NCBI GenBank assembly: GCA_016125385.1
Contig: WGLV01000010.1
Span: 62,001-126,000, forward strand
DNA length: 64,000 nucleotides
Direction of reading: 5' to 3'
Source: a bacterium
GTDB lineage: Bacteria > Hinthialibacterota > Hinthialibacteria > Hinthialibacterales > Hinthialibacteraceae
A program made the position numbers and the translations under genes. The notes under the pieces were generated by a model that saw nothing but the letters and a program-made list of their open reading frames with translations, was not told the origin of the DNA and made no database searches. Below are positions 1 to 64,000 of the stretch, piece after piece. Every line of letters starts with the position of its first letter. Positions within the stretch are counted from its first letter, which is position 1.

Positions 1-1611
1 AATCTCGATAAAGCGGGTTTGTACGGCGTTCGCGTCTCGGTACACAAGTGCGATTTTAACAACCTCCCGTTCACCAGTTATTTCGCCAATCTGATCGTAT
101 CGGACCGGGCGTTTCAGACGGGCGAGATTCCATTTTCAGCGAAAGAGATGTTCCGCATCCTGCGCCCCAGCGGAGGCGTAGCGGCGATCGGACAGGCGAA
201 TACCGGAAACGGAACGCCCTTGTTAACAAAAGAGAAGCTGCAAGCCTGGCTGGATGAGGGCGGCATACAAGATGAAGCGCGGAGCGCCGATTCAGGCGTC
301 TTCGTGACGTACACTCGCCCCAAACTGCCCGGTGCGGGCGACTGGTCGCATATGTACGCCGATGGAGGCAACTCAGCGTGCAGTATGGATCAGCACCCGA
401 CGAACCCGATGCGTGTGATCTGGTTCGGCGAACCGGGGCCCCGGCCTATGGTAGACCGAGGAACGCGCCCTCCCGGGCCGCTGTCCGTAAACGGACGGCT
501 GTTCGTGGAAGGAGACCGGAGGCTGTTCGGCATCGACGCCTACAACGGAACGATTCTGTGGACGCTGGAGATTCCCGATCTGCGGCGCGCCAACGTACCG
601 CGCGATTCCGGCAACATGACGGCGACGGATGATTATCTGTTCGCCGTTGTGAAGGACGCCTGCTGGAAGCTGGACGCGCAAACCGGAAAGATCATCAATA
701 TTCTGCGCCTGCCGGAGGAATACGCCGGCGGCGGCTTTGAATGGGGTTATCTGGGCCAGGCGGACGGCATTGTCTATGGCAGCGTGGTGAAAGCCGGCGG
801 GACGTACATCGGAGCGGATGGCGAGTGGTATGACGATAACAATCAGGAATCGGACAAGGTCATCAGCGAGGCGATGTTCGCCATGAACGCGGACAATGGC
901 GCGGTGAAGTGGATCGTCAAAGACAAAGCCATCATCAACTCGACGATCTGTTTCGGCGACGGGCGCATGTACTGGGTCGAGAGCCGCGCGCCCAAGGCCC
1001 TGCAAGCCGAAGCGGGGCGCATGAAAAGCAGCGACCTGACGGACCGGTTCGTCTTCACCACCGACCTGTCCACTGGCAAGCCGCTGTGGGAACGCAGTCA
1101 TGATTTCACAGAAGGCAGCTGGGTTTTTTACATGGCCTACTCAAAAGACACTCTGGTTATTATCAGCACCACCCAGCGTTATCAGATTTACGCTTTTGAC
1201 GCAAAGACAGGCGATTTTCTCTGGGATAATGAGTATCCGTGGTATCGCGATCACCACGGCGGAGCCATGCAGCGCCCGGTGATCGTGGGCGATCTGGTAT
1301 ACGCCGAACCGCGCATCTTTCATCTGCGCAGCGGCGAGATGCTCGACATGATGATGCCGGAACGGAACAAATGCGGAACCATCACCGCCTCGGCTCACGC
1401 GCTGTTCTACCGAGATTCGTATCACGGCATGTGGGACCTGGACAAGAACATCCGTACTCATTTCATCGGAGTACGGCCGGGTTGCTGGCTGGGCGTGATT
1501 CCCGCCGGCGGGCTGATGCTGGCGCCGGAGAGCAGCGCGGGCTGTTACTGCGCACATCCGATCCAGACATCAATGGCATACGTCCCCGTGAAGGATTTAA
1601 GCGTCAATTGA
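1..1611 (+). CDS. Methyltransferase-like / PQQ-type beta-propeller fusion, 5' partial
   Basis: The reading frame is open from the first base, so the gene starts before the window; the TTG at 19 is probably internal. The first ~75 visible residues read like the end of a class I SAM methyltransferase: a CDFNNLPF segment, a LIVSDRAF strand, then EMFRILRPSGGVAAIG, the usual post-motif region. From about residue 100 the protein changes to repeated beta-propeller blades of the PQQ/BamB-like type (GRLFVEGDRRLFGIDAYNG, LDAQTGKI, FAFDAKTGDFLW-like segments). A cytochrome CxxCH motif is not seen. The likely role is a periplasmic or cytoplasmic propeller of unknown substrate; the methyltransferase part may be degenerate. 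A strong terminator follows. Confidence 0.75.
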   Translation, partial: NLDKAGLYGVRVSVHKCDFNNLPFTSYFANLIVSDRAFQTGEIPFSAKEMFRILRPSGGVAAIGQANTGNGTPLLTKEKLQAWLDEGGIQDEARSADSGVFVTYTRPKLPGAGDWSHMYADGGNSACSMDQHPTNPMRVIWFGEPGPRPMVDRGTRPPGPLSVNGRLFVEGDRRLFGIDAYNGTILWTLEIPDLRRANVPRDSGNMTATDDYLFAVVKDACWKLDAQTGKIINILRLPEEYAGGGFEWGYLGQADGIVYGSVVKAGGTYIGADGEWYDDNNQESDKVISEAMFAMNADNGAVKWIVKDKAIINSTICFGDGRMYWVESRAPKALQAEAGRMKSSDLTDRFVFTTDLSTGKPLWERSHDFTEGSWVFYMAYSKDTLVIISTTQRYQIYAFDAKTGDFLWDNEYPWYRDHHGGAMQRPVIVGDLVYAEPRIFHLRSGEMLDMMMPERNKCGTITASAHALFYRDSYHGMWDLDKNIRTHFIGVRPGCWLGVIPAGGLMLAPESSAGCYCAHPIQTSMAYVPVKDLSVN

Positions 1612-1674
1612 CCGGGCATCGCCCGGGGTGCGGCAAGCGGCCGAGGCAAATATTCAGGTTTTACGAATCAAGAG

Positions 1675-1709
1675 CCGGGGCGATCCAGAAATGGACCGCC
1701 CCGGTTTTT
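1675..1709 (+). terminator. Rho-independent terminator after the propeller gene
   Basis: An eight-pair GC stem CCGGGGCG/CGCCCCGG is extended inside by TCCA/TGGA around a GAAA tetraloop and is followed by TTTTTAC. It lies 64 bases past the stop codon at 1611. Confidence 0.85.
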
Positions 1710-1774
1710 ACACTGAATTAAAAAGCGCCATTCATCAAACAACAACAAAACCAATCCCGCCCGCTATTTCCCAT

Positions 1775-2674
1775 TTATAACGAAGCGGCGATGGTTTTGG
1801 ACCATTCGTTCCATACTGCGACGGATTCCGCCAGCTTGGGCATGACGTCGCCGCCAATGCCATACCCCTGAAACCCGATCGGGCCTTTGTAACCCAGATG
1901 CGCGAGCGCGTAGACGAATGAATAGGTATCGTAGTTGCCCTGACCAAGCGGGAGGATTCCAGCGCGTACGTCGATGTCTTTCGCGTTGGGTTGAGAGCCG
2001 TTGATGGTGACGCAGTTGAGCCAGGGCAGGGCGGTTTTCATCACGCCTTCCATATCGTCCGGGCCCTGAACCTTGAGCCAGTGATAGAGATTTAGGGTGA
2101 CGCCGAGGCGCGGGTCTTCGAATTTTTCAGCCAGCCGGGCCATGTCGCCGGCGGTTTCAGCCCAATTACCGAAATGAGGGTAGAGCGAAATGTTGACGCC
2201 TGTGGGAAAAGCGATCTCCGCCGCTTTTTTAAGCTGGAGCAACGCTCGTTCGTCGCCCGCCGGGTCGGAGTTTTTGAATTTTTTACTGGTGAGAGGAACA
2301 TGAAGCATGGTCTTGCGGCCCTTCACGCGTTCGACCACCTGAGCGAGGTAGGGATTCAGCTCATCGTCATCAATATTGATCCCCACATAGACCGTCGTGA
2401 TCTCCATCCCCATCGCGGGAACCAGATCGACGATTTCCTTGAATTCGTTCCAGCGGCTTTCATCGAATCCAATGGAGTGACAGATCGCGTTGACTCCCAG
2501 GCTTTTGATGAAGGTCAGGCGATCGGGCCAGGCCGGTTTGGGTTCGGCGAACCAGAACCAGGTATCCATGATAAAGACGGGATTGGGCAACGCGCCGGGC
2601 TGCGCCGCGAAGGCAAGGCCGCTTCCAGCCGCCAGACTGGCAGCGATAAACGAACGCCGTGTAATGGGATTCAT
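1775..2674 (-). CDS. Tat-exported sugar phosphate isomerase/epimerase-like TIM barrel
   Basis: The 299-residue protein begins with a twin-arginine type signal (TRRSFIAASLAAGSGLAFA, ending near residue 24). The rest fits the AP endonuclease 2 / xylose isomerase-like TIM-barrel fold: FIKSLGVNAICHSIGF, ITTVYVGINID, GVNISLYPHFGNWAE, RLGVTLNLYHWLK, and a C-terminal GYKGPIGFQGYGIGGD strand. Family members isomerise or epimerise sugars or inositols with a divalent metal; the substrate here cannot be told. The ATG start has a GGAGGA site nine bases upstream. It lies behind the beta-lactamase/nitrilase gene on the same strand and facing a Gfo/Idh/MocA gene, a typical sugar-catabolism setting in these lineages. 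Confidence 0.8.
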   Translation of the reverse strand: MNPITRRSFIAASLAAGSGLAFAAQPGALPNPVFIMDTWFWFAEPKPAWPDRLTFIKSLGVNAICHSIGFDESRWNEFKEIVDLVPAMGMEITTVYVGINIDDDELNPYLAQVVERVKGRKTMLHVPLTSKKFKNSDPAGDERALLQLKKAAEIAFPTGVNISLYPHFGNWAETAGDMARLAEKFEDPRLGVTLNLYHWLKVQGPDDMEGVMKTALPWLNCVTINGSQPNAKDIDVRAGILPLGQGNYDTYSFVYALAHLGYKGPIGFQGYGIGGDVMPKLAESVAVWNEWSKTIAASL

Positions 2675-2712
2675 GTGATTTGTTCCTCCAATCGGATCTT
2701 TTGGGAACCGTT

Positions 2713-4584
2713 TCAGAAATATATTGTGATGATTTTAACGTCGCGGTCGCGATCAGCGGCGACGCCAAGGACTTTTCCGTCCCGGCTGGCGGCGATGCTT
2801 TGTCCGCCATAGACCCAGCCAGTCCAGGGGCCATGCGAAATCGCCCCGACAACATCGGTCCCAACCACGGGGGCGCCGATGCGCTTCGCGGCGTTGACGA
2901 CGGTTTTCTCCAGTTCCTTACCATGGCCGGGCCACTTTTCTTCGGGCGCAGCCCAACCATAAGGAACGAGAACCAGATCGGGTTTTTGCGCCGCCATGCG
3001 GGCGAGATTGCCGTCGACGAACGTGTCAGCGCAGATGAGCATACCAATTCGGCCTAATGGCGTATCGACCGCAACGATCTCACGCCCCGGGACATAGGAC
3101 GGTTTCATCAACTCGTTCAAGATATTCATCTTGCGATGCTTCGAAAGGATGCGCCCCCTATCATCAATGAGAATGGCGGAGTCATACAGGGCGTCCCCGT
3201 CTTTTTCAGCCAATCCCACGCACAAATATACGGAATAACGTTTCGCGAGGTCACAAAGCCGATCGCTGGATGGACCGGGAATGGGATCGGCCCGGTCATG
3301 CGCGTCTGGATTCACCCAACCCAGCAGAGCGGTTTCAGGGAAGCAGACGATTTGAGCGCCAGCCTGGCTCGCTTCGTGGATCGCGTGTTCGATGCGAGCG
3401 AAGTTACCTTCACGGTCACCGTCCAGACAGACGATTTGCGCCATCGCAACGTTTACGGATGAGGGTTTCGAAGTCATGACGTTCGCCTCTCTGGGGCTGA
3501 GCCCCGTCGCCTGCACCAGCAGGCGCAAGGGTTCGTTCAAGGGATGAGGATGAGACGGCATTTCGCCTAGTCGGGTATCGTTCCAAGACATGACGATGCC
3601 CAAACTGGGAAGAACCGCCATGCCACGCATCCCGTTCTCATGGCCCAACGCGGTGAAGACATCGACTGGCGCATCCGGCCAGCGTAGTTTGCCGTCACGG
3701 CCCACGCCGTTAAGCCACCAGAGCCAGCTGTAACACCCCTCGTGATCGCACTGATTGTCGGGGATGGAGCGCGAACCGATTGAGCGCTGGCCTTCGATCA
3801 TGGACGCCGCTCCACCCGAAGCGCGTGGAATGGAAAGCGGCAGCGGTTGTGTGACCGCCATGCGAGCGAGTTCCGGCTTCAATAACGATTTCCCGCGCCA
3901 AGCTCCCTCGTGCATGAACAGCAGTCCAAAGCGGGCGAAATCACGCGGAGAGATCGACAATCGTCCGGCCCGGTCATCGGGGCCGAAGGCCAGCATGGAG
4001 GGTGAATCCTGACAACCGATCACGTCGGTCAGCCCCGGATGGAAGATTTTTTCATCCACATTCTGGAGCGTCGCGCCATACACTTTGCGGAAGAGGCAAT
4101 CCCAGAAGAGAGCCATCTGCCAATCGTTGTAATCAAAGGCGGTACCGGGGGCTTCTTCGACGCCATAGCAGGAAATCTGGTTGGCGAGGTGACGCCACGT
4201 GATTTCTTCACCGTGAGGGATTTCGGCGAGGCGCGGCTCCCATTCAACGACAGGTTGATCGAGGCTGGGGATCAAACCGTCCTGAAGCGCTTTCAGGAGA
4301 AAAAAGGAGTAAAACGGCTTTGCGGCGGAGGCTACGTCGCCGGGTCGATCAGCGTCTCCCCAGGTGAAGACCTGAAATCCATCCCGGGCGATAAAACCAC
4401 GTCCTCCGAGATACTCAGCAATCTTGTGTAACGCGGACGAGTCAAGCCCGGCTTGCTCGGGCGTATGGACCGGCCATGTTTCAGCGGGGAACTCGCCTGC
4501 GAAAGCGGACGCAACAGTCATCAGAACCAGTGCACCCATTGCGGCGATCAGGACGAAAGGATTCATTTTTATTGTTTTCATCAT
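2713..4584 (-). CDS. Fusion of a serine beta-lactamase-like domain and a nitrilase-family amidohydrolase
   Basis: A signal peptide (to about residue 29, AFA) precedes a class C beta-lactamase/DD-peptidase-like domain (residues ~35-360) with S86-AAK, PGTAFDYND (Y152) and GHENG (H315). A second complete domain (from M370, VNVAMAQIV) is a carbon-nitrogen hydrolase with the full Glu-Lys-Cys triad: FPET (E417), KHRK (K485), LICAD (C518). The first half resembles esterase-type beta-lactamases, the second hydrolyses amides or nitriles; substrates are unknown. The nitrilase half has its own possible start: on the coding strand AGAGAGG lies eight bases before the ATG of M370, so an independent cytoplasmic nitrilase product is conceivable. 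No clear ribosome site is seen at the annotated start. Confidence 0.85.
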   Translation of the reverse strand: MMKTIKMNPFVLIAAMGALVLMTVASAFAGEFPAETWPVHTPEQAGLDSSALHKIAEYLGGRGFIARDGFQVFTWGDADRPGDVASAAKPFYSFFLLKALQDGLIPSLDQPVVEWEPRLAEIPHGEEITWRHLANQISCYGVEEAPGTAFDYNDWQMALFWDCLFRKVYGATLQNVDEKIFHPGLTDVIGCQDSPSMLAFGPDDRAGRLSISPRDFARFGLLFMHEGAWRGKSLLKPELARMAVTQPLPLSIPRASGGAASMIEGQRSIGSRSIPDNQCDHEGCYSWLWWLNGVGRDGKLRWPDAPVDVFTALGHENGMRGMAVLPSLGIVMSWNDTRLGEMPSHPHPLNEPLRLLVQATGLSPREANVMTSKPSSVNVAMAQIVCLDGDREGNFARIEHAIHEASQAGAQIVCFPETALLGWVNPDAHDRADPIPGPSSDRLCDLAKRYSVYLCVGLAEKDGDALYDSAILIDDRGRILSKHRKMNILNELMKPSYVPGREIVAVDTPLGRIGMLICADTFVDGNLARMAAQKPDLVLVPYGWAAPEEKWPGHGKELEKTVVNAAKRIGAPVVGTDVVGAISHGPWTGWVYGGQSIAASRDGKVLGVAADRDRDVKIITIYF

Positions 4585-4689
4585 AGGTCTATTGTCACAA
4601 AGTCCATTGGGAATTTGAAGCCTGCTTTGAACTTTTTCATCCGATGTGATAGCTTGTCGATCATCTTGACGAATTCAGGGGAGACGAAC

Positions 4690-5919
4690 ATGAACGAAAG
4701 CAAGACAAGCCATCCATCCCGCCGGCGTTTTCTGGCGTCATCCGCGGTGAGCGCGGCCGGTTTGACGCTGGTGACTCCCAAGACGGCGTTCAGCGCGCAG
4801 GCGAATTCAAAAATCGAGTTTGGGATCATCGGTTGCGGCGGGCGCGGGCAGTTCATCGCAAAGAAGCTGATTCAGAACGCGGAAGACGACGTGCAAATCG
4901 TCGCCCTGCAGGACCCATTTCAGGATCGGATCCAGGAAATGAAAGACCGGTTTCCCGTCGAGGACGCGCGCGCTTATACCGGGATGCAGGCTTATGAAGG
5001 GCTCGTCGACCAGAATCTGGACGCGGTGGTCGTGACCAGCCCGCCCTATTTTCATCCGCCGCAAGTCAAAGCCGCCGTGGAGGCGGGCAAGCATCTATGG
5101 ACGGCCAAGCCGGTGGCGGTCGACGTTCCAGGGTGTCTGAGTATTCTGGAAAGTTCGAAAAAGGCCAAAGGCAAGGTCAACTTCATGGTCGATTTTCAGA
5201 CGCGTAACAGCCCCAACTTCAAAGAACTGATGAGGCGCGTGCATGACGAAAACGCGCTGGGCGAGCTGGTTCTGGGGCATGTTTATTACCACGCCGGACG
5301 GCTGGGAGCGCGCAACACGCAGGGCATGTCTAAAGATGAAGCACGGCTGCGCAACTGGGTGTTCGATATTCACCTGTCGGGCGACATCATCGTCGAGCAA
5401 AACGTTCACGTGCTTGACGTGGCGAATTGGTATCAAAAGGACGTTCATCCCATCAAGGCTGTGGGACGCGGCGGGCGCAAGGCGCGCGTCGACGTGGGTG
5501 ATTGCTGGGATCATTTCGTGGTGGCGTACACCTACCCGAACGGCGTACACGTCGATTTCAGCTCGGCGCAGTTCACCAAGGGATACGACGATCTGTGTGC
5601 GCGGATGTACGGATCGGAAGGAACCGCCGACGCGCATTATTGCGGCTCGAACTGGGGTAACGGACCGGTACGCATCACCGGGGATCACCCGTGGCCCGGC
5701 GTCGATCGGGATAATACGTGGGACAGCGGCGTTGATAATAACGTACTCGATTTTATAAAAGGCGTGCGAACGGGTGAGTTCGTCAATGTGGGTGAATACG
5801 CGGTCAACTCAACGTTAACCGGCGTGCTGGGCCGCACGGCGGCGTATTCGGGCGAGGAAGTTACTTGGGATGACTTGTTGAAAAAGAATGAAAAGTACGA
5901 GGTTGATCTGAAACTGTAA
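4690..5919 (+). CDS. Tat-exported Gfo/Idh/MocA family oxidoreductase
   Basis: The 409-residue protein begins with a Tat signal (SRRRFLASSAVSAAGLTL) followed by a Rossmann NAD(P)-binding motif (EFGIIGCGGRGQ) and the family EAGKHLWTAKPVAVD segment, equivalent to the EKP motif with K retained. The C-terminal half is the alpha/beta substrate domain. ATG 4690 is chosen because AGGGGAG lies six bases upstream and the Tat motif follows at once; the frame is open further upstream to 4453. Secreted members with Tat signals, folded with cofactor before export, are typical of planctomycete-like genomes and act on sugars or inositols. The gene is divergent from the fusion hydrolase and ends at a terminator. 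Confidence 0.88.
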   Translation: MNESKTSHPSRRRFLASSAVSAAGLTLVTPKTAFSAQANSKIEFGIIGCGGRGQFIAKKLIQNAEDDVQIVALQDPFQDRIQEMKDRFPVEDARAYTGMQAYEGLVDQNLDAVVVTSPPYFHPPQVKAAVEAGKHLWTAKPVAVDVPGCLSILESSKKAKGKVNFMVDFQTRNSPNFKELMRRVHDENALGELVLGHVYYHAGRLGARNTQGMSKDEARLRNWVFDIHLSGDIIVEQNVHVLDVANWYQKDVHPIKAVGRGGRKARVDVGDCWDHFVVAYTYPNGVHVDFSSAQFTKGYDDLCARMYGSEGTADAHYCGSNWGNGPVRITGDHPWPGVDRDNTWDSGVDNNVLDFIKGVRTGEFVNVGEYAVNSTLTGVLGRTAAYSGEEVTWDDLLKKNEKYEVDLKL

Positions 5920-5968
5920 GTCGTCAATCCAATAAAACAGCAAAACCACTCTTTTGAAATTCATGATG

Positions 5969-6003
5969 ACCGCCTTTCTGTTGTGAAGGCGGTTTGTTTT
6001 TTA
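5969..6003 (+). terminator. Rho-independent terminator
   Basis: ACCGCCTT pairs with AAGGCGGT across a nine-base loop and is followed by TTTGTTTTTT. It lies 50 bases after the Gfo/Idh/MocA stop and separates it from the FlgG-like genes. Confidence 0.85.
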
Positions 6004-6088
6004 TCCCCTCGATTTGAGTTTCCTTTTCTCTAAACATGTGTAAAAATACGATTATGCACCAATTGTCCAGATTGATTGGGAACACGAT

Positions 6089-7435
6089 ATGAAAAGTTCA
6101 CGGAAACTCATGTGGCGATTTATTGAAAGCGCGGCGGCGGGATTCGTCATTACCGCGCTGATCGCGATCACGATTCCACGCATGTTGCGTCAGCAAGTGC
6201 GTTTCGAAGCGCATCATCCCGACGATACGCCGTATGAACTGATTAAAACGAACAATCCCGCCGATATCGCCATATTCGGACCGGGTTATTTCGAATTGAC
6301 CAATTCCAGTGATCCAAATGAGAAAGCGTACAGCCGGGTCAGTGAATTCTTGCGAGCGGGGAATACGATTCAGAGCATCCAGGGCTGGACGTTAACACCT
6401 CTGAACAACACGTTTCCCCTCGGCGGTACGATATGGGCCGATGGGCGTTTGATACAACAGCAACAGCAGCCCGGAACCAACACGCAAATTCAGACCATCC
6501 AGATCGCCTTGTTTCGCGATTCGCACGCGCTGGAGCCGGTGGGAGACGGGATTTACAAACCAACCGAACTCAGCGGCCCGCCCATGTTGACCCGTCCCTT
6601 CGGCCCCACCGGCTCGGGTATTCTGTTGCAGGGGTATCGGCTGAACTCGAAATCGGATTGGGCGGGAGCCAAATCGTTTCACATCGATCCCAATGCACTG
6701 AACGGGCCACTCGAATACCCGAACGATGCGCCGGTGACAAGCGAGCGCGAAACCGATTTCGGGATTAACGGGCGAGGATTTATGGCGGTGCTGCTGCCGA
6801 GCGGGGAGGTGGGTTTTACGCGGTATCTCCGAATCGCGCTTTGGAAGAACCGCATTCCAGTTCGCGAGTTTCCCCCCACACAGCCGTATAACCATTTGAC
6901 TTACCGGGAAGAACAACTCGAGTCAGCGCAGGAGCCGGTATTGTTCAATCTGGGATTGCCGGTGATTCGCCGGTTGATTGATTCAGATCAAGGCGGCGCG
7001 GCGGCGGTGCGAGCCGATCCACTGGCTTTCGCCAAACCGGTCAGCGAAGAAGAACTCGACGTGGTATACATCACCATCGAACAGGGGCTGCATCATCGAA
7101 CGCCGCCATTCGCATTTCAATGGCCGGGACAGGACGGGTTCTTCCAGTTGAATCCTCAAGCGGCGCCGGGCGTGAAAATCTCGGAGGAATTTCCATTGCT
7201 CATTGACGATGGAAAGATACCTTTGCGGATTCCCCGGGCGGAATACGCCGAAAGCCTCGAAGAGATTCCGTCGATTCAACTGTACGATTTCGACTCGCCG
7301 AGCAAGTTACGATACCGGCTGAATGGGGTATATATCGCCACAGACGAGTCGGGTACGCCTCGTCCGTTGAACGCAAGTGCGAGCGGTACGATCAAGGCGG
7401 GATTTCTTAACGTGGTGGAGGCGCTGGAACCATGA
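6089..7435 (+). CDS. Membrane-anchored protein with duplicated FlgG-like (flagellar rod/hook) modules, copy 1
   Basis: A 448-residue protein with one N-terminal membrane segment (~12-32, short basic N-terminus inside). Two FlgG-like modules follow. Module A runs ~59-185: ADIAIFGPGYFEL, then TIQIALFRDSHAL, DGIYKPTELSGPP and ILLQGYRL. Module B runs ~220-448: ETDFGINGRGFMAVLLPSGE, then SIQLYDFDSPSKL, NGVYIATDESGTP and GTIKAGFLNVVEAL. These match, in order, the FlgG/FlgE landmarks: a D-AI-G-GFF strand, an IQL-F-NP-L strand, a G-N-Y-T-SG-P turn, and a G-QG-LE-SNV end. The N-terminal SNNLANVNT helix of real axial proteins is absent and replaced by the anchor. GGGA lies about nine bases before the ATG. 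The stop overlaps the next start (ATGA). The function is unknown. Confidence 0.75.
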   Translation: MKSSRKLMWRFIESAAAGFVITALIAITIPRMLRQQVRFEAHHPDDTPYELIKTNNPADIAIFGPGYFELTNSSDPNEKAYSRVSEFLRAGNTIQSIQGWTLTPLNNTFPLGGTIWADGRLIQQQQQPGTNTQIQTIQIALFRDSHALEPVGDGIYKPTELSGPPMLTRPFGPTGSGILLQGYRLNSKSDWAGAKSFHIDPNALNGPLEYPNDAPVTSERETDFGINGRGFMAVLLPSGEVGFTRYLRIALWKNRIPVREFPPTQPYNHLTYREEQLESAQEPVLFNLGLPVIRRLIDSDQGGAAAVRADPLAFAKPVSEEELDVVYITIEQGLHHRTPPFAFQWPGQDGFFQLNPQAAPGVKISEEFPLLIDDGKIPLRIPRAEYAESLEEIPSIQLYDFDSPSKLRYRLNGVYIATDESGTPRPLNASASGTIKAGFLNVVEALEP

Positions 7436-8862
7436 AAAAAACGCCTCGATTCAATTCGCTGACCGTTATCATCGCCGGGTTATTATGTGGAGCAACGCTT
7501 GCGCTGACCGCGCGCGCGATATACCGGGCGTCAAATTTCCCCGAAGCACGCCGACTGTTTCCCGACTACGCGCCGTGTTATCTGGAGGAGACCGGCGATT
7601 CATTTGACATCGCCATTAACGGTCCGGGATTTTTCGCTTTCAAGCATGAAAGCGGTGCTTGGGTGTTCAGCCGGGAATCGCATTTCGTCATCGACGATCA
7701 AAACCGGCTGGCAAGTCCCTACGGGCTTCCTCTGGAGCCCGAGATCAGACTGGCGACGGACGCCGTTTCAATTCGAATCGACGCGCGGAGACAGGTGTTC
7801 GCCCTGAACGACCGTGGCGATTTAATACCAAGTCGAATCATCCAGTTATATCAATTTCCCAGCGAGCGGCATTACATCTGGGGCGGCGAACATTTCTGGT
7901 ATGGCGCGCGTACGGACTTGACGCCGCTTGAGATTCCATCCCGAAGCGATCAACCGGTTCTGCTGCAAGGCTATCGGCTGCGAAACGAGATTCCTCAGGA
8001 CGCGCCGCCCGGCCTCATCGTCAACAGCCCGCCGAGCGAGACCGATCCAACCAAAGATGAGATCATACAAACGGGGAAAGAGACTGATTTCGCCATCGTG
8101 GGCGAAGGCTTTTTCGCCGTGGAGATCGACGACGCCCTGACACCGATTTCAGTGAGAGGCTCTCCGATTGCGCAAGGGATGAACCGGCTGGGATTTACCC
8201 GATATCTATCTCTGGTCGAGAAGGATGATCTCGTTCAACGGACCTATCCCGAGCACGTCGTAAAAATCCAGACTCAAAGCCAACCCCCTCCTTCGGCCGC
8301 ACTTACATCCGGTTTGGGCTCTGCCCAATCGCCTGACGGGCAAGCAGCTACGCTCAAACAAGTTCCATCCACGTTTAAAAATCCCTTTTCGCCATTCACG
8401 CAGGCTCAACAGAATGTAAAGATCAATCCATATAACTCGACCAATATGAACAGAACCTCCACCTTCACAACCACTCTGACGATAAAAACGGTATTGCGTT
8501 CCGCAATCCGGGTCGCAAAAAGCATCGAAGCCGTCAAGCTGATTGAAGGCGTAGCGTCCAGCCCGCCGCCGGACGATTTTGTTGCTCCGAACCTCGGAAT
8601 CGCAGCGTTTGATTTCGATCTGTTTACCCCTACGGTCGATACCGGAACCACCGTGCATCAGGCGGGCGAACTGGTGAAAACGCTGGATGACATGAAGGAA
8701 ATCCGAATTTACCGCTTTGAGAATCCGCGGGCGTTGCAGTATCACCGGAATGGCGTGTACGTCGCGACGGATCTTTCGGGACCGCCGGTTGAGATTCCGC
8801 CGGAAGAAGCGAGCGGGACGATCAGGCAGGGATATCTGAACAACGCAATGCTGAACCCCTGA
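7432..8862 (+). CDS. Membrane-anchored protein with duplicated FlgG-like modules, copy 2
   Basis: A 476-residue paralogue of the preceding gene, translation-coupled by an ATGA overlap. It has a membrane segment at ~9-28 and module A at ~56-183 (DIAINGPGFFAF, FSRESHFVIDDQNRLASPYG, SIRIDARRQVFALNDRG, IIQLYQF, VLLQGYRL). Module B starts at ~217 (ETDFAIVGEGFFAVE, LGFTRYLSL) and is interrupted by a ~120-residue low-complexity S/T/P/Q-rich insert (~280-400). It closes with EIRIYRFENPRAL, NGVYVATDLSGPP and GTIRQGYLNNAMLNP. The FlgG resemblance is even clearer here, including the TRDGSF-like FSRESHF. No flagellar gene is in the window. A hairpin terminator lies just downstream. Confidence 0.78.
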   Translation: MKKTPRFNSLTVIIAGLLCGATLALTARAIYRASNFPEARRLFPDYAPCYLEETGDSFDIAINGPGFFAFKHESGAWVFSRESHFVIDDQNRLASPYGLPLEPEIRLATDAVSIRIDARRQVFALNDRGDLIPSRIIQLYQFPSERHYIWGGEHFWYGARTDLTPLEIPSRSDQPVLLQGYRLRNEIPQDAPPGLIVNSPPSETDPTKDEIIQTGKETDFAIVGEGFFAVEIDDALTPISVRGSPIAQGMNRLGFTRYLSLVEKDDLVQRTYPEHVVKIQTQSQPPPSAALTSGLGSAQSPDGQAATLKQVPSTFKNPFSPFTQAQQNVKINPYNSTNMNRTSTFTTTLTIKTVLRSAIRVAKSIEAVKLIEGVASSPPPDDFVAPNLGIAAFDFDLFTPTVDTGTTVHQAGELVKTLDDMKEIRIYRFENPRALQYHRNGVYVATDLSGPPVEIPPEEASGTIRQGYLNNAMLNP

Positions 8863-8902
8863 CCGCCGGCGCCAGTTCGTCTGAATCAGGATGGGCATGA
8901 AG

Positions 8903-8926
8903 AAGGGCGAGAAAAATCTCGCCCTT
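8903..8926. terminator. Bidirectional hairpin terminator
   Basis: A perfect ten-pair stem AAGGGCGAGA/TCTCGCCCTT surrounds an AAAA loop, between the convergent FlgG-like operon and nadA. The A-rich left and T-rich right flanks are short, so efficiency is uncertain. Confidence 0.7.
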
Positions 8927-8949
8927 TCGCGTTTGTAATCAATAATCTG

Positions 8950-10008
8950 TCAGGGTTTGGGCATGGGGCCGGGTGGAATGGCCAGCATGCGGTCAATCGC
9001 TTTCTTTGCGCGCTGGGCGACCTGGGGATCGACATCAACTTCATATACCTCGTGTTCGAGGCTGTACAGAATTTTTTCCAGCGTGATCTTACGCATGTGC
9101 TGACAGTAAATGCTGCAACTACGCACGAATTCCACGCTGGGGAATTCAGACGCCAGATTGGCCGCCATTTCACACTCGGTGGCGAGATAGACGCGCTTCA
9201 GCGCTGGGTGCTCGACAATGTACTGCGCCATTTGTGAGGTGCTTCCGCAATAGTCGGCTTCAGCGACGACATCGGGCGGACATTCCCAATGGACAAGCAC
9301 GGCGGCTTCTTCACTGCCTTTCGGTATGTTGTACTGTTCACGAATCTGTTGGATGTGCTCAGGTTTAAACTGCTCGTGGACCTCGCAACGTCCGAAGCCG
9401 CCGTCGTATTTGCCGGGGTAAATCACTTCGATACCCCACGGTTCGATTTCTTTCTGGATGTTGGAACCCATGAGCGAGTCAGGGAAAAAGATCACCTGAC
9501 TGGTGTTGTATTCACGGGCGGCGTGATAGACGACCTTCATGGCGTTCGCGGACGTGCAGCAATAATCTGATTCGGCCTTGATGTCGGCGTAACTGTTGAC
9601 GTAAGTCACAACCGGAGCGCCGGGGTATTTTTCTTTATATTCGAGCACATCACCGGCTGAAAAGGGATCGGCGAGGCTGCAACCGGCTTCGAGATCGGCG
9701 ATCAACACTTTTTTTTCAGGGCTCAGTATCTTGGCGGTTTCGGCCATGAAACGGACGCCGTCGAAAAGAATGGTGGAATGAGTGGTTTCAGACGCACGAC
9801 GGCTGAGAGCAAGCGAATCGCCGCGTTCACGCGGCCCCGATAACTGGTACACCAGCGGGTGCATGTAGTTATGACCGAGAATCATTACATCTTTTTCTTC
9901 GCGCAGACGGAGGATCGCCTCGATCAACTCTCGCTTGGCCTGAAACTCCAAATATTGATCCGGCGCGGATTGTAACGACTGTCCGATCAAATCTAATTGG
10001 GAAGTCAT
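8950..10008 (-). CDS. nadA: Quinolinate synthase NadA
   Basis: The 352-residue protein condenses iminoaspartate with dihydroxyacetone phosphate to quinolinate in NAD biosynthesis, using a [4Fe-4S] cluster. Visible landmarks are MILGHNYMHP, FMAETAKILSPEK, IADLEAGCSLADPFS, TYVNSYADIKAESDYCCTSANA, FFPDSLMGSN and HWECPP; cluster cysteines are in AGCSLAD, HWECPP and the C-terminal SIYCQHMRKITLEKI. ATG 10008 is preferred because GGAG lies six bases upstream; the frame also permits a start at 10056 with no site. nadB and nadC are not in the window. The HNYM variant replaces the HYYQ of classical enzymes, which other long NadA proteins share. Confidence 0.95.
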   Translation of the reverse strand: MTSQLDLIGQSLQSAPDQYLEFQAKRELIEAILRLREEKDVMILGHNYMHPLVYQLSGPRERGDSLALSRRASETTHSTILFDGVRFMAETAKILSPEKKVLIADLEAGCSLADPFSAGDVLEYKEKYPGAPVVTYVNSYADIKAESDYCCTSANAMKVVYHAAREYNTSQVIFFPDSLMGSNIQKEIEPWGIEVIYPGKYDGGFGRCEVHEQFKPEHIQQIREQYNIPKGSEEAAVLVHWECPPDVVAEADYCGSTSQMAQYIVEHPALKRVYLATECEMAANLASEFPSVEFVRSCSIYCQHMRKITLEKILYSLEHEVYEVDVDPQVAQRAKKAIDRMLAIPPGPMPKP

Positions 10009-10279
10009 GCTTAACTCCAGACGGTTCAGCGGCGCATCCATGCAATTCAGAATCACTGATTACCAGATTCACCTAATTCTAACAAACAACATAGTGTAAA
10101 TCGCGCAGTCATGCTTTTCCATACCCACACGGCATGAAAAATCTCCAGACGCACTTTGAGAAATATCCACTGTCTTTAGTATAACAACGACGGAGAAAAA
10201 CCCGGGGCGCCAAATTCCGCGTGAGCGCAACAACTACTGAAACGGCTCCGAGGTATTATCTCGAAATTCAGATCGCTTT

Positions 10280-11128
10280 ATGGATACCACCACAATGAGC
10301 GCAAAACAAACTCAACAACCCTCCCGATCAACGAAAATCGCATTAACCATCGCGGGTTCCGACCCATCCGGCGGCGCGGGGCTTCAGGCTGACTTGAAAA
10401 CGTTTCATCAACATGGCGTGTACGGGATGAGCGTGGTAACGCTGCTCACCGTTCAGAACACACGCGAAGTCAGCGCCGTGGAAACACTCGACCCTGATTT
10501 CATCACCCGGCAGATCGCGGCGGTAGTCTCCGATATTCCACCTCAAGCCGCCAAGACGGGCGCGCTGGGAAGCGTCGCGATTGTGGAATGCGTCGCAAAG
10601 GCGGTGGAAACGTTTGAGTTTCCGCTGGTCGTCGATCCCGTCATGGTCAGTAAACACGGGCACAGTCTGATCGCACCGGAAGTGACTGAGGCATTAAAAC
10701 AGCGCCTGATTCCCAAAGCGTTTTTCATTACGCCGAATTTGTATGAAGCACAGGAACTGACCGGACTGTCGATTCACGATGAAGCGGGTATGACTCAGGC
10801 GGCGAAACAGATGATGGAGATGGGGGCGCAAAACGTGGTGATCAAAGGCGGCGGGCATCCATCCATCGGATACGACCTGCTGGCTTGTGGAGATGGAACA
10901 GAAATCATCGCGACGGAATTGATCGATACGAGAAATACGCACGGTTCCGGATGCGTGTTCAGCGCGGCGATCGCGGCGAGGCTGGCGCGAGGCGAAGACG
11001 CCCGCTCGGCGGCGCTGGGCTCGAAACGATTTATCACGGACGCGATTCGTACCAATCCAGGTTTGGGAGAAGGGCGCGGTCCGGTCAATCTGTTCACATC
11101 CGCGGAACGTTACATATCCGAAGGATGA
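10280..11128 (+). CDS. thiD: Hydroxymethylpyrimidine/phosphomethylpyrimidine kinase ThiD
   Basis: The 282-residue ribokinase-fold enzyme phosphorylates HMP and HMP-phosphate in thiamine synthesis. Diagnostic segments are TIAGSDPSGGAGLQADLKTF at the start, VYGMSVVTLLTVQNT, VVDPVMVSKHGHSL, ITPNLYEAQELTG, VVIKGGGHP and the anion-hole TRNTHGSGCVFSAAIAA. No other thi gene and no TPP-riboswitch-like leader is seen. The start is uncertain: ATG 10280 and ATG 10295 both lack a good ribosome site. Its last 19 bases overlap the end of the convergent PpiC-type gene. Confidence 0.95.
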   Translation: MDTTTMSAKQTQQPSRSTKIALTIAGSDPSGGAGLQADLKTFHQHGVYGMSVVTLLTVQNTREVSAVETLDPDFITRQIAAVVSDIPPQAAKTGALGSVAIVECVAKAVETFEFPLVVDPVMVSKHGHSLIAPEVTEALKQRLIPKAFFITPNLYEAQELTGLSIHDEAGMTQAAKQMMEMGAQNVVIKGGGHPSIGYDLLACGDGTEIIATELIDTRNTHGSGCVFSAAIAARLARGEDARSAALGSKRFITDAIRTNPGLGEGRGPVNLFTSAERYISEG

Positions 11129-12369
11129 TCGTCAGGGCGATTGGATTCAGGCGTGTTCAATTTAACCAGAAGTTTGAAATCAAAACGGTTCAGCAGATTT
11201 TGCGCTGTCACGCTTTCGGAGAGCCAGGGGGGTTCTTCGTCGCTGGAAATACCTTTGCGCCGTTTGTAGGCTTCGACTCTTTTCTTGAATACGGAATCGG
11301 CGACGCGAAACCTGTGGTATGCCTCTGTTTTCGCGGCGATTTCCTCGTCTTTGTCATACCCTTTGGCGTACGCCGCCTTGAGCAGCGCGGCATGGTAGCG
11401 CTCTTCGTGCCCCTCGTCGCCGGGGTAGCTGAGCCCGAGCAGGTTATAACGATGACGCATGCTTTTTTGTTCGAGAAGCATGGCGCGAATCTGATCCTGA
11501 CATTGATCGAAGGGGAGAAGACCTTCATCGATCTTGTCAATCAGTTGAATGAAATGAAGCGTATCGCCAACCTGTACGGGGCCGGTAATTTCGCGGATAT
11601 CAAGCGCCCAAAGCGCTTTTTCAAATGGAACGGATGTGACGCCCTTGCCGACCCAGCCAAGGTAACCATCGCTGGCGGCGGTTTCCGACTGGGAATACTG
11701 GACAAGATCGTGAAAATCAGCGCCTTCGTTCAATTCGCGTGAGATGACCGCCGCCGTCACCGCCTCCGGGCTATCGTCGTAGGATGGATGAGATTCGTCA
11801 TACACCATGACGTGACGAGCCAGGCGCTTGCCTTCCTGAAAAAACTCGCCGGGGTTTTTCGCGTAATACGACAGCATTTCCTGTTGAGTGATTTCAGGCG
11901 CGATCTGGTCCAGCTCCGACTCAAGCCGTTCCAGCATCAACCCCTCACGATAGGTGTTCGTATCTTCTTCCACATCCGGCGGGACGGCTACGTTCTCATC
12001 CAGCAGCACGTTGACGATCACGATGTGCTGGATAATGCGTTTGAGCAGCGCCTGGGCGAATTCCTGCTCAAGCCATTCGGGCGCTTCGGAATCGAGGCCG
12101 TCCATATCTTCCGGAGTGAGTTCAAGCGCGCGGAGGATCGGGCTGTCTTCCGTCGGCGGATGGGCGATGTAACCGCGAACATCCTCATCGGTGACCTGAC
12201 CGCCGTCATAAACCGCCAGGACTCCGGATTCGACCAGCTGTCGCATATGAGACGCGTTATGAACGCGCATCAGCAACGCAACGGCGATCGCAACCAGAAC
12301 GGGCGCGGCGATCGCCAGAAGAACTCGCCGGCGTTCCGGAGTCAGTAAGGATTTTCGTCTTCGTTTCAT
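11110..12369 (-). CDS. Membrane-anchored PpiC-type peptidyl-prolyl isomerase (SurA/PrsA-like)
   Basis: The 419-residue protein has a basic N-terminus and one membrane segment (RVLLAIAAPVLVAIAVALLM, ~15-35), then an alpha-helical chaperone region, and a parvulin domain at about residues 180-290 (GKRLARHVMVYDES, ELNEGADFHDLVQYSQSETAASDGYLGWVGKG, VPFEKALWALDIREITGPVQVGDTLHFIQLIDK). The likely role is periplasmic folding of exported or outer-membrane proteins. The ATG at 12369 is chosen over an in-frame TTG at 12396 because MKRRRK is a natural signal-anchor start; neither has a strong ribosome site. The C-terminal ~130 residues are charged and helical. The end overlaps thiD convergently. Confidence 0.85.
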   Translation of the reverse strand: MKRRRKSLLTPERRRVLLAIAAPVLVAIAVALLMRVHNASHMRQLVESGVLAVYDGGQVTDEDVRGYIAHPPTEDSPILRALELTPEDMDGLDSEAPEWLEQEFAQALLKRIIQHIVIVNVLLDENVAVPPDVEEDTNTYREGLMLERLESELDQIAPEITQQEMLSYYAKNPGEFFQEGKRLARHVMVYDESHPSYDDSPEAVTAAVISRELNEGADFHDLVQYSQSETAASDGYLGWVGKGVTSVPFEKALWALDIREITGPVQVGDTLHFIQLIDKIDEGLLPFDQCQDQIRAMLLEQKSMRHRYNLLGLSYPGDEGHEERYHAALLKAAYAKGYDKDEEIAAKTEAYHRFRVADSVFKKRVEAYKRRKGISSDEEPPWLSESVTAQNLLNRFDFKLLVKLNTPESNRPDDHPSDM

Positions 12370-12455
12370 GGTCGGAAATACTGTATCGCGGCGCAATTGA
12401 AAACCTAGTGGCGGCGATGGATCGATCCTGATTATCCATAGATGGAAGAATTCGC

Positions 12456-12483
12456 TTGACGCTGGGAAAGGAATCAGTATGAT
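12456..12483 (+). promoter_or_regulatory. Predicted sigma70-type promoter
   Basis: TTGACG (12456-12461) and TATGAT (12478-12483) are separated by 16 bases. Transcription would start near 12490, leaving a ~290-base leader before the small gene at 12779. Confidence 0.6.
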
Positions 12484-12496
12484 TTTAAGTAAGGTG

Positions 12497-12565
12497 GAAA
12501 GTTCCGTTCGAAACGTCTCTGGTGAAGAATGTTATACCAGTTCGATCTTCGCCAAATGAACTTTC
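12497..12565 (+). ncRNA. Candidate structured leader RNA with a three-way junction
   Basis: Hand folding gives an outer stem GAAAGTTC (12497-12504) with GAACTTTC (12558-12565); an adjacent hairpin CGTT-CGA-AACG (12505-12515); and a nine-pair stem TGGTGAAGA (12520-12528) with TCTTCGCCA (12546-12554, one G-U pair) around a 17-base loop. It begins about seven bases after the predicted transcription start. No known RNA family was recognised, and no T-run follows, so it would be a 5' leader rather than a free small RNA. Confidence 0.35.
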
Positions 12566-12778
12566 AGTTGGATTCGTAAAATCAACCGCAACCAGTAAGG
12601 CATTTTCAGGCGATTTGAGAATCATGTCCGGCATTCATTTATCCCATCCTCGTCTTCCATTCGGTTGAGGCTCGTTTTATTTGTTCGGCGAGCCGTCATT
12701 GACGACCTTCAGCGTCCAGTTTCCGCCCTCGGGTGGAATTCATCCATAGAATACCCTTCAAGGAGGCGCTTACGCACC

Positions 12779-13006
12779 ATGATCGACGTAGCCAGTGAAG
12801 TCGCGTTACACGTTGGAGACGAGGTTTGCATCGACTCGTTGAACGGCCGCCGGGGCGCGGTTGAAGCGATTCGGGTTATATCAGAAGCCCGATTGGTCGA
12901 GGAATACCACGGCAAGCCGGGTAACGTCGTTTTGACGATTCAGATCGGCGACGCGGTGGTGAACAAACGCGGAATCGACGTGACGCTTCCTCCGGCTCTG
13001 GTCTAA
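12779..13006 (+). CDS. Small conserved-looking protein of unknown function (75 aa)
   Basis: AAGGAGG lies twelve bases before the ATG, a longer spacing than usual but the only good site. The product has no signal peptide and reads as a small beta-rich domain: VGDEVCIDSLNGRRGAVEAIRVI, then a VVLTIQIGDAVVNKRGIDVTLPP end. The GD-V-NGRRG-V turn recalls KOW/SH3-like barrels in ribosomal or transcription proteins, but this is only a resemblance. I do not recognise the family. It stands alone behind a predicted promoter with a long folded leader, and inverted repeats follow it. Confidence 0.6.
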   Translation: MIDVASEVALHVGDEVCIDSLNGRRGAVEAIRVISEARLVEEYHGKPGNVVLTIQIGDAVVNKRGIDVTLPPALV

Positions 13007-13043
13007 CCAGGCCGCGAGCGCATAGAAATTTCAGTCTTTCCGG

Positions 13044-13105
13044 CTTCTCTCCCCAAAACCAATCGGGAGAGAAGGCGGAGTTGTATTAACTCAATCTTCT
13101 CTCCC
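13044..13105. repeat. Direct plus inverted decamer set, possible convergent terminator
   Basis: CTTCTCTCCC occurs at 13044-13053 and again at 13096-13105; its exact complement GGGAGAGAAG sits between them at 13065-13074. Two mutually exclusive ten-pair hairpins are possible. It lies between convergent genes and lacks long T-runs. Confidence 0.55.
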
Positions 13106-13135
13106 AAACGATCATTCTCTTATTGGCAGCGGTTG

Positions 13136-14152
13136 TTACTGAATCCCCCGCTGTTCCAGTTCTTCGAGCAGGGGCAGGTCATCCACCCATGGATTTCTAC
13201 GCCATGCGAAGCGAACCAGATCTTTCAATTGTTCATTGGACAATTTGACGCCATCGGATGGCGCGGTGTTGAGAACCGCGTGACGCTCGGTGCGGATGCC
13301 TGGAATTACCGTCGATACCTCATCGCTGCTGAGGCAATATCGCAGGGCTAGTTCGGGCATCGACATACCGGGTACATTGCTCTGAGCCCACTGTTTGATT
13401 TTTTCAACGCGCTGTACGGCCGCTTTAAGGTTGTTTCCTCTGAAATAGATGCTGCGGAAATCGGAAGAGTCGAAGGTCTCGTCTCCTTTGAACTTCCCGG
13501 TGAGGACGGCTTCATCGAAAGGAACGCGCGCGATCACAAAGACATCCTGCTGTTTGCAGACAGGAAAGATGGTATAAGCGGGATGCTGTTCGAACAGGTT
13601 GTAAATGACCTGCAATGAATCAACCACGCCGGTTTGCAGGGCGGGGATGACCTGTTCGGGGAAACTCTCGGTGGTGGAGATTCCAAAGGCGTGAATTTTG
13701 CCGTCTTTTTTGAGTTTTTCAGCCGCGTTGAAGATTTCGTCAACGCAGTTCCAGTTTTCACACCAGGTATGCAACTGGTAGATATCAAGACATTCCACGC
13801 CCAGATTCTTCAGACTGAATTCAACGCCCTGGACGATGTAATCGGCAGGGAACGCCTTTTCGTACGGCATCCAGGAGGGCGGGTTCCAGATTTTGTTTTT
13901 GGGCGGAAGTTTGGTGGCGATGTACACGCGTTCCTTGTAGTCTTTCAGCGCCTGGGCCACGATGCGTTCGCTGCGCCCGTCGCCGTAGGCCTGCGCGGTG
14001 TCGATAAAGTTGCCGCCCAATTCGAGGTATTTTCTCAGCGCGGCGAGCGATTCGGCGTCGTTCTGATCGCCCCATTCTCCGCTCAGAGCCCACGCTCCAA
14101 AGCCGATTTCGGCGATTTCCCAACCCATGCGGCCAAACTTGCGGAATTTCAT
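13136..14152 (-). CDS. Aldo/keto reductase
   Basis: The 338-residue cytoplasmic TIM-barrel oxidoreductase keeps the NADPH-dependent AKR tetrad: D51 in NFIDTAQAYG, Y56, K81 in YIATKLPP and H128 in YQLHTW. The C-terminal PELALRYCLSSDEVSTVIPGIRTERHAVLN is the usual cofactor-binding end. AAGGGAGG lies seven bases before the ATG. It resembles bacterial AKR11/12-type proteins often found beside sugar-metabolism genes; the substrate is unknown. It is 50 bases behind the SH3 gene on the same strand and may be cotranscribed with it. Confidence 0.93.
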   Translation of the reverse strand: MKFRKFGRMGWEIAEIGFGAWALSGEWGDQNDAESLAALRKYLELGGNFIDTAQAYGDGRSERIVAQALKDYKERVYIATKLPPKNKIWNPPSWMPYEKAFPADYIVQGVEFSLKNLGVECLDIYQLHTWCENWNCVDEIFNAAEKLKKDGKIHAFGISTTESFPEQVIPALQTGVVDSLQVIYNLFEQHPAYTIFPVCKQQDVFVIARVPFDEAVLTGKFKGDETFDSSDFRSIYFRGNNLKAAVQRVEKIKQWAQSNVPGMSMPELALRYCLSSDEVSTVIPGIRTERHAVLNTAPSDGVKLSNEQLKDLVRFAWRRNPWVDDLPLLEELEQRGIQ

Positions 14153-14202
14153 GGATATGCCTCCCTTAAAGAGTGAATTGCGTCCGTTGATTTGAATTGC
14201 TG

Positions 14203-14679
14203 TTATTGAGTCGCGGCCTGCTGCTCGGGCGAGGCCGCCGCAGGAACCGACGCGGCTTCGGGTTCGTCGGGGAAGTCGACGGAATCGGTAAGTTCCGCAT
14301 AAGGCATCCAGCCCACGTTGTCACCCCAGGCACGGACCTGAACCCAATTGTCGCGAGGTTTTTCTTTGGTAAACTCGAGCTCGAAGCCGGCGAGGAGATC
14401 AACCACCGGCGCGGCGTCGTTGGAGGGCTCCTCCCGCAGGGTGACGTCAGTCGCGGAGAGAACCTTGTTGGCGGCCGTCACGCTCTGGACGTCTCGCGCG
14501 TAGTATTGGAAGAGACGTTTGTCTTTTGACACCACGGTGAATACAGTTTCGTCGAATTCACGGATAATGACGCGTCCTTCGACCACGCCATAGCGGGTAT
14601 GGAGGAACCCTGCGGCAGCGGTCAGCGCCCCGGACAGCAGCAGAATCGCGGATAAAGCGGCGATTGAGATCGGTTTCAT
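14203..14679 (-). CDS. Exported protein with a bacterial SH3 domain
   Basis: The 158-residue protein has a signal peptide (MKPISIAALSAILLLSGALTAAA) and a central SH3b-like domain at ~70-130 (VLSATDVTLREEPSNDAAPVVDLLAGFELEF, NWVQVRAWGDNVGWMPYAEL), the type that binds peptidoglycan or peptides. The tail is A/P/E/Q-rich and disordered. AAGGA lies ten bases before the ATG. It is divergent from the small lipoprotein gene by 39 bases, and both products would be envelope-localised. Confidence 0.78.
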   Translation of the reverse strand: MKPISIAALSAILLLSGALTAAAGFLHTRYGVVEGRVIIREFDETVFTVVSKDKRLFQYYARDVQSVTAANKVLSATDVTLREEPSNDAAPVVDLLAGFELEFTKEKPRDNWVQVRAWGDNVGWMPYAELTDSVDFPDEPEAASVPAAASPEQQAATQ

Positions 14680-14718
14680 AATGACTTATCCTTCGAGACG
14701 GGTAAGCACGATTCGCGA

Positions 14719-14961
14719 ATGAACGGCATCGGTAAGACTATGACAAGTTTTCGGGTTTCAATCAATCCAGCAACGAAATTCGCGCTGGCGGGGATATTCG
14801 CGGCGGGAATGCTGTTGTGCGCGGGGTGCGGTTCGGCAGCGCGGCGGGAACCGGTCACGGAGCCGAGGGAGGCGTTGCAATCGCAGGAGCCCACGGCGCC
14901 GCCGCTGGCGGATCAGCAGCCGGAGCTCAACGACCTGAGAGGCTATCTTTTTTCGCCGTGA
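14719..14961 (+). CDS. Small predicted lipoprotein
   Basis: The 80-residue product has a hydrophobic stretch FALAGIFAAGMLLCAGC ending in a lipobox-like LCAGC, after which a P/E/Q-rich disordered tail ends in DLRGYLFSP. It has no recognised domain. Starts at 14719 or 14740 (MTSFRV) are both possible; neither has a strong ribosome site. The main support is the lipobox and the divergent arrangement with the SH3 gene. The gene could be spurious. Confidence 0.45.
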   Translation: MNGIGKTMTSFRVSINPATKFALAGIFAAGMLLCAGCGSAARREPVTEPREALQSQEPTAPPLADQQPELNDLRGYLFSP

Positions 14962-15068
14962 TTTCAGGCGTCTAGTCATCCTATATAGCAGTCTTTTTAC
15001 AGAATCGCCTGACTTTGAGCCAAATAAGCACATTGGTATAGTGAGTTATTCCAATGGGAGTTGAGGGC

Positions 15069-16616
15069 ATGAGCCAGTCGATCGCGTCGCCCCAGCCGAT
15101 GGTCCGGCTGGTCAAGCGATTTCCAACCGCATATAAAAATTTTCTCGCCACGGCGCGGACCTGTTACTCGTCGAAGGGGTTGATCGAAGACGACGCCATC
15201 GACGAGAAGTGGGATTTTCTGGCGCCCAGCCTGTATAAAGCCGGTCATCATACCACCCTGCAACACGCGCACTACCAGTTCGCGATCGACAACGTTTCGC
15301 GGCATTTCATCTGGTCGTTTCTGCACAGCCACCCGTTCTACAACTCGGAACAAGTGAGTCAGCGCTACGTCACCGTCAAACCGGGCAACGCCTACACGCC
15401 GCCGCTGCAAGGCGAGGCGCTGGCGATCTATCAGCGGACGATCGAATACCAGATGGAACGCTACGAATACCTTTCCGAGCAGCTGAAACCGCTGGCGCGG
15501 GCGGAATATCAGAAACGGTTTCCCAAACGGCCGGTGGAGGAAAAGAAATACCGGCTCGATATCAAACGCAAGGCGCAGGAAATCGCGCGCTACGCGCTGC
15601 CGGTGGCGACCTTCGCGTACCTGTATCACACCATCAGCGGGGTCACCCTGCTTCGCTACAACCGGCTGTGCGGGCTGTACGACGTCCCGCGCGAGCAACG
15701 GCTGGTGGTGAGCGAAATGGTGAGGCAACTGCTGGAGCACGAACCCAAATTCGCCGAGATCGTCGAAGCGCCGCTGGAAGAAACCGCGACGCCTGAATTT
15801 GAACTGTTCGAAGCGAACCGCCAGGGCGGCGCTCATACTCACGCGTTTCTGGAGGAATTCGACGCCTCACTGGATGGATGCGTTTCGAAACTGATTGACT
15901 GGAAACAAAACAACGAGCGCTCGCTAGCTGACTCCGTGCGCGAAGTGCTGGGGCTGCCCGCCAGCACGATGAGCGACGACGACGCCATCCGGGCGGCGCT
16001 CGATCCCGGCCGCAACCGGTTGCTGGGCGAATCGCTAAATCTCACAACGCTGTCGAAACTGTCGCGATGCCTGTTTCACCCGGCGTATACGTTCAGGAAA
16101 AAGATCAGCCACACCGCCGACTCACAGGACCAGCGGCATCGAATGACGCCCGCGTCGCGCCCCATCCTGGCGGGGCACCTGACCGACGAGCCGGATTACA
16201 TCACACCGGAACTGGTCAAGCTGGATGAGGGCGTCCGGCGCGAATACGACGAGGTCATGGCGCGATCGTGGGAAGCGATGGCGGCGTTGCGGCGGCTGGG
16301 AGTGGAGGAGGAAGCCGTGCAGTATCTGCTGCCGAACGCGGTTTCGATCCGCTTCACCGAGTCGAGCGACCTGCTGAACCTGCATCACAAACTCGCCATG
16401 CGGCTCTGTTATAACGCGCAGGAGGAAATCTGGCGTGCGTCGGTGGACGAAGCGCAGCAGATCCGAGAGATCAATCCTTCGATCGGGCGCTTTCTGCTGC
16501 CGCCGTGCTCGCTGCGGTCGATGGCGAAGACGCGGCCCATCTGCCCGGAAGGAGAGCGCTTCTGCGGCGAAAAGGTGTGGCTGTACGATCTGGATGAATA
16601 CCAGCGGGTGATTTGA
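15069..16616 (+). CDS. thyX: Double-length ThyX (FAD-dependent thymidylate synthase) homologue
   Basis: The 515-residue protein is about twice the usual ThyX length and contains two ThyX-type halves. The first has HHTTLQHAHYQF, then RH (78-79) followed by FYNSEQVSQRYV, the N-E-x-S-x-R-Y part of the signature, and ALPVATFAYLYHTISG. The second has SHTADSQDQRHRMTPASRP (RHR at 356-358), YLLPNAVSIRFTESSDLLNLHHKLAMRLCYNAQEEIW, and a cysteine-rich end (PPCSLRSMAKTRPICPEGERFCG). The known reaction is flavin-dependent methylation of dUMP. Long forms like this exist in some bacteria; whether both halves are active is unknown. ATG 15069 has GGGAG eight bases upstream, better than ATG 15054. Confidence 0.88.
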   Translation: MSQSIASPQPMVRLVKRFPTAYKNFLATARTCYSSKGLIEDDAIDEKWDFLAPSLYKAGHHTTLQHAHYQFAIDNVSRHFIWSFLHSHPFYNSEQVSQRYVTVKPGNAYTPPLQGEALAIYQRTIEYQMERYEYLSEQLKPLARAEYQKRFPKRPVEEKKYRLDIKRKAQEIARYALPVATFAYLYHTISGVTLLRYNRLCGLYDVPREQRLVVSEMVRQLLEHEPKFAEIVEAPLEETATPEFELFEANRQGGAHTHAFLEEFDASLDGCVSKLIDWKQNNERSLADSVREVLGLPASTMSDDDAIRAALDPGRNRLLGESLNLTTLSKLSRCLFHPAYTFRKKISHTADSQDQRHRMTPASRPILAGHLTDEPDYITPELVKLDEGVRREYDEVMARSWEAMAALRRLGVEEEAVQYLLPNAVSIRFTESSDLLNLHHKLAMRLCYNAQEEIWRASVDEAQQIREINPSIGRFLLPPCSLRSMAKTRPICPEGERFCGEKVWLYDLDEYQRVI

Positions 16617-16712
16617 TTCGCTTTCTTTTTTTTCACCGTGCCTTCTCATCTCATCAGAATAATCCGCTGATTCCATTACCAGCACATTCCAGAACGCGTG
16701 GAGGTCGATTCG

Positions 16713-17261
16713 ATGAAACGGGCTTTTACGCTGATTGAATTGTTGATCGTGGTGGCGATCATCGGAATTCTGGCCGCCATCGCCGTGCCCAACTTTCTGA
16801 ACGCGCAGATCCGCGCGCGCGTCGCGCGGGTGTATTCGGATCAACGCGCCATCGGCACAGCGCTGGGCATGTACAACATCGACCACAACGCGTTCCCACC
16901 GTTTCTGAACTGGCCGCAGTTCGGCTGGACGGGAGTGCCGCAACTCACCACGCCGGTCGCCTACATCGCCGTGTATCCCGACGATCCATTCCGGCGCGCC
17001 GAGGCGGGGTCCGGCGTCGAGGCGACGTACGACTACGTTAAGATGGCGTATTACAACCTGGACATCATGGATAAAACGGGGCAGGCGAGAGGATCGAGCA
17101 GTTTTGGGGTGAAGGAATACCGGCAAGGGGCGCATTGGGCTCTGCGCAGTTTCGGGCCGAATCGAAAAGCCGATTACAACAGCGCTTTGGACGTTTTTAC
17201 CGACTACCACATGACGAACGGGTTATACAGCGAAGGCGACATCTACCGCTGGGGTAACTGA
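16713..17261 (+). CDS. Type II secretion/type IV pilus-like pseudopilin
   Basis: The 182-residue protein begins with a class III prepilin signal: short basic leader, then FTLIELLIVVAIIGILAAIA with glutamate at +5; Ala instead of Gly precedes the cleavage site. The rest (VYSDQRAIGTALGMYNIDHNAFPP, then an aromatic/Gly-rich domain ending DIYRWGN) is the globular type found in large pseudopilin families of Planctomycetota and related phyla. GGAGG lies eight bases before the ATG, which fixes the start. No secretion or pilus assembly gene is nearby, so it is an orphan minor pilin. Confidence 0.88.
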   Translation: MKRAFTLIELLIVVAIIGILAAIAVPNFLNAQIRARVARVYSDQRAIGTALGMYNIDHNAFPPFLNWPQFGWTGVPQLTTPVAYIAVYPDDPFRRAEAGSGVEATYDYVKMAYYNLDIMDKTGQARGSSSFGVKEYRQGAHWALRSFGPNRKADYNSALDVFTDYHMTNGLYSEGDIYRWGN

Positions 17262-17345
17262 GAACCTTTCCGGCGTAAATTCCGCCACATCTCGCTCCTT
17301 GATGTCCTTAATTTCCTTCCATACTGGCACTCTCATTCATCCTCC

Positions 17346-18710
17346 CTATTCACCGCAGAGGTGAAGCAACCAGGCGGAGGTTTGAATCGCGCGGTTGAAA
17401 TCGGCGAGGTTGAACTTTTCGTTGGGTGAATGAAGGTTGTCATCCGGCAGGCCAAAGCCAATCAGCAGGACATCAATGCCTAATTCCTGTGAAAAATTGA
17501 GCACGATGGGGATGGAACCGCCCTCACGGACGAAGACCGGTTTGGCGCCAAAGCCCAGTTCAAGCGCGCGGACCGCCTCTTTCATAAAACGCGCGTCGCG
17601 CGGGACGAGGACTGGACCGTTTCCGCCACCGCCCTTCTTCAGCGTAACCTTCACCGAAGGCGGCGTGACGCGGCGGAGATGCTCCTCAAACAGGCGATGG
17701 ATTGTTGCAGGATCCTGATTGGGCACGAGACGCATGGTGATCTTGGCGCCCGCCCATGCGGGAATGATGGTTTTGGAGCCTTCGCCCTGATATCCACCAA
17801 AGAGGCCGTTTACATCCAGCGTGGGACGCGCCCAGCGGCGCTCAAGCGGGGTGTAACCCGGCTCGCCAGCCAGTTCGGGCACGCCCAGCGACTTCTTCAA
17901 GTCTTCTTCATCGGAAGGCAGAGCGGCGAAGGCTTCGCGTTCCCACGCTTCGAGATCGAGCACGTCATCATAAAAACCGGGGATGGCGACGCGGCCCTCC
18001 CCGTCATGAAAACTCGCGATGATGCGAGCGAGGGCGTTGCATGGATTCTGAACGGCGCCACCGAAGACGCCGGAATGCAGATCGCGATCGGGGCCATCGA
18101 CGCGGATTTCCTCCCCCACGATACCACGCAGAGCGTAGGTTATGGCGGGGACTCCGGGGCCATACTGGCTGCTGTCGCTGACCACGCCGAAATCGGCGGC
18201 GAGTTCCTCTTTGTTTTCATGGATAAAATGCGGCAGATTGGCGCTGTGGATCTCCTCCTCACCCTCGATAAGAAAGGTGACGTTGAGGGGCAGGGCGCCT
18301 GTTTCGGCGAGCAAAGCCTCGACCGCTTTGACATGGGCGAAACTTTGCCCCTTGTCATCGGTGGCGCCGCGAGCATAGAGGTTGCCATCACGGATTTGTG
18401 GATCGAAAGGAGGCGAGTTCCATTCATCGATGGGGTCTTCCGGCTGAACGTCATAATGGCCGTAGATCAGGACGGTGGGTTTGCCGGGAGCGTGATGCCA
18501 CCTGGCCAGGACGACGGGGTTGCCGCCGGTCGGGCGGAGGGAAACGTCGAAGCCCATCGATTGAAATTGGGATTCAAGAAAGCGCGCGGCGCGTAAGCAA
18601 TCGGATTTCCGGGCGCTCTGGGCGCTGACGCTGGGGATTTTGAGGAATTCGATCAGCTCGTTCTCATAACGGCCGCGATTGGCTTTGATGAAATCGATTA
18701 CATTTTGCAT
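17346..18710 (-). CDS. M20-family dipeptidase
   Basis: The 454-residue zinc peptidase of the ArgE/DapE/CPG2 (M20A) type carries all metal and catalytic residues: H85 and D87 in YGHYDVQP, D118 in RGATDDKGQ, E151/E152 in IEGEEEIHS, an SDSS aspartate, and the late H in NLHSPNE. A lid domain is at ~200-310. AAGGA lies eight bases before the ATG. It is cytoplasmic (no signal). The gene lies 11 bases downstream of a DppB-type permease on the same strand, suggesting that imported peptides are cleaved here. Confidence 0.93.
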   Translation of the reverse strand: MQNVIDFIKANRGRYENELIEFLKIPSVSAQSARKSDCLRAARFLESQFQSMGFDVSLRPTGGNPVVLARWHHAPGKPTVLIYGHYDVQPEDPIDEWNSPPFDPQIRDGNLYARGATDDKGQSFAHVKAVEALLAETGALPLNVTFLIEGEEEIHSANLPHFIHENKEELAADFGVVSDSSQYGPGVPAITYALRGIVGEEIRVDGPDRDLHSGVFGGAVQNPCNALARIIASFHDGEGRVAIPGFYDDVLDLEAWEREAFAALPSDEEDLKKSLGVPELAGEPGYTPLERRWARPTLDVNGLFGGYQGEGSKTIIPAWAGAKITMRLVPNQDPATIHRLFEEHLRRVTPPSVKVTLKKGGGGNGPVLVPRDARFMKEAVRALELGFGAKPVFVREGGSIPIVLNFSQELGIDVLLIGFGLPDDNLHSPNEKFNLADFNRAIQTSAWLLHLCGE

Positions 18711-18721
18711 ATTTTTTGTCC

Positions 18722-19732
18722 TTACTGATTCGTCTGAAAGCGCTGGCGCAGGCGTGGATCGAACAGCCCGGCAAGCAGATCGACCACCAGATTGGCGGCT
18801 ACGAAAATCGCGGCGGAGAGCAATACCAGCGTTTGTATCGACGGCATGTCGCGTGCAAAGACGGCCTGCACCAGAAACGATCCCAGCCCCGGCCAGGAGT
18901 ATACGCTCTCGGTAAGCACCGCGCCGCCCAGCAGCATGCCCAGTTGCAGCCCGAATACGGTGAGAATGGGTACGAAACCCGCCGCGAAGGCGTGGCGCCA
19001 GACGCGCCAGGCGCCGGTTCCCTTGGCGCGGACGGTGCGGATGAAATCCTGTTCGAGGATCTCGATCAGCGTGGCGCGGGTCATGCGGGCCATCAGCGCC
19101 GAAGCGAGAAGCCCCAAGGTCAGCGCGGGTAAAAAAAGATGAGACGCCGCTCGCGAGAACGCGGCAAAATCGACGGAGAGAATTGCGTCGATGGTGTACA
19201 GACCGGTGAGCGAATACGCGGGAGCGTATCCACGCCCTTCAATGGGAAAGAGATGAGCCTGATAAGACAGCAAGTATATCAACTCAACGCCAAGCCAGAA
19301 TATCGGGATGGAAACGCCGATCATCGCGACCGCCATCGCACAGGCGTCGACCCAGGTGTGCTTATAAGCAGCGGCCAGAGCCCCCAGCGAAACGCCGATC
19401 ACCGCGGCGATGAGCATCGCGGCGAGAGACAGTTCAAGCGTGGCGGGGAAGCGCTCCCGCAGCTCAACCGCTACCGGGCGATCGGTCAACACAGACCGGC
19501 CGAGATCGAACTGAACCAGCCGGCCGAGATAATGAGCGAACTGCACGGGCAGAGGACGGTTGAGGCCGAGTTCCTCCCGCATTCGTTCCACCTGCTCGGG
19601 GGTGGCGTGTTCGCCCGCCATCACCAGCGCGGCGTCGCCGGGAATCATCTGCAGAAGTATGAACGTCAGCAGAACGACGCCAAACAGAATGGGAAACGCC
19701 CCGAGAACGCGGCGGATCAAGTAATCGGTCAT
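18722..19732 (-). CDS. DppB/OppB-type ABC transporter permease
   Basis: The 336-residue inner-membrane protein has six membrane segments and the family landmarks: YLIRRVLGAFPILFGVVLLTF at the N-terminus, RFPATLELSLAAMLIA, GVSIPIFWLGVELIYL, the EAA loop in DFIRTVRAKGTGAWRVWRHAF, and VLTESVYSWPGLGSFLVQAVFARD. It is half of a di/oligopeptide importer. No DppC, ATPase or binding-protein gene is adjacent; the downstream gene is an M20 dipeptidase. The start is the ATG at 19732 directly after a TTG; no strong ribosome site is seen. The partner subunits must be encoded elsewhere. Confidence 0.92.
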   Translation of the reverse strand: MTDYLIRRVLGAFPILFGVVLLTFILLQMIPGDAALVMAGEHATPEQVERMREELGLNRPLPVQFAHYLGRLVQFDLGRSVLTDRPVAVELRERFPATLELSLAAMLIAAVIGVSLGALAAAYKHTWVDACAMAVAMIGVSIPIFWLGVELIYLLSYQAHLFPIEGRGYAPAYSLTGLYTIDAILSVDFAAFSRAASHLFLPALTLGLLASALMARMTRATLIEILEQDFIRTVRAKGTGAWRVWRHAFAAGFVPILTVFGLQLGMLLGGAVLTESVYSWPGLGSFLVQAVFARDMPSIQTLVLLSAAIFVAANLVVDLLAGLFDPRLRQRFQTNQ

Positions 19733-19835
19733 CAATCAGACAGCCCCATTTTTAAAGCGAATTTAATCCATTCATCATATAAACGGCCTATGCGTAAAGA
19801 CAGGGCCGGGAGCCGGTTGAATGGAGTCTTTACAC

Positions 19836-19864
19836 TTTTACCCGCAATCCGGTTACGGTACAAT
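19836..19864 (+). promoter_or_regulatory. Possible sigma70-type promoter for mltG
   Basis: TTTTAC (19836-19841) and TACAAT (19859-19864) are 17 bases apart. The resulting ~115-base leader contains a GGCGTG-AAAA-CACGCC hairpin at 19925-19940 without a T-run. Confidence 0.4.
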
Positions 19865-19986
19865 GAAAATCATTCGTTACTATGCGATCCTGATTATCGT
19901 GATGAATTTAAACATGACTCAAGCGGCGTGAAAACACGCCGGCGCATCCATCCAAATCGTACTCAATGGGGGCGGAGACGGCAGGC

Positions 19987-21123
19987 ATGAAGAAAAAGCT
20001 GGTCTGGTTGATTCTGATTGTAATTCTCGTGGTTCTGGCCGCGGCGGGCGGATATATCTATACGGAATATTCAAAATGGAATACGCCGTGGGGCAAAGAA
20101 GACGAGACTTTTATTATTAACGTACAGGAAGGCTGGTCCGCGCGGCAGATCGCCGACGAGTTGCGCGATAAAGGCATCATCGACAACACGGAAATCTTTC
20201 TCATCATCGCCGACCTTCGCGGGATCGGCGACAAGCTGAAAGCCGGCGAATATGAGTTCGATGGAACGCAGACCCCTTACGAGGTACTGAATCTGCTCGC
20301 CATCGGCTGGAACCGCCGGCGGCCCCTGGTGATTCCCGAAGGATACACTCAACCGCAGATCGCAAAGGCCTGTGAAGACCTCGAAATCTGCTCTCAGGAA
20401 GACCTGTTTAAGGAATTCAATCAGGTAAGCATGTTCTCGTCCGTGGTTTCGCCGCCGGACGGCAAGACGAATCCCGGCCTGGAAGGCGTTTTGTTTCCCG
20501 ATACGTATTACTACATCAAAAATACGCCTCCAGTAAAAATCGTCGACCGGTTTCTCAAACGGTTCAATGAAAAGTTCAACCCTATCACGGATGAAGCCGT
20601 CAAAGCAGGCAAGACCTGGTGGTGGCAACAGGACGACACCCGTGAATCGGAATCGGTTCATCGAATCGTCATCATGGCCTCAATCATCGAACGGGAAGTC
20701 AAACACGACGAAGACCGCCCACTGGTCGCGTCGGTGTTCGTCAACCGGTTAAAGAAAAACATGCCGTTACAGGCGGACGCCACCGTGCATTACGCCATCG
20801 GCGACTGGACGCGCCCTCTGACCAGCACCGATCTGCAAATCAACTCTCCCTACAATACGTATAAAAACGCGGGACTTCCGCCCGCCGCGATCTGCAACCC
20901 CGGTGAAGAGGCGTTGCGAGCCGCCGCCATGCCGCCGGAAACGGATTATCTGTATTACGTAACGATGGCGGACGGGAAAGCGCGCTTTACAGCGGATTAC
21001 AACGAGTTTCTGCAATTCAAACGAGAATACAAACAGGAACGGCGCGACATTCGGGAAAAGATGGCCAACGACACGGCGGATGAACCAGCGGCGGATACGA
21101 CACAACCCGCGACCACGCCCTGA
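19987..21123 (+). CDS. mltG: Endolytic murein transglycosylase MltG
   Basis: The 378-residue protein has one N-terminal membrane anchor (VWLILIVILVVLAAAGGYIY), a LysM-like YceG N-domain (EGWSARQIADELRDKGIIDN, GDKLKAGEYEF), PEGYTQPQIAK, LEGVLFPDTYYY, and the catalytic glutamate in MASIIEREV. The later LQADATVHYAIG, INSPYNTYKNAGLPPAAICNPGEEALRAA and YYVTMADG segments are diagnostic. It cleaves nascent glycan strands and helps end glycan polymerisation at the inner membrane. ATG 19987 is preferred over 19966 because of GGAG nine bases upstream and the basic MKKK start. The last ~25 residues are a T/P/A-rich tail. A strong terminator follows. Confidence 0.95.
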   Translation: MKKKLVWLILIVILVVLAAAGGYIYTEYSKWNTPWGKEDETFIINVQEGWSARQIADELRDKGIIDNTEIFLIIADLRGIGDKLKAGEYEFDGTQTPYEVLNLLAIGWNRRRPLVIPEGYTQPQIAKACEDLEICSQEDLFKEFNQVSMFSSVVSPPDGKTNPGLEGVLFPDTYYYIKNTPPVKIVDRFLKRFNEKFNPITDEAVKAGKTWWWQQDDTRESESVHRIVIMASIIEREVKHDEDRPLVASVFVNRLKKNMPLQADATVHYAIGDWTRPLTSTDLQINSPYNTYKNAGLPPAAICNPGEEALRAAAMPPETDYLYYVTMADGKARFTADYNEFLQFKREYKQERRDIREKMANDTADEPAADTTQPATTP

Positions 21124-21152
21124 TTGGCGAATAACATCCCCTTGTATCATCA

Positions 21153-21181
21153 ACGCCCTTCCGGATGGAAGGGCGTTTTTG
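21153..21181 (+). terminator. Rho-independent terminator of mltG
   Basis: Perfect ten-pair stem ACGCCCTTCC/GGAAGGGCGT with a GGAT loop, followed by TTTTTGTTT. It lies 29 bases after the mltG stop, between convergent mltG and rlmN. Confidence 0.9.
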
Positions 21182-21207
21182 TTTGCGATAGATACTCACG
21201 CGGGATG

Positions 21208-22332
21208 CTATTCGTGTTCGATCGAAGCCACGGCGGGTTGATTCATACGGCGGCGTAACTGGCCACAAGCGGCGTCGATGTTACGGCCGCGGCTGTAACG
21301 CACGGTGGCGTCAAGATTCCGCTTTCGCAAACGATTACGGAACTCATCGATCTTTCGGGCGGGGGTCGGTTGAAACGGCGCTCGCGGCACCGCGTTATAG
21401 GGAATCAGGTTGACGTGACAGATCAGGCCATCGGCTAACGCGATCAGTTTCTCCGCGTCTTTAGGCGAGTCGTTGAAATCGGCGATCATCAGGTATTCAA
21501 ACGTGACGCGGCGAGGCTGAAGGCGCTGGTAATAGAGCAAAGCATCCTTTAACTGAGATAGAGAATAACTGCGAGCGATGGGGATGAGCTGCTCGCGTTT
21601 TTCATCTGCTGGAGCATGCAACGAAATCGCCAGTTTAATCTTCCAGTCATCTTTCGCCATCCGATAGATTTCCGGCACAACGCCGACAGTAGACAGCGTT
21701 ATTTTACGCGAGGAGAAATTCAGGCCCTCTTCACAGGTTAAAATCTCCACCGCGCGGCGGACCTCCTCGTAATTGTGCAGGGGTTCGCCGGAACCCATGA
21801 AGACGATATGAGAAACGTCTTCTCCTTCACGCCGGAACCGCATGACCTGGGAAACGATTTCTCCCGCACTCAGGTTGCGCTGGAGGCCATCCTGACCGGA
21901 TGCGCAGAACCGGCAGGCGTATTGACAACCGGCCTGGGTGGAAAGGCAGGCGGTGTAATCTTTCACCGTGCGTTTATCGCGATCGCGAACCGCGCCGGTG
22001 CGGGGGTCGGTTTGAGCTCGCTCGCTGAAACGAGGCATAATGACCGATTCGACGCGCTCGCCATCATTCAGTTCAAGCAGGATTTTCGAGGTGCCATCGT
22101 TGGGATCGCGCTGGCGCACGACAAGCGTGGGGAGTTCAAGAGAAAATCGCGCGTTCAATTCGGCGCGCAAGTCCTTGGGCAGATTAGACATGTCGTCAAA
22201 CGACGCCGCGCCGCGCTGATAGACCCACGACCAGAGCTGGCCGATACGGTAGGCCGGCAGATCGCGTTCTTTTCCCCATGCACGGATTTCGCCAAGGGTA
22301 TACTGATAAAACAGAGAAGGATTTTCAGTCAC
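21208..22332 (-). CDS. rlmN: 23S rRNA/tRNA adenine C2-methyltransferase RlmN
   Basis: The 374-residue radical SAM enzyme has the full signature: YRIGQLWSWVYQRGAASFDDMSNLPKDLR, a TACLSTQAGCQYACRFCASGQDGLQRNL cluster motif (CxxxCxxC), FMGSGEPLHNY, ITLSTVGVVPEIYRMA, LAISLHAPADEKREQLIPI, VTFEYLMIADFNDSP, HVNLIPYNAV, and the C-terminal catalytic cysteine in DAACGQL. It methylates A2503 of 23S rRNA and A37 of some tRNAs. The start is GTG with GAAGG six bases upstream. It is divergent from the cysE operon. Confidence 0.96.
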   Translation of the reverse strand: MTENPSLFYQYTLGEIRAWGKERDLPAYRIGQLWSWVYQRGAASFDDMSNLPKDLRAELNARFSLELPTLVVRQRDPNDGTSKILLELNDGERVESVIMPRFSERAQTDPRTGAVRDRDKRTVKDYTACLSTQAGCQYACRFCASGQDGLQRNLSAGEIVSQVMRFRREGEDVSHIVFMGSGEPLHNYEEVRRAVEILTCEEGLNFSSRKITLSTVGVVPEIYRMAKDDWKIKLAISLHAPADEKREQLIPIARSYSLSQLKDALLYYQRLQPRRVTFEYLMIADFNDSPKDAEKLIALADGLICHVNLIPYNAVPRAPFQPTPARKIDEFRNRLRKRNLDATVRYSRGRNIDAACGQLRRRMNQPAVASIEHE

Positions 22333-22361
22333 TATTCGCCTTCACCCGAAGGGGATTTGGA

Positions 22362-22390
22362 TTGGACGGCGTTGGACGAACCGTTATAAT
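22362..22390 (+). promoter_or_regulatory. Strong predicted sigma70-type promoter for the cysE operon
   Basis: TTGGAC (22362-22367) and a consensus TATAAT (22385-22390) are exactly 17 bases apart; a start near 22397 would leave a ~65-base leader to cysE. Confidence 0.7.
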
Positions 22391-22462
22391 AACGGAGACA
22401 ATGATACCGCCGCGTGACAGAAGCATACTCGGAACAGGAACCATTCGCCAAGGAGTTCATTG

Positions 22463-23188
22463 ATGTCTTTTCACCCTATCCGCGCCATCCACGCGGATTT
22501 CAGAGCCTGCATGGAAAACGATCCCGCCGCCCGGGGCTTCTGGGGCGGGGTTGAGGTGATTTTCACTTACGCGGGCTTTCATGCGCTGATCATGCACCGC
22601 GTCGCCCATTTTTTGCGTGAAACGCTGGGAATTCCTTTTTTCCCGCGACTGATCTCGCAGATTAACCGTTTTTTCACCGGTATTGAGATTCACCCCGGCG
22701 CGAAGATCGCTCACGGCGTCTTTATTGACCACGGCATGGGCGTGGTGATCGGCGAAACCGCGGAAGTCGGCGAAGGTTGCGTACTGTTTCAAGGCGTTAC
22801 GCTGGGTGGAACAGGCAAAGAAACCGGCAAGCGTCACCCCACGCTGGACCGCAACGTCATGGTCAGCGCCGGCGCCAAGGTGCTGGGGAATATCAGGCTG
22901 GGAGAGAATGTGAAAATCGGCGCGCAGGCGGTGGTGTTGAAGGATGTCCCCCCCAATTGTACGGTAGTGGGCGTACCGGGACGGATCGTGATCCGCGACG
23001 GTCAGCGCGTCGCCGGAAAACGCGGCGTCGACCTCGATCATATTCATCTGCCCGATCCGATCATGGAACGGCTGGAAGAAATCGCCAAGCAGATCGAAAC
23101 GGTCCATCACGAGATCGAGGATCATCATCGCTCGGACGCGCCGTTCGCCGCATCGGCGCCGCCTACTCATCCTGACGAGCATGCTTGA
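22463..23188 (+). CDS. cysE: Serine O-acetyltransferase
   Basis: The 241-residue protein makes O-acetylserine, the cysteine precursor. It has an N-terminal helical part (DFRACMENDPAARGF, YAGFHALIMHRVAHFL), then left-handed beta-helix hexapeptide repeats (IEIHPGAKIAHGVFIDHGMGVVIGETAEVGEGCVLFQGVTLGGTG), the catalytic DHGMG histidine region, and VPPNCTVVGVPGRIV. The C-terminal ~60 residues are charged and His/Asp-rich, longer than in short bacterial forms. ATG 22463 has AAGGAG seven bases upstream; a TTG sits just before it. It overlaps the DnaD-like gene by eight bases, which couples cysteine synthesis with replication loader genes on one transcript. Confidence 0.95.
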   Translation: MSFHPIRAIHADFRACMENDPAARGFWGGVEVIFTYAGFHALIMHRVAHFLRETLGIPFFPRLISQINRFFTGIEIHPGAKIAHGVFIDHGMGVVIGETAEVGEGCVLFQGVTLGGTGKETGKRHPTLDRNVMVSAGAKVLGNIRLGENVKIGAQAVVLKDVPPNCTVVGVPGRIVIRDGQRVAGKRGVDLDHIHLPDPIMERLEEIAKQIETVHHEIEDHHRSDAPFAASAPPTHPDEHA

Positions 23189-23801
23189 TCCGCTCTGGAA
23201 GCGATTTCCCCGCTGGATCGACGAAAGCAGCATTCCACGAACGATCGCGCAGGAACTCGGGCTGGAGTGCTGGCTCGTATTTCACGCGGTGATCGAACAG
23301 GATTGCAGCGAGAACCTGACGCCCGGCTGGTTTCAGGTCAATTCGAACGATCTGGCACGAACGACGGGCCTGAGTATTGAACAGGCGGAAAACGCGCTGA
23401 ATGTATTAAGCGAATCAGGCCGGATGGAGATCAATTCGAGCGGCGACGGCGTCTATCAGGCGAGAATTCAAACGCCGATTTCATGTGAAGACGATCTGGA
23501 AGCAATCAAGGCGCGAATCAGCGGAACGGGGCGGGGAGGACGATGCCTGTTGCGCTACGCGGAAGATCCCGCCGGTCTGGATCGCGTCGAAGCGGTCATC
23601 TACCTGTACCAGATGACTTTCGGTTTGAAATTCACGCCCCGAATCGTGGAGGATCTGGAAGAAATCGCCAACCTCTATGACCGGGGATTGATCTACGATA
23701 TCTTTTCTGAAGCGCATCATCGAGGCATTAAGAGTTTCAGCTGGATTAAGTCAAAACTTCATTCAAGCATGAGCAGCCGGGCGGAAAATGATGATCAGTA
23801 A
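23181..23801 (+). CDS. DnaD-like replication initiation protein
   Basis: The 206-residue protein has a winged-helix-like N-terminal part (~25-95: ECWLVFHAVIEQD, GWFQVNSNDLARTTGLSIEQAENALNVLSESGRMEI) and a C-terminal DnaB_2/DnaD-type helical domain (~133-195: VIYLYQMTFGLKFTPRIVEDLEEIANLYDRGLIYDIFSEAHHRGIKSFSWIKSKL). DnaD-family proteins act with DnaI in loading the replicative helicase. The DnaI/DnaC-like ATPase follows 41 bases downstream, which strongly supports this reading. The canonical YxxxIL end motif is replaced by SWIKSKL. It overlaps cysE by eight bases. Confidence 0.7.
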   Translation: MLDPLWKRFPRWIDESSIPRTIAQELGLECWLVFHAVIEQDCSENLTPGWFQVNSNDLARTTGLSIEQAENALNVLSESGRMEINSSGDGVYQARIQTPISCEDDLEAIKARISGTGRGGRCLLRYAEDPAGLDRVEAVIYLYQMTFGLKFTPRIVEDLEEIANLYDRGLIYDIFSEAHHRGIKSFSWIKSKLHSSMSSRAENDDQ

Positions 23802-23842
23802 GACGCCCCGGCGACTCGGCGCTATCTATCGCGAAGCGTGAC

Positions 23843-24619
23843 ATGGAAAAATTCACTCCACTCGGCGACAGCGTAAAAAAGTTTCTGGCGAATATGCCCA
23901 GTTTTGACAAACTGCCGGAAGACGATCCCGACAGCCGGTGCCCGCTGTGCGATGGATACGGTCACATCATTGATGAAAAGGGCGCCCGGCCCTGTGAATG
24001 CGTCCGCAATGAGATCGCGCAAGGCTCGATAAACGACGCGCGAGTGCCACAGCGATACACCCATGAGACGCTGGAATCATTTCAGATCGAAACCTCGAAG
24101 ATGCGCGCGCTGCTTGAAGTCGCCCGGCAATACGTGGATGGGTATTCCGCTTCCAACACGCGCGGTTTGTACATCTATGGTCCGACCGGAGTGGGAAAGA
24201 CGCACATCGCGATCGGCATTATGAAGGCGTTGATGGAAAAGGGTTTTTCAGGGGTGTTTTACAACATCGCCGACCTGCTTGACGCCATCCGCGCCACTTA
24301 CGATCCCAAAATGGACAGCGATTCCAAACCGGTTATTGAAGAACAGCTGCAGCGGCAGATACTGGTTCTGGATGATTTCGGCGTTCAAAAAACCTCGACC
24401 TGGGTCGCCGACCGGCTTTATGCGCTCATCAACCGGCGTTACCAGGATTGCCGGACGCTGATCATCACCTCGCAGATGGCCGAACACGATTTGCGGATGC
24501 GCGTTGACCCGGCTCTTTCCTCTCGTATTATTTCCATGTGCAAGGTCATTGAAGTTCGAGGCGACGATTTCCGTACGCGAAGTCATGAATCCCGGCGTCC
24601 GGGAAAATTTTCAAAATAG
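23843..24619 (+). CDS. DnaI/DnaC-type helicase loader ATPase
   Basis: The 258-residue AAA+ protein has an N-terminal zinc-finger-like cluster (C33-x2-C36, C51-x-C53), Walker A GPTGVGKT at 113-120, FYNIADLLDAIRATY, Walker B VLDDFG at 175-180, a sensor-1 LIITSQM and an arginine in LSSRII. This matches DnaI/DnaC/IstB-like proteins; the zinc motif and absence of transposase favour the helicase loader over IstB. It follows a DnaD-like gene. The ribosome site is weak. Confidence 0.85.
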   Translation: MEKFTPLGDSVKKFLANMPSFDKLPEDDPDSRCPLCDGYGHIIDEKGARPCECVRNEIAQGSINDARVPQRYTHETLESFQIETSKMRALLEVARQYVDGYSASNTRGLYIYGPTGVGKTHIAIGIMKALMEKGFSGVFYNIADLLDAIRATYDPKMDSDSKPVIEEQLQRQILVLDDFGVQKTSTWVADRLYALINRRYQDCRTLIITSQMAEHDLRMRVDPALSSRIISMCKVIEVRGDDFRTRSHESRRPGKFSK

Positions 24620-24644
24620 CAAACTTTTTTAAGGAATTACTGGT

Positions 24645-25616
24645 ATGAGTTCAACGGGAGGAAGCACCATCCACCAGGGCGAAGTGCGCAAGGCGGTCAT
24701 CCCCGCAGCGGGTCTCGGAACCCGTTTTTTGCCGGCGACCAAGGTTCAGCCGAAAGAGATGCTGCCGGTGATCGACAAGCCCACCATTCAGTTCGTCATC
24801 GAGGAAGTGGTCGAGTCAGGCATCACCGACGTGCTGATCATCACTGGAAAGGGCAAGCGCTCGATCGAAGATCACTTCGACCGGTCATTTGAGCTGGAAC
24901 AATCGCTGGAAACATCCGGCAAGTGGGACATTCATCAAAGCATCACCGAATTGTCGACGCTGGTGAACATCCATTATATCCGGCAGAAAGAGGCGAAAGG
25001 GCTGGGCGACGCCATCCATTACGCCAAGCAGCATGTGGCCGGCGAGCCGTTCGTCGTACTGCTGGGCGATACCATCGTCGGTTCGAAAGTGCCTTGTACA
25101 CGGCAGTTGATGGAGTTTTACCGAACATGGCGGTGCCCCGTCATCGGGGCCGAGCGGGTTCCACGCGAAAAGGTGGTGAATTACGGCATCATCAAAGGCA
25201 ATCAGATCGAAGACCGCACGGTGATCGTCGACGACCTGATAGAAAAACCGGACGTGGAGACCGCGCCGTCCGACCTGGCGGTGGGAGGGCGATACATTCT
25301 CACGGCGGATATCTTCGATTACATCGAGAAAACACCGCCCGGTAAAAACGGCGAAATTCAGCTGACCGATGCGTTGCGCCTGATGTGTAAGGATCAGAAG
25401 ATGTACGCCTATGTCTTCGACGGGAAGCGGCACGATATCGGCAACCGGCTCGATTACCTCAAAACGACTGTGGAATTCGCCCTGCAGCGAGACGATCTGC
25501 GCGACGACTTTCTGAAGTTCATCCGGGATGAGATTCCCGCCTTGCTGGAAAGCGGCGCGATTGATGAAGCCCCGATCGAGTTGAGAAAATCAAAAGTAAC
25601 AGACAAGAATTCGTAG
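24645..25616 (+). CDS. galU: UTP-glucose-1-phosphate uridylyltransferase
   Basis: The 323-residue nucleotidyltransferase makes UDP-glucose from UTP and glucose-1-phosphate, supplying surface glycan synthesis. Landmarks are KAVIPAAGLGTRFLPATKVQPKEMLPVIDKPTIQFVIEE, GKGKRSIEDHFDRSFELE, IHYIRQKEAKGLGDAIHYAKQHV, VVLLGDTIV, EKPDVETAPSDLAVGGRYIL and KNGEIQLTDALRLM. AAGGAA lies eight bases before the ATG. It is the last gene of the cysE run and ends at a terminator; its product would feed the glycosyltransferases at 28-43 kb. Confidence 0.96.
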   Translation: MSSTGGSTIHQGEVRKAVIPAAGLGTRFLPATKVQPKEMLPVIDKPTIQFVIEEVVESGITDVLIITGKGKRSIEDHFDRSFELEQSLETSGKWDIHQSITELSTLVNIHYIRQKEAKGLGDAIHYAKQHVAGEPFVVLLGDTIVGSKVPCTRQLMEFYRTWRCPVIGAERVPREKVVNYGIIKGNQIEDRTVIVDDLIEKPDVETAPSDLAVGGRYILTADIFDYIEKTPPGKNGEIQLTDALRLMCKDQKMYAYVFDGKRHDIGNRLDYLKTTVEFALQRDDLRDDFLKFIRDEIPALLESGAIDEAPIELRKSKVTDKNS

Positions 25617-25670
25617 CCGGCGCCGCCGGTCTCCTTTTGGAGTTCAACGTCTCATCACTACAAAATAATG

Positions 25671-25701
25671 AGGGCCTCGTGAGAGGCCCTTTATTGTTTT
25701 T
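25671..25701. terminator. Bidirectional terminator between galU and the CDGSH gene
   Basis: Perfect eight-pair stem AGGGCCTC/GAGGCCCT, GTGA loop, followed by TTATTGTTTTT on the plus strand and an A-rich left flank that would give a T-rich tail on the minus strand. Confidence 0.85.
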
Positions 25702-25724
25702 CAACGCCATGTAGCGGATGACAG

Positions 25725-25967
25725 TTAAAGGTAGGTGTGCGTTCCGTCGCAGAAAGGCAGTTCTTTCGACATGCGGCAGCCGCAGTACGCAACACGCCGG
25801 TCTTCTTTGATTTCGACGCGAACCGGAGAGCAATTGGTTCCTTTGTGCGATCCATCGCAATAGGGCTGGTTTTCCGACAACCCGCACAAACAATAAAATT
25901 TCGTCCCCGCGGTTTCATTTACGACAATCGGTTTTTTTTGATACTGAGGTTCTTTCGAGCCGGGCAT
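25725..25967 (-). CDS. Double CDGSH-type iron-sulfur protein
   Basis: The 80-residue protein has two CDGSH [2Fe-2S] motifs: CLCGLSENQPYCDGSH and CGCRMSKELPFCDGTH, each giving three cysteines and one histidine. It resembles tandem mitoNEET-like bacterial proteins that carry electrons or sense redox state. The ATG at 25967 is chosen because AAAGGA lies about ten bases upstream and the conserved part starts soon after; the frame is open to 26048. It has no signal peptide and stands alone. Confidence 0.88.
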   Translation of the reverse strand: MPGSKEPQYQKKPIVVNETAGTKFYCLCGLSENQPYCDGSHKGTNCSPVRVEIKEDRRVAYCGCRMSKELPFCDGTHTYL

Positions 25968-26066
25968 CGGCGGATTTTCCTTTCCAGTCCAATTCAGACA
26001 TTTTGAGTAAGCAGGAGGATAGCAGCGGGAGGCTTGAATCCCAACCAAAGCGCGCCGGGAACGGGC

Positions 26067-27866
26067 TTACTGAACATCCGCGGGCAAAGCGATAACGCGA
26101 CCATTGGTATTCAACGAGAATAATTCGGCGGAGGGATTCACCACCAGCGCGGCGCCCTGATCGGGCGTCGAATCATAGGACCGCCAGGTCGTCCGATATG
26201 GTTCGGCGGCGACGCTGTACGTTTCACCATCCCGCGTGTAAACAAGCAACCCGCGTCCTTTGGGATCAACCTCCAGATCAATCGCCTTGTTCTGGTTGGG
26301 CCAATAGGGAATCAGCTCAGGATCGACGGCTGGAGCCGAAATGGGGAGCGTCACCGAACCGCCGGCATGGTTACCATGAATGGCTCCATAGATATCAAGC
26401 AGGTAATACCCTCGTTCATCGCGGTCGAGTTCAATGTCCGCCACAAGGTTGGTTTTGAAATTCAGATTTCCCCACGAGGGGAAATCGGGTGGAGCATCAC
26501 CAATCAACGCGACTTCTCCACGCGCGGAAATCAGCAAGGCGCCCTTGACGCTATGGAAAAACTCCAGATCCACGGCGGGCGCTGGAAACAAGAACGGTTG
26601 AGGGAGTTTTTCAAGCCAGGTTTCCAGAGAAGAAGCAACCAGAGTCCGGTCGCGCCTCAGCACAATATACGCTCCGTTGTACAGTTCGAGGTCAACCGCG
26701 TCATCAAAAAAAATCGGCGGTTTCCATAGCAATTCAAACGTATCGCCGGAAGGCCGAAACACCCGGCCGAAGCGATCCATCAGGAGCACGCTTTGACTAC
26801 GCTCCTCCCATTCGGCATCGATCCAGAGGCGTTGGCGCAAAGAAGACGGTTGAGGCTCTTTTTGATATTCACGGAGAAAATCGATATTGAAAACACGGTC
26901 GAGAAGTTCAGCGGGCGAGACTGCGAAATTCATCGCGTCACGCATCAAAAGGGGATACATGAGAAAATCAGCGGTATGCACCACTTGAAGCATTTGCCGG
27001 CTGAACAGCGTGTCGATCAATCCCAACTGAGAGGAGAGCCGGCCTTTGCCAAGTAAGGTATGGTTGAGTTCGGAATACCGGTCAAACGCCCGGCGTGGTG
27101 CGTCCGCCGCGTATTGAATCTGGTTCGGGTCTTCATATTGAAATGGCGCCCAGGCGCGCTCTTCCGCGCCCGCGATACGCCACAGGTTCCAGATTTGAAA
27201 ATCCTGCATCCCGACCATTGAGGCCGCGATGAGCAAGAGCAGTTCAGGTAACCACCGGACGCGGGAGGGCAGAAAATCCAAATCTGGCGGAACGGCTAAC
27301 ATCACAATTCCGATGAGTCCGATCAGCAGCAGCCCCATAATCGTGACTGAAGAAAATGTGGCGAATGAACCGCCAGCCGCCAAGAGGACCAGTGAGGACA
27401 AGGTTATCAGAATCAGCGAAACCAGGATGCCTGTTTCCACCCATTGCACCCGGCGCGATACATCCCGCTCCGATTCAGGTCTTAGCCAAAATGCGGCGAG
27501 CAGTATAACCGGGTAGAGCAAAACGAAAACAGGATGATCCGCCGCATAACCTCGATAAAAACCCGTCCAACCTAATGAGTACAGCACAATCACGGCAAAG
27601 AGAAATTCTCCGCAACGCCGTGATGGTGTTACCGTGAAAGGACGAGGTGAAAAAAAGCGTATCAGTATGATAAAGGCGGCGATTCCGAGCAGCAGGTCTT
27701 CTTCCAGCGCGGTTGTAAAACGCGGCAAAAGGAAAACGCTCAGCGGCAGCAGCAGGCAAACCCAGTAGGCGACAAAGGACCACCCCTTGGTGAAAAAAGG
27801 CGAAGAAGTACCTAAAACCGTTTCGCCTTGAGTTGGTGGATTATAAGTTTCTTCATTCGTTGACAT
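26067..27866 (-). CDS. Large membrane protein with C-terminal propeller-like repeats, unknown
   Basis: The ~600-residue protein has about seven hydrophobic segments in its first ~215 residues (for example VAYWVCLLLPLSVFLL, LLGIAAFIILIRFF, VFVLLYPVILLAAFWL, VSLILITLSSLVLLAAG, IMGLLLIGLIGIVMLAV). A soluble region of ~380 residues follows, with repeated strands of the kind DAVDLELYNGAYIVLRRD, AVDLEFFHSVKGALLISARGE, DIELDRDERGYYLLDIYG and AIDLEVDPKGRGLLVYTRDG: at least five related units spaced ~50 residues, like beta-propeller blades with a conserved DLE and closing G. I do not recognise the family. Start at 27866 (MSTNEE) or 27920; neither has a clear ribosome site. Confidence 0.7.
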   Translation of the reverse strand: MSTNEETYNPPTQGETVLGTSSPFFTKGWSFVAYWVCLLLPLSVFLLPRFTTALEEDLLLGIAAFIILIRFFSPRPFTVTPSRRCGEFLFAVIVLYSLGWTGFYRGYAADHPVFVLLYPVILLAAFWLRPESERDVSRRVQWVETGILVSLILITLSSLVLLAAGGSFATFSSVTIMGLLLIGLIGIVMLAVPPDLDFLPSRVRWLPELLLLIAASMVGMQDFQIWNLWRIAGAEERAWAPFQYEDPNQIQYAADAPRRAFDRYSELNHTLLGKGRLSSQLGLIDTLFSRQMLQVVHTADFLMYPLLMRDAMNFAVSPAELLDRVFNIDFLREYQKEPQPSSLRQRLWIDAEWEERSQSVLLMDRFGRVFRPSGDTFELLWKPPIFFDDAVDLELYNGAYIVLRRDRTLVASSLETWLEKLPQPFLFPAPAVDLEFFHSVKGALLISARGEVALIGDAPPDFPSWGNLNFKTNLVADIELDRDERGYYLLDIYGAIHGNHAGGSVTLPISAPAVDPELIPYWPNQNKAIDLEVDPKGRGLLVYTRDGETYSVAAEPYRTTWRSYDSTPDQGAALVVNPSAELFSLNTNGRVIALPADVQ

Positions 27867-28081
27867 TGCGTTCGATACGAATCCGCCGCGCCGGTTTGTA
27901 TTTCGCCGCCTATGTATCATACATCATGGACGTGGCGAATATTCTGTTTCCCCGTAATCTTCGCCGGCGGAAATTTTTCATCCGCACCATGCGTCTGCGA
28001 TTTCAGACTCCAAGCATACGGGTGGCGCGTAAAACGTGAAAGGGTTGATTCAATCGGCATGATGACGGATAACTTACGGCT

Positions 28082-28789
28082 ATGACATCCGTGAATGAAG
28101 CGAACTCCGCGCTCGCCATCGTAATCCCCTGCTATAACTGCGGCTCGGCGGTTAAATCCGTGGTAGAGCAGTGCCGCGCGTACAGCGGGCGCATTCTGCT
28201 GGTCAACGACGGCAGCGATGAGAATACCACGCGCGCGATCGAGGAATGCGGGGCGGAGATGGTAGGCTGGGCGATCAATCGCGGTAAAGGATCGGCGCTG
28301 CTGGCGGGCTTTGACTTCTGGCTGAAACGCGACGGCTGGGACTGGCTGGCGACGCTGGACAGTGACGGTCAACACGCGCCGAACGACCTCGCCGCGCTGA
28401 TGGAGGCGCGGAACAACGGGGCGGAATTTATCGCGGGCCGGCGCGTGCTGGCGCCAGGCGAGACGCCCAATCTGCGGCGCTGGGCGAACCGGACCAGCAC
28501 GCGGCTGATTCGCATATTGACGGGGTGTCCGCTGAACGACATTCAATGCGGTTACCGGATGTTTTCACGCAAGGCGCTGGAACAACTGCGGCCGCGCCTC
28601 ACCAGCGAATCGTATGCGATCGAGACGGAAATGGCGCTATTGGCGACGCGCATGGGTCTTCGTATGGCTGAAGCTGAAGTGCAATCGATCTATACGGAGG
28701 AATCGACTCAACGTTCGGCCTGGCGTCCGCTGATGGATTCATGGCGCATCGCCAAGGTAACCGCCAGGTTCCTTGGGAAGCGGCAATAG
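28082..28789 (+). CDS. GT2 glycosyltransferase (DPM1-like)
   Basis: The 235-residue GT-A enzyme has IVIPCYNCGSAV at the start, ILLVNDGSDENT, AINRGKGSALLAGFDF, the DXD-type LDSDGQHAPNDL, and CGYRMFSRKALEQL, the order seen in dolichyl/undecaprenyl-phosphate mannose or glucose synthases and related GT2 proteins. There are no membrane segments, so it would act at the cytoplasmic face of the inner membrane. The ATG lacks a good ribosome site. A second, distinct GT2 lies at 32451. Confidence 0.9.
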   Translation: MTSVNEANSALAIVIPCYNCGSAVKSVVEQCRAYSGRILLVNDGSDENTTRAIEECGAEMVGWAINRGKGSALLAGFDFWLKRDGWDWLATLDSDGQHAPNDLAALMEARNNGAEFIAGRRVLAPGETPNLRRWANRTSTRLIRILTGCPLNDIQCGYRMFSRKALEQLRPRLTSESYAIETEMALLATRMGLRMAEAEVQSIYTEESTQRSAWRPLMDSWRIAKVTARFLGKRQ

Positions 28790-28869
28790 AGCGGATTCTT
28801 GCCCACAGCCCGGGTTTTTGGTAGCGTACAGGCGACTCATCCATTTTTATCGATTCTGAGGAGAACAAC

Positions 28870-29265
28870 ATGAAACGATCCGTCTGGATTCCAGCCATTC
28901 TTACACTCGCGGCCGTGATTTTTGCTTTTGCGATCAATGGAACCGCGCAAACCGATCATAAAGGCGTGTTAAAGCATGTAGTCTGCTTCAAATTCAAAGA
29001 TGACGCCAAAGCGGAGGACATTCAGAAAGTCGTCGACGCCTTTCGCGCGCTACCGGAAAAGATTCCCTTCATCGCCGGTTATGAAGATGGTACGAACAAC
29101 AGCCCTGAAAAACTGAACAAGGGATTCACCCATTGCTTCCAGCTGACTTTCAAGTCGGAAGCGGACCGGGACGCCTATCTGCCGCATCCCGCTCATAAGG
29201 CGTTCGGGCAAACGCTGGGACCGGTGCTGGACGACGTGTTCGTCATCGACTACTGGACGGACTGA
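28870..29265 (+). CDS. Exported Dabb-family (stress responsive A/B barrel) protein
   Basis: The 131-residue protein has a signal peptide (WIPAILTLAAVIFAFAINGTAQ) and a ferredoxin-like Dabb domain: HVVCFKFKDDAKAEDIQKVVDAFRALPEKIP, then FTHCFQLTFKSEADRDAYLPHPAHKAFGQTLGPVLDDVFVIDYW. The family dimerises; its function in exported form is unknown. GAGGAG lies six bases before the ATG. The M61 peptidase gene follows after 19 bases. Confidence 0.88.
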   Translation: MKRSVWIPAILTLAAVIFAFAINGTAQTDHKGVLKHVVCFKFKDDAKAEDIQKVVDAFRALPEKIPFIAGYEDGTNNSPEKLNKGFTHCFQLTFKSEADRDAYLPHPAHKAFGQTLGPVLDDVFVIDYWTD

Positions 29266-29284
29266 TTCAAACGGGAGGCAAGCA

Positions 29285-31141
29285 TTGAACGGATTGCGCG
29301 GCGTTTTTTTCGCGGCATGCCTGCTTGCCTCGCTTCCACTGGCGGCGCGGGGCATGGAGATTGGATACCGCCTCTCCATGCCCGATCCCGTCTCACATGA
29401 ACTACACGTGCAGATCGCGTTACGCGGCGTGGAAGGTGACGCGGTCGAATTGCAAATGCCCGCCTGGGCGCCAGGGCGATATCAGACTCTCGATTTCGCC
29501 CGAAACGTCCACCACTTTACCGTGCGCGGCGGCGAGGCGAGTCTCCCGTTTCGTAAATCCGACAAGACCACGTGGCGAATCGAGACTCAGGGTCTGGATT
29601 CGATCGAAATCAATTACCAGGTATACGCGGACACGCTATCAGGAGAGTATTCGCAACTGAACGACTTCCACGCGTTTTTATGCGGGGTCAGCGTGTATAT
29701 GTATGTGGCCGGTTATAAAGATCATCCAGTCACGCTCGATATCGAACCGCCAAAGGACTGGATGATTCTTTCCAGCGGCGGCGAGTTGGGCCAGACGCAT
29801 TTTGAATACTCTGACTACGACCGCATGATCGATGAACTTGTACAGTTGGGGAAATTTTTTCTGTACAAGTTCCGTGCGGGCGAGACGGATTTTTACGTCT
29901 GCATCGTCAATAATGGCGACCGGACTTACGCAGGACCGTTCGTAGAACAGGTGAGGCGCATCGTCAATACGGCCGTCGAGGTAATGCCGCCTCTGGATAC
30001 GCCGCGATACACCTTTTTCTTTCACTTTCTACCCGATTCGAGAACAACCGCTGGAATGGAACACCTGAATTGCGCACAAATCACCCGCAATCACGATCTG
30101 GCGGATCACGACTGGAAAAGCGACCTGACGCCATGGATCGCCGCGCATGAATTCTCTCACGCCTGGAACGTGAAACGCTTACGCCCGCAAGGGCTGGGGC
30201 CTTTCGATTACACGCAGGAAACCTATACCCCCTTGCTCTGGCTGGTGGAGGGCGGCGCGTGTTATCTGGGCGACTTGTTTCTATTACGCTCGGGCGTATG
30301 GAACGAAGAGCGATTCTATCAATGGTTCAACGAGCGAATCACGCAATTCAGACAATGGCCCGGCGCTGATGAACGAAGCGTAGAACAGTCAAGCTTCGAC
30401 GCATGGCTGTACGATGATTCGGCGCGTGGAGAATGGAATCCTCAGGCCAACTGGATCGATTATTACCTGAAAGGTGAATTGATCTGCCTGTGCATCGATC
30501 TGGAAATCAGAAAACGAAGCGGAGGCGAGAAAGGATTTGAAGATTTTTTCGACGCACTCTATCGGCGCTGCTATGAAGACTCAGCACCGGAATCATATTA
30601 TCTGAAAGGGCGGAGTTATACCGAAGCCGACGTCATCGCCGCACTGAACGAAACGGTGGACGCACCGTGGGAGGATCTATATCACGCGTGGGTGAAGGCG
30701 CCGGGGAACCTGCCGTTGGAGACAGCGCTGAACGCGGCGGGCGTCAAGTTGGATTCAGACGACGCGCAACCGCCTGTTCCCTATACAGGATTGCATTTCA
30801 TCACCGCGCCGGGCGGGTACCCTGAAATCGACTGGTTCGCGCCGTATTCGCCCGCGTATACGGCGGGATTGTCGCGGCATGACGTCATAGTCGCAATCGA
30901 CGGTGAAAAAACCTTGCGCGACGAATTCGACGAGATTTTGCGGCGGCGCGGCGGCGACGGCGAGGCGACGCTGACCATGTTACGGGGCGATCGACTGATT
31001 ACGCGAACCATGCGTCTGATTAAAGACTGGAACCTGATTGCATTTCAGATACATCCACAAGACGATTCTCCCCGGCAAGCGATGAAGATCCGCAATGGCT
31101 GGTTGACGGGATCGCTCAAGAAGCCCGCCGGATCACGATGA
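29285..31141 (+). CDS. Exported M61-family aminopeptidase with PDZ domain
   Basis: The 618-residue protein starts at TTG with GGGAGG six bases upstream; the signal peptide (VFFAACLLASLPLAARG) supports this start. The N-terminal beta-sandwich (PAWAPGRYQTLDFARNVHHFTV), zinc motif HEFSH (288-292) with the third ligand region WLVEGGACYLGD, and a C-terminal PDZ domain (~520-595: PYSPAYTAGLSRHDVIVAIDGEKTL) match glycyl aminopeptidases of family M61. GxMEH upstream (AGMEHLNCAQI) is also conserved. It likely cleaves peptides in the periplasm. Its stop overlaps the next start by four bases. Confidence 0.92.
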   Translation: MNGLRGVFFAACLLASLPLAARGMEIGYRLSMPDPVSHELHVQIALRGVEGDAVELQMPAWAPGRYQTLDFARNVHHFTVRGGEASLPFRKSDKTTWRIETQGLDSIEINYQVYADTLSGEYSQLNDFHAFLCGVSVYMYVAGYKDHPVTLDIEPPKDWMILSSGGELGQTHFEYSDYDRMIDELVQLGKFFLYKFRAGETDFYVCIVNNGDRTYAGPFVEQVRRIVNTAVEVMPPLDTPRYTFFFHFLPDSRTTAGMEHLNCAQITRNHDLADHDWKSDLTPWIAAHEFSHAWNVKRLRPQGLGPFDYTQETYTPLLWLVEGGACYLGDLFLLRSGVWNEERFYQWFNERITQFRQWPGADERSVEQSSFDAWLYDDSARGEWNPQANWIDYYLKGELICLCIDLEIRKRSGGEKGFEDFFDALYRRCYEDSAPESYYLKGRSYTEADVIAALNETVDAPWEDLYHAWVKAPGNLPLETALNAAGVKLDSDDAQPPVPYTGLHFITAPGGYPEIDWFAPYSPAYTAGLSRHDVIVAIDGEKTLRDEFDEILRRRGGDGEATLTMLRGDRLITRTMRLIKDWNLIAFQIHPQDDSPRQAMKIRNGWLTGSLKKPAGSR

Positions 31142-32328
31142 CGACATCCTCCATCGACGCCCTCATCGATGCCGCTCAAGCATTCGCCGACGCGGGCGAT
31201 CTCGAACAGGTGGAGCGCACGCTTTGCGATGGCGTAAGACGGCATCCTGATTCGACCGATTTAAAAGCTCATCTGGGATATTTCTATTACCGGCAAAAGC
31301 GATACCGGCGCGCGCTTTACTGGCTCAACCAGCGGCGGGCTCTCGAGCCACCAGACAAGGGCGTGGATGCATTGATCAAAGAAATCGAACCGCTGATTCC
31401 CAAGAACGAGGCCGTCGCAAATAAGCATCAAGCATCCCGAAAAGCGGAATGGATGCAACGCAGGATTCTGCGGCTTTCGTTGCCCGTCATCGCGTGGCTT
31501 GAGGGCGTCGCGCGAGACAGCCGAAACGGGTTTTCATTGCATTCATTTCTCAAGACGATTTCGCACCGGAACGAACGAACCTTTCACGCGTGTATCGCGT
31601 ATCACAAAAGCCGCGAAATCGCCTTCGCGTGTGAGAATCTACCAATTAAACCCGGAGCAAGGCTGCTCGATGCCGGAACGGGTTACAACGCCATGCCGCT
31701 GTGGTGGACGCAACGAGGCGCGGACGCCGTCACACTGGACGGCTCACCGTATGGCTTCGAACGACTGCGGCAAGAAAGAGACGCATCGGCGAACGAGGGA
31801 TGTTTTTCGTGCTGCCTCGGTGATGTAACGCGATTACCGTTCGATAACGATTCATTCGACGGCGTCAGCGCGCTGTGTATGATCGAACACATTCCATATC
31901 AGGGCGATGCCGTGGCGATGCGTGAAATTTTCCGGGTATTGAAGCCGGGCGGGCTGGCGGCGGTCACGGTTGAAGCCAACCGCGAGACTTTTGAAGAATG
32001 GCTGGAGATGCCGTTCGAAATCGGCTATCAGATTCAGGAAGACCGGGCGGAACGCTTTGAGGAGCTATTTTGCCGGAACTACGCTCCAGAAGCGGTACGT
32101 GAACGGCTCGCTCACGGCGCCCCCTGGGAGATCGTGAGCGAAGTCTTCTACGATGATGGAGCGATTGCATGGCGGAGCTGGTTCAACGATCCACGAGGCG
32201 GAATACTGCGTGCGGCGATGAGACCTCTGCAACCGCTGATCAGTCTGCTTTGTTACCGTGAGCGTGGGGCGAAGTACGCGTTGTCACCATCCAGCATCGC
32301 GTGCCTGTTGTTGAAAAAGCCGTTGTAA
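31138..32328 (+). CDS. TPR-containing class I SAM-dependent methyltransferase
   Basis: The 396-residue protein has ~75 residues of TPR-like helices (AQAFADAGDLEQVERTLCDGVRRHP, AHLGYFYYRQKRYRRALYWLNQRRALEP), a linker, and a methyltransferase domain: LLDAGTGYNAMPLWW (motif I), AVTLDGSPYGF, GDVTRLPFDNDSFDGVSALCMIEHIPY, and EIFRVLKPGGLAAVTVE. The substrate is unknown. It is coupled by ATGA overlap to the M61 peptidase, an unusual pairing. Confidence 0.85.
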   Translation: MTTSSIDALIDAAQAFADAGDLEQVERTLCDGVRRHPDSTDLKAHLGYFYYRQKRYRRALYWLNQRRALEPPDKGVDALIKEIEPLIPKNEAVANKHQASRKAEWMQRRILRLSLPVIAWLEGVARDSRNGFSLHSFLKTISHRNERTFHACIAYHKSREIAFACENLPIKPGARLLDAGTGYNAMPLWWTQRGADAVTLDGSPYGFERLRQERDASANEGCFSCCLGDVTRLPFDNDSFDGVSALCMIEHIPYQGDAVAMREIFRVLKPGGLAAVTVEANRETFEEWLEMPFEIGYQIQEDRAERFEELFCRNYAPEAVRERLAHGAPWEIVSEVFYDDGAIAWRSWFNDPRGGILRAAMRPLQPLISLLCYRERGAKYALSPSSIACLLLKKPL

Positions 32329-32450
32329 AAAATTGTAAAAAAAATTCACGTCCCTACGCTGGCGCGGGTTTGGATTTATCATCCCTATCAATGACGGAAT
32401 CGTCATCGAAGGGGTATTTGTTATTACACTGAGAATGGAAAAACGCCGCC

Positions 32451-33200
32451 GTGGCTGACACATCCAAGCCCAAACTGTCCATTATCATCCCCATTTATAA
32501 TGAGGAAGAGCTTCTTCCCGAAGTATTGAAGCGGGTGCGCCAGATGGACTGGCCTAATAAAGAGATCATTCTGGTCAACGACTGTTCGACCGACCGGACG
32601 GAATCGATTCTCGAACCGGAAAAAGGGAAGCCGGATACCCTGGTGCTGGCGCACGAAGTCAACATGGGGAAAGGCGCGGCGATCCGTACGGGGCTGCGGT
32701 ATTTCACTGGCGACATCGTCATTATTCAGGACGCGGACATGGAGTACGACCCCGGGGAGATCGTCGACGTGGTCAAACCCATCGCCGAAGGGCGTACCAA
32801 CGTGTGTTTTGGTTCTCGCTTTATGGGCGAGGTGAAAGACATGAGGCTGGCGAATCGGGTGGCGAACTGGATTCTGGCGAAAATGGTCTCGATTTTATAT
32901 GGGAAAACGATTACCGATGAAGCAACCGCCTACAAGGCGTTTCACCGCGGCGTGATCGAGCGGATTCCGCTGGAATGCCACGGTTTCGAGTTTTGTCCGG
33001 AAGTCACCAGCAAGATCCTGAAATTGGGCGAGCCGATTGTTGAAGTCCCGGTTCGATTCAAAGCCCGGACGGTGGCTGAAGGCAAGAAAATCGGCTGGCG
33101 TGATTTTATCACGGCGGTCTGGACGATCATGAAAGTGCGCTTTTTCTGGAGCGTGAAAAAAGCCACGCCGCCCGTGGTGGAAAGGACTCCTCCCGCATGA
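32451..33200 (+). CDS. GT2 glycosyltransferase (DPM1/DPMS-like)
   Basis: The 249-residue protein has [40 protein letters not shown]-type [16 protein letters not shown], the DXD motif [20 protein letters not shown], and [18 protein letters not shown]. This is the polyprenyl-phosphate sugar synthase type. The start is GTG: an in-frame stop lies 18 bases upstream and no ATG fits. The ribosome site is weak. It overlaps the FAD oxidoreductase gene by four bases, so the two probably act in one glycan pathway. Confidence 0.92.
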
Positions 33201-34597
33201 GCCGCCGCATCGTAATTCTGGGCGCGGGAGTCGCCGGACTGGCCGCCGCGTGGAAACTACTGCATTTACATCCCGACGATGAAGTCATCGTGGTGGAGCG
33301 GGATCAGGTTCCCGGCGGACTGGCGAAAAGCGTGGAATGGCTGGGGTATCCGCTCGACCTGGGGCCGCATCGCTTTCATACCGAGATCCCCGAAATCAAG
33401 ACATTTATTAAATCGTTTTGTGAAGAGCGGATGACGCGGGTCAAGCGATTCAGCCGCATGTATCTGAATGGGCGGTATATTCCGTATCCCATCAAACCGC
33501 TGGAAACGTTTCAGTGTCTGGGCGCGGCGAATGCGGTCCGATACGCTTTCTCGGCGGCGGGCGCATTGTTTGAAGACCGCGACAGAGACGCCGTATCGTA
33601 TGAAGAATATGTTTCGCGCTATTACGGGACGAAGCTCTACGAGCGTATTTTCGAACCATTCGCGCGGAAAGTATGGGGGCTCGATCCTAAATACATCGCG
33701 GCGGAAACTGCGCGAGTGCGGCTTCGGGGAGAAAGCGTGTGGCACGCCCTGCTGGACGGCCTGTTTTCAAAAGAGGAAACCTACGTCGCGGAATTTCTGT
33801 ACCCGCCCAAAGGTTTTGGTCAGATCGCGGAGCAGTTCGCCGAGGAGATCGAACGGCGCGGTGGACGATTTTTATACGAACGTACAGTCAAACGGATCGA
33901 CACGCGCGGAGGCGCAGCCGCCGGCGTGGCGACAGACGGACCGAACGGGGAAGAATTCATCGAGTGCGACTGGCTGATCTCCACGCTGCCACTGCCTCAG
34001 GCTCCCGGGCTATTAAACCCGGCCGCGCCGTCTCCGGTGATGGAGGCGGCGGCTGAATTGCAATACAGGGCGATCGTGTTGCTTTATCTGCTTTACGATT
34101 ATGAAGCCGAATTTGAAGACACCTGGTTATATTACCCTGAAGAGCATGTTCCATTTACCCGGGTCAGCGTACCAGATCACTTCAACCCGGCGCGGCCGCG
34201 CGATGGCCGAACGTGTCTCTGCGTGGAATTCTGCTGCGAGTACGGCGACGAAACCTGGCGCGCGGAATCGGACGTGCTGGCGCGGTTGGCTCAACAGACG
34301 CTGGCGAACTCAGGGCTGGTCAAGCGTGATTTTTGCGACCATACCACGGTGAAAATCAGGGAAGGGTATCCAATCTACCACGTGGGGTACGACGCACTGA
34401 CGACCATGATCCTCGGACATTTGCGCGGGCTGGGTAACGTGATAACCGCGGGAAGACAGGGCCTGTTCAGGCATAACAACATCGACCAGTCTATCCAGAT
34501 GGGGCTGTTGGCCGCGATTGAATTATCCCATCAAAACGGAGTGGATCACTGGTACGATCACGCAGGACGCTTTGAAAACTACCGAATCGTTGACTGA
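33197..34597 (+). CDS. FAD-dependent amine-oxidase/UGM-like oxidoreductase
   Basis: The 466-residue protein has a Rossmann dinucleotide motif [58 protein letters not shown] and a late [23 protein letters not shown]-contact segment. It belongs to the protoporphyrinogen-oxidase / UDP-galactopyranose-mutase-like superfamily, and copies beside glycosyltransferases are usually annotated as sugar-modifying or desaturating. Its coupling to a GT2 gene argues against haem synthesis. No signal is present. Substrate is unknown. Confidence 0.85.
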
Positions 34598-34769
34598 CTT
34601 TTGCAGGCTGAATCGCGGAGGCTCAACCGCGCCCCCGTTGAAGAAACTTGGTTTAAGTATATATATTCCAAGTTTTTACAATTCTTTACCAGAACGGTAT
34701 TGATTATTTAATTTTAATCAGCACACTTTAATGTCGTCACAAACGGCAATGGATCGAGAGAAGAGATCG

Positions 34770-36188
34770 ATGAAATCCTGGAAAAAATGCCTGCTGGCTG
34801 TTCCGCCCACAGGCAAATATATTCGAGAAGACCGGTGCCAGACGCCGCTGGATGAATTGCATACCGTCGCGCTGCGGCCTCCGATCGACCTGTTGTACAT
34901 GGCGGCGGCGCTGGAGTCGGCGGGCGTCGAATGCCGGGTGCTTGATTTTCCCGCCAAGGAAAAAACGTTCGCGGACTTCGAGCGAGAGGTCCGCGAATTT
35001 CAGCCGGACGGTCTGATTCTATCCATCACCACGCCAACCCTGGCGGACGACGTCAAGGCGGCTGCGCTGGCGAAAGATATCGATCAGGAGATCGTCACGA
35101 TATGCAAGGGAGCGCACTTCAAACACCTCGACCGTGAAGCGCTGCAAGCGTATCCACAAATCGATATCGTGATTCGCGGGGAGTACGAGGAAACCGTTAA
35201 AGAAATCGCTTCGGGGATGGAGTGGAGCGGGATCAATGGCATCTCGCATCGCGGCGCGGACGGACCGGTAAGAAACGCGGAGCGCGGCTTTATCCAGAAC
35301 GTGGACGATATCGCATTTCCAGCGCGTCACCTGATTGATAACGGCGATTACATCCGCCCCGACAAGGGAGAGAGGCAGACCACCATCGTCACCAGCCGGG
35401 GCTGCCCGTTTCCATGCATCTATTGTCTGGCGCCGAAGGTGTCGGGCTCAAAGGTGAGGACTCGCTCGCCGCAAAACGTACTGGCTGAAATCAAGGAATG
35501 CGTGGAGAAACACGGCATCCGGAATTTTCTGTTCCGCTCGGATCTGTTCACCGCCAAGAAAAAATGGGTAGTCGAGTTATGTCAGGCGATTCAGGCGGAA
35601 GGTCTGAAGATTCAGTGGTCGTGCAATAGCCGCATCGACACGATTGAAGAAGACATGCTGATAGAGATGAAAAAAGCCGGCTGCTGGCTGATCGCGTTCG
35701 GCGTGGAGCATGGCGATCCCGAAATGCTGGATCACATGCGCAAGCAGCTGGATTACGAGAAGATCGAGCCCGCGATACGCACCTGCAAAAAGGTTGGCGT
35801 GAAGACAAGCGTGTACTTTCTGATCGGTCTGCCGTGGGAAAACCGGGGCACGTTCGAAAAAACCAAGGCGTTCGCGCGCAAGCTCGATCCCGACTTCGTC
35901 GAATTTTTCTACACCTATCCATTCTACGGGACGGAGTATTACGAGATCGCGGTACGGGAAGGATTACTCGAAGATGGCGTGTTGCCTCACGCCGCGTACA
36001 ACAGCCCCGCCATCCCCACGAAATTTCTTTCGGTGGATGAACTGAGGCCTCTACGCAAAGAAGCGCTGCGGTCGTTTTATCTGCGGCCGGGTTATATTCT
36101 GCGTACGCTGGCCAGCAACCCTTCACCGAAAATTCTGAAGAACTACATGATTTACGGATTCCGCCAGCTGCGCGACATAATTTCATAA
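34770..36188 (+). CDS. B12-binding radical SAM protein, paralogue 1
   Basis: The ~472-residue protein has an N-terminal cobalamin-binding-like domain (RPPIDLLYMAAALESAGVECRVLDFPAKE, DGLILSITTPTLADDV) without the DxHxxG base-off motif, and a radical SAM domain with CPFPCIYC (cysteines ~212, 216, 219), SCNSRIDTIEEDMLIEMKKAGCWLIAFGVEHGD and IGLPWENRGTFEKTKAFARKLDPDFVEF. The C-terminal FYLRPGYILRTL is shared with the next gene. Substrate unknown; family members methylate or rearrange lipids, sugars or natural products. ATG 34770 is preferred over 34731 and 34749 because GAGAGAAGAG precedes it and MKSWKK starts the conserved part. Confidence 0.87.
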   Translation: MKSWKKCLLAVPPTGKYIREDRCQTPLDELHTVALRPPIDLLYMAAALESAGVECRVLDFPAKEKTFADFEREVREFQPDGLILSITTPTLADDVKAAALAKDIDQEIVTICKGAHFKHLDREALQAYPQIDIVIRGEYEETVKEIASGMEWSGINGISHRGADGPVRNAERGFIQNVDDIAFPARHLIDNGDYIRPDKGERQTTIVTSRGCPFPCIYCLAPKVSGSKVRTRSPQNVLAEIKECVEKHGIRNFLFRSDLFTAKKKWVVELCQAIQAEGLKIQWSCNSRIDTIEEDMLIEMKKAGCWLIAFGVEHGDPEMLDHMRKQLDYEKIEPAIRTCKKVGVKTSVYFLIGLPWENRGTFEKTKAFARKLDPDFVEFFYTYPFYGTEYYEIAVREGLLEDGVLPHAAYNSPAIPTKFLSVDELRPLRKEALRSFYLRPGYILRTLASNPSPKILKNYMIYGFRQLRDIIS

Positions 36189-36287
36189 TCAGGCGATGTT
36201 CGCAATCATGAACTTCGCGCGGCCGGATCAAACCGCATCAGGCTATAATTACAGTAGAACGCTTTTTGAGGGAGAAGACGGTATTCC

Positions 36288-37736
36288 ATGCGCATTCTGT
36301 TACTGAATCCACCCGGCGATAAGCCGTATTTGCGCGACTATTACTGCAGCCACACCGCCAAGGGCTACTATTACTGGCATCCCTACGATCTGGTGGTGCA
36401 GAGCGGGGTATTGTCGCGGCATTTCGAGGTGGATTATCTGGATGCGAACGTATTGAACCTGTCGAAAGAGACGGCCAGAGACCGGATCCGGTGTATGCGC
36501 CCCGACGGCATCGTGTTTCTCACCGGCGGAGTGTGCTGGAAAGAAGACCTCGCGTTTCTTGAAAGTCTCGACGTCCCCAAACGGGTCGCGGTGGTGGGGA
36601 CCGGCGATGTGATGGTCAGTAAGGGCCGCGAACTGATGACGCGCCACCGCTGGCTGAGCGGGGTGCTGCTCAACTTCACTTCTCACAGTCTCGATGCGTT
36701 TTTCAAGGCGTGGAACCCGGAACGTGGCGAGGTGGATTGCGACGACCCCATCCCGAATATGCTCTACCGGCGCAAGGATGAATTCATCCGCGGAGTCGAT
36801 CCCGGCAACCGGTATTACAGTTTTCCCCTGCCGCGTTACGACCTGATCCCAAATTCAAAATACCGGATTCCTCACGGAAGGCGCGGCGTGTTCGCCTCAT
36901 TTCTGACGGATTTCGGGTGTCCCTACCGGTGCAACTTCTGCTTTAACGGCAAATGGACGCACAAGCTGAGAGACATCGACAACGCGATTGAAGAGTTGAG
37001 ATATCTCAAAACGCTCCACATTCACGAATTATGGATCAAAGACCTGACATTCGGCGTGACGCGCACGCATAGCGTGGAGTTTCTCAACCGGATGCTGGCC
37101 GAGAATCTAAAGTTCGACTGGGTGACGCTGTCACGCGTGGACGTGATGGATGAAGAGCTGTTGACGCTGATGGCGCGGGCGGGATGTCACACCATTCAGT
37201 TCGGCGTCGAATCAGCAGACCAGGGGATTTTGAATTCGATCGAGAAGGACATCGAACCAGCCAAGGTGAAGGAAACCTTCGCGCTGTGCCGCAAGCTGGG
37301 CATCCGAACGCTGGCGCATTTTATCCTCGGATTGCCGGGCGAGACGGAATCGACCGCGAAACAGACGATCGAATTCACCAAAGAGCTGGACCCCGACTTT
37401 CTTTCGATTAACGTGGCGGCGCCACGCATGGGTACCGACTTGAGGGCGGAAGCGATCCGGCAGGGGTGGGTGGATCAGAAAGTGGACAGCGTTGATAATT
37501 CCAGCGCAAGCGCGTTTCCGCAGATGGAGATCGGATCGATCCCCGGTATGCGAGTGATCGAGCTACGCAATCAGGCGATCCGCGATTTTCACCTGCGGCC
37601 TTCGTATCTCGCGCGCAAGGTTCGCGATATCCGTTCTCCGCGCGAAGCGTGGCGGGCGATGCAGAATGGCTACACGCTGTTACGCTCAACGTACCGAAAA
37701 CCCACTCTGCAGGAAATCATGGAAGGGGAAGGGTGA
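36288..37736 (+). CDS. B12-binding radical SAM protein, paralogue 2
   Basis: The 482-residue protein has MRILLLNPPGDKPYLRDYYC, a cobalamin-domain-like region (~40-130, no DxHxxG), and a radical SAM cluster CPYRCNFC (C211, C215, C218), followed by VTLSRVDVMDEELLTLMARAGCHTIQFGVESAD and LGLPGETESTAKQTIEFTKELDPDFLSINVAAP. The end FHLRPSYLARKVRDI mirrors the previous gene, so the two arose by duplication. A TATAAT hexamer lies at 36244-36249 without a clear -35. GGGAG precedes the ATG at 13 bases. Both likely act in the surface glycan or lipid pathway encoded around them. Confidence 0.87.
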   Translation: MRILLLNPPGDKPYLRDYYCSHTAKGYYYWHPYDLVVQSGVLSRHFEVDYLDANVLNLSKETARDRIRCMRPDGIVFLTGGVCWKEDLAFLESLDVPKRVAVVGTGDVMVSKGRELMTRHRWLSGVLLNFTSHSLDAFFKAWNPERGEVDCDDPIPNMLYRRKDEFIRGVDPGNRYYSFPLPRYDLIPNSKYRIPHGRRGVFASFLTDFGCPYRCNFCFNGKWTHKLRDIDNAIEELRYLKTLHIHELWIKDLTFGVTRTHSVEFLNRMLAENLKFDWVTLSRVDVMDEELLTLMARAGCHTIQFGVESADQGILNSIEKDIEPAKVKETFALCRKLGIRTLAHFILGLPGETESTAKQTIEFTKELDPDFLSINVAAPRMGTDLRAEAIRQGWVDQKVDSVDNSSASAFPQMEIGSIPGMRVIELRNQAIRDFHLRPSYLARKVRDIRSPREAWRAMQNGYTLLRSTYRKPTLQEIMEGEG

Positions 37737-37764
37737 GAGAAATCGAGGTAGACTCAATGCGCTC

Positions 37765-38067
37765 TTATAGGACCCATTGATCGACGGCCCAGTATTCAAT
37801 CGAGACGGCGGCCACGCAGCCGAAAGACCACAGACTGAGTTTGAACTCCGCCCACAAGTCATCAAGCAGCTGGTCGTTCATCCATGACCACATATCCGGC
37901 GTAATCCAGAACATCCACGCGTCGATGTATTCATCGAAATCTCTGAACATCAGTTTGTAGAGCCCCCAATATACCGGGGCGCTGATCACGGCTAACACGA
38001 CGGCGATGCGCCAGTCGATCGACGCGATTCCGAGCGAGTTTGCCAACGACGAAAAATCGGCTTTCAT
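37765..38067 (-). CDS. Small membrane protein of unknown function
   Basis: The 100-residue product has one clear membrane segment (WRIAVVLAVISAPVYWGLYKLMF, ~19-41), a tryptophan-rich middle (DAWMFWITPDMWSWMNDQ), and a second weaker hydrophobic stretch (LSLWSFGCVAAVSIEYWAV). AGGGAG lies six bases before the ATG, which supports expression. I do not recognise it. It lies between the radical SAM pair and the sulfatase, downstream of the latter on the same strand (89 bases apart). Confidence 0.6.
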   Translation of the reverse strand: MKADFSSLANSLGIASIDWRIAVVLAVISAPVYWGLYKLMFRDFDEYIDAWMFWITPDMWSWMNDQLLDDLWAEFKLSLWSFGCVAAVSIEYWAVDQWVL

Positions 38068-38156
38068 CCAGTACTCCCTATACGGTTCAAATTGGGCAAT
38101 TCCGGATCATCCACCATATTCCAATGTGCGCACGCAAAATCGGTTTTCTTTCACAA

Positions 38157-39563
38157 TTAACCAATCAGCCCTGATAATTCCTTCACACGCCTGGGGTCAT
38201 CTTTCGCCCGGTTTTCAAGTTCCTGTGGGTCGTTCAACAGATCGAACAACAGCGTCTCTTTCGATTTACCGTAATTGAGCACCAGCTTGTAGCGGCCATC
38301 GAATACCATCCGCCAGGGATTAAGCCCGCTCAAGACGTGATCACGAACGCTATCCGCGTCGCCCCGCAAGACCGGTTTCAAGGAGCGGCTGTCCATATCA
38401 GCCGGAATTTCCAACCCTGCGTAATCGAGTATGGTCGCGGCGATATCCAGCGTCGCGGAGGGGTTCGAAACAACCCGGTCGCCGGAAACACCCGGGCCCG
38501 CGATAACCAGCGGAACGCAAGCGGAAGGGTGGAAGGGTTGCGTTTTCGCCCACAAGTCATGATCTCCTAACATTTCGCCATGATCGCTGCTGTACAGGAT
38601 GAGAGTGTTATCCAGCTCACCCCGGCGTTCCAGCTCCTGAATGAAAGTTCCCGTCCAGCGGTCAATGTTTTCCACCATCGCGGAATAATTGCGGCGGATA
38701 TTCTGATGAGTTTCCTCGTCGAATTTTGTATTGTGGACTGGCGGAGGGAAGTTCGCCTCCCGATACCAGTCATGCATCCGGTTTGTCACATCAACCGGAT
38801 CATGCGGCCCGGCGTAATTCACCTGCAGAAACCAGGGCTTGCCGGAGGGCATGCGCCGCAGCAGATTGAGCCCATTCTCCGCGATCCAGTTATCGCAATA
38901 GGCAGGTTCAGGCAACGGCGTGGGGAATGTAGCGCCGTAAGAACCGCCCTCATTCCGTCGGCGGGTAAAGTCGCCTACATGGAGGTCAACCAACCCCTGA
39001 TCGTGAAGATAGGCCATGTAGGGATCGTGCGGAGCTTCGCTGCCCGTTCGGATCGCGTCCCACTTTCCGGCGTTATCGATTCCATCATCAAAGCCCCATT
39101 CCAATAACCGGCCCCGGCCATCCAGCCCCCAGATGGGCGAGGCTTTATGCAGATCGAATTTTCCACACCCCGCGACGAAATAGCCCGACTCGCGCAGCAA
39201 CTGATAGAACGTCGTCTGTTCGAGGGGATAATCCGCTCCATTATTCGGCGTTCCGCATCGGGGATATTCCTTTCCGGAAGCAAGACAGGCGCGCGAAGGC
39301 GCACAGAGGGGCGATGGGCACACGGCGTTTTGAAAGCGGACGCCGCGCGCGGCGAGGGCGTCAAGGTGAGGCGTCCGCACAGGAACATTCGGCGTGGCGC
39401 CGATCCAGTCATAGCGGTGCTGATCGGGGAACAGCAGGAGCACATTGGGAGCGGCAGAGCTGCTACCGGTTGAATGAGATTGAGCCGCGGTTGATATCGG
39501 CGGCGCCACGCCCAGACTCAAAGCGCCAGCGGTCTGAATAAATTGACGTCGATTGGCAGGCAT
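38157..39563 (-). CDS. Tat-exported formylglycine-dependent sulfatase
   Basis: The 468-residue alkaline-phosphatase-fold enzyme begins with a Tat-like signal (NRRQFIQTAGALSLGVA). The maturation motif C87-A-P-S-R-A starts the sequence needed for formylglycine formation. Metal-site segments are LLLFPDQHRYDWIG, and the late ILYSSDHGEMLGDHDLWAKTQPFHPSACVPLVIAGPG. It would remove sulfate esters from polysaccharides in the periplasm. GGAG lies ten bases before the ATG. No anSME-type maturase is in the window; the two B12 radical SAM proteins nearby are not of that kind. Confidence 0.94.
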   Translation of the reverse strand: MPANRRQFIQTAGALSLGVAPPISTAAQSHSTGSSSAAPNVLLLFPDQHRYDWIGATPNVPVRTPHLDALAARGVRFQNAVCPSPLCAPSRACLASGKEYPRCGTPNNGADYPLEQTTFYQLLRESGYFVAGCGKFDLHKASPIWGLDGRGRLLEWGFDDGIDNAGKWDAIRTGSEAPHDPYMAYLHDQGLVDLHVGDFTRRRNEGGSYGATFPTPLPEPAYCDNWIAENGLNLLRRMPSGKPWFLQVNYAGPHDPVDVTNRMHDWYREANFPPPVHNTKFDEETHQNIRRNYSAMVENIDRWTGTFIQELERRGELDNTLILYSSDHGEMLGDHDLWAKTQPFHPSACVPLVIAGPGVSGDRVVSNPSATLDIAATILDYAGLEIPADMDSRSLKPVLRGDADSVRDHVLSGLNPWRMVFDGRYKLVLNYGKSKETLLFDLLNDPQELENRAKDDPRRVKELSGLIG

Positions 39564-39674
39564 AGTTCGTGCTCTCCAAAACCGTTTTTTGAGAATCGCG
39601 GGTTCGCGCCGTCTTAACAGCCCGCGAGGGGCCTTTTATACTGGTGCGTGATCCAACTCAGGAAAAGAGACTCG

Positions 39675-41003
39675 ATGAATCAGACGGTTCCACGTTCCAG
39701 ATTTCGGCGATGGCTATTCAGCGCCATACTGCTTGCCGTGATGTATCTCGCGATTGAACTCATCGCCTTGGCGTTCGGTGTGTACGCCACCGGGAGCGTG
39801 AATCCTTTCGGCGTCTACGGCGAGCTGAAAGAACGCATCGCGATAGACCCGGGTTTTCGTACCGATATTCCCATCTCCAACCCCGACCCGCGCAACATGT
39901 TGCCCAAAGTTTTCGTGCTGCATCCGTATTTCGGCATGGTGCGGGATGCGATCAGCCTGCCGAAGATGTTAAACATGAGCGACGCGGAAGAAATGAAACG
40001 GTTCGACCTTTTCAACCTGTACGACTACGTCGTGAAAAAACAGGACGGCGTCGTGAACATTCTGCTGACAGGCGGCTCGGTCGCACAGCATTTCGGCCAC
40101 ATGGGACATGATTATTTCATTGATGAGTTAAAAAAGCATCCCTTTTTTCAGGATAAAGACATCCGGGTCTACCGAGCCTGCAACGGTGGATACAAACAAC
40201 CGCAACAGATGATCATTCTCGACCTGCTGGCGGCGATGGGGGCTGAATTCGATATCGTCATCAACCTGGACGGTTTCAACGACATCGTCCTGCCCGTTGC
40301 GGAGAATATCCCCAGTTCGGTGAATCCGCTTTACCCACGGCGCTGGGATTTAATGTTCGCCGGCGTATTGAACACCGATCTGATCACGCTGATCGGCGAA
40401 AAAGAATTCCTGATCAAGCGGCGGAGCGGCTGGATGAAGTGGTTTTCTCATACACCGCTCGCTTACAGCCCGGCATGTAACCTCATCTGGTTTATGAGAG
40501 ACAAATCGTATTCATCCAACATCGCGCAAACCACCTATGATATCGAAACCTACAAGATTGAAAACATGACCTACGCGGCCAAAGGCCCGAAGACGCCGTA
40601 CCCCGATCCCATGGCCGCATTGCCCGCCATGGCCGCTTTCTGGAAAGAATGTTCACTTCATATGAACGCGGTCTGCGGGCTCCATCAGACGCGGTATTAT
40701 CACTTTCTGCAACCCAATCAATATCTGGAAGGCTCAAAACCATTTTCGCAGGAAGAGAAAGATCATTTTCTGAATAATGTGGTTTACCGGCAATACGCCA
40801 GCGCCGGGTTTCCCATGCTGGTGCAATTGGGTGCGGAATTGCAGGCGGACGGGGTTCCATTTTACGATCTGACGCCCTTGTTTCAACAAACGCCGGAGAC
40901 GGTGTATATGGACGACTGCTGCCATTTCAACGATCTGGGGCAGGAAATTCTGGCGCGGAAAATCGGAGACGTGATCGGATCAAGTTATCCCGAAAATGAA
41001 TGA
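39675..41003 (+). CDS. Membrane-anchored SGNH/GDSL-hydrolase-like protein
   Basis: The 442-residue protein has an N-terminal anchor (FSAILLAVMYLAIELIALAFGVYA). The SGNH landmarks are ILLTGGSVAQHFG (block I, serine as nucleophile), VINLDGFNDIVLPV (block III-like N-D), and YMDDCCHFNDLGQEILARKI near the end (block V D-x-x-H). Such proteins often acylate or deacylate surface glycans, as in AlgX/DltD-like or O-antigen systems. The start at 39675 follows AGGAAAAGAG; the frame is open to 39648. Context with glycosyltransferases supports a glycan-modification role. Confidence 0.72.
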   Translation: MNQTVPRSRFRRWLFSAILLAVMYLAIELIALAFGVYATGSVNPFGVYGELKERIAIDPGFRTDIPISNPDPRNMLPKVFVLHPYFGMVRDAISLPKMLNMSDAEEMKRFDLFNLYDYVVKKQDGVVNILLTGGSVAQHFGHMGHDYFIDELKKHPFFQDKDIRVYRACNGGYKQPQQMIILDLLAAMGAEFDIVINLDGFNDIVLPVAENIPSSVNPLYPRRWDLMFAGVLNTDLITLIGEKEFLIKRRSGWMKWFSHTPLAYSPACNLIWFMRDKSYSSNIAQTTYDIETYKIENMTYAAKGPKTPYPDPMAALPAMAAFWKECSLHMNAVCGLHQTRYYHFLQPNQYLEGSKPFSQEEKDHFLNNVVYRQYASAGFPMLVQLGAELQADGVPFYDLTPLFQQTPETVYMDDCCHFNDLGQEILARKIGDVIGSSYPENE

Positions 41004-41004
41004 T

Positions 41005-41850
41005 TCATCTTGACGGGAGATGGCTCTGTATCCACTGAAGAATATCATTCATGACGGTCTTTTTTTCGTTTTCGTTGAGTAATTCATGAAAGGCGTCATC
41101 GTATATCTTCATGGATTTATCGGACGATCCGGCATTGTTATAAAACAATCGCCCTCCGTCCGCTTCGACGACTTCATCTTTTCCGCCATGCAGAATCAGC
41201 AGCGGATGATTGAACGATTCGGCTCTCTGCTGGACGTTCCATATCGCGGTGATCAATTCAGTGGCGGTACGCGCCTGCCAAGGTCCGTGATACACCAGTG
41301 GATCATCGATATAGCGCTGAACGGCGTCAGGGTCATGCGACAGTTTTTCAGGGGAGATCGGCTGTTGAACGGGAGTCGTGGGGAAGAAAAATGTCACGGC
41401 TTTCGCCAGGTTGATGCGTAGAACGGAAACGTCGTCCGGCGTTTTTAACGCGGGAGCGCTCAGGATCACTCCGCTGAACCTGACGGAGCGCGTAATTCCA
41501 TACAATGCGGCGATGGCTCCTCCCATGCTGTGCCCAAACAAAAATAGAGGGATGTCAGGGTTTTGCTCTTGTGCAAGTCGAACAACGATATCCAAATCAT
41601 AGAGAAGAACGCTAAAATCCTGGATATAGGCGCGACGGCCTTTCGATCGGCCATGACCGCGCAGATCGAAAGTATGAAACGCGATGCCATGACCGTTCAG
41701 GAATTCGGCGAAATCACGATAACGGCCGCAGTGTTCGGCGTAGCCATGAATCCCAATAACAACGGCGGCAGGATCGGCGGGTGGAGACCAGCAGCGTTCA
41801 AAAAGCGACAAGCCATCATTGGCCAAAACCATGGATTCAACGACAGACAT
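41005..41850 (-). CDS. Alpha/beta hydrolase, monoacylglycerol lipase-like
   Basis: The 281-residue cytoplasmic serine hydrolase has GIHGYAEHCGRYRDFAEFLNGHG, FDLRGHGRSKGRRAYI, the nucleophile elbow LFGHSMGG, the acid in LLILHGGKDEVVE and the histidine in YDDAFHELLNE. This order matches lysophospholipase/monoacylglycerol lipases (PldB-like). GGGGAG lies eight bases before the ATG. It is convergent with the SGNH gene, ending one base past its stop. Confidence 0.93.
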   Translation of the reverse strand: MSVVESMVLANDGLSLFERCWSPPADPAAVVIGIHGYAEHCGRYRDFAEFLNGHGIAFHTFDLRGHGRSKGRRAYIQDFSVLLYDLDIVVRLAQEQNPDIPLFLFGHSMGGAIAALYGITRSVRFSGVILSAPALKTPDDVSVLRINLAKAVTFFFPTTPVQQPISPEKLSHDPDAVQRYIDDPLVYHGPWQARTATELITAIWNVQQRAESFNHPLLILHGGKDEVVEADGGRLFYNNAGSSDKSMKIYDDAFHELLNENEKKTVMNDILQWIQSHLPSR

Positions 41851-42051
41851 TCCTCAGGCTCCCCAAGCGAAACGCTTCGCTTGAAACAGAAAAAATTTTT
41901 CAAAAATCAAAAAAATGTAAAACGAACATGTTCGAGTGTATATCATGCAAGCGCCAATTACATCTATTGATTTTTTCATATCCCATAAAAAAACCATTTA
42001 CCCAACCAATATCGTCTGACTGGTTTTAATTGAGGTGGAGATTCGATTGCA

Positions 42052-43245
42052 ATGAAAATCCTTTTCGTGACGCCCGTCATCCCGACTCAGACGGATGGAA
42101 GACGTCCGTTCAACTTTCTGAAATACCTGACAACCCGGCATGAGGTCCATCTGATCTGTTTTCAATTGCCCGAGCAATCGACCGCCGATCTGGAGCCGTT
42201 GCACGGGATGGGCGTGACGGTTCGGAACGTTCTCCCTCTGCGCAAGTTGCGTTCGAGTTTGAATTGCCTATTGGGGGCGCCGCTGCTGAGGCCATTGCGT
42301 GCATCATGGTGCCGTTACCCGGAAATGCGGCGCGCCATTGAAACCGCATTGAAGGAGAATTTTGACGTGGTCCATATCGACCGCATGCGGATGGGACAAT
42401 ACCTGCCGTGGATCGACCGTCCGAACGTGCTCGATCTGACCGATTCGCTGCCGCTCTATTTGAGGCGGTCGCTGCCGTTCCGCAAGACACTTGGCGAGCG
42501 TGCCGTCGATGCGTGGGAAATGTTTACCATCCCCGCTTTCGAGCGCTGGACCTCAAGGCAGGCGGACGCGGTGTTATTGTGTTCTCAAATCGATGCGGAC
42601 GAGGTTCAGAAAAACCTTGGCGACTCGGCGCCCGTGGTTATCGAAAACGGCGTCGATATTCAGCAATTCAAGCCTCGTGAACGCTCGGACTCGCCTGAGC
42701 CGAAATTTATCCTCACAGGCACTCTTTTTTATTTTCCCAACATCGATTCAGTTCGTTTTTACCGGCGTGATATACTGCCCGCGATTCGGCGCCGATTTCC
42801 AGCCATCACGACAGAGATCATCGGGACGCGTCCCACGGAGGAAATGCTCGGGCTGGACGGAGAGATGGGAATCCGGATTATCCCCAACGCGCCGCGAATG
42901 GAAGACTGTTTATACACGAACGATGTTTATCTGTGCCCATTGCGAGTCGCGGCGGGCGTAAGGAACAAACTGCTGGAAGCCATGGCCGCCGGGATGGCGA
43001 TCATCACTACTCGGCTGGGCGCGGAAGGGATCAGCGCCGTGGAGGATGAACACGTCCTGTTCGCGGAAACGCCGGATGAATTTGTCCGGCAGGCTGAACG
43101 GGTGATGAGCGATGCCGATCTGAAGCGGCGATTGGGAGAAAATTCAAGGCAATACGTCACCGAAAATCACAGTTATACCGTTCTGGGTGAAAAAATTGAA
43201 AAACTTTATCAATCGGTGATTGAGCGGCGCGCCTCAAGTCTGTAA
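42052..43245 (+). CDS. GT4 glycosyltransferase, resembling PEP-CTERM/exosortase-associated sugar transferases
   Basis: The 397-residue GT-B protein begins ILFVTPVIPTQTDGRRPFNFLKYLTTRHEVHLICF and has the C-terminal donor domain NGVDIQQFKP, FILTGTLFYFPNIDSV, TTEIIGTRP, and AAGVRNKLLEAMAAGMAIITTRLGAEGI. The N-terminal and NKLLEAMA...EGI patterns recall the TIGR03087 group linked to exopolysaccharide/EpsH systems; this is recognition, not a search. GGTGGAG lies eleven bases before the ATG. It transfers a nucleotide-activated sugar onto a lipid or glycan acceptor. Confidence 0.88.
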   Translation: MKILFVTPVIPTQTDGRRPFNFLKYLTTRHEVHLICFQLPEQSTADLEPLHGMGVTVRNVLPLRKLRSSLNCLLGAPLLRPLRASWCRYPEMRRAIETALKENFDVVHIDRMRMGQYLPWIDRPNVLDLTDSLPLYLRRSLPFRKTLGERAVDAWEMFTIPAFERWTSRQADAVLLCSQIDADEVQKNLGDSAPVVIENGVDIQQFKPRERSDSPEPKFILTGTLFYFPNIDSVRFYRRDILPAIRRRFPAITTEIIGTRPTEEMLGLDGEMGIRIIPNAPRMEDCLYTNDVYLCPLRVAAGVRNKLLEAMAAGMAIITTRLGAEGISAVEDEHVLFAETPDEFVRQAERVMSDADLKRRLGENSRQYVTENHSYTVLGEKIEKLYQSVIERRASSL

Positions 43246-43265
43246 ATCCACGCGAAGATTCGGCG

Positions 43266-45323
43266 TCACGGAGCCAGGGTCATTACTGGCATGTGATATT
43301 CCTGATCGGGATTCCGCGAAAATGACGGCCTGATCGACGAGGTTTCGCCGGACAACGCGTCATAGCGTAATACATTGAAATGACGCTCCGCCACTGCGCC
43401 GCCAATGGCTTGCAGAGGAATGGTTATTTCCGTTTCCCACGCGTTGAGGTGAAGCCAGGTTTCCACATTCCACCCGGAATCCCACTTGAAGTCACCATTC
43501 TTCGAATCGATCCACGCGCCGTTCGATGACACGACAAAAGAAAACCGATCATCTCCCGCCGAAAACAGCAGTTGAAGATGTTCGTTGATCAGCACGTCTG
43601 GATCATCATTATCGGAATAGATACTGGCGTTTTCGATAAAATCAGGATGTTGAAGCATTTTGGCGTTCAAATACAGATTTTCATCGTCGTGCAGAATACC
43701 GATGCGCGCATCCTGTTTTGGAGCCGCGCCGGTTTCATTGACGTAAAATTCATCGAGATACGCCGCCTTGTTCCAACTGAGAGAAGAGGAACCGCTTTTG
43801 ACAATGGAGCGCGCGGTTCGAGGCGTCTGGAATACGCCGATTTTTTTCAACACCTGTAATGGAGAAATATCGAATTCGTGATTACGGAATCCTCGAATCG
43901 GATCATGAAAGTCAGCCCTGTAATCATCGTAACGAAAATCAAAATGAAGGACGGGCAGGGGATAGATGCGTTCCGGCGCGGTATACGCCGCGGTAAATGA
44001 TATTTTGAGAGGCTGACCGGGCTGGAGAACGACTTCCTGATCGCGCCTCGAACTGAGCGTCCAGCCATCGCCTCCGTTCCAACGGATGGTTCCCCTGATG
44101 GGAATATGGAAACCCGCCGGGATCTCGGCGGAGGCGTGTAGTTCAGCGGAATCCCAATTGTAAAACGATTTATCGGCCCAATCGTTCAAGGCGCGCTGCA
44201 ATCGCATCATCTCAAACGATACGAACTCATCGGGACTGACGCCGGCTTTTTTATCTCGAATAAATGAATCTATCGCGGCGCCCTTTTCGTCGTACGCGCG
44301 GCCAATGATTCGATCGTCTCCGAATTCCAGCATCAGAAAATTATACTTGCTTGCCCGGCGGGCGATGAAATATTCGGGCGCGGTCGGTTCCAGTTCGGCT
44401 CCGCCACCGCCCGTTGTGACATGCAATACGCCGTATTGCGGATACCCCGCCACGGCGCCAATGGGATAACTGCGCGCATAGGCTGCATCGCCGCCAGACA
44501 AAACCAGATCGACCTGATACTCCTGAAACAGCGGCTGCCATTTCCAGCGGCGATGATTCACCTCTCGAACCGGGTGCGCGGAAAAGAGCGGATGGCGCAG
44601 CAAAACCACCAGCCACTTCTGGGGCGTGGTTCGCAACGTCTGTTCAAGCCATTCATCCTGTTCATCGGATCGATCGCCTGTCAGGGATTCATCAAGGACG
44701 ATTAAACGAACGCTCGCGTAATCCTGTTTCCAATACGAACGGTCTTCCCGATCAAAGTTGGCAAGCAACGAATCGGGAAGCCCGGACAACACCGCCGTGA
44801 AGGGGATGCTTCTCAACACCGCGTGGAATGGAGAAAAGAACGAGTCATCCAACCCCTCTTCTTTACCGGATTGAAGCAGCCCTCCGGTATGCCAGACGAC
44901 GCTGGGTTGCATTATGCCGATCTGGCTGGCGATGGAACGAGCAATTTCAGGATCGCCCCGGGTTTCACCCACAACAGCAACCGTCAAATTGTCCGCGCCC
45001 AGCGGCGGAATGGTTTTAAACGTGCTGGTTTCGGAGACGACGTCTTCCCAGCGGCAGCGGTATGCGTACAGGGTATCGGACTGAAGGCCGGTAATGCGGA
45101 CGCGGTGGAGGCGAGTGGGTGCATCTTCCGTGACGAAACGATCAAGACTATTTTCACCGTATTGTACGGCGCCGATGGTTTCCTCATCGGTTCGCCAGGT
45201 CACCGTGACGGCGTCGGGAGCGATTTTCTGCAAATAGGGTCCAACGGTCAGTTGAGCGGATTCAACCCGGCCCGTCATCCAGGATAACACCATCGCCAGC
45301 AAAAAAAATCGCCGCTTGAGCAT
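43266..45323 (-). CDS. Purple-acid-phosphatase-like protein with lost metal ligands, plus C-terminal CBM9-like domain
   Basis: The 685-residue exported protein (signal MLKRRFFLLAMVLSWMTGRVESA) has a PAP N-terminal domain (VGPYLQKIAPDAVTVTWRTDEETIGAVQYGE), a metallophosphatase-fold domain (~110-350), and a C-terminal CBM9/DOMON-like beta-sandwich (~570-680: ILHDDENLYLNAKML...WETEITIPLQAIGG). In the catalytic domain the expected ligands are replaced: VVGET (E120 for D), HTGG (G148 for D), GLPD (L182-P183 for N-H), SGGDAAYAR (G278, A280 for H, H); only H244 in RHPLFSAH remains. It therefore looks like a pseudophosphatase. ATG 45323 has GAGGAG ten bases upstream. Confidence 0.82.
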   Translation of the reverse strand: MLKRRFFLLAMVLSWMTGRVESAQLTVGPYLQKIAPDAVTVTWRTDEETIGAVQYGENSLDRFVTEDAPTRLHRVRITGLQSDTLYAYRCRWEDVVSETSTFKTIPPLGADNLTVAVVGETRGDPEIARSIASQIGIMQPSVVWHTGGLLQSGKEEGLDDSFFSPFHAVLRSIPFTAVLSGLPDSLLANFDREDRSYWKQDYASVRLIVLDESLTGDRSDEQDEWLEQTLRTTPQKWLVVLLRHPLFSAHPVREVNHRRWKWQPLFQEYQVDLVLSGGDAAYARSYPIGAVAGYPQYGVLHVTTGGGGAELEPTAPEYFIARRASKYNFLMLEFGDDRIIGRAYDEKGAAIDSFIRDKKAGVSPDEFVSFEMMRLQRALNDWADKSFYNWDSAELHASAEIPAGFHIPIRGTIRWNGGDGWTLSSRRDQEVVLQPGQPLKISFTAAYTAPERIYPLPVLHFDFRYDDYRADFHDPIRGFRNHEFDISPLQVLKKIGVFQTPRTARSIVKSGSSSLSWNKAAYLDEFYVNETGAAPKQDARIGILHDDENLYLNAKMLQHPDFIENASIYSDNDDPDVLINEHLQLLFSAGDDRFSFVVSSNGAWIDSKNGDFKWDSGWNVETWLHLNAWETEITIPLQAIGGAVAERHFNVLRYDALSGETSSIRPSFSRNPDQEYHMPVMTLAP

Positions 45324-45376
45324 CTTGTTGAGGCTCCTCACCGTCATGGCCGTCCCGGCCAATCCACAAAAACCAT

Positions 45377-47143
45377 TTAACCCGAAATCGCCTCGCGAAT
45401 GCGCTGTTTCAACGCGGTATACCGCGTTCGTATCTTATTGTTCCTGATGGCGATGGCAAGGGCGTTTGGATCGCCGACCAGGACCACCAGCGATTTTCCA
45501 CGGCTGACGGCGGTATAGATTAAATTACGTTGAAGCATCGGATAATGTTGACGCACAAGCGGAATAATCACGGCGGGGAATTCGCTCCCTTGTGATTTAT
45601 GAACCGTCATGGCATAGGCGAGCGACGTGTTATCCATCTCGGTCAAATGATACACCACATCGCGCCCATCAAAGTCGACCGTAATCATTAAACGTCTCGA
45701 CTCGATATCGGTTACATACCCGATGTCACCGTTAAACACATCGCGAGAATAATCATTCTTTGTCTGCATGATTTTGTCGCCGATTGAAACGCCATACAGC
45801 GGAGTTCCCAGCCGATGTTGCGAAGGCGTGAGTCGATCCTGCAAGGTTTCGTTCATTTTTTCGACGCCCGCGGCCCGTTTGATCATGGGACACAAAACCT
45901 GTATATCCCGCCGTGCATCAAGGCCGAATTGTTTGGGAATGCGATCCACCGCCATTTCCAGAACGGCTTCCTGCGCGCGTTCGGGATGAGGCCGGTTGAT
46001 GAAGAAAAAATCCTGTCCGGCGTCGAGACCGAGGCCATCCAGTTCGGGCATTTCGCCCCGGTTGATTTTTTGCGCGTTCACCGAGATCAGGCTGCCCTCG
46101 CGTTGCCGAAAAATCTCAGCGAGATGAATTGTACGGAACTGCTCACATTCAATCAGATCATGTAATACAAGCCCGGGGCCAACAGCGGGAAGCTGATCGA
46201 CATCGCCGACGAAGATGAGATGAACATCAGGCCGAAGCGCTTTTAACAGGTGCATCATTAGTTCAACATCAATCATGGATGCTTCATCAACGACAAGCAG
46301 GTCGGCTTTCAAGGGTCGAACATCGTTTCTGTTAAAGCGGCGCGCATCGGGGTTGTATTCAAGCATGCGATGAATCGTCGAGGCGTTTCGCCCCGTGCTT
46401 TGAGCGAGGCGTTTGGCGGCTCGCCCAGTGGGCGCGGCGAGGAAGATGCGAGCGCCGCGTTGTTCCCACAGGCCGATCATGCCACGCAAGATGGTTGTTT
46501 TACCCGTACCGGGGCCGCCGGTAATAAGAACGATTTTATCCTGAATGGACGCGGAGACCGCTTCACGCTGAGCGGCGGCGAAATGGATGCCGAGATCGGC
46601 CTGTACGCGATCGATTTCCGACTCATCGGGCGTGGACAACCCCATTCGAGAAGGCGCCGCGTAAATGGAAGCCAGGCGTTTTGCGACTTCCGTCTCCGCT
46701 CTATAGAGGTCATCGAGATAGACGGTTTCATTTTTTTCGCCTTCTTCATCACTCATCTCACCGCGATAGAGACCGCCATAATCGGCAAGCGAGTCGATTG
46801 CGTCGTAAAACGCCTGTTCGTCACCAAACTGAAGCGTCCTGGTCATACGGGTGAATAATTCAGCCAGCGGGAGATAGACATGGCCTTCCGTCGAGGCCTG
46901 GTGGAGGAGGTGCCGAACGGCTCCAGAAACACGCAGGGGATTGGTTTCATCCCATCCCGCGCCATGCGCCATGCGCTCCGCGACAGCCCACACCGAACGT
47001 TCGCCCATTTCAAGAAGACGGTATGGATTATCACGCACCAGTTCCAACGCCGCTTCACCAAAGTAATAGTAAGCGGAATTGGCGACTGACACCGGTGCGC
47101 CAAGGTCAATCAACCCCTGTATGACTTTCTTCTTTATAGACAT
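45377..47143 (-). CDS. recD2: RecD2/TraA-type helicase, N-terminally short
   Basis: The 588-residue SF1B helicase has a helix-hairpin-helix-like start (VIQGLIDLGAPVSVANSAYYYFGEAALELVRDNPYRLLEMG), Walker A LITGGPGTGKTT, LAAPTGRAAKRLA, Walker B VVDEASMIDVELM, FVGDVDQLPAVGPG, the SH3 pin region, and LAYAMTVHKSQGSEFPAVIIPL ... IYTAVSRGK. Typical RecD2 proteins are 700-800 residues; here the first ~100 residues are missing, and the intergenic space upstream (131 bases) cannot hold them. It unwinds DNA 5' to 3' in repair. The ribosome site is weak. Confidence 0.9.
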   Translation of the reverse strand: MSIKKKVIQGLIDLGAPVSVANSAYYYFGEAALELVRDNPYRLLEMGERSVWAVAERMAHGAGWDETNPLRVSGAVRHLLHQASTEGHVYLPLAELFTRMTRTLQFGDEQAFYDAIDSLADYGGLYRGEMSDEEGEKNETVYLDDLYRAETEVAKRLASIYAAPSRMGLSTPDESEIDRVQADLGIHFAAAQREAVSASIQDKIVLITGGPGTGKTTILRGMIGLWEQRGARIFLAAPTGRAAKRLAQSTGRNASTIHRMLEYNPDARRFNRNDVRPLKADLLVVDEASMIDVELMMHLLKALRPDVHLIFVGDVDQLPAVGPGLVLHDLIECEQFRTIHLAEIFRQREGSLISVNAQKINRGEMPELDGLGLDAGQDFFFINRPHPERAQEAVLEMAVDRIPKQFGLDARRDIQVLCPMIKRAAGVEKMNETLQDRLTPSQHRLGTPLYGVSIGDKIMQTKNDYSRDVFNGDIGYVTDIESRRLMITVDFDGRDVVYHLTEMDNTSLAYAMTVHKSQGSEFPAVIIPLVRQHYPMLQRNLIYTAVSRGKSLVVLVGDPNALAIAIRNNKIRTRYTALKQRIREAISG

Positions 47144-47274
47144 TGCATCCGTTTTTTCATGAAGTCATAACTCCCAAACACAAAGAGACAGGCGATAAAC
47201 ACCAGTTCCTCAGGAAACAATCCACGAATGAAACACATTCACAACGCATCTCGTCTCTCCATGATTCTGAAGAC

Positions 47275-48264
47275 CTACAATTTGCTCCCGTTTTCGATCG
47301 TCTCAAATTCTTCCAGTTCGGGAGCGCTGGGGATCGCGGGCCCCGGATGACGACGCACGCCGAGATGTCGTTGGGCGATCAGTAGCAGCATGGCGCCACA
47401 AAAAATCACCAAGCCCGCGATCCACTGGCCAACCGTCAGGACTTCGTGAAAGATGAAATACGAACCGATCGACGTCAAAAACGGCGTAGTCAGTGAACAG
47501 GAAGTGCTGATCGATACGCCCACTTCATTGATCGCGTAATAATACAACGTATGGGCAAGGGCGATGCCCAGCACGGCGGAAAACAATAATACTCCGAAAC
47601 GGCCTTCCGACATTTGAAACAGGCGCACGGGCTCGCCAAAGAGAAACATCAGGACGAATAATCCCGATCCGGTGTAGGTACAAATGATGGGGAAGGAAAT
47701 CCAGGGATCGATCCCGCGCATAAAATACCGCACGGAAACGCCGTACATGCCGATGAAGATCATGTGAGCGAAGAGAATCAACAGCCCCGTGGAGGTGGCT
47801 CCGCTGAAGGCGCGGCCTCGCAGGAGATTCATCGCGACGAATCCGGATATGCTGATCACCGCGCCGCTCCAGAAAAGCCTCGAGCGAATCAGCGCCAGTT
47901 CATCCGGAAAGAGAATAAACGACCACGTGATGGCGAACAGGATCGAGCCTCGGCCGAGAAACATCATGAAACCGGGTTCCAGATAATAAGGACACATGGC
48001 GAACAATACCTGCGCCATAATGTTGACGATGGAAGGGATGATGGCCCAGCGCCAGTATTCACGCCGTACCCGGCCATGCAGAGAAAAATATATCAGCGGG
48101 CCTGACCACAGAAGCAGAGCAAACGAGTAACGTGTTCCATTCGCCGTCCATGAATCGACTTCATGAATAAACGAACGCAAAAAGAGAGGCATGGCGCTCC
48201 AGCACAAAATCGCGCCGATCAGGGCGAGAGTCGCTTTCCAGTGAAATTTCGACGCAGGGCTCAT
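47275..48264 (-). CDS. DMT-superfamily (EamA) transporter
   Basis: The 329-residue inner-membrane protein has ten hydrophobic segments in two EamA repeats (first repeat WKATLALIGAILCWSAMPLFLRSFI..., second from ~TSTGLLILFAHMIFIGMYGVSVRYF, with LAHTLYYYAINEVGVSISTSCSLTTPFLTSIGSYFIFHEVLTVGQWIAGLVIFCGAMLLL). The substrate (metabolite or drug efflux) cannot be told. It ends with a short charged tail (APELEEFETIENGSKL). It is upstream of recD2 on the same strand, 131 bases apart. Confidence 0.92.
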   Translation of the reverse strand: MSPASKFHWKATLALIGAILCWSAMPLFLRSFIHEVDSWTANGTRYSFALLLWSGPLIYFSLHGRVRREYWRWAIIPSIVNIMAQVLFAMCPYYLEPGFMMFLGRGSILFAITWSFILFPDELALIRSRLFWSGAVISISGFVAMNLLRGRAFSGATSTGLLILFAHMIFIGMYGVSVRYFMRGIDPWISFPIICTYTGSGLFVLMFLFGEPVRLFQMSEGRFGVLLFSAVLGIALAHTLYYYAINEVGVSISTSCSLTTPFLTSIGSYFIFHEVLTVGQWIAGLVIFCGAMLLLIAQRHLGVRRHPGPAIPSAPELEEFETIENGSKL

Positions 48265-48403
48265 GCGGAACTTCTTTACGTGTTAAATATAGTTCAGAGC
48301 CGTCTCCGGAATAGCTGTGGATTCATCGCTCCGGAGGGCGTATTTTCAAGCATGGTTTGATTCAACCGGATTTCAAGTGACGCATATTCGGGCAGAGGGA
48401 TAA

Positions 48404-49654
48404 ATGAGCGAACCGATCGTCTGTCTTCATATCGCCGATCTTCATTTCGGCATGGAAAACTATGGACACGTGAATCCTCAAACGGGCATGCACACCCGGC
48501 TGGAGGATTTTTCAAATAGCCTCAATCAGGCGATCGATTACGCGATCGATTCGCCGGTCGACGCGGCGATATTCGCGGGCGACGCCTACAAGCGCAATTC
48601 ACCTTCACCCACCGAACAACGCGAACTGGTCAAAGCGTTTCAACGGCTGGCCGACGCCGAGATTCCCACCGTCATGATTTCAGGCAATCACGACATCCCC
48701 GTCATGCACGGCCGGGCGTCGTCGATCGATATTTTCCGTTCGGTAAGACCGGGTTGGTTTCACGTCTTCGTCAATCGCCCCACACTGAGCGACGCCCCGT
48801 TGATCCAGACGAAAAAAGGCCCGCTCGCGGTTTGTTGTCTGCCCTATATCAGCCCGAGTTTTCTATTGAACAACCCGGAGAACCGGGGCTTAAAAGGCGA
48901 CGCGCTGCGTGACAGGTATGAAACGTTCTATCAAGACGTAATGCGTTCCATGGCGCGCCAGATTGACGATGACGTGCCACGCGTGCTGGCGGCGCATCTC
49001 ACCGTTCACGGCTCAATCACGGGGGGCTACCGGGGCGCGCCGCTGCTCACCGACGACGTGCAGATTCTTCCCTCAAACCTCGCGGCGGCCGGGTACGACT
49101 ACGTGGCGCTGGGGCATATTCACCAGTATCAGAATCTCTCGCCGCGCGAGGAGGTCCCGGTGGTATATTGCGGCAGTATCGACCGAATCGACTTCGGCGA
49201 AGCGGAGGAACAAAAAGGATTCGTCATCGCGCGAATCAGGCGAGGCCGCGCCGAGCATGAGTTCATCCCCATTCAGACGCGGGATTTCATTGACATTCAC
49301 GTGGAGCGGAGCGAACGTCTCAACCTGACCGAACGCATACTCATCGCGATTGAACGCGAAGCGGTGAAAGGCGCGGTGGTGAGGCTTCGCTATGAAGCGA
49401 CGGATGAAGAAGCGGCGGGACTGGACATGAAACGCGTTCAGGAGGCGCTGCAAACCGCGCATCACAAAGCCGGGGTCATCCGAGTTCCCAACCGGGCGGC
49501 GAATGAAAGGCGCAGCCAGACGCTCAAGGATGACGTTTCGTTACGTGACGCGCTGACGGCGTATCTCAGTCAACACGCGGATTTTCAGAAAGACGCGGAA
49601 GCGCTGCAACAAAAAGCAACCGAAATCGATCAGGCCGTTCGAGGCCGCCTGTAA
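48404..49654 (+). CDS. SbcD-like metallophosphoesterase exonuclease subunit
   Basis: The 416-residue protein keeps all five metal motifs: HIADLHFG, FAGDAYKRN, ISGNHDIP, AAHLTVHG and ALGHIHQYQ, with YCGSIDRIDFGEAEEQKGF typical of SbcD/Mre11. The C-terminal ~130 residues are the capping and coiled region (LRDALTAYLSQHADFQKDAEALQQKATEIDQAV). SbcD normally works with the SMC-like SbcC ATPase encoded next to it; here ftsY is adjacent and on the opposite strand. AGAGGG lies a few bases before the ATG. Confidence 0.88.
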   Translation: MSEPIVCLHIADLHFGMENYGHVNPQTGMHTRLEDFSNSLNQAIDYAIDSPVDAAIFAGDAYKRNSPSPTEQRELVKAFQRLADAEIPTVMISGNHDIPVMHGRASSIDIFRSVRPGWFHVFVNRPTLSDAPLIQTKKGPLAVCCLPYISPSFLLNNPENRGLKGDALRDRYETFYQDVMRSMARQIDDDVPRVLAAHLTVHGSITGGYRGAPLLTDDVQILPSNLAAAGYDYVALGHIHQYQNLSPREEVPVVYCGSIDRIDFGEAEEQKGFVIARIRRGRAEHEFIPIQTRDFIDIHVERSERLNLTERILIAIEREAVKGAVVRLRYEATDEEAAGLDMKRVQEALQTAHHKAGVIRVPNRAANERRSQTLKDDVSLRDALTAYLSQHADFQKDAEALQQKATEIDQAVRGRL

Positions 49655-49658
49655 CGCA

Positions 49659-50816
49659 TCAGGCGGGCGTCTGGGTTGGAGCGGCGGTTTCCGTTTCAGA
49701 AGGCGATTCGGTTTCGATCTGGAAAAGAGCCCGGGTGAAAGCATCCGGATCGAAACTCTGCAAGTCGCCGATCGCCTCGCCGACGCCGATCCATTTCACA
49801 GGAAGCTTAAGCTGCTTGTGAACGGCGAGAATCACGCCGCCTTTCGCGGTTCCGTCCAGCTTGGTGAGAACCAGACCGGTAATCTTACATGCTTCCATGA
49901 AGGTGCGCGCCTGCGACAAGGCGTTCTGGCCCGTGGAGGCGTCGAGCACCAACAGCGTCTCATGCGGCGCGGATGAAAACTCGCGTGATATCACTCGCGC
50001 CATTTTGGCGAGTTCCTGCATCAGATTGGATTTTGTGTGGAGGCGTCCGGCGGTATCAATGATGATGACGTCAAACGCTTCACTTTTCGCCCGTTCCATC
50101 GCGTTGAACACGACCGAAGATGGATCGGAGCCTTCCTTACCCGCGACGATCTCCACTCCGGCGCGCTGAGACCAGATCACCAGTTGTTCGATGGCGGCAG
50201 CGCGGAAAGTGTCAGCCGCGACCAACAGAACCGATTTACCTTCCTGTTTGAAACGATAGGCGAGTTTGCCTATGGCGGTGGTTTTTCCGACGCCGTTCAC
50301 ACCAATGACCAGGTAGATGCTGGGTCCGGCAGGCGCGGTCCGCATATCACGCTCGCCCTGTTCGAGCATTTCACGCGAGATTTCCTGAAGAGACCTCGTC
50401 AGCCAGGGGAGGTCGTCGGAATCGCTCTTTTTTTCTCGACGGATGCGGTCGCGCAGTTCATCCATCATCTCGAGCGTGGTATCGAGGCCAACATCGGCGG
50501 AAATCAGTACCTCTTCCAGTTCTTCCAACAGCTCCGCATCGATTTTGCCGCGCAGACGGAATATCTGAACCGCCCGAGTGACGATATTCTCACGGGTTTT
50601 GCGCAAGCTGTCGCGTAACCGCGCAAAAAAGCCTTTGCGGGGTTTTTCTTCTTCGACAGGCTCCACCGGCGCCGGGACCGGCTCCTGCGCAGCCGGAGCC
50701 TCAGGAGGTTGCGCTGACGTGGACGCGGGTTCGGCGTTGAGAGGCGTTGATGGAGATTCCTGCGTCGAATCAGCCGCCGAATCAGCGGGGTCTTCTTTTT
50801 TTCTCTTCCAGAACAT
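49659..50816 (-). CDS. ftsY: Signal recognition particle receptor FtsY
   Basis: The 385-residue SRP receptor has an acidic/proline-rich N-terminal linker (~20-65: many E, P, A), an NG domain beginning GFFARLRDSLRKTRENIVTRAVQIFRLRGKIDAELLEELEEVLISADVGLDTTLEMM, G1 VIGVNGVGKTTAIGKLA, DTFRAAAIEQL, G3 IIDTAGRLHTKSNLMQEL, LVLDASTGQNALSQARTF, G4 LVLTKLDGTAKGG and WIGVGEAIGDLQSFD. It targets ribosome-nascent chains to the Sec translocon. AGGA lies nine bases before the ATG. It is convergent with the SbcD-like gene. Confidence 0.97.
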   Translation of the reverse strand: MFWKRKKEDPADSAADSTQESPSTPLNAEPASTSAQPPEAPAAQEPVPAPVEPVEEEKPRKGFFARLRDSLRKTRENIVTRAVQIFRLRGKIDAELLEELEEVLISADVGLDTTLEMMDELRDRIRREKKSDSDDLPWLTRSLQEISREMLEQGERDMRTAPAGPSIYLVIGVNGVGKTTAIGKLAYRFKQEGKSVLLVAADTFRAAAIEQLVIWSQRAGVEIVAGKEGSDPSSVVFNAMERAKSEAFDVIIIDTAGRLHTKSNLMQELAKMARVISREFSSAPHETLLVLDASTGQNALSQARTFMEACKITGLVLTKLDGTAKGGVILAVHKQLKLPVKWIGVGEAIGDLQSFDPDAFTRALFQIETESPSETETAAPTQTPA

Positions 50817-51122
50817 TCGAATGATTCCTGGTCGTGATATTTTCAGTTGTCACCATACAGTTCGGATAGCGGAGGGCAAAAATCATGTTTTCCCGTGATT
50901 ATCACCAGTTTCCACCGGGTTCGATACGAACGTATTTTTGACAATCGTTCTACCTGTGTTCTCTCATGATAATTCGAGGCGGGAATCCCGCAAGGCAGTG
51001 TGGAAAAAGACGGCGGGAGGGCATCCAAGACTATATGGCGGCGCAAGCGGCTGTTAGTATGAAGGCTCACTTTCCTTGGGGAAACTTATCGATATCCGTT
51101 TGATTGAAAGGAGAAATTCATC
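50817..51122. other. 306-base divergent intergenic region
   Basis: It lies between ftsY and the Gfo/Idh/MocA gene. A consensus -35 TTGACA (50938-50943) is followed 18 bases later by a poor TCTCAT (50962-50967). A small GCGGG-AAT-CCCGC hairpin sits at 50979-50991. AAAGGAG before the 51123 ATG is a good ribosome site. Nothing else is recognised. Confidence 0.5.
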
Positions 51123-52298
51123 ATGTCCCAACGGCCATTAAACGTGGGGCTCGTCGGCGGTGGTGGAGGGGCGTTCATCGTCAATCCTCACCAGAAAGCC
51201 ATCTTTTTCGACGGGACCCGCCGCGTCACCGCGGCCGCGTTGCACCCCGATCCCGAAATCGCCATGAAAGAGGCGGAAAACTGGAAATATCCGATCACCG
51301 GATATCGCAGTTACGACGAGATGCTGGACGCGGAGAGCAAAAAACCCGCCGGCGAAGGTCTCGATTACATCCTGATCGTCACCCCGAACTTCGTGCATTT
51401 CGATCCCGCCAAGAAGGCATTGGAAAAGGGGATTCCCGTCTTCTGTGAAAAGCCGCTGACCGTGAAGCTGGAAGAGTCGGATGAACTGGTCAAGATCGTC
51501 GGCGAAAAGAAGATCCCGTTCTGCGTCGCGCACACTTACCTGGGTCACTGGAGCAGCCGTCTGGCGCGGTTTATCGTTCAATCGGGCCTGATCGGCGAAG
51601 TGCGCTGGGCGGATGCCTATTACATTCAGGGCTGGCTCTCAACCCGCACGGAAGACAAAGGCGTCATGCAGGCTGAATGGCGCGTCGATCCCAAGCGCGC
51701 GGGTCTGTCAGGCTGCGGCGGAGACATCGGCACGCACGCGATGATGCAGTTGCGTTACGTCACCGGTCTGGAGCCCACCAAGGTGCTCGGCCGGCTCGAA
51801 ACATTTGTAAAAGGCCGCCAGCTGGACGACCATTTCACCGTGTACTGCGAACTGAATAACGGCGGCAAGGCGCTGGTTCGCGCTTCTCAGATCTGCATCG
51901 GCCACAAGAACGACCTCGGTCTGGAAGTGAACGGCGACAAGGGCACCTTGGTGTGGAAGCAGGAAGAACCTGAAAAAGTCGTCGTCCATCTGCCGGGACA
52001 ACCCGACCGCGTCTACTGGCGCGGCGAAGTTCAGCCCAACGACGGCTTCTTTGGCGATATTCCCGCCGATCTGCTCGCCGAACCGACGATTCCCTCAGGG
52101 CATCCCGAAGCGTTCCATGACGCTTTCGCGCGGCTTCACCGCTGCTTTGAAGCGGACGTTCGGGCCTATCAGAAGGGCGAGTACAAGGGCGCTGACGGCT
52201 CGAAATACGCTACAGTGAACGATGGCCGCCACGGCATCTATTTCATCACCAAAGCTGTGGAAAGCAGTCAGAAAGGTGGAGTCTGGGTCGACCTGTAA
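51123..52298 (+). CDS. Gfo/Idh/MocA family oxidoreductase (cytoplasmic)
   Basis: The 391-residue protein has [21 protein letters not shown] in place of the usual GxGxx[39 protein letters not shown] (the EKP motif intact), [41 protein letters not shown], and [22 protein letters not shown]. It oxidises or epimerises a sugar-like substrate with NAD(P). Unlike the copy at 4690 there is no signal peptide. AAAGGAG lies nine bases upstream. It ends at a very strong terminator. Confidence 0.94.
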
Positions 52299-52329
52299 TT
52301 CAGACTACTCATCGAGAAAAAAGCTGATC

Positions 52330-52366
52330 AAGGCCTCGTCACGAGTTTCGTGGCGAGGCCTTTTTT
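52330..52366 (+). terminator. Long-stem Rho-independent terminator
   Basis: Fifteen-position stem from AAGGCCTCG-T-CACGA to TCGTG-G-CGAGGCCTT with a three-base loop and one T-G position, followed by TTTTTT. Confidence 0.92.
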
Positions 52367-52532
52367 ATGGTTGTTTACTTTTTAAAACAACTGTTTTATA
52401 GTGCTATACCTTTAAGTAAATTAAATTGATTCAAATATTAACTAATCCGCCTTTTACTACATTGAAGGGAGTTTGTCACCAAGGATCGCGCACCATGGAT
52501 TCTAGAATCATGCGGCGCACTGGTACCCAAAA

Positions 52533-53348
52533 ATGAACGAGAATTTGGATCAGGAACAATCCAGACAAGCTGAACAGTCGCTCGCCCGTCTGATCAGCCG
52601 CTTTTTTGAAAGCCGCTTGCCCTCCCAACAATGGGCCAAGATCGACCTGATCGTCGAACAGATCACGATACCCAACGAGGAACGCAAACAGACTTGCGAC
52701 GCTTCTCTTGAACGAGCGAGGCACTATCTGGCCTGTCTGGGCGACTATCAGAGCGCGAGTACGCTCGATACCGAGCGTCACTATACCTATCTCATCAGCA
52801 AACAGGAAATCTTTATCGAACGGCTCGGTGAATTCGCGTCGATTCGAATGCAGCTGAGCAACATTCTGCTTTCGCAAGGCGGGTTACAGACTGAACAGCA
52901 CGGATTGATCAGAAAATTCATCGACGCCTCACTCGCGATGATGGTGATTCTCAACCACATCATTCAACGCGAGGTGGAAATCGGGGAAACGCTGGCGATG
53001 AAGATTCAGGAATACCTGCGGAAGTTCATCCGGAAAATTTCTCCTGACGACCCGCAACAGGTCATTCTGATCGCCAAGACGATGAAAGTCTTGCAGTCGG
53101 GTAAACTGAGCGCGGAGAACATCCGGCGGCTGAATTACGTCACGTTGCAAAAAAGCCTGGAGAAATACCAGGAAAAGCTGGAACACCGTCATCAAGTGCT
53201 GGAGGCGCTATCGCGGATCATTCAAGCTATCCAGGAATCGACTCAACACAACGATTCGTCACATCAAACGCAAACCACGATTGAAGCGCCATCAGAGACC
53301 ACCAGCGAGTCATCGTCACGAATGGCGCGAAGCACTGCCGCTGAATGA
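52533..53348 (+). CDS. Unrecognised all-helical cytoplasmic protein
   Basis: The 271-residue product has no signal or membrane segment and reads as long amphipathic helices throughout (QSLARLISRFFESRLPSQQWAKIDLIVEQI, LIRKFIDASLAMMVILNHIIQREVEIGETLAMKIQEYLRKFIRKI), with a coiled-coil-like segment LEKYQEKLEHRHQVLEALSRIIQAIQE at ~205-240 and a Ser/Thr/Gln-rich disordered tail of ~40 residues. No domain is recognised. The start has no good ribosome site. An AT-rich stretch (52370-52470) precedes it. Confidence 0.7.
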   Translation: MNENLDQEQSRQAEQSLARLISRFFESRLPSQQWAKIDLIVEQITIPNEERKQTCDASLERARHYLACLGDYQSASTLDTERHYTYLISKQEIFIERLGEFASIRMQLSNILLSQGGLQTEQHGLIRKFIDASLAMMVILNHIIQREVEIGETLAMKIQEYLRKFIRKISPDDPQQVILIAKTMKVLQSGKLSAENIRRLNYVTLQKSLEKYQEKLEHRHQVLEALSRIIQAIQESTQHNDSSHQTQTTIEAPSETTSESSSRMARSTAAE

Positions 53349-53398
53349 GCGTAAATTCAAACCACCATGATACGCCGTCAAGACGACTGGTTCTCCAG

Positions 53399-54421
53399 TT
53401 AACGGCTTAACACCTCATGAATCGCTTCATAGGCTGGTTTGGGCTGAAAGTCACGATCAAAGATCAACCCATCACCAAATCCTTTAAAAGTAAACGGTAT
53501 CCATGAAAAACGATCGGTGAATCCCCACATGATGAATACTTTGCATGCGGGCTGGTCGAGGCATGTTCTGAGAATAGCGGCGTACAGATCGGCTTGTTTC
53601 TTTAATTTTTCCGGCGTAACCGGCTGTTTGATACGAACATCCAGTTCGGTAATGTGAATTTCCAACCCCAGATCGGCGAATCGTTGCAGATTGCGAGCGA
53701 ATTCGTCCGCATCGAAGCGCCAGTCATAAAGCACGTGCATCTGGAATCCGACCCCATCGACCGGAACGCCGCGATCAACGTAATCTTTGACGCGCCTGTA
53801 CATGCCATCGGATTTGGCATTTATGTTCTCAATGTCGTATTCATTCACGATCAGTTTCGCCGATGGATCGGCTTCCAGAGCGAAGTGATGGGCGTATTCC
53901 ATATACGCCGAGCCGAGGGTTTCAGACCAGAGCGACTTGCGCGGTTCTCCTTTATTGTCGAAGTATTCATTCACGACGTCCCAGGCATATATACGGCCTT
54001 TATAGCGTCCAGCGACGGCCTGGATATGATCGCGCATCACATTGAGCAGTTCATCCCGCGTCCATTCCCGGTCCCGCATCCATCTCGGAATCGATTGATG
54101 CCAGATCAGAGTATGCCCGCGCACTTTCATCCCGTTAGTTTCCGCGAAATCAACCAGGGCGTCCGCATTTTGAAAGTCGTAGCGATCCTCGGCGGGGTGG
54201 GTGCGGTGGAATTTAAGTTCATTTTCCGGGGTGAGGATATTCATTTCACGAGCAAGCGTTTCCGCGTACTGCGTGCCGCGCTGGATCATCATATTCGCCG
54301 CGGCGCCGATCAACATCCCGCGTTTCGCGGCGAGTTCGCGCAAAGGGACTTCATCGGCGGAATACCCCGTCAACGCGATCGACAAGAAGATTAGAAACGG
54401 AATGATTCGCAGGACGTTCAT
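53399..54421 (-). CDS. GH10 endo-1,4-beta-xylanase
   Basis: The 340-residue protein has a signal peptide (VLRIIPFLIFLSIALTGYS) and a GH10 barrel: NILTPENELKFHRTHPAEDRYDF, VRGHTLIWHQSIPRWM, acid/base E152 in AWDVVNEYF, FQMHVLYDWRFD, nucleophile E259 in IHITELDVR, and FIMWGFTDRFSWIP. It hydrolyses xylan outside or in the periplasm. GGGGGAG lies six bases before the ATG. No other xylan gene is adjacent; the sulfatase and oxidoreductases in the window fit a plant or algal polysaccharide degrader. Confidence 0.96.
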   Translation of the reverse strand: MNVLRIIPFLIFLSIALTGYSADEVPLRELAAKRGMLIGAAANMMIQRGTQYAETLAREMNILTPENELKFHRTHPAEDRYDFQNADALVDFAETNGMKVRGHTLIWHQSIPRWMRDREWTRDELLNVMRDHIQAVAGRYKGRIYAWDVVNEYFDNKGEPRKSLWSETLGSAYMEYAHHFALEADPSAKLIVNEYDIENINAKSDGMYRRVKDYVDRGVPVDGVGFQMHVLYDWRFDADEFARNLQRFADLGLEIHITELDVRIKQPVTPEKLKKQADLYAAILRTCLDQPACKVFIMWGFTDRFSWIPFTFKGFGDGLIFDRDFQPKPAYEAIHEVLSR

Positions 54422-54475
54422 TGCATGCTCCCCCTGAAAATGGATGAGGCATTCTTTCAGAAAGCGTATGGCGGA

Positions 54476-54808
54476 TCAAGATTCAGAAGGTGAGATCGGC
54501 GTTCCCAGTTGTTTAAGGTATGGGAGAGAGTAGGTTCCCGTGCCGTGGCCGTCGCTAAAGCCGATCAGGTAGCCGTAATACCCCTGAGGCGACATCTGGG
54601 CGATGCGGAGTGGTTCAAGGTCTTTTTGAGATAACACGGGCAAGGCGGTCGGGTCGGCGGGCGGCTTTTCGCGGGTACACACAGCACAAGGACAAGCCTT
54701 GCGTAACTCACGCGCGGTATACAATCGCGTTTCTCCGTCGCTCCATTCAATCAGGAGTTCATCGTCGCCCTGACGGCGGATGGATAATGGCCGGATTTTC
54801 GGGTTCAT
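54476..54808 (-). CDS. DUF971 domain protein
   Basis: The 110-residue product carries LSIRRQGDDELLIEWSDGETRLYTARELRKACPCAVCTRE and MSPQGYYGYLIGFSDGHGTGTYSLPYLKQL, the pattern of DUF971 (the N-terminal domain of gamma-butyrobetaine hydroxylase-like proteins). Two or three cysteines (CPCAVC) and a histidine suggest a metal site. Free-standing forms are often linked with iron-sulfur or Mrp proteins elsewhere; no such neighbour is present here. The ribosome site is weak. Confidence 0.88.
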   Translation of the reverse strand: MNPKIRPLSIRRQGDDELLIEWSDGETRLYTARELRKACPCAVCTREKPPADPTALPVLSQKDLEPLRIAQMSPQGYYGYLIGFSDGHGTGTYSLPYLKQLGTPISPSES

Positions 54809-54838
54809 GCGTTTATTGAAACGCTGTCCAGATGAAAA

Positions 54839-56626
54839 TCAATCCAACTGAACCGTCGCGATTTTTTCAGGGCTTTTCTTTGCGTTTTTTTTATTCCGAG
54901 CGATCAGTTCTCCGATTTCACTTAAGGGGTGTACTCTGGTGCGCGAGCCTGGTGCTTCAATTATAACGGCGCTTGCCGTCAATAGCGGAAATTTCTTCAC
55001 ATTCTCTTCACGATCCGTCGAGATGATATATTCATTTAACAGGTCTTCCCGATCGTAAAAACTTCGTACGTCCTGACGGAATTTCGTCAGGATCTTCTGA
55101 ACTTCCATGCGCCCCTCTTGCATGGAGCATTGTTTCATACCCAGAAAAAAATCATCGCCACCAATATGTCCAATAAAATAATTAGAAACATGTGATCGTT
55201 TTTTGAGAATTTCCGCGAACAACAAAATTACCCGGTCTCCATTACGAAAGCCATACTTATCATTGAACGGTTTGAAGTTGTCCATATCAAAATAGGCAAA
55301 GACGAATGGCCACATGACGTGCTGAAGCGCGTTGGAAAGATATTCATTGATCAGGCGGTTGCCCGGTAACCGGCTCAGAGGATTCTGATCGCGTGCATAG
55401 GCGACGTTCTTATCATTGAGCGCTTTCAATAGCGATTTTGCATCGAGAAAGCCGACGTATTTCAAATGATCGACGATGATAATGCCTTCGACGCTGGAGT
55501 CTTGTGAAAACAGGGAGAGGATGGTTTCTACCGGGGTGTTGATGTCTGTCACAGGACATTTACTGATAAAACGATGGAGACCGTCGGCGAGGTTTTTGTT
55601 CCGTAATAATTCCGCGCCGATCCGGGAATACGCATACGGTTTAAAACTGTGTTCGGAGATGACACCTAACGGTTCATATAGATGATTAACAACAGGATAG
55701 GTCGTATGAGGTCCCACGTTTTTGAATTTTTCAAAGACGTCGATGACGTTGGATTCTATTGATATCGGATCTATATCCACCATTTGAGAAAGGATGTACT
55801 TGCGGTCGGTGTTGTTCGTCCAGCGCCGATCCGAATCGGCGAGCCGATGGACATGGTTATACGTTCTCTGCAGTTCGAATACGTTCTGGCGAGGTTTATC
55901 GATAAAAAAACCCTGCACAAGGTCACAGCCAATTTCTCGGCAGATAAAAAATTCTTTCTCGGTTTCAACTCCCTCGGCGATGACGTAGCTGCCAATGACA
56001 TGCGATATGTTCACAATGTTTAATACAAACAAGCGTTTTTTGGGATTATTTGCGATATCGCTGATGAAAAAGCGGTCGATTTTGACGTAATCAGGATCGG
56101 TGTAATACATCAACTGCAAACCGGAGAAACCAGCGCCGCAATCATCTATCGCGATCTTAAAGCCACGATTTTTAATACAGGCCAAATCATTAAACAATTT
56201 AGAGTCAGATAGGAGATTGTGTTTTTCAGACAGTTCAAGGCAAAGTGATTCGGAAGTAAAGCCATTGGTTTTCAGCGAAGGCAAGGCTTTCTGAATGTTA
56301 AACTCGTCGTCGTCCCAAATACGATTATCCATGTTGAAAAACAATTTAGTGTTTTGTGATCCGGGAATCGTCTGGAATTTTTCGATCGCTTTGAGGCGAA
56401 GATGAAGATCGAAATCAACCAGCACATTTTCAATTAACGCGGCGTCAAAAACGTCATAGATTGATTCGAAGCCCGCCTGCTGGTAATTTCGCAGCAACGC
56501 TTCGTACCCAAAAACCGCCCCCGTATTGATATTGACGATTGGTTGAAAGGCGAAATCGACGATCGCGAGAATATAATTCCACTTGGCGGGAAGAAGCACT
56601 TCATGTTCCATTGGCGCTACAGTCAT
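54839..56626 (-). CDS. EAL - CBS pair - GGDDF signalling protein
   Basis: The 595-residue cytoplasmic protein has an N-terminal EAL phosphodiesterase domain with its metal and catalytic residues (E42 in YEALLRN, N98, E131 in LELSEKH, D161-D162, K182 in VKIDR, E218 in IAEGVETE, Q238-G-F). A CBS-like pair follows (~275-400: DIDPISIESNVIDVFEKFKN, VTDINTPVETILSLFS, GIIIVDHLKYVGFLD). The C-terminal GGDEF-type domain has FDMDNFKPFNDKYGFRNGDRVI and GGDDF (489-493) in place of GGDEF. It should degrade c-di-GMP, with the CBS pair binding a nucleotide and the cyclase half weak or sensory. Confidence 0.9.
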   Translation of the reverse strand: MTVAPMEHEVLLPAKWNYILAIVDFAFQPIVNINTGAVFGYEALLRNYQQAGFESIYDVFDAALIENVLVDFDLHLRLKAIEKFQTIPGSQNTKLFFNMDNRIWDDDEFNIQKALPSLKTNGFTSESLCLELSEKHNLLSDSKLFNDLACIKNRGFKIAIDDCGAGFSGLQLMYYTDPDYVKIDRFFISDIANNPKKRLFVLNIVNISHVIGSYVIAEGVETEKEFFICREIGCDLVQGFFIDKPRQNVFELQRTYNHVHRLADSDRRWTNNTDRKYILSQMVDIDPISIESNVIDVFEKFKNVGPHTTYPVVNHLYEPLGVISEHSFKPYAYSRIGAELLRNKNLADGLHRFISKCPVTDINTPVETILSLFSQDSSVEGIIIVDHLKYVGFLDAKSLLKALNDKNVAYARDQNPLSRLPGNRLINEYLSNALQHVMWPFVFAYFDMDNFKPFNDKYGFRNGDRVILLFAEILKKRSHVSNYFIGHIGGDDFFLGMKQCSMQEGRMEVQKILTKFRQDVRSFYDREDLLNEYIISTDREENVKKFPLLTASAVIIEAPGSRTRVHPLSEIGELIARNKKNAKKSPEKIATVQLD

Positions 56627-56713
56627 GATGTAAAAGCGTCCTTTATGCTGAACCAGAGTTGTTTATAAAGAAAAGGAAGCCCACTTCTCATTTCGATGCA
56701 ACAACAAATAGTG

Positions 56714-56763
56714 TAATACAAATGAAGGTTAGCGTAAATCGTCTACACGTTCATTTTGTATTA
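56714..56763. repeat. AT-rich inverted repeat
   Basis: TAATACAAATGAA (56714-56726) and TTCATTTTGTATTA (56750-56763) pair over 13 positions with one bulge, between the radical SAM gene and the EAL gene, both on the minus strand. It could be an operator or an AT-rich terminator. Confidence 0.45.
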
Positions 56764-56804
56764 GGAATTCGCTAGGACTTTACACAGATACTTACAAATT
56801 ATTC

Positions 56805-57821
56805 TCAGATGGATACTACAATTGGCAGGGGATGAACGGGTTCGGAGGCGATTTCAGCGGCGCCGCGTTTCGCGATGGATCGCCACTCCTGATTTGAAGC
56901 GGCGGCCGGATCGACGAGAGCACCCTGGCGGGTTCCACGGCGTTCGAGTTCGGCTTCGATGGCTTCAACCACGCGGCGGCGTTCGAGACACCACTGGGGC
57001 GCAATCAGAACGCTGGGCGGCGCGTCCGCGGTAAGACGCTGAATGCTGACGTTGAAGGGAACGCGTTCGAGAAAGTCGCAACAGGTGCGCACGTAATCGT
57101 CAAATTCAAAGACGCCGACCTCGCCGCGCTGGTATTGCTCGGCCATGATGGTGTCTTTGTTGACGTGTAACAGGTGAATTTTGAGGCTGTGGTAGGGCAG
57201 GGGAGCCAACCGCTGTGCGGTCAGCATCATGTCGTCCCACGTTTCGCCGGGCAGGCCGAGAATCACGTGGACGCAGATTTTCAGATCGCGGCCCTCCGCC
57301 TGTTCGATCGCCCAGAGGAAACGTTCATAGGTATCCTGGCGATTCACGCGGCGCAGCGTTTCATTATGGCTGGTCTGAAGCCCGTACTCGACCCAGACGT
57401 CCCACCGGCCGCTATAAGATTCAAGCAGATCAAGCGTCGCTCTGGAGATGCAATCCGGGCGGGTCCCCACCGACAAGGCGACGATCTCTTCATAAGGAAG
57501 TATCTGATCGTATAACGATTTCAGGTGTGGCACTGACGCATAGGTGTTTGTATGCGCCTGAAAATAGGCGATGAACTTGCGGGCTTTGTAGCGCCTGCGC
57601 ATAAACGCGACGCCGTCTTCAATCTGTTCGGGTATGGGGCGGATGACACGGCGGGTGTTATAGCTGAAGCCCTCGTTGTTACAGTAGGTACAGCCGCCGG
57701 TCGACTTGAGGCCGTCGATATTGGGACAACTGAAGCCCGCATCGATGGACACTTTATGGACCCGTTCTCCGAAGCGCTGCTTGAGATAGGCGCTGAACGG
57801 ATAATACCGCGCCTCGGTCAT
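56805..57821 (-). CDS. TIGR01212/YhcC-type radical SAM protein
   Basis: The 338-residue protein has YPFSAYLKQRFGERVHKVSIDAGFSCPNIDG, the extended cluster motif C-P-N-x8-G-G-C-x-x-C, FIAYFQAHTNTYA, ALSVGTRPDCISRATLDLLESYSGRWDVWVEYGLQTSHNETLRRVNR, VHVILGLPGETWDDMMLTAQRL and LKIHLLHVNKDTIMAEQYQRGE. These are diagnostic of the YhcC/TIGR01212 group, whose function is not established. GAAAGG lies six bases before the ATG. Confidence 0.93.
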   Translation of the reverse strand: MTEARYYPFSAYLKQRFGERVHKVSIDAGFSCPNIDGLKSTGGCTYCNNEGFSYNTRRVIRPIPEQIEDGVAFMRRRYKARKFIAYFQAHTNTYASVPHLKSLYDQILPYEEIVALSVGTRPDCISRATLDLLESYSGRWDVWVEYGLQTSHNETLRRVNRQDTYERFLWAIEQAEGRDLKICVHVILGLPGETWDDMMLTAQRLAPLPYHSLKIHLLHVNKDTIMAEQYQRGEVGVFEFDDYVRTCCDFLERVPFNVSIQRLTADAPPSVLIAPQWCLERRRVVEAIEAELERRGTRQGALVDPAAASNQEWRSIAKRGAAEIASEPVHPLPIVVSI

Positions 57822-58032
57822 GATCGGCCTTTCCCATTACGGAATGCGATTGTTCACCAATTCGGTAATCTTGCCTGCATTAAGCATATTTCTCATTGCT
57901 GGAGAATCAAAGTGGAAACATCAATAAAAGGCGCATATCCGCTTATGAAACCCGGCTGAAGCCCGCTTATCCACTGAGATTTTTCAGAAGTTTGGCCTAT
58001 GATAATCTACCTTGTTTCAAAAGGATTTACGC

Positions 58033-58863
58033 ATGGAGCGTATTGTTTTTTTTCAGATCGACGCGTTTACCTGCGATCCGTTTCGCGGGAATCCAGCGGC
58101 GGTTTGCCTGCTCGACGAACCAGCCGGAGCCGAATGGATGCAGCCGATGGCGGCTGAGATGAACCTTTCGGAAACCGCCTTCGTCTCGCCGAGGGAAGAT
58201 GGATACGATCTGCGCTGGTTTACACCCACGTGCGAAGTCGACCTGTGCGGACACGCCACGCTGGCAAGCGCACACGCCTTGTGGGAATCAGGTCGGCTTC
58301 CAACAAATCAAACAGCGCGCTTTTTTACGCGAAGCGGTTGGCTGGCCGCGAAACGAGCGGGGGAGTGGGTCGAGATGGATTTTCCAGCGCTGCCGGTTCA
58401 TTCCATTCAGATTCCATACGGCTTGGCGGACGCGCTTGGCGTGGAGGTCAACTACATTGGTGGAAACGGCATGGATTTTCTTGTTGAAGTCGATAGCGCC
58501 GACGTGGTTATCAACATGCGGCCCGATCTGAGAGCTCTGATGCAATTTGAGACGCGAGGCGTGATCGTCACCAGTCAAAGCGATTCCGATGAGTTTGATT
58601 TCGTTTCGCGATTTTTTGCGCCAGCGGCGGGAGTTGATGAAGATCCGGTGACCGGTTCGGCGCATTGCAGCCTGGCGGAATACTGGGGGAAGAAACTGTC
58701 ACGAGACGAACTGGCCGGTTTTCAGGCATCACGGCGTGGCGGCGTAGTTCGAATGAAACGCAAACAAGGGCGCGTATTGATCTACGGTCAGGCGGCGACG
58801 GTATTTGAAGGCGTTTTAACGGCTGCCGCGCGGCCCTCCACGAGTATGAGCCGCTCCGCATGA
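58033..58863 (+). CDS. PhzF-family isomerase-like protein
   Basis: The 276-residue protein has FFQIDAFTCDPFRGNPAAVCLLDE, NLSETAFVSPREDGYDLRWFTPTCEVDLCGHATLASAHAL (with the conserved catalytic glutamate in LSETAF) and RFFAPAAGVDEDPVTGSAHCSLAEYWG, the two-fold PhzF/DAP-epimerase-like fold. The housekeeping role is unknown; phenazine genes are absent. ATG 58033 has AAAGGA seven bases upstream, better than the in-frame ATG at 58012. It is coupled by ATGA to the first LptF/G gene. Confidence 0.92.
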   Translation: MERIVFFQIDAFTCDPFRGNPAAVCLLDEPAGAEWMQPMAAEMNLSETAFVSPREDGYDLRWFTPTCEVDLCGHATLASAHALWESGRLPTNQTARFFTRSGWLAAKRAGEWVEMDFPALPVHSIQIPYGLADALGVEVNYIGGNGMDFLVEVDSADVVINMRPDLRALMQFETRGVIVTSQSDSDEFDFVSRFFAPAAGVDEDPVTGSAHCSLAEYWGKKLSRDELAGFQASRRGGVVRMKRKQGRVLIYGQAATVFEGVLTAAARPSTSMSRSA

Positions 58864-59990
58864 AACTTATTCATCGAATCACTTTTATCGATCTGATGAG
58901 CGCCGTGGCGGAAGGCGTGGTGCTTTTCACTTTCGTATTTCTGTTGCGCCGGTTATTCAACATCACCGAGTTGCTGGTAGCGGGCGGCGCCTCAATGAAC
59001 ACCACGCTGGAAATGGTCTTTTCCATGCTTCCATCCATCATGCTGCTGACCATGCCGATGGCGGCGCTGCTGGCGACGATGATGGTTTACGGCCGCATGG
59101 TTCAGGAAAACGAATTCATGGCGCTCAGAGCGGTGGGGTACTCGCCCGTTCAACTCCTGGCGCCCGCACTTGTTCTGGGCGTCCTGATGATGGGGCTACT
59201 GGGATGGTGGGGACATCGCATCGCGCCGAAAGGATTGCGTATCGTTCGTGAAATCGCGGCCGACGTGCTACGCAACGCCGCGACCGCGGGCATCCGGCCC
59301 AGCAATTTTTCCACCATGGGGAAACTGATTTTTTCAGCCAGCGCGGTTGAAAACGGTCACATGAAAAATTTGAGGATCTTTGAGGAACGTGAAGATCGAA
59401 TCGCGGGCGTTATTTCATCGCCAAGCGGTTATCTGGAATACCGGCCCGATGACAGCAGCTTTCTGTTTCATCTTCAAAACGGCCGGCTGCATCAGGCCCC
59501 GAGTCCCAATCGCGACGTGGTCATCCATTTCAATGAAATGGAGTTTTCGATCGGCATTCCAACCTTATTGAACAAATTCGCGAAAACCGGGCCGGAAGAA
59601 CAACACTTCAGCCGGGAAGAACTCGACTCCACCGCGAAATCATATCTAGAGGCGTACCAGATCGAACAAAGCGATCAGGGGAAGCGGGCCTGGTATCTGA
59701 AAAAAGGCATGCAGATGAAGATGGAGGTTTCGCGGCGTTTTTCATTGCCAGCAGCCGCGTTTATCATGGCGATTATCGGAGCGCTGTTAGGAATGCAATC
59801 CGGATACGGCAAGCGTTCATCCTGTTATACGACGACGATCGCCGTGATTTTTCTGTATTATCTGCTGTTGAACTTCGGCAGGACTTACGTTGAAAAAGGT
59901 GAACTGGCGCCGTGGTTGGGGATGTGGATTCCCAATTATCTCTCTATGGTGTTCGCCGCTTTATTGCTATACCGGTTCCGTAAAATATGA
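58860..59990 (+). CDS. LptF/LptG-family lipopolysaccharide export permease, first of pair
   Basis: The 376-residue inner-membrane protein has an LptF/LptG (YjgP/YjgQ) layout: IDLMSAVAEGVVLFTFVFLLRRLF, a FSMLPSIMLLTMPMAALLATMMVYGRMVQENEFMALRAVGYS signature, a periplasmic beta-jellyroll (~150-260: FSASAVENGHMKNLRIFEERED, GYLEYRPDDSSFLFHLQNGRLH), and three C-terminal membrane segments. With LptB it extracts LPS from the inner membrane. ATGA overlaps join it to phzF and the next gene. I cannot assign F versus G. Confidence 0.92.
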   Translation: MKLIHRITFIDLMSAVAEGVVLFTFVFLLRRLFNITELLVAGGASMNTTLEMVFSMLPSIMLLTMPMAALLATMMVYGRMVQENEFMALRAVGYSPVQLLAPALVLGVLMMGLLGWWGHRIAPKGLRIVREIAADVLRNAATAGIRPSNFSTMGKLIFSASAVENGHMKNLRIFEEREDRIAGVISSPSGYLEYRPDDSSFLFHLQNGRLHQAPSPNRDVVIHFNEMEFSIGIPTLLNKFAKTGPEEQHFSREELDSTAKSYLEAYQIEQSDQGKRAWYLKKGMQMKMEVSRRFSLPAAAFIMAIIGALLGMQSGYGKRSSCYTTTIAVIFLYYLLLNFGRTYVEKGELAPWLGMWIPNYLSMVFAALLLYRFRKI

Positions 59991-61105
59991 GACTTCAGCC
60001 AGCCCGATTCATTCAGACGGTCGATCGCTTCATCCTCGCGGAACTGTTTTCCGCGATGGCGTTTTTGAGTGCGCTGTTCTTTACGCTCTCATTCGTCATG
60101 CTTTTATTCGACGAGTTTGACGAGATTCTCGAAAACAACGTTTCATTTGTTACGGGGCTTGCGTACGTCCTTCTGAATATTCCTCATGAGATGGTTCGGG
60201 CCTGTCCGTTCATTGTCACGCTTTCGGTCATCGTAGCCGTAGGGCGGATGATTCAGCGCAACGAAATGCTGATGCTGTTCGTCGCGGGATACCACCCGTT
60301 CAGGCTGGCGGCGCCATTACTTGCCGTGTTCGTCGCCATCATGGGAGGCATCTATTTCATCAATGAGAATATCAGCGGTCCATTCGCAGCCAAAGCCGAT
60401 ATGCTGCTGCGCTGGAACCAGGAAAATGACGCGATGGAGTCGATGTCGGGTTTATGGATGCACGGCGAGCAGAACCGGATTTTCCGAATCAACGAATACA
60501 AACCTCACCAGCAGACGATTGAAGGTTTAAGCATCTTCGAGTTTCGTGGAGAGCGCGACAACGTATCAGCCCGGTTGGATGCGGAGACTGCCGTTTATGA
60601 CACGGAGCAGGGAGCCTGGACGTTACGTCAAGTTGTAGCACATTACATTCAACCGGATGGTTCAGTGCACCGCGAACAATATCCGGAATTTTCCTATCTG
60701 ATTGGACGGACTCCACAGGACCTCGTCAAATTCGCACAAGTCAGTGAAGATCCGGAAAAAATGTCTCATTCCGATTTGTTGCGCATTGTCAATGAGATGA
60801 AGAGCATGGGAGAAAACCCACGTCAGTATCTGACCTATCTCCGCATGAAAGAAGCGTTTGCTTTTTCAGTTATCTTTCTTGGATTATTATCATTCAGCTT
60901 CTTGATATTATCAGACTTAAAGAGCCAGGCTTCAGGAATCGGGTTAGGATTAGTCGCTACAATCGCCTACTTTCTCGCACTGATGTTATGCAAGAGCATC
61001 TCTATGTCGGGATTTCTGCCGCCTAGCCTGGTTCTCTGGATGCCTAACCTGTTCACTTTGTGTCTGATCGGAGCATTCAGCTGGAAGATTTATAAGACCA
61101 TCTGA
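59987..61105 (+). CDS. LptF/LptG-family lipopolysaccharide export permease, second of pair
   Basis: The 372-residue protein has DRFILAELFSAMAFLSALFFTLSFVMLLFDEFDEI, VLLNIPHEMVRACPFIVTLSVIVAVGRMIQRNEMLMLFVAGYHPFRLAAPLL, a periplasmic domain (~150-260: MHGEQNRIFRINEYKPHQQTIEGLSIFEF) and three last membrane segments ending in LWMPNLFTLCLIGAFSWKIYK. It is the partner of the preceding gene, coupled by ATGA. The lptA, lptB and lptC genes are not in the window. The pair is the best evidence here for an LPS-bearing outer membrane. Confidence 0.92.
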   Translation: MRLQPARFIQTVDRFILAELFSAMAFLSALFFTLSFVMLLFDEFDEILENNVSFVTGLAYVLLNIPHEMVRACPFIVTLSVIVAVGRMIQRNEMLMLFVAGYHPFRLAAPLLAVFVAIMGGIYFINENISGPFAAKADMLLRWNQENDAMESMSGLWMHGEQNRIFRINEYKPHQQTIEGLSIFEFRGERDNVSARLDAETAVYDTEQGAWTLRQVVAHYIQPDGSVHREQYPEFSYLIGRTPQDLVKFAQVSEDPEKMSHSDLLRIVNEMKSMGENPRQYLTYLRMKEAFAFSVIFLGLLSFSFLILSDLKSQASGIGLGLVATIAYFLALMLCKSISMSGFLPPSLVLWMPNLFTLCLIGAFSWKIYKTI

Positions 61106-61164
61106 TTTACCGTCCGCTCGAGAATTCACCATCCATTCAGTTATACTTTTCGAAAACAAATCTC

Positions 61165-62583
61165 TCATTGCTTATTAAAAGCAGACTCGTAAGTCTCCCA
61201 AGGTGAGGGGTCTTCCGCGATAACAGACCGAACGTCATTCAAGTTGGACGGGTCTGTAATCACAAAGCGCACCGACTTAGTCATAGGAGGGACATTCACG
61301 GCGAAAATGCTCTTCGAGGCATCGGATAATTCCGGCGTCGCAGGGGCGGGAATTCCGTAATGCACTCGGCTGCTCAGAAGGAGGGGATAATCATACTTTA
61401 CCACCGAAGCGCTACGGCCCGGTACGTTTGGATCCATAACCGGGATCGGGTCGGTTCGAAATACTTCACCTGTCGCATCTATGCATTGCAGAGCGGTTTT
61501 GCCTTCAACCGGCGTAGTAGATATCCCCAACCCAATGAACGAATTGACCTCGCCCAAAAAGATCTCCAACGGCTTGAAAAAGGCGATTCCATCCTGAACT
61601 CGGGTGATTGGGCCCACCGTTACGCCGGAATTCCAAATCTGAAGATATTCAAATGACTCGCCTGGCTCAAGATGGACCTTGCCATGGATATAACTTACGA
61701 GAACAGAGTTCGTTTCGTCAAAACGCGATCCGGGATGCTCTTCATCCTGTTCCGTTTTGGCTCCATTAATGAGAAAGATGATATTATCTTTTGTATTTTC
61801 AATGGGTTTAAGATACCTAAATTCAATACCGCAAACCGGGCCGGTCATTTTTACAGTATTGCGAATCGACTGAGCCGCCAGCCAGTTTCCGGCGCGAGTC
61901 AGAGCCAATTCGCCACGGCGACCCGCATATTGGAGTTCAAAAATTTCGCGCGTCGGGCTGACCACATATTGCGGCGCTTCGAGAGGCCCATACGTAAATT
62001 TCAAATCCTCAACGGTTTGAGTATCACGGGAGATAGGAGCATCGATTCGTAGTAATGTGTTGATCTTTCCGCTATCACTTATCTCGCCATTGAAAGCGAT
62101 TTCTTCGGTTGGATAGAAATCAAGCGGTTCATTGCTGCGATTTGTAATCGTGGTCGTAAGATTGACGATCAGATTCGACGCCTTATTTGAATAGGTCCTG
62201 GTTACCTGAATCGGCGATTCCGCATCCTGGCTTTGAAGGGTCAGGGTGTAGGTTAAACCATCCTGCAATTTCACATCCGAAGCCCAAGTTTTGGGAAGCG
62301 CTATCTCATCGCGCGATTGAAGGGGATGCTGACGGTAGAGTTTCAGCGAAGAACCACGTTCGCCCGTCCATGTTTTATCAGGTGGATTGAGCAGAAATTG
62401 CTGTGACTCAAAACTGAATCCACTAAGATTCGGATCATTCTGGAAAGAAATCCCAACCTGAAACATGGGAGCTTGGAAAGACGCGGATTTGGCGTCGTGG
62501 TCTATCGTGAATGGTAATACCGGCTCCTGCGCCATAGCACAGAGACTGGTCATCATTATTAATGAGGGAATCCAGAATTTCAT
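61165..62583 (-). CDS. Exported beta-rich protein of unknown function
   Basis: The 472-residue protein has a signal peptide (MKFWIPSLIMMTSLCAMAQ) fixed by GGAG seven bases before ATG 62583; the frame runs on to 62673. The body is beta-strand rich with many short strands (TYTLTLQSQDAESPIQVTRTYSNKASNLIVNLTTTITNRSNEPLDFYPTEEIAFNGEI). This layout resembles galactose-mutarotase-like or DUF4380-type sandwiches, but I cannot assign it. Lower GC than neighbours is apparent by eye, with more A and T in third positions. Confidence 0.7.
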   Translation of the reverse strand: MKFWIPSLIMMTSLCAMAQEPVLPFTIDHDAKSASFQAPMFQVGISFQNDPNLSGFSFESQQFLLNPPDKTWTGERGSSLKLYRQHPLQSRDEIALPKTWASDVKLQDGLTYTLTLQSQDAESPIQVTRTYSNKASNLIVNLTTTITNRSNEPLDFYPTEEIAFNGEISDSGKINTLLRIDAPISRDTQTVEDLKFTYGPLEAPQYVVSPTREIFELQYAGRRGELALTRAGNWLAAQSIRNTVKMTGPVCGIEFRYLKPIENTKDNIIFLINGAKTEQDEEHPGSRFDETNSVLVSYIHGKVHLEPGESFEYLQIWNSGVTVGPITRVQDGIAFFKPLEIFLGEVNSFIGLGISTTPVEGKTALQCIDATGEVFRTDPIPVMDPNVPGRSASVVKYDYPLLLSSRVHYGIPAPATPELSDASKSIFAVNVPPMTKSVRFVITDPSNLNDVRSVIAEDPSPWETYESAFNKQ

Positions 62584-62902
62584 GTTTGATCTCCATCTCA
62601 GTGAATTCGCGATTTCATCAACGCTATATCGCCGGAAGAATTTTGTGAAACGATCATACAGCCAGACGTTCATGGTCCAAATAACCGCTTCCTGACAATT
62701 TACGGATTTCCATCGAAACTCGTAACTGAAAACAGCTGCGAAAGCGACGGAAATATCAAGAGAGCGCGTCGATGTGTTTGAAAGTTCTGGATTGGAGGCG
62801 GTTTTTATTTTCGCATAAGAAATATTATGTAAACTTTATATCCGATTAAAAGCGCCGGGTGGATTATCGCCGTACTGACGATCCGCCCGGCGGCGTAATT
62901 GC
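62584..62902. other. 319-base intergenic region
   Basis: It holds the leader of the 62583 gene and a terminator for the 62903 gene. The part from 62600 to 62840 shows no gene or clear promoter. Confidence 0.6.
62846..62892 (-). terminator. Rho-independent terminator for the helical-protein gene
   Basis: On the minus strand CGCCGGGCGGAT (62892-62881) pairs over 12 positions (one G-U) with ATCCACCCGGCG (62864-62853), then CTTTTAAT follows. It sits directly after the stop at 62903. Confidence 0.75.
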
Positions 62903-63331
62903 TCAAATCTTCTGAAGAATCTTATCAACCTGCTCTTTCAGGTAGGTAATGTCGCGCTCGATCTGATCGATCTTGGTGGACGTCTCTTTCATATACCCCA
63001 TAATCAGAGAAATTTTCTGCTCCACCGTCCCCGAGGCGGCTTCTTTGGGATCTCCCTTGGGATCGCCCCCCTGTTGATCAGGGTCCTGTTCCTGGCCCTT
63101 GTTTTTGTAATCATAAAACATCTTCTGGGCCTGATCTTTGGTTAATCCAAATTTGTTCTTCAGCATAAACATCCACTCCATGCCGCGCTGACACTGAATC
63201 GCAGCCAACATTGCCCCCAACGCCGATACTGAACTCACCGCGCGATTCACACGCTCATTGAGCGCGCGCATCCCCAACTCAATCTGAGTTATTCCAAATT
63301 CGTCCACGTTGAGGCGTTGTGAGGTCGTCAT
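62903..63331 (-). CDS. Small helical protein with C-terminal coiled coil
   Basis: The 142-residue product has no signal. It has a helical N-terminal half (FGITQIELGMRALNERVNRAVSSVSALGAMLAAI), a Q/G/D/P-rich linker (~78-98), and a C-terminal coiled coil (TVEQKISLIMGYMKETSTKIDQIERDITYLKEQVDKILQKI). No family is recognised. It is 32 bases downstream of the TPR gene on the same strand, so the two may form a complex. An AGG lies six bases before the ATG. Confidence 0.65.
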   Translation of the reverse strand: MTTSQRLNVDEFGITQIELGMRALNERVNRAVSSVSALGAMLAAIQCQRGMEWMFMLKNKFGLTKDQAQKMFYDYKNKGQEQDPDQQGGDPKGDPKEAASGTVEQKISLIMGYMKETSTKIDQIERDITYLKEQVDKILQKI

Positions 63332-63363
63332 AATTACCTGTAATAGTACATCCCCCGATGAAC

Positions 63364-64000
63364 TCAGTATACGTATCGGCGGAGTTTATCCATTTGCGCT
63401 TTTGCTTTCTCAGCGTATTCGCTATCGGGATTTCCGGCAAGATATTTTTCGTAGAGGTCGATCGCCTGTTTGTATTCGCCCTGTTTTTCCATCAGAACCG
63501 CCAAGTTGTAATAGGCGGAGCCGTCAGAGCCAATTTCAATCGATTTCTGATAGGCGTCTAATGCGATCTTCGATTTGCCCGCGCGCTCATAGGCGACGCC
63601 GAGATCGTTCCAGAGCGCAGCGTTTCGAGGATCCAGATCGGCGGCTTTTTCGTACCTCTCGATCGCCTGTTCAACCTGCCCGCTCTGATAGAGCGCAAAG
63701 CCCAAGTTGTAGTTCCAGTTGGCGTTATCCGCATCCTGTTCAAGCAGCGTCTGATACCCGGCGATGGCTTGTTGCCAATTCCCCGCCTGAGTCGCTGCAC
63801 GCGCGTCTTTCAGCGTTTGTTGGGCTTCATCGCTTAATTGAGGCTGAATCGGTTTGGGCTGAATGGTTTGAGGCGTAATGAGAGGCGAGGCCGCCGGCGC
63901 ATCCGGGTTGGGCTGAATGATCTGAGTTTCCGCTTCCGATCCCGGGCGCGGCGCCCAGGGTGAATCAGGGTTTACCACATCTTGCGACTGACGTTGATCG
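63364..64000 (-). CDS. TPR-repeat protein, 5' partial
   Basis: The frame is open to the right edge of the window (the GTG at 63978 is probably internal), so the N-terminus is missing. A proline/glutamine-rich disordered stretch (~PNPDAPAASPLITPQTIQPKPIQPQL) precedes about four TPR units: ARAATQAGNWQQAIAGYQTLLEQDADNANWNYNLGFALYQSGQVEQAIERYEKAADLDPRNAALWNDLGVAYERAGKSKIALDAYQKSIEIG, then AYYNLAVLMEKQGEYKQAIDLYEKYLAGNPDS. TPRs bind proteins; the partner is unknown. The small coiled-coil gene follows after 32 bases. Confidence 0.85.
   Translation of the reverse strand, partial: DQRQSQDVVNPDSPWAPRPGSEAETQIIQPNPDAPAASPLITPQTIQPKPIQPQLSDEAQQTLKDARAATQAGNWQQAIAGYQTLLEQDADNANWNYNLGFALYQSGQVEQAIERYEKAADLDPRNAALWNDLGVAYERAGKSKIALDAYQKSIEIGSDGSAYYNLAVLMEKQGEYKQAIDLYEKYLAGNPDSEYAEKAKAQMDKLRRYVY

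Follow-up and report, generated by a model that had tools for sequence, protein, structure and literature searches.

Paired proteins with duplicated FlgG-type rod-surface domains and a predicted membrane anchor, encoded outside the flagellar operons

Two neighbouring genes in a stretch of bacterial DNA encode proteins that resemble the flagellar rod, and the question is what such proteins could do at a locus away from other flagellar genes. The window, that is, the whole stretch of 64,000 nucleotides analysed here (G000:C76:62001-126000), carries on its forward strand gene 1 (P0001, positions 6089..7435, 448 amino acids) and gene 2 (P0002, 7432..8862, 476 amino acids), which overlap by four bases, ATGA. 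For both, the open reading frame, the Pfam and NCBIfam matches, the AlphaFold models and the Foldseek searches point to a transmembrane anchor followed by two modules of the FlgG D1 type. A sequence-only reading had described two ATGA-coupled genes with four FlgG modules, and this description was borne out by the open reading frames and by module scores that were well above those of shuffled sequences in all four cases.

Both proteins matched the NCBIfam model of the FlgEFG subfamily, TIGR03506, with 81.3 bits (E 1e-22), above its cut-off of 70.25. The FlgG equivalog TIGR02488 was matched in three stretches per protein (gene 1, E 4.7e-19 and 68.9 bits; gene 2, E 3.5e-23 and 82.4 bits), in both cases far under its equivalog cut-off of 252.75 bits, and the Pfam D1 domain of FlgE/F/G, PF22692, was found in gene 2 with an E-value of 1.5e-12 and in gene 1 with 6.1e-6 (26.7 bits, slightly under the cut-off of 27). 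The modules were also scored singly against an HMM made from 61 FlgG D1 domains, with members of the family excluded. The best of 3,300 shuffles, which keep composition only, reached 8.2 bits against this HMM, and seven homologous modules from the relatives described below gave 38.8-121.5 bits. Chance resemblance to FlgG was ruled out by the Pfam and NCBIfam matches together with the module scores relative to the shuffles.

In both proteins module 1 is unbroken, whereas module 2 is split into two halves by an insert of about 125-140 residues. In gene 1, module 1 is a complete FlgG D1 (amino acids ~50-190, positions 6236..6658) that was recognised by NCBIfam, the model, Foldseek and the HMM (62.9 bits). 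The first half of its module 2 (~216-262, 6734..6874; Pfam/NCBIfam, model and HMM) is followed by an insert modelled with low confidence and common to the orthologue in a second genus (~263-386, 6875..7246), and then by the second half (~392-443, 7262..7417; NCBIfam, model and HMM), the whole of module 2 scoring 36.1 bits. The arrangement is repeated in gene 2, with a complete module 1 (~50-186, 7579..7989; Pfam/NCBIfam, model, Foldseek and HMM, 58.8 bits), the first half of module 2 (~212-274, 8065..8253; NCBIfam, model and HMM), an insert predicted by the model to be disordered, with a pLDDT of about 30 (~275-413, 8254..8670), and the second half (~419-470, 8686..8841; NCBIfam, model and HMM), with 45.0 bits for the whole of module 2. 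No Pfam family was matched by the inserts.

AlphaFold, run with alignments of 16 rows for both proteins, predicted the FlgG D1 fold in the two of them. The cores of module 1 were modelled with confidence, with pLDDT values of 67-92 in gene 1 and mostly about 90 in gene 2; the halves of module 2 reached moderate values (about 65-90), and the inserts stayed under 50. Foldseek searches against the PDB returned FlgG for both proteins, the crystal fragment 6jf2 giving a TM-score of 0.82-0.83 on the target. The FlgG D1/beta fold, whose absence had been named beforehand as a possible refutation, is present in the predicted structures. When the family profile was compared with PDB sequences, FlgG was again the best match (E 4.3e-31), followed by FlgE, and FlgF was the weakest (6.8e-5).

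A single clear hydrophobic segment (Kyte-Doolittle value, KD, 2.0) stands at the N-terminus of both proteins and was modelled by AlphaFold as one long helix, in agreement with the single membrane segment per protein that had been predicted. In gene 1 it spans amino acids 11-29 (6119..6175; model helix 3-40) and is likely an uncleaved signal anchor, and in gene 2 amino acids 9-27 (7456..7512; model helix 9-34). An N-terminal hydrophobic helix was present in six of six homologues, with KD values of 1.8-2.95, an N-flank of +2 to +4 and a C-flank that is positive too. For the window proteins, a signal anchor seems likelier than a cleaved signal peptide. Between the anchor and module 1, a P-D motif is common to the window proteins and to their homologues at L044, L045 and L046, and the six membrane-anchored FlgG-like proteins of these four loci all have proline as the last residue.

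In FlgG, the D0 core of the rod is built from the helices at the two termini, and D1 occupies approximately residues 91-222 (PMC5288503). In the window proteins, the modules start right at the beginning of D1, and both proteins end just past it, lacking the D0/Dc segments and the NNLAN motif. As had been claimed, the polymerising ends are absent: neither Flg_bb_rod (PF00460) nor Flg_bbr_C (PF06429) was found in either protein with Pfam at E<=10, and a genome-wide search with PF06429 matched FlgG, FlgF, FlgE, FlgK and others, genes 1 and 2 not being among them. The missing ends and the predicted membrane segment argue against export by the flagellar type III route and against polymerisation into a rod.

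The neighbours of the gene pair encode a Gfo/Idh oxidoreductase, NadA, a phosphomethylpyrimidine kinase and a PpiC-type rotamase, and the claim that the window has no flagellar gene agrees with a by-eye reading of its list of open reading frames. A terminator-like stem 3' of the upstream Gfo/Idh gene (5968..5994, forward strand) suggests that the two genes are transcribed as a unit of their own, having in mind that terminator-like sites overall are little above the shuffle mean. Sequence inspection also revealed, in the interval that separates the pair from the convergent nadA, a 10-bp inverted repeat without mismatches (8903..8926), a possible bidirectional terminator. With a crude consensus test, no sigma-54 or sigma-28 box scoring above shuffles was found upstream of gene 1; in the same test, a sigma-54-like box was seen upstream of flgB and flgF and was absent upstream of the pair. 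Elsewhere in the window, a gene on the reverse strand (2713-4584) encodes a carbon-nitrogen hydrolase domain joined with a serine hydrolase domain of the beta-lactamase type, and a gene of similar length occupies the same position in a second genus (L044:3030-4892).

Relatives were searched in 386 genomes, 14 of the same phylum and about 370 from outside it, taking the two proteins singly and a profile of the family as queries and scoring the best four candidates per genome. Family members were detected in only three of the six genomes of the same family, and none was found in the approximately 370 genomes outside the phylum. A second genus (G001) has the same pair in the same neighbourhood (L044:10119-12748), again with a 4-base overlap and with 41-43% identity; a 199-residue version with one module (L045:8981-9580) and a compact version of 337 residues that has two modules but lacks a large insert (L046:9670-10683) were the other members. 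All remaining matches, among the best four candidates per genome, were FlgG-type proteins aligned essentially from D1 onward, and the score gap was wide, with 256 bits for the weakest family member versus 125 for the best FlgG. A scan of genome contigs produced solely FlgG-like matches of alphaproteobacteria, and a search with one conserved pattern gave no viral homologues. The statement that no equivalent has been described also stands, as far as a limited search of open-licence literature goes, in which no published account of such proteins was located.

In the trees, the modules lie with FlgG and apart from the FlgF rows (99% SH-aLRT). When the modules were analysed in a tree with long branches, built from an alignment without the insert of module 2, the first modules clustered together (97) and so did the second modules (100), and the duplication of the module therefore probably preceded that of the gene. 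The two least diverged first modules were placed in the best tree beside the FlgG proteins of their own family and of its sister family, an unsure position (72/93), and in the analysis with these two an origin jointly with orphan FlgG-like genes was neither shown nor rejected (p-AU 0.51). Between the two genera, third codon positions showed 0.66-0.70 differences per site versus 0.34-0.45 elsewhere, as expected for genes under protein-level selection. Most likely, the proteins are lineage-specific paralogues of FlgG.

Other unusual rod-type proteins occur in these genomes. Several genomes of the phylum encode orphan full-length FlgG-like proteins of 238-244 residues in places other than the flg operon (L081, L072, L073, L074 and L075), and these form a clade of their own in a tree that included four of the five. 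In orphan mini rod proteins of about 105-112 residues, the D0 segments of the two ends are retained (NNLAN..T and the C-terminal helix) and the whole D1 is absent (L050:7454-7771, that is, G000:C42:85453-85770, and L117, on the minus strand of G004:C115, about 20672-20990). They are the reverse of the window proteins, and G000 has both types in one genome; a full-length relative, D1 included, was found in G005 (L114:7767-8525).

The sequence-only reading had described the pair as "without a flagellum", and this is true of the window only, as the same genome has a normal flagellar gene set with its own FlgF and FlgG. These two are clustered with FlgA, FlgH and FlgI on contig C71, and further contigs carry FliL-FliM-FliN-FliO-FliP-FliR-FlhB-FlhA-FlhF (C3), FlgD, FlgE and FliK (C50), FlgK and FlgL (C13), and FlgB, FliF, FliG, FliH, FliI and FliJ (C74); the genome also has seven flagellin-domain matches, and the whole set is spread over other contigs and over parts of the window's own contig that lie beyond the window. 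Ten of these proteins were confirmed with Pfam and the remainder were named from their sequence; as judged by gene content, the host is flagellated. FlhA, FlgI, flagellins and a Rod-binding domain of the FlgJ type were present in all carrier genomes, and no carrier without flagellar genes appeared among the genomes searched, so that the "non-flagellar system" proposed before is unproven. That homologues are always embedded in complete flagellar operons, the other refutation considered beforehand, applied to none of the four loci (the window, L044, L045 and L046).

Two further explanations that involve the flagellar gene content were discarded. A loss of the FlgJ-type Rod-binding domain made good by the gene pair was ruled out, this domain being present in nine of nine genomes tested. 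A second flagellar system near the window was also rejected: only two adjacent large flagellin-like genes, of about 813 and 854 residues, lie about 28-30 kb to its left on the same contig (L112:7484-9925 and 9986-12550, G000:C76), and no further flagellar gene was recognised in their surroundings. Adjacent counterparts of these two genes exist in G001, G004 and G005, and each genome has 4-7 flagellin-domain matches on scattered contigs. The G004 genome, of the same family, has FlhA, FlgI, flagellins and a FlgE-sized protein with a rod C-terminal domain; its FlgG was not found by profile at E<=1e-8, perhaps because of an assembly gap.

With respect to function, our preferred but tentative reading, from sequence and models, is that the proteins are static periplasmic brackets that are anchored in the inner membrane, carry the rod-surface domain and probably sit at the basal body of the flagellum. 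In this view, paralogues of FlgG shed the D0/Dc segments at both termini and acquired an N-terminal membrane anchor, so that the general (Sec-type) pathway would deliver them to the periplasmic side of the inner membrane, where they would remain. An axial tube could not be formed in the absence of D0, and the anchor should hold the proteins in the inner membrane, oriented towards the periplasm, which is also where the rod, the MS ring and the P ring are found. Each would be a bracket with two D1 domains in series; we infer this topology, and also that the products of gene 1 and gene 2 act together. The D1 domain of FlgG is the smooth surface of the rod (PMC5288503), with which FlgI makes contact by charge complementarity, the Salmonella FlgG residues D109, D154 and E203 being the acidic ones that face the P ring (PMC8298488). 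As a basal-body accessory, the pair would touch what FlgG D1 touches, either neighbouring rod and hook subunits or FlgI/FlgH, and might serve as a collar, a spacer or an assembly aid. This role is supported by FlgG being the best PDB match by sequence and by structure, by the grouping of the modules with FlgG, by the flagellar gene content of every carrier and by the conservation of the pair and its neighbourhood in a second genus. Against it, the genes are unlinked to any flagellar operon and have no sigma-54-like box, the proteins are missing from one half of the flagellated members of the family, the branches are so long that the rod-packing surfaces may be lost, and the acidic positions facing the P ring, as read from alignments, are only partly kept.

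The lack of linkage and of a sigma-54-like box, the patchy presence and the partly kept acidic positions make a role elsewhere in the envelope almost as likely. The anchored D1 modules could there build a scaffold, ring or spacer of their own in the periplasm, in which the fold would provide no more than a robust beta-domain for lateral contacts, the gene 1 and gene 2 products being heteromeric partners, and this exaptation is a serious if somewhat less probable possibility. It accounts for four unlinked loci out of four, for the patchy presence among flagellated relatives, the fast divergence, the gene-specific inserts and the missing box, but all carriers are flagellated by gene content, with none lacking a flagellum among the genomes searched, and no partner genes are conserved beyond the housekeeping neighbours common to G001. 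In its strictest form, a lineage-specific heteromeric tandem-D1 structure wholly off the flagellum and serving as an envelope ring or spacer, we consider it doubtful. A regulatory decoy, in which membrane-held D1 would bind free FlgG/FlgE or FlgI and thereby limit or time the assembly of the rod, hook or P ring, is improbable. A D1-only protein adds no D0 helices to the axial tube, D0 being its core (PMC5288503), and could keep lateral contacts, and single-module (L045) and compact two-module (L046) versions do exist; however, a decoy needs neither duplicated modules nor large inserts, and would fit poorly with P-ring-facing residues kept only in part. Very improbable, finally, is a decaying duplicate with no present function, which the very long branches and the low-complexity insert of gene 2 could suggest, since both genera keep the genes intact, overlapping and in the same gene order, at the identity given above, their third codon positions are the most diverged and their core folds are confident.

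The locus is a real, unusual and rare domain rearrangement of a flagellar part, and the pair is probably an add-on in a flagellated bacterium rather than a separate system. The D1 of the rod can apparently be recruited as a separate building block, with the terminal helices discarded and the surface domain duplicated and fixed to the membrane. At the basal body, the proteins would be a previously undescribed static component built from the shell domain of the rotor itself; away from it, they would be a case of a flagellar axial fold exapted outside the flagellum. Within one bacterial family, the versions with one module, with two modules and as a gene pair form a series by which the order of these events can be tested.

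Flagellar axial proteins are normally defined by paired terminal helices. The window proteins share with FlgG (TIGR02488; PDB 6jf2 and 7cbm) the D1 fold and its sequence landmarks, with about 140 residues per module, and differ from it in the absence of the D0/Dc helical ends, the N-terminal membrane anchor, the two modules in each protein, the inserts in module 2 and the location outside the flg operon of a genome that has its own FlgG besides. With FlgF, of the proximal rod, they have a D1 domain in common, but the modules fall outside the FlgF rows and FlgF was the weakest hit in the PDB search. FlgI and FlgH, of the P and L rings, would be similar, if the basal-body reading holds, as static parts around a rotating rod, although no similarity to the window proteins appeared in any search made; they are not known to be anchored by an N-terminal inner-membrane helix. 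The hook protein FlgE (PDB 6jzt and 1wlg) differs in that the inserts are not recognisable as its D2, and in that the window proteins have no D0, are putatively membrane-anchored and match it more weakly than FlgG. On the other hand, the D1 of FlgE is interrupted by its D2 domain (PMC5288503), and is split mid-way by an inserted stretch as in module 2, a split of the D1 match that an HMM scan detected also in the FlgE of the host.
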